IMG/VR virus record: IMGVR_UViG_3300031706_000063
Coordinates: 1-20,742 of that record
Source: a virus
DNA length: 20,742 nucleotides
Reading direction: 5' to 3' (one strand)
The notes beneath the pieces were generated by a model. The model saw only the letters and a list, made by a program, of their open reading frames with translations. It made no database searches and had not been told where the DNA came from. Every line of letters begins with the position of its first letter. The first letter of the stretch is position 1. Positions 1-20,742 of this stretch are shown here, one piece after another. The position numbers and the translations under genes were made by a program.

Positions 1-1
1 A

Positions 2-166
2 GATAACGGCCCAACCATAGTTGCACACGAAGAGCCGTGTTATGACTGCAACAATTCAGATTGCAGAGTAATTTTTTCACAGAATGACCTTTACTTTTTT
101 GAGCGATCAACACGGTGTAACTTTGAATCATCACAGTTACGCAGTGATATACCGGAGGAAATCTAA
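2..166 (+). CDS. C-terminal fragment of a Cys-rich phage protein (5' end outside window)
   Basis: One frame is open from base 2 to a TAA at 164-166, giving the last 54 residues of a protein whose start lies left of the window. It contains a tight cysteine cluster, CYDCNNSDC, near the visible N-terminus and one more Cys about 28 residues later, which could bind a metal. No family is recognised. The stop overlaps the next start as TAATG (164-168), and the next gene's ribosome binding site (CGGAGGAA, about 153-160) lies inside this frame, so the two are probably translationally coupled. The conserved-looking Cys cluster and the coupling argue for a real gene rather than chance openness, but 54 residues is short. 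Confidence 0.55.
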   Translation, partial: DNGPTIVAHEEPCYDCNNSDCRVIFSQNDLYFFERSTRCNFESSQLRSDIPEEI

Positions 167-348
167 TGGAATTCAAAGCCCCCACTAATCAATTTGATGC
201 GCTTGTACTTGCTCTGAAATTAGCCATCTCTGCACCTGACCAAGCCAAAGCGCAAGAATGTATCAAACATGCAGAAGAACTAACACAAGGCTTGAGTGAA
301 ATAGAAGTTGAGCGAGCAAAACGGCAAGCAGCGGAGGCTAACCTGTGA
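166..348 (+). CDS. Small hypothetical phage protein (60 aa)
   Basis: The 60-residue protein starts at ATG 166, preceded by a strong Shine-Dalgarno CGGAGGAA. It is predicted to be mostly helical, with charged and Ala/Glu-rich residues in the second half (EIEVERAKRQAAEANL at the C-terminus), consistent with a short coiled coil or helical hairpin. It has no Cys, signal peptide or membrane segment. It overlaps the upstream fragment (TAATG) and the downstream gene (GTGA), placing it in a tightly packed rightward operon. I do not recognise the family. The function is unknown; position beside an HTH-like protein hints at a regulatory or accessory early role, but this is inference. Confidence 0.6.
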   Translation: MEFKAPTNQFDALVLALKLAISAPDQAKAQECIKHAEELTQGLSEIEVERAKRQAAEANL

Positions 349-554
349 AACCAAGTGAAAAGATAAAAGCTTTAGGGTTTAAAAGTATGGGGGAGGCAGC
401 TAATGCCTTGGGGGAGCCTCATCAAAGTCTAATACGTTGGAGCAAGACTTATCCTAGACGTTTTGAGTTAATACTAAAGGGGTTAGCGTTTGAGCGCATG
501 AATGCCCAGCTAATGGAGGTTTTTGACACCATCGATGACGATGATAGCGACTAA
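345..554 (+). CDS. Small HTH-like DNA-binding protein (69 aa)
   Basis: This 69-residue protein begins at GTG 345, overlapping the previous stop (GTGA), with GGAGG at 334-338 placed correctly upstream. Residues about 14-34 (SMGEAANALGEPHQSLIRWS) fit a helix-turn-helix: a short helix with an Ala-rich packing face, a Gly/Glu turn, and a second helix carrying Gln, Arg and Trp that could contact DNA. The C-terminus is very acidic (DTIDDDDSD). This arrangement is common in small phage regulators, although the overall sequence is not one I can assign to a named family. It is the last rightward gene before the convergent intergenic region. Regulator is the best guess. Confidence 0.6.
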   Translation: MKPSEKIKALGFKSMGEAANALGEPHQSLIRWSKTYPRRFELILKGLAFERMNAQLMEVFDTIDDDDSD

Positions 555-736
555 AGTGTGACAAAAGCGCAATAAGTTGTAACAAAAGCGGCAACATTGA
601 CTGTTTTTTTTGCTTTAAGTGTCAAGGAAGCGTATATTCCGCGAGTGTGACAGTGGTGGTTATACGCTTTCCTTGATTTTTGGCTAGATCCAATTATCAC
701 CAAAGGATTCTGTAGCCACCACTGGCACACCCTCTT
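555..736. other. Convergent intergenic region with structured elements
   Basis: No gene is seen in these 182 bases, which separate the rightward operon ending at 554 from the leftward operon ending at 737. The region holds two ACAAAAGCG direct repeats 21 bp apart (561-569 and 582-590), a T-rich run at 603-611, a long inverted repeat (622-636 / 661-676) followed by five T residues, and a second inverted repeat (651-659 / 716-724) interleaved with the first. Confidence 0.7.
622..681 (+). terminator. Putative terminator: long stem-loop plus T-run
   Basis: TCAAGGAAGCGTATA (622-636) is complementary to TATACGCTTTCCTTGA (661-676) apart from one bulged base. This gives a 15-bp stem with a 24-base loop, followed directly by TTTTT (677-681). 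The geometry fits a rho-independent terminator for the rightward operon ending at 554, although the loop is long and the stem is AU-rich. On the other strand the stem is not followed by a U-run, so it would be a weak terminator for the convergent leftward operon. Confidence 0.5.
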
Positions 737-1114
737 CTAATTGTTTTTATCAACTTCCATAATCCAACGTGCCAAATAGAACTGAGCCTTTTTCAAGTCT
801 TCTAACGGCTTCTTTTTATACGCCATTCGCCAACTGTATTTAATCAAATTGCCCTTGAGATACCCGCAAAATGCTTCCTCAGTCATTGACGCTTTAATCG
901 CCTCGATACACTCAATGCCACCCTTGTTATAGTGGGTTGGGTTATTTACTGCGTCTTCTCCTTCTTGTGATCCCAACTGAGCAGCTTCTTGCTCTGCGGG
1001 AACCGACCACGCTTCTAATCCAGTCTTTTCATTGGGAGTAACTTCAATTGCAGGGAATTGCTTTTGCAATCGATCCCAATCTGCGGGTGTCGCTTGATTT
1101 AATCTAATAGACAT
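737..1114 (-). CDS. DUF3310 family protein (T7 gp1.7-like)
   Basis: The 125-residue protein carries a C-terminal DUF3310 domain at about residues 55-120. Its hallmarks are NNPTHYNKGGIECIEAI, then the GYLKGNLIKYSWR segment and a Lys-rich helix ending in FYLARWI. This family includes T7 gp1.7, a nucleotide kinase; whether this member has the activity is unknown. The first 55 residues are a less conserved linker-like region. The start at 1114 is supported by AAAGGAAA about 8 bases upstream on the leftward strand. It is the last gene of the leftward replication/modification operon, 16 bases after the methyltransferase stop, so a role in nucleotide metabolism or DNA replication is plausible. Confidence 0.8.
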   Translation of the reverse strand: MSIRLNQATPADWDRLQKQFPAIEVTPNEKTGLEAWSVPAEQEAAQLGSQEGEDAVNNPTHYNKGGIECIEAIKASMTEEAFCGYLKGNLIKYSWRMAYKKKPLEDLKKAQFYLARWIMEVDKNN

Positions 1115-1130
1115 TTTGTAGTTTCCTTTT

Positions 1131-2234
1131 TTAATCTTTAATTTGGTTGTTTAAGGTTGTCCAGGCTTTTGCGGCTGTTTGCGGCACTACTCCGTTTCCC
1201 AAGAGCCTAAGTCTGTCCACTCTGTTGGTACTCCCATCAACCACTCGACCCAATCGGGGTTCAACTTCCCACTGCCCTTGTTGATTATCATGACTGCATT
1301 TGGCAGTTGTCCCATTTGCGCTCTTTTCCCTTGCGCTAATTTTGCAAGGGTTGCTTTGTAACCATTCGCCCCCTTGTAATCTCTTGCCGAGGGAGTCGGC
1401 CAGTTCATTTTCTCCGCTGTCTCCACGGCATCTCTCAGCTTCGCTCCGTACCAAGGACTGTTCGGGTCTTTGGAGTGCTTCGATCTCCACTGACCGTTCA
1501 CCAGTTCTGTCGGATAACTCCCCCCCGTCACATCGAACACTGTCGCGGTCGGCCAATTCTGCGGAGGCTCCATTTTTACTTGCATACTTAAGTTGGATGC
1601 TCTGGTCTTTCCTATGTTCTTGGGGTTGCCTGACGCTATCATTCTGGCTCGATACTGATCGTATGGTTCCTCGACCTCCATCACTCTCGGAGTCAGCCAA
1701 GATATAGACTCTTTTTCTCTGGTGAGGAGCGCCAACTTCACGCGCTGAGAATATTCCCCACGCTGTTTTATAACCAAGGCTTTCCAGGTCGCTAATGACT
1801 TCTCTGAGTCCGAGGGTGATGTGTCCTTCGACGTTTTCAAAGAAGCACCGAACAGGTCTAACTGCTCTGACGATTTCTCTGATGTGAGGCCAGAGATGTC
1901 GGGGGTCTTCCTCTCCTTTTCGCTTTCCGGCGGCTGAGAAAGGTTGACATGGATAGCCGCCAGTAAGGAGGTCAACTCTGTCTCGAAACGGTTCCACTGG
2001 CAGGGTTTTAAGATTCGACCAAATAGGTGCGGGTAAAAGCTCCCCTGCTTCCATCTTGTTTGCCAAACGCGCAATCGCGTAGGCTTCGATTTCGACAAAA
2101 GCGACTGTTCGATGTTCAAACCCGGCAAGCTCAAGTCCTCTCTCGATGCCAGCGTATCCGCTGCATAGCGAGAGGACAGTTGGTAATTCTTTGGTAATAT
2201 CCACATTTTTATTTCCTATATCTTTTAGATTCAT
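1131..2234 (-). CDS. DNA (cytosine-5-)-methyltransferase
   Basis: This 367-residue C5-methyltransferase transfers a methyl group from S-adenosylmethionine to cytosine in phage DNA, probably for protection from host restriction. Motif I (LCSGYAGIERGLELAGF, about 23-39) binds SAM. Motif IV has GGYPCQPFS with catalytic Cys96. Motif VI is FENVEG (132-137), motif VIII is HQRKRVYIL (171-179), and motif X is LGNGVVPQ (345-352). Residues about 180-330 hold the target-recognition region, unusually low in order, with repeated LAD units near 179, 227 and 278. The start overlaps the polymerase 3' end by 26 bases, and AAGG is only weakly placed, so translational coupling is likely. The region is also open in the +1 frame for 339 codons (1187-2206). 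Confidence 0.93.
   Translation of the reverse strand: MNLKDIGNKNVDITKELPTVLSLCSGYAGIERGLELAGFEHRTVAFVEIEAYAIARLANKMEAGELLPAPIWSNLKTLPVEPFRDRVDLLTGGYPCQPFSAAGKRKGEEDPRHLWPHIREIVRAVRPVRCFFENVEGHITLGLREVISDLESLGYKTAWGIFSAREVGAPHQRKRVYILADSESDGGRGTIRSVSSQNDSVRQPQEHRKDQSIQLKYASKNGASAELADRDSVRCDGGELSDRTGERSVEIEALQRPEQSLVRSEAERCRGDSGENELADSLGKRLQGGEWLQSNPCKISAREKSANGTTAKCSHDNQQGQWEVEPRLGRVVDGSTNRVDRLRLLGNGVVPQTAAKAWTTLNNQIKD
1187..2206 (-). CDS. Overlapping +1-frame ORF nested in methyltransferase gene (339 aa)
   Basis: On the same strand as the methyltransferase but shifted +1, a 339-codon ORF runs without a stop, entirely inside that gene. It has its own start context, TATAGGAAATAAAAATG, with GGAA six bases before the ATG. 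The product is Trp- and Pro-containing, with three spaced units: WLTPRV (170), NWPTATV (217) and NWPTPSARDYKG (268). It ends in LNPDWVEWLMGVPTEWTDL (315-333). I recognise this C-terminal motif from phage proteins found with cytosine methyltransferases. Residues about 117-165 (DLFGASLKTSK, then SEKSLATWKAL) also look like real protein. So long an open alternative frame with an internal repeat and a good ribosome site suggests genuine dual coding. A frameshifted or artefactual conserved frame remains possible. The function is unknown. Confidence 0.6.
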   Translation of the reverse strand: MWILPKNYQLSSRYAADTLASREDLSLPGLNIEQSLLSKSKPTRLRVWQTRWKQGSFYPHLFGRILKPCQWNRFETELTSLLAAIHVNLSQPPESEKERKTPDISGLTSEKSSEQLDLFGASLKTSKDTSPSDSEKSLATWKALVIKQRGEYSQRVKLALLTREKESISWLTPRVMEVEEPYDQYRARMIASGNPKNIGKTRASNLSMQVKMEPPQNWPTATVFDVTGGSYPTELVNGQWRSKHSKDPNSPWYGAKLRDAVETAEKMNWPTPSARDYKGANGYKATLAKLAQGKRAQMGQLPNAVMIINKGSGKLNPDWVEWLMGVPTEWTDLGSWETE

Positions 2235-4104
2235 AGCCTTCTGCTTCCACTGGTAATCCGGTTGCCCAGTCGGGCAATACGCACATCAACTTTTCAAAAT
2301 CCATCAGCGACCCAAAACCATGTGGCACATCAGCCACGATCTCATCGTGAACGTGCAGTACAACGGGGTAGTTGGCAGCTTCAAGTCTGAGAATAGCTTC
2401 AGCCAAAATGTCGCGGGCCACGGCTTGCGTGATCGATTGAACAAATGAGCCGCCGTATCCTTTTATTTCGTCCCACCTGTGGGTGTGGTTGTTCATACCT
2501 TTATAGATAATATCCGCGCCTCGATCCCCTTGGCGAAGCACAGCTTCTGGAAAACTAAGAACTCGACCGCTCGGCAACTTGAAAAGGAGATCGCCTTTGA
2601 CCATTTTAAAAACACCCATCGCCGCCTCATATTTCTGGCCGTCATAACTAATCGCGTTTCGGGCAGCGCGTTCAACATCTACCCACAATTTAACTATTTT
2701 GTGATTAGCGTCTCGCCAGTCGTTGCGAATAACTAGCGCCTCTTTTTCTGTCACCTCTGTGCCATATGCTTCAGACATTTTCTGAAATGCGCGAACGCCC
2801 CCTTGGTATCCCAACGCCAACGTCGCAACTTTTCCAACAAATCGTTGATCGTAATTAATCTTTTCATAATCAACATTGAACATGCGCGAGGCTGTTGTCT
2901 TGTAAATGTCTTTGCCATCATGAAACGTCTTGATGACCGCATCGTCTCCGGCTAACCACGCCAGAACGCGGGCTTCGATTGACGCGTAGTCCGAAACGAT
3001 TAGTCGGTTTCCGTCGGATGCCATCAGCATCCCACGCAGGCAACTGCTCAAAGACTCCATAGGTTCGCCGTCGATCATCGCCGGATCGCGATGCTCCATT
3101 TGTTGGATACACGCGTCAACATCATCAATTGTTGGACGCGGTAAGTTTTGCGGATTGACGTGCCGGCCTGCCCATCTTCCTGTGCTTGCCCCGTGGTACA
3201 TGAGACAGCCGTGAACGCGTCCGTCGGTTCCGAGGCAATCAAGCATCGCTTGATACTTTTTTGTCGATGATCGGGAGAGTGACTGTCGAATGCTCAGAAA
3301 CTCTTTGATTTTCTCAGGGCATTTGGGGTCTTCGAGCGCCGCCGATATGGCCGCTTTGTCATAGCTTGGGAGAGGGTATCCCTGCTCCGCTGTCCACTGC
3401 ATAGCCTTGGCGCGTGAACCGGTGGAGTCGATGTAACCTTCCGTGAGTATCTTTACACGGTTATTCATAATCAGTGAGTGTCTCTCGATGATGACAAGGC
3501 CATTCTCAATAGACTTTCGATCAAGCCGAACGCCGCGCCAATTTATTAGCTGATCAGCTTCCCAAACTTGGCCTTCATTTATTGTGAGGCGTCGAAGCCG
3601 CAGGCGTATCTCGCGCTCGGCAACCACGTCCTGTAGGCAATAATCATAAAGTTCTTGGTATAGAAATAAGTCTTTTACGCGTTCACCCCGATACGGTTTG
3701 CAGCATCGTTGAATAAGAATCTTTCCGCGTTTGCTTTTCGCGTCATCCCCTGAGAGGCCGAGAGCCTCGCCACATTTACCGAGGGCGCGTGGGTACGCTT
3801 GTGCGGCTGCAAGGGCTGCAGTGTCGCGCCACTGGGATATCGGAACCGGTTTCCATTTTAGAACCAAGTTCCAAATGGACATTTCAAAGAAGCTGTTCCA
3901 AGCCCAAACCGTTGCACCGGCATCAATTAAATCTAGGAGTCTTTGCGGCGCGGGCATGTCCGGCGTCCACAGTTCCGGTTCTGCTCCGTCCAACATCCAG
4001 GCCATGCATAAAACTTCGGTGGTTGAGTGGTCAGCGTAAGCGTAGGCTCCGGCTTTGCGAATATCGCATTCGCTGTATGTTTCAAAATCAAGTGATATGT
4101 TCAT
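2209..4104 (-). CDS. Family A DNA polymerase with 3'-5' exonuclease domain
   Basis: This is the phage replicative DNA polymerase, Pol I type, 631 residues from the start chosen here. The proofreading domain shows exo I SLDFET (Asp6, Glu8), AWNSFFE (68-74) and exo III YCLQD (155-159). The polymerase domain shows motif A VSDYASIEARV (about 370), motif B with KVATLALGYQGG (about 424-436) and motif C HVHDEIVAD (about 583-590). An ATG at 4140 is in frame, but the start at 4104 overlaps the upstream stop as ATGA, typical of coupled genes, and leaves the exo domain intact, so I prefer it. The 3' end overlaps the methyltransferase start by 26 bases. Its compact size, without a 5'-nuclease domain, is typical of phage enzymes. 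Confidence 0.95.
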   Translation of the reverse strand: MNISLDFETYSECDIRKAGAYAYADHSTTEVLCMAWMLDGAEPELWTPDMPAPQRLLDLIDAGATVWAWNSFFEMSIWNLVLKWKPVPISQWRDTAALAAAQAYPRALGKCGEALGLSGDDAKSKRGKILIQRCCKPYRGERVKDLFLYQELYDYCLQDVVAEREIRLRLRRLTINEGQVWEADQLINWRGVRLDRKSIENGLVIIERHSLIMNNRVKILTEGYIDSTGSRAKAMQWTAEQGYPLPSYDKAAISAALEDPKCPEKIKEFLSIRQSLSRSSTKKYQAMLDCLGTDGRVHGCLMYHGASTGRWAGRHVNPQNLPRPTIDDVDACIQQMEHRDPAMIDGEPMESLSSCLRGMLMASDGNRLIVSDYASIEARVLAWLAGDDAVIKTFHDGKDIYKTTASRMFNVDYEKINYDQRFVGKVATLALGYQGGVRAFQKMSEAYGTEVTEKEALVIRNDWRDANHKIVKLWVDVERAARNAISYDGQKYEAAMGVFKMVKGDLLFKLPSGRVLSFPEAVLRQGDRGADIIYKGMNNHTHRWDEIKGYGGSFVQSITQAVARDILAEAILRLEAANYPVVLHVHDEIVADVPHGFGSLMDFEKLMCVLPDWATGLPVEAEGYESKRYRK

Positions 4105-4403
4105 ATTTTGGGATTTACTCTGATTGATTTCGACATCCACAAATTCACAAAAGCTTGATGATCAGCAATCTCTGCTCGTCTGGTTGCGCGTTTTGTCGAA
4201 GCATGTCGTCGAGGCTGTAAATCGGAGTCAGATATAAAAACACTGACCAAACCCCTAGCACGATTACGCTTCATTCCCATCCGATTTTTCAGAAGGTCAT
4301 AAGGAATATCTGCCAGTTCAGCTATATCTTTCACGACGACAACCGTGTTGCTCAGAGACTCAAATCGAGTTCCGATGTAAGGGTAAGACAAAGATGCTTT
4401 CAT
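4101..4403 (-). CDS. Small HTH-like hypothetical protein (100 aa)
   Basis: The 100-residue basic protein starts at ATG 4403 with GGAG about six bases upstream and ends in an ATGA overlap with the polymerase. Residues about 24-50 (VKDIAELADIPYDLLKNRMG) resemble a helix-turn-helix in which DIAELADIPYDLL is the first helix and turn. The second half is rich in Arg and Lys (QPRRHASTKRATRRAE), consistent with nucleic-acid binding. No family is recognised with certainty. Its place between the DUF2815 gene and the polymerase, behind an operator-like palindrome at 4448-4464, suggests a replication accessory or local regulator. Confidence 0.65.
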   Translation of the reverse strand: MKASLSYPYIGTRFESLSNTVVVVKDIAELADIPYDLLKNRMGMKRNRARGLVSVFISDSDLQPRRHASTKRATRRAEIADHQAFVNLWMSKSIRVNPKI

Positions 4404-4420
4404 GTGATCTCCTGCAATGA

Positions 4421-4436
4421 GGCTTCACATGAAGCC
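4421..4436. repeat. Short stem-loop in the 4404-4469 gap
   Basis: GGCTTC (4421-4426) and GAAGCC (4431-4436) are perfect inverted arms around ACAT. The hairpin lies in the leader of the 100-aa gene, just upstream of its ribosome binding site (about 4408-4413, leftward strand). It has no U-run, so it may tune translation or message stability rather than terminate. Confidence 0.4.
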
Positions 4437-4447
4437 CCTTGCATAAT

Positions 4448-4464
4448 TACAACATACTGTTGTA
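4448..4464. promoter_or_regulatory. Operator-like palindrome TACAACA-tac-TGTTGTA
   Basis: This perfect 17-bp palindrome, TACAACA (4448-4454), spacer TAC, TGTTGTA (4458-4464), lies just after the DUF2815 stop and before the 100-aa gene. It is the most symmetrical copy of the ACAAC-N5-GTTGT motif, seen also at 9211, 9546, 9566 and 11580. A repressor binding here could govern an internal leftward promoter, but no convincing -35/-10 pair is visible next to it. Confidence 0.55.
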
Positions 4465-4469
4465 TTTGT

Positions 4470-5018
4470 TTAGCTAAGAAAATCATCAGTTTCCGCGTCA
4501 GCCAGAGACTCAGCCGAAATGTCATCAAAAATGGCATCGGCTTTTACTGCACCCGATCCAAACGCCTCGCCGTCTTTGACGTACTGAATCGCAACGAGAT
4601 TTGCGTTAACTCGTTTGCCCCACTTGTTATCCATGATCCAAATCGAGATCGCCGCGTTAACATAGCATCCCGCGAACAACTTACCGTCTTCTTCCACCAA
4701 GGGTGTTCGATCTCGGTCAATAATCGTAGGACGATTCTTGCCAGACGCGCTGACAAACATCGCGTTTTCGTATCCGTCATATGCTTTGTCAGACCCATCG
4801 CCAAGAAACTGCTTTATGTTCTTCGGAATCTCGCCGTTGAAATGAACCGTTGCGGCCTGCTTAATTGCTTTTCGCAGCGCATCAATCTGGTCTTTGTCGC
4901 TATCCCGGTCTAACAAAAAGTTAGCATTAAACTTTGCAGGTTGGCCTTCGTTGAAAGCTTTCGCTGTCCAGATGTTAGGGAAAGATAGTCTTACGTTTTT
5001 AAGGGTTATTACACTCAT
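4470..5018 (-). CDS. DUF2815 family phage protein (putative ssDNA-binding)
   Basis: The 182-residue protein matches DUF2815 in length and sequence. The N-terminus VITLKNVRLSFPNIWTAKAF is typical, followed by a KFNANFLL strand, KQFLGDGSDKAYDGYENAMF and a late GCYVNAAISIW segment. The C-terminus is acidic (SAESLADAETDDFLS), as in many single-stranded DNA-binding proteins, where an acidic tail recruits partners. Members of this family sit beside DUF2800 nucleases and phage polymerases, and a ssDNA-binding role has been suggested; that role is inference here. It starts 21 bases after the DUF2800 stop, with AGG in the leader, so it is co-transcribed with that gene. Confidence 0.85.
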   Translation of the reverse strand: MSVITLKNVRLSFPNIWTAKAFNEGQPAKFNANFLLDRDSDKDQIDALRKAIKQAATVHFNGEIPKNIKQFLGDGSDKAYDGYENAMFVSASGKNRPTIIDRDRTPLVEEDGKLFAGCYVNAAISIWIMDNKWGKRVNANLVAIQYVKDGEAFGSGAVKADAIFDDISAESLADAETDDFLS

Positions 5019-5039
5019 TGAATTTTACCTATTTGGAAT

Positions 5040-6167
5040 TTACGTTATGTCACTAAAATGGTCAGCCGCGTCGGGCGCGATTGCAGGACGTGGGTCGGTG
5101 TCCGGCGCCAAACTTGGTCTTCCTTCGGGTTTGAAGATGAGATCAGCGATCTCGTCGTATCGCGCTTTCCCAAGCAGCTTTTCAGCTTGAGTCGGCGAAA
5201 TGAGTTTCGATGTGAGTGCTTCATCACCGCACATCTGAATAAGTTGCTCTTGAGCGACATCAGCGTCAATCCATTTGCGTTGCCCTCGACCCGCAACTAG
5301 TTTGTAATTCGGTAGAATGCCGCCGTCGAGCAGGAGCTTGTGCGCGTGTTTCTGAACGCCCTGCGCCCATCCGATCAGCGCGTCCATTTTTGGCAGTAGG
5401 TTCGATAACTCTTCGATATTTATCGTGTGCGGTACTTGCACTAACAGCGGCTCTTCGAGGTTGTCGAAAGAACCTAGCGTTAAATCATAGTTGTGTTTTG
5501 CCAGTGCGCGGCAAGTCGGCTTGGCTTTGCAAAAGTGACATGCTTTTTTGCTCGGATTAAAGGCAGGGTCGGGGCGCATGGTTAACAGCGCGGCGGGCTT
5601 GACCACCTCGTCGGCCCACTTGAAAAGGTCTTTCGCCCGCATCGAGTAAGTGTCGATGTGATCGAGCCGAGGTTGAACGATTGTCATTGAAACTGTATCG
5701 ACTTGATCTATAAATTCGTATGCGGCGCCAAGGCCGTATAGCATCAACTGCTCGTTGCGGTTAGCGTTTACCTTTAATCCTTGCCCGTATTTCAAATCTA
5801 TAACGTGCAGGATTCCGTCGTGCAGTGTCACGAAATCGGCTGTGCCGAAGCCGCCGGTCGCCCACTGCGAATAATCCACGCGAAGCTCAACATGCTTCTC
5901 GTCACCATCCTGGCTGTTGCAGAAGTCAACATAGGTGGCGACATGGTTCGCCATCTCTTGATCAACAACAAAGCCTTCAAACTCGACGCCGATGAAAGTT
6001 TCGGGTGGCTTCTGCTTCAGCAAGCACTCTTCCGCTAGGGCGTGTGCGGCTGTGCCTTCCGCTGCAAAAAATGATGTTTCATCTGCGAAAGTAGCTTCTA
6101 GCATTATTGACGCGGGGCAGTTCATCCACCGATGAGCTTTAGAGGCTCCGAGCATTGCGTGTTGCAT
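5040..6167 (-). CDS. DUF2800 family PD-(D/E)XK nuclease (Cas4-like)
   Basis: The 375-residue protein belongs to DUF2800, a phage relative of the Cas4/RecB nuclease fold. Catalytic elements are visible: a His in AAHALAEE (about 41), Asp in GTADFV (111), IDLKYGQG (Asp124 and Lys126) and NEQLMLYG (Gln140). Four cysteines, C17 plus C210, C213 and C219 in CHFCKAKPTC, have the Cas4/AddB pattern that holds a 4Fe-4S cluster. It would process DNA ends during replication or recombination. The start at 6167 has AAAAGGAAAA on the leftward strand about eight bases upstream. It is the first gene after the divergent promoter and heads the leftward operon. Confidence 0.88.
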   Translation of the reverse strand: MQHAMLGASKAHRWMNCPASIMLEATFADETSFFAAEGTAAHALAEECLLKQKPPETFIGVEFEGFVVDQEMANHVATYVDFCNSQDGDEKHVELRVDYSQWATGGFGTADFVTLHDGILHVIDLKYGQGLKVNANRNEQLMLYGLGAAYEFIDQVDTVSMTIVQPRLDHIDTYSMRAKDLFKWADEVVKPAALLTMRPDPAFNPSKKACHFCKAKPTCRALAKHNYDLTLGSFDNLEEPLLVQVPHTINIEELSNLLPKMDALIGWAQGVQKHAHKLLLDGGILPNYKLVAGRGQRKWIDADVAQEQLIQMCGDEALTSKLISPTQAEKLLGKARYDEIADLIFKPEGRPSLAPDTDPRPAIAPDAADHFSDIT

Positions 6168-6185
6168 AAACTTTTCCTTTTAATT

Positions 6186-6200
6186 ACACCTTTCTGTTGT
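6186..6200. promoter_or_regulatory. Degenerate copy of the CAAC-N5-GTTG operator
   Basis: ACACC-TTTCT-GTTGT (6186-6200) matches the ACAAC-N5-GTTGT operator at nine of ten positions of the two half-sites. It lies just downstream of the leftward -10 box (6205-6210), where a bound repressor would block leftward initiation. Confidence 0.4.
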
Positions 6201-6233
6201 TGACATAATATAACTATGCGATATTGTGTCAAC
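6199..6233. promoter_or_regulatory. Face-to-face divergent promoters within one inverted repeat
   Basis: GTTGACATAATAT (6199-6211) and ATATTGTGTCAAC (6221-6233) are inverted arms with one mismatch and a 9-base spacer. Each arm supplies a consensus TTGACA -35 box. Rightward: TTGACA 6200-6205, 16-bp spacer, TATTGT 6222-6227. Leftward: TTGACA (6232-6227), 16-bp spacer, TATTAT (6210-6205). The -35 of each promoter therefore overlaps or abuts the -10 of the other, so two polymerases cannot occupy both at once. The promoters serve the leftward replication operon and the rightward Cro-like/primase operon. Confidence 0.65.
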
Positions 6234-6278
6234 CAATGAATAGCAAATAATTTATCAATGACAACAAAAGGAAGCAAA

Positions 6279-6560
6279 ATGATATATATCAGTGAACACG
6301 CACCGGCGGTAAAGGCGGCTATTGATTCGGTCGTCGCAGTCGCGGAACTGAAAAACTGTAACGCGCTTGCAAGACGCTTAGATGTTAGCAAGCAGGCGTT
6401 ATCGAAATGGCGCCAGTCGGGTATCGTCCCCGCGCATCGGGCGCTTCAAATGGAGCTAATCACGGGTGGTTACGTTGGGTGGAGAGAGCTTTGTCCCGAT
6501 ATCGTTTCCGAGTTTGAAAACTCCAACGAGGTGATCTATGCAACTTCGAGAAACTCTTAA
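6279..6560 (+). CDS. Cro/YdaS-like HTH transcriptional regulator (93 aa)
   Basis: The protein is a small Cro-type DNA-binding regulator. The helix-turn-helix lies at about residues 29-47: NALARRLDVSKQALSKWRQ, with the typical Ala, Ser-Lys-Gln recognition turn and Lys-Trp-Arg following. The GIVPAHRALQMELITGG segment that follows is characteristic of YdaS/Cro-like phage proteins, where it forms the last helix and dimer region. I chose ATG 6279 because AAAGGAAG lies just before it; the in-frame ATG at 6258 has no ribosome site. It is the first rightward gene after the divergent promoter, the usual place for Cro. It is the only clear candidate in the window to bind the CAAC-N5-GTTG operators. Confidence 0.85.
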   Translation: MIYISEHAPAVKAAIDSVVAVAELKNCNALARRLDVSKQALSKWRQSGIVPAHRALQMELITGGYVGWRELCPDIVSEFENSNEVIYATSRNS

Positions 6561-6675
6561 TTCACTTAGACTAAAAATACTCTTAGCCTTTGAGCGCGGT
6601 TTAAATTACGCGGGTTGCGCTTTAATTAGCGCGTCAGCAGACGTGCAAATGTACAGAATTAAAAAGTCGAGGTAA
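6538..6675 (+). CDS. Small basic hypothetical protein (45 aa)
   Basis: This short ORF of 45 codons overlaps the end of the Cro-like gene by 23 bases and stops three bases before the primase start. Its ATG is preceded by an excellent ribosome site, GAGGTGATCT, nearly fully complementary to the 16S rRNA tail. The product is basic (MQLRETLNSLRLKILL at the start, ending QMYRIKKSR) with a central GLNYAGCALISAS stretch that could form an HTH-like turn. The length is too small to be certain. It fills the gap between regulator and primase and probably belongs to the same transcript. Confidence 0.6.
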   Translation: MQLRETLNSLRLKILLAFERGLNYAGCALISASADVQMYRIKKSR

Positions 6676-6677
6676 GC

Positions 6678-8945
6678 ATGTTTTTAAAGCAATTTGGTCA
6701 CTCGTTGATCGACAAGGGATACGAAATAGTCCCGCTGAAGCGCGGTAAGAAGTTTCCGATGTTATCGGGGTGGCAGGACATCCGAGCTACGCACGAAGAC
6801 GTAGATCGATGGCTTGCCAACGGTCACAGCGATGGTGGCGTTGGCGTGTTGTGCCGAAATACTATCGCCGTTGATATCGACTGTTATGACTCAAAAATTA
6901 ACTACGACCTTCTGCATTGGTTAAAGATGAATGTCGGCGACTCGGTCGTGCGGATTGGTCAGAAGCCAAAATGTATATTGCCCTTCCGCGTCGATGGCAG
7001 TTTCAGCAAAATACGGTCTGCGGAATACGCCGATGCCGCAGGTAGCAAACACGCGGTTGAAATTCTCGCTGACGGTCAGCAGTTCGTGGCGTTCGGCATT
7101 CATCCAACGACGCAGGAGCCATATCGGTGGGTAAAAGGTCGAAGCATCGCGGACGTTAGTCATGCTGATCTACCCACCATTAACAAAGATCAGGCCGAAG
7201 CCTTTATCGCCTACTTTGAAAAGCTTGCGTCTGAGCAGGCGGGTTGGGAGTTGGCGAGGCAAGGCGTTGCGGCGTTGACGCATGATCCCGATGATCTCTC
7301 AATGTATAAGCCGAAGATCGAGATGAGCGATGAGGCTTTGCGGTCAATGCTTGACGCCCTCGATCCCGACTCGCATCACGACGAGTGGGTAAAAGTCGGT
7401 ATGGCCCTGCATCATCACTTTGACGGAGCCCCAGAGGGCGCAGAGATATGGGATGAGTGGTCGGCCCTCGGCACCAAGCATAAAGACGGTGAATGTGGGC
7501 GTAGATACGAAACATTCGACAGCAAGAACGGCAAGCACAGCGTCACGTTAGCCTCTGTGAAGGCGATGGAAAAAGCGGTTGTGTCTGTTCAAGTTGCAGA
7601 AGAAAGGTTGCCACGGATGCTGCGGGAGTGGGCATTCGTGCATGTGGAAGGCTCTGCGCGTGTACTGCGCGAAGATTTAAATAAAGACAATATGGTGCTA
7701 TATAAGCTTGATGACTTAAAGAAAGAACACATGAACTGCCGCGTACTATCGGGCGACGAAAAGCCGAAGTTGTTGAACTTGGTAGATATGTGGCTTGAGG
7801 CTCCCGACCGCCGAACGTATGCCGCAGGCTTAACATTCGCGCCCGATATTGAGACGCTAGATAGGTATAACCTCTGGCGTGGTTGGTCGGTTGAAGCCAG
7901 AGAGGGCGACGTGGCCCCCTGGTTAGATTTCGTCACGAACGTGATCGCAGACGGTAACGCCACCCACGCGAATTACATCATAGGTTGGGCGGCTCAGATT
8001 ATTCAGAAGCCAATGACTAAAGTCGGTGTCGGGCTAGTGCTGAGAGGCGGGAAGGGGACGGGGAAAACGATGTTCGGCGAACTTCTCGGACACCTGTTTG
8101 CAGCACATCATATGATCGTGTCGCGGGCCGAGGCTGTGACGGGTAACTTCAACAGGCACTTAGAATCTACGCTACTACTTCAAGCAGACGAGGCTTACTG
8201 GGCAGGTGCGAAGTCGAGCGAGGGCGCTTTGAAAGACCTTCTGACTAATGACAGAATCCAGATAGAGCGTAAGGGCGTGGACTCTTACTCGGCGCCAAAC
8301 TACACCCGCGTACTTTTCACATCGAACGAGTCATTCGTTGTGCCTGCGAGCTTAGATGAGCGACGCTTTGCGGTCTTCGATGTCGGTAACTCCCGACAGC
8401 AAGACAGCTTGTATTTCGACGGGCTTGACCGATGGTATAAAGGTGGGGGTTCGGCGGCATTGCTTCATTACCTGCGAAACTTCGATCTGACGAATTTAAA
8501 TTTACGGCTAGTGCCACAGACGATGGCCCTCCAAGATCAGAAGTTAGAGGCGCTGAACAACGTGAATGAGTGGCTGTTGAACTGTCTGCAGAGCGGTGAG
8601 ATGAGGCAGGCGTCCGTCGGTGGGAATGTTGTGCAGTTCGGTGGTGCGGCCCAGAAGTCTGAGATATACGCGATATACGCATCGACTCTGCGTGACAACC
8701 GATTCCAACAGCCGATAAAGGAGAACACATTTTGGAAGCAGTTAAAAGACTATGACGCGCTTTTCCATAGCCCGGTTCAGCGAGAAATAGCAGGCGTGAG
8801 GGCGCGACACATCACGGTGAACACGCTAGAGGCTTCGCGCTTCATCTTCGACAGCGTCAACAACCTTCAAATCAACTGGTCGGATATAGACGCGGGCGCC
8901 ATAGACGACGACCCATTTGATCCGGCGAACTGGGATAAGGAGTAA
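6678..8945 (+). CDS. Primase-polymerase / SF3-type helicase (DUF5906-like)
   Basis: This 755-residue fusion combines priming and unwinding. The N-terminal bifunctional primase/polymerase domain (about 10-165) has the metal-binding VDIDCY (65-70) and ADGQQFVAFGIHP (131-143, His142). A PriCT-2-like linker follows at about 216-300 (SMLDALDPDSHHDEWVKVGM). The C-terminal helicase has Walker A GGKGTGKT (457-464), Walker B LLLQADEAYW (499-508), the sensor region LFTSNESFVVP (546-556) with Asn550, and a likely arginine finger in LDERRFAVFD (559-568). It initiates and drives phage DNA replication. The start has GAGGTAAGC just upstream. It is the main gene of the early rightward operon. Confidence 0.92.
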   Translation: MFLKQFGHSLIDKGYEIVPLKRGKKFPMLSGWQDIRATHEDVDRWLANGHSDGGVGVLCRNTIAVDIDCYDSKINYDLLHWLKMNVGDSVVRIGQKPKCILPFRVDGSFSKIRSAEYADAAGSKHAVEILADGQQFVAFGIHPTTQEPYRWVKGRSIADVSHADLPTINKDQAEAFIAYFEKLASEQAGWELARQGVAALTHDPDDLSMYKPKIEMSDEALRSMLDALDPDSHHDEWVKVGMALHHHFDGAPEGAEIWDEWSALGTKHKDGECGRRYETFDSKNGKHSVTLASVKAMEKAVVSVQVAEERLPRMLREWAFVHVEGSARVLREDLNKDNMVLYKLDDLKKEHMNCRVLSGDEKPKLLNLVDMWLEAPDRRTYAAGLTFAPDIETLDRYNLWRGWSVEAREGDVAPWLDFVTNVIADGNATHANYIIGWAAQIIQKPMTKVGVGLVLRGGKGTGKTMFGELLGHLFAAHHMIVSRAEAVTGNFNRHLESTLLLQADEAYWAGAKSSEGALKDLLTNDRIQIERKGVDSYSAPNYTRVLFTSNESFVVPASLDERRFAVFDVGNSRQQDSLYFDGLDRWYKGGGSAALLHYLRNFDLTNLNLRLVPQTMALQDQKLEALNNVNEWLLNCLQSGEMRQASVGGNVVQFGGAAQKSEIYAIYASTLRDNRFQQPIKENTFWKQLKDYDALFHSPVQREIAGVRARHITVNTLEASRFIFDSVNNLQINWSDIDAGAIDDDPFDPANWDKE

Positions 8946-8948
8946 ATC

Positions 8949-9206
8949 ATGGGAAAGGGCAGCACTCAACGGCCAACAAAGGCCGAGTTTTGGAGCAATT
9001 GGGACGCCGTGTTCGGCGAGAAGTCCGAAGATGATGGCGTCACAAATCATAAATGTGAGCGTTGCGGTTGGATCGAAGAGGACGCAGTTATTGTTGATGA
9101 AGAGATCAACTACGAGCCATTTGGCGACCAAAAAGTTGAACGTATCCTGGTTAATTTGACGTGTGAGCGGTGCGGTGGTGAAGTCGATGAGTTTTTTAAC
9201 GTCTGA
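8949..9206 (+). CDS. Small zinc-ribbon protein (85 aa)
   Basis: The 85-residue acidic protein has two CERC knuckles (Cys36/Cys39 and Cys72/Cys75) separated by 32 residues, as in a zinc ribbon. It starts three bases after the primase stop, with AAGGAG inside the primase 3' end as ribosome site, so it is coupled to the primase. Small zinc ribbons beside replication genes often bind nucleic acid or recruit partners. The specific family is not recognised. The last codons (FFNV and stop) lie in a 34-bp sequence repeated at 9528-9561. Confidence 0.7.
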   Translation: MGKGSTQRPTKAEFWSNWDAVFGEKSEDDGVTNHKCERCGWIEEDAVIVDEEINYEPFGDQKVERILVNLTCERCGGEVDEFFNV

Positions 9207-9226
9207 ATAGTCAACTATATGTTGTA
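9193..9226. repeat. 34-bp direct repeat, copy 1
   Basis: The 34 bases 9193-9226 are identical to 9528-9561. The repeat spans the last codons and stop of the zinc-ribbon gene and the TCAAC-TATAT-GTTGT operator. It therefore marks a duplication of an operator-promoter together with a bit of coding sequence. Confidence 0.9.
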
Positions 9227-9250
9227 CATTCTCCTGCTTGTGTGTATCCT
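9211..9250 (+). promoter_or_regulatory. Operator-promoter upstream of the 75-aa gene
   Basis: The operator TCAAC-TATAT-GTTGT (9211-9225) overlaps a -35-like TTGTAC (9222-9227). A -10-like TATCCT (9245-9250) follows after 17 bp. A repressor bound at the operator would cover the -35 box. The same architecture recurs at 9546-9585. Confidence 0.5.
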
Positions 9251-9282
9251 AAAGCTTCAATTACTGAGATAAGGTTACAATC

Positions 9283-9510
9283 ATGGCACAAACACTAAAC
9301 CAATCACCAAAAGCGTCATTGCTACTGTTAGATCGAGCCAAAGCGTTAGGGCTTGAGGCGTCTATTATTGGCAGTAGCTCCGGCGACCACCGTAGGCACC
9401 ACCCGTTGGGCAGTACCTCTGTACCGCAAAAAGTTATAAATATCGAGGGAACGGCTTTTAGCGTCGGCGGTGCAAAACAATATTTGATCGCGAAAGAGTC
9501 TGCCCTGTAA
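9283..9510 (+). CDS. Small hypothetical protein (75 aa)
   Basis: The 75-residue protein starts at ATG 9283, with ATAAGG upstream in the leader. It begins with a helical stretch (SPKASLLLLDRAKALGLEAS), then has a His/Ser/Gly-rich middle (SSSGDHRRHHPLG) and a compact C-terminal strand-helix pattern (IEGTAFSVGGAKQYLIAKE). No family, membrane segment or signal is recognised. It has its own operator-promoter and is flanked by the two 34-bp repeats, so gene plus promoter looks like a movable small cassette. It is probably an early host-interaction or accessory gene, which is inference from position. Confidence 0.6.
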   Translation: MAQTLNQSPKASLLLLDRAKALGLEASIIGSSSGDHRRHHPLGSTSVPQKVINIEGTAFSVGGAKQYLIAKESAL

Positions 9511-9527
9511 AAATGCGTGGAAGCTAC

Positions 9528-9561
9528 TTTTTAACGTCTGAATAGTCAACTATATGTTGTA
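9528..9561. repeat. 34-bp direct repeat, copy 2
   Basis: Identical to 9193-9226. Here the copied coding tail lies outside any gene, between the stop of the 75-aa gene and the next promoter. That shows the copy arose by duplication or cassette insertion rather than being needed for coding. Confidence 0.9.
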
Positions 9562-9585
9562 TGTGACAACAATAGGTTGTATAAT
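9546..9585 (+). promoter_or_regulatory. Double operator and promoter upstream of the 79-aa gene
   Basis: Two operators, TCAAC-TATAT-GTTGT (9546-9560) and ACAAC-AATAG-GTTGT (9566-9580), are centred exactly 20 bp apart, two helical turns. A promoter fits between them: -35-like TTGTAT (9557-9562), a 17-bp spacer, and a perfect TATAAT (9580-9585). Binding to either site would block it, so tight co-operative repression is plausible. Confidence 0.6.
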
Positions 9586-9613
9586 AAACCTTCAATCAAC
9601 GAGGGGAAACAAA

Positions 9614-9853
9614 ATGGCAGGAACAGGCAGAAACACTTCACAAGATGCAAAACGTCACGGTCACACTGGCAACCGTAAAAATCACCAAGTAATTTACAGA
9701 CCTAGTGCCGAAGAGCGTTTGGAAATGGCAGAATTTGGTTGTACCGATGTAGAAAGTTACACAGAATCACCATCTCTTACTTGCAGTAAAGCGTTTGGAT
9801 TAGCTGAAAGATTGGAAAAAATGCAATACGAAGTTTCAATAAAAACAATTTAA
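9614..9853 (+). CDS. Small basic hypothetical protein (79 aa)
   Basis: An in-frame ATG at 9554 would start inside the operators and upstream of the promoter, so the ATG at 9614, behind GAGGGGAAACAAA, is preferred. The 79-residue product has a basic, polar N-terminus (GTGRNTSQDAKRHGHTGNRKN), likely disordered or nucleic-acid binding, then a helical C-terminal half (SAEERLEMAEF and SKAFGLAERLEKMQ). The family is not recognised. It is the first of three neighbouring genes sharing the leader AGGGGAAACAAAATG, so they are probably regulated alike at translation. Confidence 0.6.
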   Translation: MAGTGRNTSQDAKRHGHTGNRKNHQVIYRPSAEERLEMAEFGCTDVESYTESPSLTCSKAFGLAERLEKMQYEVSIKTI

Positions 9854-9860
9854 TCTAACC

Positions 9861-9874
9861 GCCCCTTCGGGGGC
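9861..9874 (+). repeat. UUCG tetraloop hairpin, copy 1
   Basis: GCCCC-TTCG-GGGGC is a perfect 5-bp GC stem closed by the very stable UUCG loop. It lies directly after the 79-aa gene and 10 bases before the next leader. It is not followed by a T-run, so it is more likely a processing or stability element than a terminator. Its CCCCTT arm could also pair with the following AAGGGG ribosome site. Confidence 0.6.
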
Positions 9875-9891
9875 ATTTAAGGGGAAACAAA

Positions 9892-10047
9892 ATGGAACTT
9901 GAGCATAACCAATTTTGGCAAACCCAGGCTCGCGGAAGCAATGACAGCGAGTATCAAATTTATCTATCTTGCGCCAACGATGGTAGCGGTAACGACTTCA
10001 TTAGTGGTAAACCGTTAAAAACCTATGACGAGTGGCTAAACTCGTAA
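9892..10047 (+). CDS. Small hypothetical protein (51 aa)
   Basis: A 51-codon ORF starting at ATG 9892, immediately after the shared leader AAGGGGAAACAAA. It begins MELEHNQFWQTQARG and ends KPLKTYDEWLNS. It has aromatic residues spaced through polar sequence (FW, YQIYL, DEW), with no membrane helix and one Cys. It resembles no family I know. The identical ribosome-binding leader and the UUCG hairpins on either side support real expression despite the size. It is probably an early accessory gene, one of a row of tiny genes. Confidence 0.55.
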   Translation: MELEHNQFWQTQARGSNDSEYQIYLSCANDGSGNDFISGKPLKTYDEWLNS

Positions 10048-10054
10048 TCTATCA

Positions 10055-10068
10055 GCCCCTTCGGGGGC
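10055..10068 (+). repeat. UUCG tetraloop hairpin, copy 2
   Basis: This is the same 14 bases as at 9861-9874, again between a stop and an AGGGGAAACAAAATG leader. The conserved hairpin-plus-leader arrangement suggests a repeated regulatory cassette. Confidence 0.6.
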
Positions 10069-10087
10069 AATGACCAGGGGAAACAAA

Positions 10088-10261
10088 ATGATCTTAACGA
10101 CGAGAGACATGATGCTTGTGAGCGGTAGGCGGGTGCGGACGGTAAGCAAGTACAACGCGCCAGACGCACCACCGAATCGATTTGCATACTGCAAGTGCGG
10201 GCATGATAACCATCGGATGGCGTTGTCGTGCGTCCGATGCAGTAAACGGATACGTTTGTAA
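10088..10261 (+). CDS. Small zinc-finger-like protein (57 aa)
   Basis: The start at ATG 10088 follows the shared leader AGGGGAAACAAA; an in-frame ATG at 10070 overlaps the hairpin and lacks a ribosome site. The 57-residue basic protein ends in a compact cysteine cluster, YCKCGHDNHRMALSCVRCSK. The paired CxC and CxxC knuckles resemble a RanBP2-type or zinc-ribbon finger. The first half is Arg-rich (SGRRVRTVSKY). It may bind RNA or DNA. The exact family is uncertain. Confidence 0.6.
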   Translation: MILTTRDMMLVSGRRVRTVSKYNAPDAPPNRFAYCKCGHDNHRMALSCVRCSKRIRL

Positions 10262-10281
10262 ACAACATAATAATGTATACT
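10262..10281 (+). promoter_or_regulatory. Possible weak operator-promoter before the 31-aa gene
   Basis: ACAAC-ATAAT-AATGT (10262-10276) is a degenerate copy of the operator, with a full left half and three of five bases in the right half. It overlaps a good -10-like TATACT (10276-10281). No clear -35 is seen, so the call is tentative. Confidence 0.3.
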
Positions 10282-10298
10282 CAACAAAGAGGTGATTT

Positions 10299-10394
10299 AT
10301 GAGTCTTTTACAAGAGGTAGTGGCGCTTCTGATCATTCTGACGATGATCTTCGGAGCGTATGGTTTTGTGTACTATTTGGAGAATGCGATATGA
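10299..10394 (+). CDS. Tiny single-pass membrane protein (31 aa)
   Basis: This 31-codon ORF has a strong ribosome site (AAAGAGGTGATTT just before ATG 10299). Its product is dominated by a hydrophobic helix, VVALLIILTMIFGAYGFVYY, long enough to span a membrane, with an acidic C-terminus (LENAI). The stop overlaps the next start as ATGA. Tiny membrane proteins are common in phages (host-membrane effects, lysis inhibition, holin-like roles), but no specific function can be assigned. The good start signal and coupling support it. Confidence 0.6.
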   Translation: MSLLQEVVALLIILTMIFGAYGFVYYLENAI

Positions 10395-10564
10395 GTGTTG
10401 ATTCTGATTTTATTTATGACGCTAAAGAGCGACAGATTTGTGGTCGCGAAACAAAAGAAGACACTGAGATGTTAGCGAACTGGGCGCGTCTCATTAAAGC
10501 CCACCCCGCGATTGAGGTTCCAGAGGATGTTGAAAGACAAGGTTGTGATGCTCCAAGCGGTTAA
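10391..10564 (+). CDS. Small acidic hypothetical protein (57 aa)
   Basis: The ORF starts at ATG 10391 in an ATGA overlap with the tiny membrane protein. It encodes 57 residues, mainly acidic and polar (DSDFIYDAKERQICGRETKEDTE in two parts), with a helical middle (MLANWARLIKAHPAI) and a Cys near each end. No domain is recognised. It overlaps the following ORF in another frame, so the small genes here form a chain of coupled frames, probably on one transcript ending at the terminator near 10822. Confidence 0.5.
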   Translation: MSVDSDFIYDAKERQICGRETKEDTEMLANWARLIKAHPAIEVPEDVERQGCDAPSG

Positions 10565-10796
10565 GGCTTTAGCGGCAGAAGAGAAGGGCATTGATCCTGA
10601 AATGTTGCTAACGCTTGACCACTTTCTGGAGATCATGCAGTACCACAAAGCTAAAAGCTTTGCGGCTGTTGCAGTCACAGATGAAGGAGACGTTATCAAC
10701 ACATGGTTCACTACGCAATCGCCGCTCTCGATGTTAGGCAGTATCGACATGCTTAAAGCTGAATATCTCCAGAACCAGTTAGAAGAATTTGAGTAA
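10527..10796 (+). CDS. Small hypothetical phage protein (89 aa, start uncertain)
   Basis: The gene ends at 10796. Starts at 10527 (GAGG directly before it, probably too close) and 10548 (AAGG about five bases upstream, giving 82 aa) are both possible, and a TTG at 10512 is less likely. The product is acidic and helical, with a conserved-looking core AAVAVTDEGDVINTWFT followed by MLGSIDMLKAEYLQNQLEEFE. This strand-then-helix pattern occurs in small proteins of many phages, but I cannot name the function. It overlaps the preceding gene by about 38 bases and is followed by a rho-independent terminator, closing the early rightward module. Confidence 0.6.
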   Translation: MLKDKVVMLQAVKALAAEEKGIDPEMLLTLDHFLEIMQYHKAKSFAAVAVTDEGDVINTWFTTQSPLSMLGSIDMLKAEYLQNQLEEFE

Positions 10797-10821
10797 GACT
10801 GATTTCCCCCGCAGTACCTTT

Positions 10822-10843
10822 GCCCACTTCGGTGGGCTTTTTT
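10822..10843 (+). terminator. Rho-independent terminator of the early rightward module
   Basis: GCCCAC (10822-10827), loop TTCG, GTGGGC (10832-10837), then six T residues (10838-10843): a classical intrinsic terminator with a UUCG tetraloop, 26 bases after the last early gene. Confidence 0.9.
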
Positions 10844-10892
10844 ATGCGCCAATAACTGTCCATCTGTTACATTTATATGCGCCAATAACTGT
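10843..10892. repeat. 17-bp direct repeat pair after the terminator
   Basis: TATGCGCCAATAACTGT occurs at 10843-10859 and again at 10876-10892, a period of 33 bp, about three helical turns. It sits between the early terminator and a promoter-like TATAAT at 10959. A regulator binding site or a recombination scar would both fit. Confidence 0.7.
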
Positions 10893-10935
10893 ACCCACAT
10901 ACGCCTTGAAGCATTACCTATATAACCTAATAGCA

Positions 10936-10964
10936 TTAGAAAGCTATTTTATATACTTTATAAT
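10936..10964 (+). promoter_or_regulatory. Candidate promoter with perfect -10 box
   Basis: TATAAT (10959-10964) is followed by GCG, the same TATAATGCG seen in the terminase promoter at 11603. The -35 position (10936-10941, TTAGAA) is poor, so this is either a weak or an activator-dependent promoter. It would serve the 23-codon ORF at 10996 and the repeat region. Confidence 0.35.
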
Positions 10965-10995
10965 GCGGACTTAATAACAGGTGAGGTTTTCGGAG

Positions 10996-11067
10996 ATGAT
11001 GGTTTTTTGGTGTGTTTACGTTGTAACAATGATATTTGGTATCGGATTGGATGAATTGATGGATTAA
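10996..11067 (+). CDS. Possible 23-aa hydrophobic peptide
   Basis: A 23-codon ORF begins MMVFWCVYVVTMIFGIGLDE and ends at TAA 11065-11067. GAGG lies about nine bases before the first ATG. The hydrophobic stretch could be a short membrane helix, as in the 31-aa gene at 10299. It lies directly between a promoter-like TATAAT and the large palindrome. It may be a leader peptide or chance; the evidence is thin. Confidence 0.3.
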   Translation: MMVFWCVYVVTMIFGIGLDELMD

Positions 11068-11361
11068 CCACTCAGGGAACTCAGGGGCGCAAAAGTTCCC
11101 TGAGTGGGTAAACCCCGCGCCACCACTGGGCTGACTCAGGGTACTCAGGGTACTCAGGGTACTTTAACTTTAATAGAAATAATAATATATACAGGCTATA
11201 TGAGCCTGTGCGTGTGCATATGGCCCCTTATTTAAATCCTACTGGTTTTTTACGTTTTAGGGTGAGTTCCCTGAGTGGGTCGGCTGTATCCCAGTGGTGA
11301 CGTGGCCTGCAGCCAACTCAGGGTGCTTTTTCGCCCCTGAGCGAGGGTGAGTTCCCTGAGT
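11068..11361. repeat. Interrupted palindrome with ten CTCAGGG/CCCTGAG heptamers
   Basis: The heptamer occurs in direct orientation at 11071, 11080, 11135, 11144, 11153 and 11317, and inverted at 11098, 11269, 11335 and 11354. Nested inverted pairs occur in mirror order: 11070-11082 / 11349-11361 (13 bp), 11080-11089 / 11332-11341 (10 bp), 11121-11130 / 11290-11299 (10 bp) and 11134-11141 / 11269-11276 (8 bp). A local 14-bp perfect hairpin also exists (11068-11081 / 11094-11107). An 18-bp direct repeat lies at 11259-11276 and 11344-11361. No convincing gene is present. Possible roles are replication origin, packaging site, or a MITE-like element. Confidence 0.85.
11134..11160. repeat. Three tandem 9-bp iterons ACTCAGGGT beside an AT-rich stretch
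   Basis: ACTCAGGGT is repeated perfectly three times (11134, 11143, 11152), followed by an AT-rich stretch at 11161-11190 and a 7-bp hairpin ACAGGCT-ATATG-AGCCTGT (11191-11209). Iterons next to an easily melted stretch are the common form of a replication origin. Confidence 0.7.
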
Positions 11362-11481
11362 AGTTGAGGCGAAGAAGTGAGAGCCTATGCGGGTTGTAGC
11401 CCGATTCGGTGTGAATTTGAGCCTGAGTTGTACACTGTAGTATGCATTCTGTCGTGAATGTACATTATATGAATCGTATCC
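11362..11481. other. Non-coding stretch between palindrome and phased repeats
   Basis: I see no gene here. A leftward ORF covering 11257-11505 runs across repeats and lacks protein-like features. Short inverted motifs exist (CGGG / CCCG around 11394-11404), but nothing persuasive. Confidence 0.5.
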
Positions 11482-11541
11482 CCACCTGGTAAATATAATT
11501 TCCAACTGGAAAAGATAATTTCCAACTGGAAAAGATCACAG
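11482..11541. promoter_or_regulatory. Three 20-bp tandem repeats with palindromic core TTTCCAacTGGAAA
   Basis: The 20-bp unit occurs at 11482-11501 (17 of 20 match), 11502-11521, and as a partial third copy from 11522. A 22-bp exact match links 11495-11516 and 11515-11536. Each core TTTCCA-AC-TGGAAA is a near-perfect palindrome, and the centres are two helical turns apart, so dimers would bind on one face of the helix. It lies about 60 bp upstream of the terminase promoter. It could be an activator site or a terminase (cos/pac-type) binding array. Confidence 0.65.
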
Positions 11542-11579
11542 CACTTGTCATCAGATTCTGTCAACCCGACAGGGGATAC

Positions 11580-11608
11580 TCAACACCCAGTTGTATCTGC
11601 GGTATAAT
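11580..11608 (+). promoter_or_regulatory. Late promoter with embedded operator
   Basis: A -35-like TCAACA (11580-11585), a 17-bp spacer and a perfect TATAAT (11603-11608) lie upstream of the terminase genes. Operator TCAAC-ACCCA-GTTGT (11580-11594) overlaps the -35 and spacer, so the same repressor that acts at 9211 and 9546 could hold the late operon off. Confidence 0.55.
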
Positions 11609-11642
11609 GCGCCTCATTGTGCATTTGATAGGAGTTACCGGG

Positions 11643-12023
11643 TTGGCAAACACGATAGTTATAGATTACGAAAAGCTCTACGACCTAGCAAAGATAGGGC
11701 TGACTGAGGAACAGATAGCTACAAGCCTTGGCATATCGCTGTCAACATTGAACAGTCGCAAGCGAACTGATCAAACATTCTGCACTACATTAAAGGCGGG
11801 TAAGCAACGTGGCGTCTCTGACGTGACGAACGCGCTGTTCGTGGGCGCAACGGGCGACAAGCCCAACACATCAGCGCAGATATTCTTCCTGAAGAATCGA
11901 GGAGGATGGCGGGATAAGACCGAAGTAGACGCTAACATAAGCGGTGATGTAGCGATCACGCATGACATCGATGCTGCTCTGCAGTCCCTCAAAGACGCAG
12001 GCGTTGACGTTGATGATTTGTAG
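11643..12023 (+). CDS. Terminase small subunit (putative)
   Basis: The protein is 126 residues from the TTG start chosen here. An upstream in-frame ATG (11607) overlaps the -10 box and cannot be used by that promoter, whereas TTG 11643 has TAGGAG eight bases before it. An HTH occupies about residues 10-35 (LYDLAKIGLTEEQIATSLGI then STLNSRKR), the DNA-recognition module of small terminases. The segment DKPNTSAQIFFLKNRGGWRDK (in two parts, about 72-92) is typical of the family. It would recognise the packaging site and recruit the large subunit encoded next. The acidic C-terminus (DAGVDVDDL) is typical too. The 188-base gap before the large subunit is unusual. Confidence 0.8.
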   Translation: MANTIVIDYEKLYDLAKIGLTEEQIATSLGISLSTLNSRKRTDQTFCTTLKAGKQRGVSDVTNALFVGATGDKPNTSAQIFFLKNRGGWRDKTEVDANISGDVAITHDIDAALQSLKDAGVDVDDL

Positions 12024-12211
12024 CCCAGACTATATGGAATGGTTTAGATATGTATGTAAATCAATGACTTATAGCCCTGTGGTACATTTCTGGTCGCATC
12101 TGAGCCCCAAAAGCTGCCAGGGGCGCCGGTTTTGAGCTCGCTTCGCAAAATCGAGGTATCTGACTGGGGCAGTACGCCCCCACATATCTCGTTACACATA
12201 GGGCGGCTTTA
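12024..12211. other. Structured gap between the terminase genes
   Basis: No supported gene is present. There are GC-rich inverted repeats: GCCCC (12104-12108) / GGGGC (12120-12124), and GGGGC (12166-12170) / GCCCC (12176-12180). The second is enclosed by CGAGGTAT (12152-12159) / ATATCTCG (12184-12191), with one mismatch. A 33-codon ORF at 12034 lacks a ribosome site. The position fits a packaging-site or translational-control element. Confidence 0.45.
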
Positions 12212-13702
12212 ATGACGAATAACACTTCAAAAAAAGCGGCTCCAAAAAAAGAGGCGAAGTCTCTCACAGCGGCCCAGAAAAATAAGGCAGAGAAATTAGC
12301 GGAAGCCATCCGAGTGGTGAAGGTTCACAAAGCGCAAAACCGTTTAGCCTACTGGAGTCCCTACGGTTGGCAGTTCGACTTTTATAAAGCCGGCAAAGAT
12401 AACAAGCAAAGAATGCTAATGGCGGCTAACCGTGTAGGCAAAACTGCGTCACAAGCAGCAGAGGTTGCATACCACCTCACAGGCTTATATCCAAAGTGGT
12501 GGGAGGGAATAAGATTCACCCGACCGACTAAAATCTGGTGTCTGGGTGTATCCGGTGAGCAGCTCAGAGACGTAATCGTCAAAGAGTTAATGGGTATGTA
12601 CCTTGGTGAAGGTAAGTTCGACGCTACGGGCCTCATACCGCAAAGGCTTATATTTCAAGTAACCCCCGCAATGGGGACGCCACGGCTACCAAGGGATGTG
12701 GCGGTTCGCCACACATCTGGCAATACAAGCCTTGTAAGTTTTAAGTCCTATACCCAGGGGCAGCATGTCCTAATGGGTAGTTCGCAGGACTATATCTGGA
12801 TCGACGAGGAGCCGACCGACCCTACCATTTATCCGCAATGCTTAACACGGACTGCCACTGGCAACGATGGGAAGGGCGGCTACCTCGTCGGTACTTTGAC
12901 CCCCGAAAATGGTATGACTGAGTTGGTGTCTCAGTTTATGGATAACGCCAATCCAGGTCAGTACCTTCAAAACGTAACCTGGAACGACGCACCCCACATC
13001 ACCGATGAGACTAAAAAGCAGCTCCTGGCTGCAATACCTGAGTACCAGAGAGATATGCGGTCGAAAGGTATCCCGGTACTTGGCGAAGGCATGGTGTTTC
13101 CAATTTCAGAAGAGGCCGTTAAATGTGATCCATTCGAGATACCGCCCCATTACAAGAAACTCGCCGCCGTTGACTTTGGAATCACCCACCCCACGACCTG
13201 CGTCTGGACTGCGTACAACGCCGACAACGACACGATTTATGTTTACGACATATATAAAAAGGAAGGCGAGATTCCGGCCATCCATTCTGCGGTCATAAAA
13301 AGTCGCGGTAAAGATATCCCAGTAATTTATCCGCACGATGGCGACAACACCGAAAAAGGTTCTGGTAAGACACTCGCAGAGATGTACATGGAAAACGGTG
13401 TCTTGATGATCGGTAAATTTAGTAACCCCGACGGCACAAACTACGTTGAACCGGGGCTGATGGAAATGCTTGAGCGGTTCAGAACGGGAAGGCTCAGAGT
13501 TTTCAGTAACTGCATCCCTTGGTTTGAAGAGTTTAGGCGGTATCACCGCAAGAAAGGCAAGATCCATAAAGAGTTTGACGACCTGATGGACGCAACGCGC
13601 TACGCGGCCATTACAGTAACGCGCTACGGCCAAAATGAAGTCGAGCGAAATAAAATGACAACCGGCAAATCAGGGTATACGACACATGAATATAGCTTCT
13701 GA
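12212..13702 (+). CDS. Terminase large subunit (ATPase/nuclease)
   Basis: The 496-residue DNA-packaging motor. The ATPase domain has Walker A-like AANRVGKT (about 71-78), preceded by a Lys/Ala-rich N-terminus, and Walker B IWIDEEP (about 195-201) with the catalytic Glu. The C-terminal RNase-H-like nuclease has AVDFG (about 319-323) as the first metal-binding Asp and EFDDLMDATRYA (about 454-465) near the end as the last acidic cluster. The layout fits the P22/Sf6-like terminases that lack long extensions. It cuts concatemers and pumps DNA through the portal. The portal start lies 17 bases inside the 3' end, in another frame, so the two are coupled. Confidence 0.95.
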   Translation: MTNNTSKKAAPKKEAKSLTAAQKNKAEKLAEAIRVVKVHKAQNRLAYWSPYGWQFDFYKAGKDNKQRMLMAANRVGKTASQAAEVAYHLTGLYPKWWEGIRFTRPTKIWCLGVSGEQLRDVIVKELMGMYLGEGKFDATGLIPQRLIFQVTPAMGTPRLPRDVAVRHTSGNTSLVSFKSYTQGQHVLMGSSQDYIWIDEEPTDPTIYPQCLTRTATGNDGKGGYLVGTLTPENGMTELVSQFMDNANPGQYLQNVTWNDAPHITDETKKQLLAAIPEYQRDMRSKGIPVLGEGMVFPISEEAVKCDPFEIPPHYKKLAAVDFGITHPTTCVWTAYNADNDTIYVYDIYKKEGEIPAIHSAVIKSRGKDIPVIYPHDGDNTEKGSGKTLAEMYMENGVLMIGKFSNPDGTNYVEPGLMEMLERFRTGRLRVFSNCIPWFEEFRRYHRKKGKIHKEFDDLMDATRYAAITVTRYGQNEVERNKMTTGKSGYTTHEYSF

Positions 13703-15779
13703 GATAGATGAGAAAGAATTACTAACCTCGCTTGAGAACAACATTAACGCCGCCGATTCATACGCTGAGAGCGAGATCGGTGAACAGCGCGATAAAGGCT
13801 ACAAATATTACTACGGTCAGCCGATGGGGAATGAGCGCACTGGCAGATCACAGCATGTTTCGATGGACGTATTTGACGGTGTAGAGTCGATCAAGTCTAT
13901 GTTGCTCGATTGCTTCACCGCTGACCGCAACGTGTGCAAGTTTGAAGCACAGGGCGCCGAGGACTTTGTTCCGGCTAAGATGGCAACGGCACTAACAAAC
14001 TTCATATTTTACAGAGAGAACAACGGCCATAAAATTCTGCACGATGTGATCCATGACGCGCTGATAGCTAAAACGGGGATCGTGAAAAGGTACTATAAAA
14101 ACGACTACCAGTATGAAGAGGAGACTTTTGAAGGCTTGGATGAAGCAAGCTTCAACATGCTCGGCGCCGATGACGCTGTCACCATCATGGAAATTGATGA
14201 AGACATCCAGATGCAACAGACTCAAGACCCGCAAACAGGACAGGTCTTCGACATAGAGCTGAAGTTCTATACTGGCGAGCTTGTGCGCAAGATCGACAAG
14301 TCACGCGTTGTCATTGAAGTCATTCAGCCTGAAGATTTTCTCATTACACCACGCGCCACCGATGAGAACGATGCCGATTTCTGTTCGCACCGCTCAACGC
14401 GCACACGCGGTGAGTTGTTGAGCGAAGGTTATGACGAGGATATCGTTGCGAAGCTTGATGAAGATCGTGACTCCCACAACGACGGTGGCGATGGCCGAGA
14501 CTCGGTCGATGGCTCGTCTGTGAAGTCGCATTTTGATTCAGACAATGACCGGGAGTACGTTACTGTTTATGAGTCTTACATTAAGAAGTACCGCGATGAT
14601 CTGAAGAAGTGCGTATTTCTGAAATGCTTTCACAGCCGTACCGTGTTACTCGATGTCGAGATCGTATCGGAAAAGCCGTTCCGATATTTTACGCCTTTCC
14701 CTCTGTCGCACCGATTCCACGGTATGAGCCTTGCTGACGTGTTGTTTGATATCCAGAAGACGCAGAGCAGCTTGAAGCGTGGCGTGGTTGATCACACCTT
14801 TATGACTAACACCTCACGCTTTATCGCGAACTTGTCTTTGGTTAAGAATCCTCGCGACCTCCTAGATAATAAAGTGGGTGCCGTGATTGATGTGAACAGC
14901 CCCAACCCTGAAAGTGTCGTTCGCCCGCTACCGATGCCGAACTTGTCAGGCACCGTGTTCCAAGCGATAGAAAATCTTGAAGTTGAAAAGGAGTCTCGGT
15001 CAGGTATGAGCCGCATGGCCCGCGGCATGGACAGCACTGTTGTCAGTAAGCAGAACTCTAGCGACCTAATAACCCAGTTTATGAGCGCGTCCAACCGTAG
15101 AATAATGGTGATGGCACGTCACTTCGCTCAGAACTTTTTAGCGCCTCTGATGCATGATATTTATCGGATTGCGGTTGAGAGCGAGAAGCAAGAGAAGCTT
15201 GTGCAGTTGGATGGTCAGTTTGTAAACATTGACCCGCAACTGCTCAAAGATAGAACGGAAATGACGGTCGCCGTGGCCCTGACGCCCGACGAGCAGGCGA
15301 AAGAAGCGCAGTTGCTTTTGTCGCTTGATCAGCAATTCACAATGAATCCGCAAGACCCAAACCTCGGAGGCATGTACGGCCCCCCACAGCGTCACGCCAT
15401 GCTGAGTAGAGCCTTTGAGCTTTTGAATATCAAGTCTGCCGATGGGTTTTTGTTTAATCCTAACAGTCCTGAGTTTCAGCAACAGCAGCAACAGATGCAA
15501 GAGCAGCAGAGTGAATCGCAAGCGAAGCAGTCTGAGATAGAGAAGTTTAACGCGGGTATGACCGCACGTCAGGTTGCTGTCCTTGAGGGGCAGTTAGAAC
15601 TCGACGCGATGAAAGAGCAGAATAAAATGCTCGTAGCAATGACTGAGATGGAGCATTCGCAAGAAGAGAAAGAGGCCAGACTTATGATGGATGTTGAGAA
15701 ACAGAACCACTCAATAGAAATGGAAGAAGCCGAACTTCAACTAGAATCTGAACAAAAACGCAATGTGAGCATCGGATAA
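13686..15779 (+). CDS. Portal protein (head-tail connector)
   Basis: This 697-residue protein forms the dodecameric ring through which DNA enters the capsid. The N-terminal region has the recognisable YYYGQPMGNERTGRSQHVS (about 42-60) and DVFDGVESIKSMLLDCFT pattern of P22/BPP-1-type portals. The long helical wing and stem follow, including HRFHGMSLADVLFDIQK (about 343-359). The last 100 residues are Gln- and Glu-rich with a run of five Gln near 599 and long heptad-like helices, fitting the C-terminal barrel/coiled coil. It overlaps the terminase gene by 17 bases and touches the next start (TAATG), consistent with one late transcript. Confidence 0.9.
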   Translation: MNIASEIDEKELLTSLENNINAADSYAESEIGEQRDKGYKYYYGQPMGNERTGRSQHVSMDVFDGVESIKSMLLDCFTADRNVCKFEAQGAEDFVPAKMATALTNFIFYRENNGHKILHDVIHDALIAKTGIVKRYYKNDYQYEEETFEGLDEASFNMLGADDAVTIMEIDEDIQMQQTQDPQTGQVFDIELKFYTGELVRKIDKSRVVIEVIQPEDFLITPRATDENDADFCSHRSTRTRGELLSEGYDEDIVAKLDEDRDSHNDGGDGRDSVDGSSVKSHFDSDNDREYVTVYESYIKKYRDDLKKCVFLKCFHSRTVLLDVEIVSEKPFRYFTPFPLSHRFHGMSLADVLFDIQKTQSSLKRGVVDHTFMTNTSRFIANLSLVKNPRDLLDNKVGAVIDVNSPNPESVVRPLPMPNLSGTVFQAIENLEVEKESRSGMSRMARGMDSTVVSKQNSSDLITQFMSASNRRIMVMARHFAQNFLAPLMHDIYRIAVESEKQEKLVQLDGQFVNIDPQLLKDRTEMTVAVALTPDEQAKEAQLLLSLDQQFTMNPQDPNLGGMYGPPQRHAMLSRAFELLNIKSADGFLFNPNSPEFQQQQQQMQEQQSESQAKQSEIEKFNAGMTARQVAVLEGQLELDAMKEQNKMLVAMTEMEHSQEEKEARLMMDVEKQNHSIEMEEAELQLESEQKRNVSIG

Positions 15780-15979
15780 TGAGTATTGAAGCGATTGAGT
15801 TATTTATTAAAAAAGCGCAAGAACAGAAAACGGGTAAGAAGAAGCCTATAAAGCAAGCATACGACGAGTTTCAAAGATGGAAAGATGGAAAGCTAGATAA
15901 AGACACCACACTGCCACGCCCGCCAACACGGGGGCGAATGGCTTCAATGAAAATAGCACCAACCACTGAAGTGGAGTGA
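15779..15979 (+). CDS. Small basic hypothetical protein (66 aa)
   Basis: The 66-residue Lys-rich protein starts in a TAATG overlap with the portal stop and ends just before the next gene. It has a helical front half (MSIEAIELFIKKAQEQKTG) followed by KKKPIKQAYDEFQRWKDG and a Pro/Arg-rich tail (LPRPPTRGRM). The basic patches would suit DNA or capsid contact. Small proteins in this place occur in many related phages, but I cannot name this one. Confidence 0.65.
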   Translation: MSIEAIELFIKKAQEQKTGKKKPIKQAYDEFQRWKDGKLDKDTTLPRPPTRGRMASMKIAPTTEVE

Positions 15980-15981
15980 CA

Positions 15982-16239
15982 ATGACAAATGAACTAGATT
16001 TAAGTGATACAGCGACTACTGCACAGGCTGCAAAAGCTATGCTAAATTCCGAAGTGTTCAATAAATGTTTTGAAGAGATGAACAGTCAGATTATGACGCA
16101 AATCCTCTCAACACCTTTGGACGCCAAAGATGAACGTGAAAGGCTGTACGCGATGTACAAAGCGGGACAAATGTTTGTACAACAATTTGTCGGGTTGATA
16201 AACAACCATGAAGTGGATACACACGAACAAGTTGTGTAA
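15982..16239 (+). CDS. Small acidic hypothetical protein (85 aa)
   Basis: ATG 15982 is preceded by GTGGAGTGACA, so it is preferred over GTG 15976. The 85-residue protein is mostly helical, with a central stretch NSEVFNKCFEEMNSQIMTQI and a second amphipathic segment (RERLYAMYKAGQMFVQQFVG). It lies between the portal and scaffold in the head-assembly cluster. No family is certain; it may be a head-assembly accessory factor. Confidence 0.6.
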   Translation: MTNELDLSDTATTAQAAKAMLNSEVFNKCFEEMNSQIMTQILSTPLDAKDERERLYAMYKAGQMFVQQFVGLINNHEVDTHEQVV

Positions 16240-16257
16240 AATAGGAGAATATATCTG

Positions 16258-17229
16258 ATGTCAGACGAGCAAATCGAAGTATCGACCTCCGCAGAACCAG
16301 ATAGTAACGATATCATCGCAAGATTAACGGCGGCAATGGAGTCCGATTCGGAACAAACCGAAGCCCCTAAGGATGTTGACGAAGAGGTGGTTGAAGAAAC
16401 CACAGACGAAGTAATCGAGGAGTTGCAGGATAGCGAAGATGAATCCGAAGAATCCGAGGAGGTCGAAGACCCAACCGAGGAATCTGAAGACGAAGAAGAA
16501 GCCATTCCTGAATTTATAACAGAAGGTAATATCGAGATTGACGGCGAATCCGTTTCAGTCGAAGAGATTAAACTCGGTTATTTGCGACAAAGCGATTACA
16601 CGAAGAAGACGCAGGCTGTTGCCGAACAGCGTAAAGCCGCAGATGATCAAACGCGGAATTACGAATCGAACTTGCAAGCACTTCTTACTACCGCAGGCGC
16701 TGACCTATCACGTTTTGAAAATGTGAACTGGGAGCAGGCCGCGATAGAAAACCCGGAGCAGTACAGGCAAGCAAAATCTGCTTACGATCAAACGAAGCAG
16801 ACCTATGACTTGATCAGGTCTAAATCGGATGAGCATCAAAAGCGATCTCAAGATCAGCACCAGGCGGTAATGAAAGAAAATGCCAAAGAAAGCCTGACTA
16901 TTTTGAAATCAACAATCCCAAATTGGAACAACGACATCTATTACTCAATTGGTGAGTATGCGAAAGAGTTGGGCGTAACCTCTGAAGAATTTAATGAGGT
17001 GCATGATCACCGCACAATTACGGCTTTGTATAAAGCGATGCAGTACGACCGGGCAAAAATCGAGACGCAAAAGAAAGTAAAAGCGACTCCCCAAAAAACT
17101 TTGTCGGGCAAGAAGGCACAACCGAAAAACCTCGGTAAAAAGGAAAACATTCGTAAATCGAAAGAACGCCTTAAAGCTAGTGGTTCAATGGATGACGCCG
17201 TCGCAGCCCTCATGAATCTAACATCATAG
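16258..17229 (+). CDS. Capsid scaffolding protein (putative)
   Basis: The 323-residue protein directly precedes the major capsid gene, as scaffolds do. The first 85 residues are extremely acidic (DEEVVEETTDEVIEELQDSE and similar). A conserved scaffold motif follows: IEIDGESVSVEEIKLGYLR (about 91-109), then SDYTKKTQAVAEQRKA. Long helices are predicted from about 115 to 260. The C-terminal 55 residues are Lys-rich (KKVKATPQKTLSGKKAQPK), the usual basic tail that binds the inner capsid face. The ribosome site TAGGAG lies about 11 bases upstream. The role is strongly suggested by composition, motif and gene order. Confidence 0.82.
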   Translation: MSDEQIEVSTSAEPDSNDIIARLTAAMESDSEQTEAPKDVDEEVVEETTDEVIEELQDSEDESEESEEVEDPTEESEDEEEAIPEFITEGNIEIDGESVSVEEIKLGYLRQSDYTKKTQAVAEQRKAADDQTRNYESNLQALLTTAGADLSRFENVNWEQAAIENPEQYRQAKSAYDQTKQTYDLIRSKSDEHQKRSQDQHQAVMKENAKESLTILKSTIPNWNNDIYYSIGEYAKELGVTSEEFNEVHDHRTITALYKAMQYDRAKIETQKKVKATPQKTLSGKKAQPKNLGKKENIRKSKERLKASGSMDDAVAALMNLTS

Positions 17230-17239
17230 GAAAATTATC

Positions 17240-18139
17240 ATGGCTACAATTGCAAATACATATAAGACGTTTAACGTCGTGGGCGCCAAACTTGATGTCG
17301 AGGACATTATTTACTCGATCTCGCCGACCTCCGTTCCGTTCACCTCTTCAATAGGATCGAGCAAAGCAACGCAAACCTTACACCAATGGCAATCCGAAGA
17401 ATTGGCTGCGCCAGTTGCAAATGCAAAGGTCGAAGGTGCTGACGCAGGCGCGTCCTCAATCGATCAAACCACTATGCACACAAACCACACTCAGATATTT
17501 GATAAGGTTGTGCAGACTTCTGGAACCGCAGAAGCCGCCGAGCAGTACGGTCGAAGTTCTGAGATTCAACGAGCTATCGCGATGAAAGGCAAAGAGATTT
17601 TGCGAGACATCGAACACTCGTTCGTCGGCGCGTTGCAAGCCGGTACTGCCGGTAATGCTTCAACTGCTCGTCAGTTAACATCGGCTCAGAACCAGATCGA
17701 TTCAAGCACCACCAACACTGCCGGTTCTAACCGAACATTTACCGAGACACTGCTTTTAGATGTTTTGCAAAAGGTATATGCGGCAGGCGGTGAGCCGAAC
17801 CAAGTTCAAGTAACACCGTCGCACTCTCTTGTTGTTGCAGGTTTTGCTGCGTCATCTGGCCGTAACCGAGACTTTAGCACTGGTACGAAAATCACAAATG
17901 CGGTGAATATTTACGTCAGCCCATTTGGTGAGATTTCTTTTCTTGTTAACAGATTCATGGCTGCAAATACTTGTTTGGTACTCGATACAGAGTACTGGAG
18001 TCGTGCAGTTTTGCGTCCGATGGCTACTACAACTTTGGCCCTCGTCGGTGATTCTCAGAAGCGACAAATGCTCACTGAGCAGACTCTTGTGTGTCAAGCG
18101 CCCAAGGCGTCGGGTCTTATTTCAGCACTAACCGCGTAA
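17240..18139 (+). CDS. Major capsid protein (SU10-type, DUF5309)
   Basis: The 299-residue protein fits the DUF5309/SU10 major head protein family, which adopts an HK97-like fold. It starts with NTYKTFNVVGAKLDVEDIIY, followed by SPTSVPFTSSIGSSKATQTL (about 28-47). A central helix (EIQRAIAMKGKEILRDIEHS) forms the spine, and RNRDFSTGTKITNAVNIYVS plus DTEYWSRAVLRP near the C-terminus are typical. The start has AGGAAAATTATC before it. It is 10 bases after the scaffold stop and is followed by a stable UUCG hairpin, consistent with a highly expressed message. Confidence 0.9.
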   Translation: MATIANTYKTFNVVGAKLDVEDIIYSISPTSVPFTSSIGSSKATQTLHQWQSEELAAPVANAKVEGADAGASSIDQTTMHTNHTQIFDKVVQTSGTAEAAEQYGRSSEIQRAIAMKGKEILRDIEHSFVGALQAGTAGNASTARQLTSAQNQIDSSTTNTAGSNRTFTETLLLDVLQKVYAAGGEPNQVQVTPSHSLVVAGFAASSGRNRDFSTGTKITNAVNIYVSPFGEISFLVNRFMAANTCLVLDTEYWSRAVLRPMATTTLALVGDSQKRQMLTEQTLVCQAPKASGLISALTA

Positions 18140-18154
18140 CTTGTAAGAAAACGG

Positions 18155-18176
18155 GCAACCCTCTTCGGGGGGTTGC
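18155..18176 (+). terminator. UUCG stem-loop after the capsid gene (attenuator or stability element)
   Basis: GCAACCCTC (18155-18163), loop TTCG, GGGGGTTGC (18168-18176) forms a 9-bp stem with one G-T pair. It is followed by TCAATT rather than a T-run, so full termination is doubtful. It could be a partial terminator or a 3' stabiliser of the capsid message. Confidence 0.5.
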
Positions 18177-18211
18177 TCAATTACAACACTTATTAAAGAT
18201 AGGCGAACACG

Positions 18212-18508
18212 ATGTCTGACGAACTAAATCCCCACCTTCACCACTCCACTGATGACAAGGTGACTATTTCACACTCGCAAGATGTGAGCGGAATTCTTGA
18301 ACAGAATCGGCAGGAACGAATAAGGGCAGAGGGTGTTCGGATGGCTGATACGCAAAAAGTCGCATCAATTCCTAGCGTTATAGTTCTTGAGTGGATGAAA
18401 GAGGGCATAAATGTTATGGCCCCTAACCGCGAAGATATAAAAAGAATTAAGAAAAAGCTTAACTCGCCAGAGTGGGCTTATTTGAGAACTGGCGGTGGCC
18501 GGTTATGA
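18212..18508 (+). CDS. Hypothetical structural-operon protein (98 aa)
   Basis: The 98-residue protein lies between the capsid and adaptor genes. It has a His/Asp-rich N-terminus (NPHLHHSTDDK), a helical stretch (ILEQNRQERIRAEGVRMAD), and a C-terminal half with VIVLEWMKEGINVM and DIKRIKKKLNSPEWAYLRTG. That half resembles small proteins in other SU10/BPP-1-like gene clusters, but I cannot name a function. It ends in an ATGA overlap with the adaptor gene, so the two are coupled. It is probably a virion or assembly protein. Confidence 0.65.
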   Translation: MSDELNPHLHHSTDDKVTISHSQDVSGILEQNRQERIRAEGVRMADTQKVASIPSVIVLEWMKEGINVMAPNREDIKRIKKKLNSPEWAYLRTGGGRL

Positions 18509-19104
18509 GCATGACAACCTATGACGGCCTCAAAGCCTCAATTGCTAATTGGTTAAATCGAACAGACCTAGCAACTGAAATACCAGATTTTATTGAGCTT
18601 GCTGAAAACAGAATATTTCACGAAGTTCGTGTTCCAACAAATGAAAAAACAGTTTTATTAACACTTAGTTCTGACGGCTACGCAACGCTGCCTAGTGACT
18701 TTCTGGAAATTAAAGATATATTTTGGAATTATGTACCGCTAGATCGAATATCGTTAATCGATCTGTACGGATACGTTAGCGCCTCCGGCAATCCCACTTT
18801 TTTCGCTAGAGAAACATATCGCCTGAAGTTTTTCCCAACGCCTACCGTTTTAGATTCAGATGAGTTGCGAATGATTTATTACTACGACGCGGGACGTCTA
18901 AGTAGTACAGACACGACAAACGTGATGCTTTCTCTGGCGCCTGAACTTTACCTATACGGCGCTCTAGTGGAGGCCGCTAACTTCTTAGGCTCAGATTCCC
19001 AAAAGTGGGAGATAGGCTACCAACAGGCATTTGGAAGATTAGTTAAACATGCGCGTGACTCCGAAGTTTCTGGATCAACATCTCAAGTAAACAGCGGGTA
19101 CTAA
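18505..19104 (+). CDS. Head-tail adaptor protein (SU10 adaptor-like)
   Basis: The 199-residue protein starts at ATG 18505, overlapping the previous stop as ATGA. It has the common adaptor layout: a helical N-terminus (TYDGLKASIANWLNR), then IPDFIELAENRIFHEVR (about 25-41), a beta-rich centre with YATLPSDFLEIKDIFW, and a helical C-terminus (APELYLYGALVEAANFLG, about 152-169) followed by a Gly/Ser-rich tail. These adaptors form the ring between portal and tail. Gene order, capsid then adaptor then fibre, agrees. Confidence 0.8.
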   Translation: MSMTTYDGLKASIANWLNRTDLATEIPDFIELAENRIFHEVRVPTNEKTVLLTLSSDGYATLPSDFLEIKDIFWNYVPLDRISLIDLYGYVSASGNPTFFARETYRLKFFPTPTVLDSDELRMIYYYDAGRLSSTDTTNVMLSLAPELYLYGALVEAANFLGSDSQKWEIGYQQAFGRLVKHARDSEVSGSTSQVNSGY

Positions 19105-19105
19105 T

Positions 19106-20742
19106 ATGAGTGGTTTTTTTGGTGACAATCCGACAGACACGGTCGTTGGGTCTACTGACGCGACAGAATCAACAATCTCAGAAGATGCAGTCACGCAGAC
19201 GGACACAGCCGGCGGTTTTTACCAGGGGTCGCCCGACCAAACCACAACCGATGCCTACACAGCCGATGCCCTAACATCTAAAAGCGCGGCGGCAACGTCA
19301 GAATCTAATGCGGCAACGTCTGAATCTAATGCGGCAACGTCGGCCACAAATTCGGCAACGTCGGCCACAAATTCGGCTGCATCTGAATCGTCGGTTTCCA
19401 ATAACGCGTCTGCCGCCGCTCAATCCGCTTCACAGGCTTTATCATCAAAGAATGCATCGGTGGTTGCGAAGGGAGCCGCAGAAACCGCAGAAACAAATAG
19501 TGCCAACTCTGCCACAGCGTCTTCCAACTCGGCCACAGCTTCTGCCAACTCTGCGACAGCAAGTGCCAACTCTGCGACAGCGTCCGAAGCCTCAAAAGCC
19601 ACATCCACGACAAAGGCATCTGAGGCGAGTACCTCCGCTTCAACAGCCGCTACAAAGTCGGGTGACTCAGAGACAGCTAGGGCCGCTTCCGTGGTTGCTA
19701 AAGATGCATCGGTAGTTGCGAAAAATGAAAGTGTTGCAGCTAAAGTATTGTCCGTTGCGGCTAAAGATGCAAGCGTTGTAGCAAAGAATGCCGCCGTAAC
19801 TGCTCAGAATAATTCTTCAGCAAGCGCACAAACTGCAACAACGAAAGCATCTGAAGCAAGTACCTCCGCAGGAACCGCGACCACGAAAGCTTCGCAAGCT
19901 GCTACTTCAGCGACTGCGAGTGAGTCTAGTAAAGTTGCATCGGTAGCCGCTAAAGATGCTGCTCTTGCGGCTTTAGACAGCTTTGATGACAGATACTTAG
20001 GCAGTAAGTCTGGAAGTGCGCCTACGGTCGATAACGATGGTGATTCACTGGCTTCTGGAATGCTGTATTTCGACACAGATACAGACGCAATGAAAGTCTA
20101 TGATGGTAGCCAGTGGTTGAATGCATATGCTTCGCTCTCTGGTGCGCTATTGGCGACGAGTAATTTATCTGACCTCAATAACGCAGGCACAGCCAGGACG
20201 AACCTTGGCCTTGGTACTGCGGCTACGACAGCGGCAAGTGCGTATGCTACTGCGGCGCAGGGTTCTAAGGTCGATGGCATTGAAGCCTCTGCAACCGCTG
20301 ATCAAAGCAACGCAGAGATTCGAGCGGCTGTCGAAGCCGCATCAGATTCTAATGTTTTCACCGATTCTGACCATACAAAGTTAAACGCCATAGCTAGTGG
20401 CGCAACAAATGTGACCAACAACAATCAACTGACAAATGGCGCAGGCTACGTTACAACTGACACCAACACTACTTACTCGGTTGGTGATGGTGGCCTTACT
20501 CAGATTAACTTTACTTCTGCTGACCATACAAAGTTAAACGGTATTGCAGCTAACGCTAACAACTACACTTTGCCGTTTACAAACAACTCTACCAACTGGA
20601 ACACTGCGTACACCTATTCTCAGTTAGGGCATTTGCCTTTAGCAGGCGGTACGTTGACTGGATTCTTAAAAATCACAGATGCCCTAGCCGCTAACTCCCC
20701 TCTATTGGATTTACATAATTCTACTAACGGCGGAAATGTTGA
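19106..20742 (+). CDS. Tail fibre protein, N-terminal part (3' end beyond window)
   Basis: From ATG 19106 the frame is open to the window edge for 545 codons without a stop, so the gene is partial. The first 60 residues are a likely virion-attachment part. Residues about 60-290 are Ala/Ser/Thr-rich with repeats (AATSESN, ATSATNS, then ASVVAKDA and TKASEAST), as in lambda-like side-tail fibres forming long trimeric coiled stalks. Next come YLGSKSGSAPTVDNDG (about 296) and GMLYFDTDTDAMKVYDGSQW, a segment common in phage fibres. The repeated DHTKLN units (about 422 and 473) then lead toward the receptor-binding part. The start is two bases after the adaptor stop. Confidence 0.85.
   Translation, partial: MSGFFGDNPTDTVVGSTDATESTISEDAVTQTDTAGGFYQGSPDQTTTDAYTADALTSKSAAATSESNAATSESNAATSATNSATSATNSAASESSVSNNASAAAQSASQALSSKNASVVAKGAAETAETNSANSATASSNSATASANSATASANSATASEASKATSTTKASEASTSASTAATKSGDSETARAASVVAKDASVVAKNESVAAKVLSVAAKDASVVAKNAAVTAQNNSSASAQTATTKASEASTSAGTATTKASQAATSATASESSKVASVAAKDAALAALDSFDDRYLGSKSGSAPTVDNDGDSLASGMLYFDTDTDAMKVYDGSQWLNAYASLSGALLATSNLSDLNNAGTARTNLGLGTAATTAASAYATAAQGSKVDGIEASATADQSNAEIRAAVEAASDSNVFTDSDHTKLNAIASGATNVTNNNQLTNGAGYVTTDTNTTYSVGDGGLTQINFTSADHTKLNGIAANANNYTLPFTNNSTNWNTAYTYSQLGHLPLAGGTLTGFLKITDALAANSPLLDLHNSTNGGNV
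19289..19372. repeat. 21-bp tandem repeats in the tail fibre gene
   Basis: Seven-codon units start at 19289, 19310, 19331 and 19352, the first two differing by one base, and encode AATSESN and variants. Such repeats can change copy number by slippage or recombination and so alter fibre length. Confidence 0.7.
20369..20540. repeat. 19-bp direct repeat encoding DHTKLN
   Basis: The 19 bases 20369-20387 recur at 20522-20540, encoding the same DHTKLN motif 51 codons apart. This fibre motif is often repeated in phage tail fibres. Confidence 0.75.

Follow-up and report, generated by a model that had tools for sequence, protein, structure and literature searches.

The analysed stretch of DNA (the window) is a viral contig of 20.7 kb (20,742 nucleotides) with SU10-type portal, capsid and adaptor genes. 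On its minus strand, an intact methyltransferase ORF (alpha, 2234-1131, 367 aa) encloses a second ORF (beta, 2206-1187, 339 aa). The offset of 28 nt between alpha and beta places the latter in the +1 frame, where it is without internal stop. Both ORFs were found as described in the first-pass annotation, as were the sequence GGAA six bases 5' of the beta ATG and two sets of repeats, LAD at alpha residues 179, 227 and 278 and WLTP, WPTA and WPTP at beta residues 170, 218 and 269. The features of the locus are the following.

2214-2217, minus strand: AGGA, putative shared Shine-Dalgarno sequence, 7 nt 5' of the ATG
2202-2206, minus strand: ATGTG overlapping starts, beta ATG at 2206-2204 and alpha GTG at 2204-2202 (precedent in PMC9841429)
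1131-2204, minus strand: alpha, putative C5-cytosine DNA methyltransferase catalytic subunit, 357 aa from the GTG at 2204, with motifs I-VIII and X (PF00145, 2e-33)
1944-1952, minus strand: alpha motif IV, PCQ with the catalytic cysteine, alpha residues 95-97
1830-1838, minus strand: alpha motif VI, ENV, alpha residues 133-135
1698-1721, minus strand: alpha motif VIII, QRKRVYIL
1187-2206, minus strand: beta ORF, 339 aa in the +1 frame of alpha, putative subunit with recognition zone and motif IX
1700-2206, minus strand: N-terminal half of beta (aa 1-169), over the alpha catalytic core, both frames constrained, ending in RGEYSxRxKLA
1556-1699, minus strand: beta cassette 1 (WLTPRVMEVEEP..., family 18), also the first cassette of locus L004
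1403-1555, minus strand: beta cassette 2 (WPTATVFDVTGG..., family 2, 21 members)
1265-1402, minus strand: beta cassette 3 (WPTPSARDYKGA..., family 1, 24 members)
1214-1264, minus strand: beta motif-IX-like segment, LNPDWVEWLMGVPTEWT
1161-1205, minus strand: alpha motif X, LLGNGVVPQTAAKAW, with the beta stop inside it

A DNA polymerase A homologue (2209-4140, minus strand) is located upstream. Its stop codon (2211-2209) lies inside the alpha/beta start region, so alpha and beta may be translationally coupled to the polymerase in the window and in loci L007 and L010. Directly after alpha, on the same strand, a DUF3310 protein is encoded (737-1114, minus strand). Among the window proteins scanned, none was identified as a restriction endonuclease, and the alpha/beta methyltransferase therefore looks like an orphan phage enzyme. 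In the related locus L049, a second, weak methyltransferase-like match (1886-2200, 29% identity to alpha 19-126) was seen roughly 1 kb upstream of the two nested ORFs.

The openness of the beta frame was compared with chance expectation. Upon shuffling of the synonymous codons of alpha, 9.5 stops were expected in the beta frame; each of the 5000 shuffles contained at least one stop, and the outcome was the same with codon usage taken from the adjacent polymerase gene. The +1 frames of other window genes (300-756 codons) contain 7 to 49 stops. Viral contigs were searched with beta, giving 416 relatives of which 80 were kept, and with alpha, giving at least 598. From both searches 79 non-redundant loci with a complete alpha were taken, the window included. 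Beta was open over at least 80% of alpha in all of these. In the remaining alternative frame inside alpha, the longest run without a stop was mostly 30-60 codons. As the alpha search is unbiased towards beta, the open frame in the relatives is not a selection effect. The open beta frame is not due to chance, an explanation ruled out by the absence of stop-free shuffles together with the 79 open relatives.

Selection on the two frames was assessed from the codon register, in which the second position of beta falls on the third position of alpha. Third-position differences of alpha were 0.22-0.37 in the catalytic overlap versus 0.589 in the non-overlapped tail, where this position is the most variable. 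Variability in the recognition zone is highest at alpha position 1, which corresponds to the beta wobble position, and identity is higher in beta (0.37-0.42) than in alpha (0.27-0.30). Divergence at four-fold synonymous sites of alpha was 0.14-0.38 in the overlap and 0.641 in both the tail and the DNA polymerase; at the four-fold sites of beta in the recognition zone it reached 0.56. For the three syntenic loci alone, the alpha four-fold values were 0.19 (catalytic), 0.07 (recognition zone) and 0.56 (tail). Position and four-fold divergence thus indicate constraint on alpha and beta alike across the catalytic core and motif IX, and on beta in the region between them. The alpha residues between core and motif IX form a polar linker, of which 74% are polar, charged or G/P. 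With beta codons shuffled synonymously in this linker zone, 4.8 alpha stops are expected per locus (L105 and L106 excluded). Alpha continues to motif X in 77 of the 79 loci, which is the fair measure of its openness, the input of the linker shuffle having ended at the alpha stop.

The earlier proposal that two proteins are made from one DNA segment is hereby strongly supported at the level of sequence, both frames being free of stops and subject to purifying selection in scores of relatives. Freely evolving synonymous sites and stops in homologues had been named as the observations that would speak against it; the synonymous sites are constrained and beta is open in 79 of 79 loci, so that the proposal was not refuted.

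Interruptions of either frame were seen in a few relatives. Locus L159 (outside the 79; upstream of 2530) has ATGTAG at the start, a TGG to TAG change by which both the beta Trp2 and the alpha GTG start are lost. In L023, also outside the 79, the same change affects beta codon 220, the Trp opening the second cassette. L105 (3173-3175) and L106 carry a TAA in alpha within the cassette zone, with beta open over 341 aa and motif X still in frame downstream. These TAG changes and the alpha stop could be decay, suppression or sequence error.

The alpha codon at 2204 is GTG, overlapping the beta start, in all 79 loci. Beta itself starts with ATG in 70 loci, GTG in eight and TTG in one, giving ATGTG or NTGTG at one position throughout. 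The constancy of the GTG proves nothing by itself, since it is dictated by the Met-Trp of beta. In 30 of the loci, an in-frame alpha stop is present just upstream, and motif I is retained only if alpha starts at the GTG, the next start being found at codon 27-52, past this motif. The other 49, including the window, have another possible upstream alpha start, which is an ATG in 20. The window ATG at 2234, from which the methyltransferase had previously been read, is ACG in the syntenic locus L010, whereas the position of GTG 2204 is kept in 79 of 79 loci. A start at 2234 is consequently doubtful, and from these comparisons alpha probably starts at GTG 2204 within ATGTG.

In 62 of the 79 loci (78%) the start is preceded by a Shine-Dalgarno match of 4 nt or more, compared to 29% at random positions. 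The DtoStart value was mostly 12-14 (12 in 13 loci, 13 in 16 and 14 in 16). In E. coli reporters, AUGUG initiates both frames at a DtoStart of 12/14 and longer spacing favours AUG (PMC9841429). The spacing in the window, hand-counted at 13/15, would favour beta, which is suggestive under an E. coli rule that may not be that of the host.

Alpha has the characteristics of a C5-cytosine methyltransferase, with motifs I, IV (PCQ), VI (ENV) and VIII and a SAM-dependent fold, and its predicted structure resembles M.HaeIII and M.HhaI. Its match to PF00145 covers motifs I-VIII only (profile positions 2-182 of 324; 2e-33) and, among the PADLOC methyltransferase matches listed, all end by about residue 194. 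A recognition domain and motif IX in one chain with the catalytic motifs were not found in alpha. This one-chain arrangement is usual, not universal, and split enzymes count as C5 methyltransferases. In the AlphaFold model, residues 179-336 nearly all have a pLDDT below 50 and no folded small domain is predicted, so the assumption that the methyltransferase frame suffices for a whole enzyme is probably wrong.

For beta, sequence searches of Pfam, NCBIfam, PADLOC and the PDB gave no match, and profile A1 gave chance matches only against the PDB. AlphaFold modelled beta alone with low confidence (mean pLDDT 54, pTM 0.22); the model had no match among solved structures, VIA-align returning short helical matches only. 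The C-terminal peptide recognised in the first-pass annotation is the motif-IX-like end LNPxWVEWLMGxPxGWT. Aligned by eye, the segment LNPDWVEWLMGVPTEWT presumably corresponds to motif IX of M.HhaI (LxPxxxxxxMGxP). The phage DNA methyltransferase family phrog_1008 was found to be divided over the two frames, with positions 36-281 in beta and 288-317 in the alpha C-terminus with motif X, its order running from beta into alpha motif X. The beta stop is fixed at four codons beyond the alpha LGN in 55 of the 79 loci. When alpha motifs I-VIII, the beta cassettes with motif IX, and alpha motif X of the window were joined in silico, the PF00145 match reached profile position 294, against 168 for a shuffled control; the gain in score was small (119 versus 115.5-116.6 bits), which makes this a weak test. 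For the joined chains of L073 and L014 the match fell short of motif IX. Beta most likely carries the target-recognition region, as judged from these sequence features. Of the roles suggested before for the second protein, specificity fits best, with motif IX and a modular zone in beta; inhibition is unsupported, and frameshifting is unlikely given that beta has its own conserved start.

From the RGEYS motif to motif IX, beta consists of one to five units opening with WxTP, mostly 26-53 residues in length. The repeats noticed earlier in beta are these cassettes, of which the alpha LAD repeats are a reflection in the other frame. The pattern [LV]xx[AQVDT][VA] occurs in 152 of 208 cassettes versus 26 in shuffles. 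The cassettes were assigned to 26 recurring families by the stricter of two clusterings, the looser one having merged unlike families via long unsplit units. These families make up 59 architectures among the 79 loci, with one family having many left and right neighbours. At least 32 changes of the final cassette were counted on a tree built from the catalytic DNA. The catalytic DNA of the window is 96% identical to that of L001, with arrays of 18-2-1 versus 14-1-2-8, while cassette 1 shares 94% DNA identity with that of L004 and the catalytic regions 78%. These comparisons indicate that cassettes are exchanged combinatorially between relatives, both frames staying open. The cassettes would set the methylation specificity.

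These observations were weighed under several explanations. Beta could be a by-product, alpha being a complete single-chain methyltransferase whose +1 frame is open through composition or codon bias. Alpha does have motifs I-VIII and X, and by itself it scores as a methyltransferase, but synonymous shuffles never left beta open and the strong synonymous-site constraint is confined to the overlap. Moreover, beta is the conserved frame in the recognition zone and has a conserved start, and alpha is predicted to be without a folded small domain. On the coding question this reading is already refuted, and its overall probability is close to nil. A single fused protein, made by a programmed +1 shift from alpha after motif VIII into the cassettes and motif IX, would account for the order of the segments (I-VIII in alpha, recognition and IX in beta) and for the longer PF00145 match of the joined window chain. 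It is extremely unlikely nonetheless, as the N-terminal half of beta, needless for a shift, has a conserved start and is constrained throughout; with motif X back in the alpha frame, a second shift would also be required.

That beta is a separate functional protein outside the enzyme, for example one that regulates or inhibits the methyltransferase, is very unlikely too. The pairing of alpha and beta in this family is deduced from sequence, which leaves room for such a protein; the motif-IX-like end, the split of phrog_1008 over both frames, the missing small domain of alpha and the precedent of M.EcoHK31I argue against it. A frameshift fusion and an unrelated accessory protein were thus considered and set aside, in view of the conserved beta start, motif IX and the phrog_1008 split. 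The last alternative accepts two proteins, with alpha read from an upstream start (ATG 2234 in the window), beta alone from 2206, and AUGUG as the shadow of Met-Trp. ATGTGG is indeed automatic once beta begins with MW, and 49 loci offer other in-frame candidates. The 30 loci in which an in-frame stop leaves GTG as the sole start before motif I, the ACG in L010 and the ability of both frames to initiate at AUGUG in E. coli (PMC9841429) make this possibility rather improbable.

One C5 methyltransferase made as two overlapping polypeptides, of the M.EcoHK31I kind, is the best explanation of the whole, and a likely one. The sequences show that both frames are coding and constrained, that the motifs are divided between them, that ATGTG is conserved and that cassettes are exchanged. 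Ribosomes bound at one Shine-Dalgarno sequence would initiate at AUG for beta or, two bases on, at GUG for alpha within AUGUG. Alpha would form the catalytic domain, with motifs I-VIII followed by a disordered linker and motif X; beta would contribute the small domain that alpha lacks, its WxTP target-recognition cassettes being arrayed ahead of motif IX. Both proteins are presumed to be made and to pair into an active orphan methyltransferase that methylates DNA and has a protective role, probably shielding the phage genome from host restriction. By swapping cassettes as DNA blocks open in both frames, the phages could alter the sequences methylated. Whether this amounts to a dual-frame system for evolvable, multispecific anti-restriction, in which an array of one to five cassettes is exchanged in blocks and co-translated with the catalytic subunit from AUGUG, we regard as an evenly balanced matter. 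If true, the locus would represent a natural overlap that is large, abundant and under strong constraint, with two enzyme subunits of more than 330 residues each on the same bases. It would also be a natural candidate for AUGUG dual initiation, and the swapping of cassettes open in two frames would be an unusual constraint on modular evolution.

The +1 nesting was also found in distant relatives, in phages of Paenibacillus, Acinetobacter, Escherichia and Synechococcus and in plasmids of Sphingomonas and Paenibacillus, and phrog_1008 was present in 12 of 12 records tested. Starts of the ATGTG type occur in the clade of the window and in some distant relatives (L162 and L166); in others the starts are further apart. 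Both frames are annotated in K1G and fTaEco01, the inner one as 'Mte8-like'. In the Sphingomonas plasmid (L164; NZ_CP032828.1, 712795-713886), the annotation lists beta as a hypothetical protein and has no entry for the catalytic methyltransferase frame. As gene callers usually keep one frame, with the catalytic one omitted in this plasmid, many phage methyltransferases may be half-annotated.

Several known systems share parts of this organization. BsuMI is a split C5 methyltransferase encoded by two genes in tandem; enzymes of this type, as named in phage annotation, have catalytic and recognition parts on two polypeptides, as alpha and beta probably do. In M.EcoHK31I (YGGCCR), the smaller polypeptide is read from a different frame inside the gene for the larger one, and beta likewise lies in another frame of the alpha gene. 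Of the motifs of this two-polypeptide C5 methyltransferase, I-VIII and X belong to the larger chain and IX to the smaller (PMC3404938). Compared by published description, the division is the same here, with I-VIII and X in alpha and IX in the smaller beta. Beta differs in its length of 339 aa, by which it spans nearly all of alpha, in starting 2 nt before the probable alpha start, and in its modular WxTP zone, the recognition domain of M.EcoHK31I having been placed in the larger subunit (PMC3404938). In M.AquI, catalytic and recognition parts are also on two polypeptides, with motifs IX and X both in the smaller subunit (PMC3404938). Alpha and beta do not follow that pattern, having IX in beta, X in alpha and nested genes.

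The C5 methyltransferases of Bacillus phages SPR and phi3T are orphan, multispecific enzymes in which several modules for target recognition separate motif VIII from motif IX. The literature on such enzymes includes works by Behrens (1987) and Trautner (1996). The WxTP cassettes are tandem exchangeable modules in the same place; the SPR and phi3T enzymes are single chains read in one frame, whereas the cassettes here are in a second frame, that of beta, and on a second polypeptide. An overlapping AUG and GUG each open a long frame in the window, as in an AUGUG ambiguous start. According to the 2022 E. coli study, Thermus rnpA-rpmH was the sole bacterial ambiguous start described before its own cases (PMC9841429). 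Like the window, the AUGUG/GUGUG sites of that study (Kohl et al. 2022, PMC9841429) and rnpA-rpmH have overlapping or adjacent starts, one Shine-Dalgarno sequence (putative in the window) and two frames. The second-frame peptides of the E. coli AUGUG cases are short, in contrast to two products of more than 330 aa here, with both frames under selection.

Literature searches for nested methyltransferase frames gave nothing specific, and the main text of the GeneTack paper has no such case. Nested methyltransferase frames as such are already annotated in some phages: a frame ending in LMGxPxGWT is nested in +1 in Escherichia phages K1G ('C-specific methylase' and 'Mte8-like protein') and fTaEco01 and in Paenibacillus phage Diva ('g49 internal gene'). 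In these three, the inner gene is annotated 88-184 nt downstream of the methyltransferase start, without ATGTG overlap. The probable AUGUG-overlapped alpha start and the combinatorial WxTP array in beta are the features that look new.
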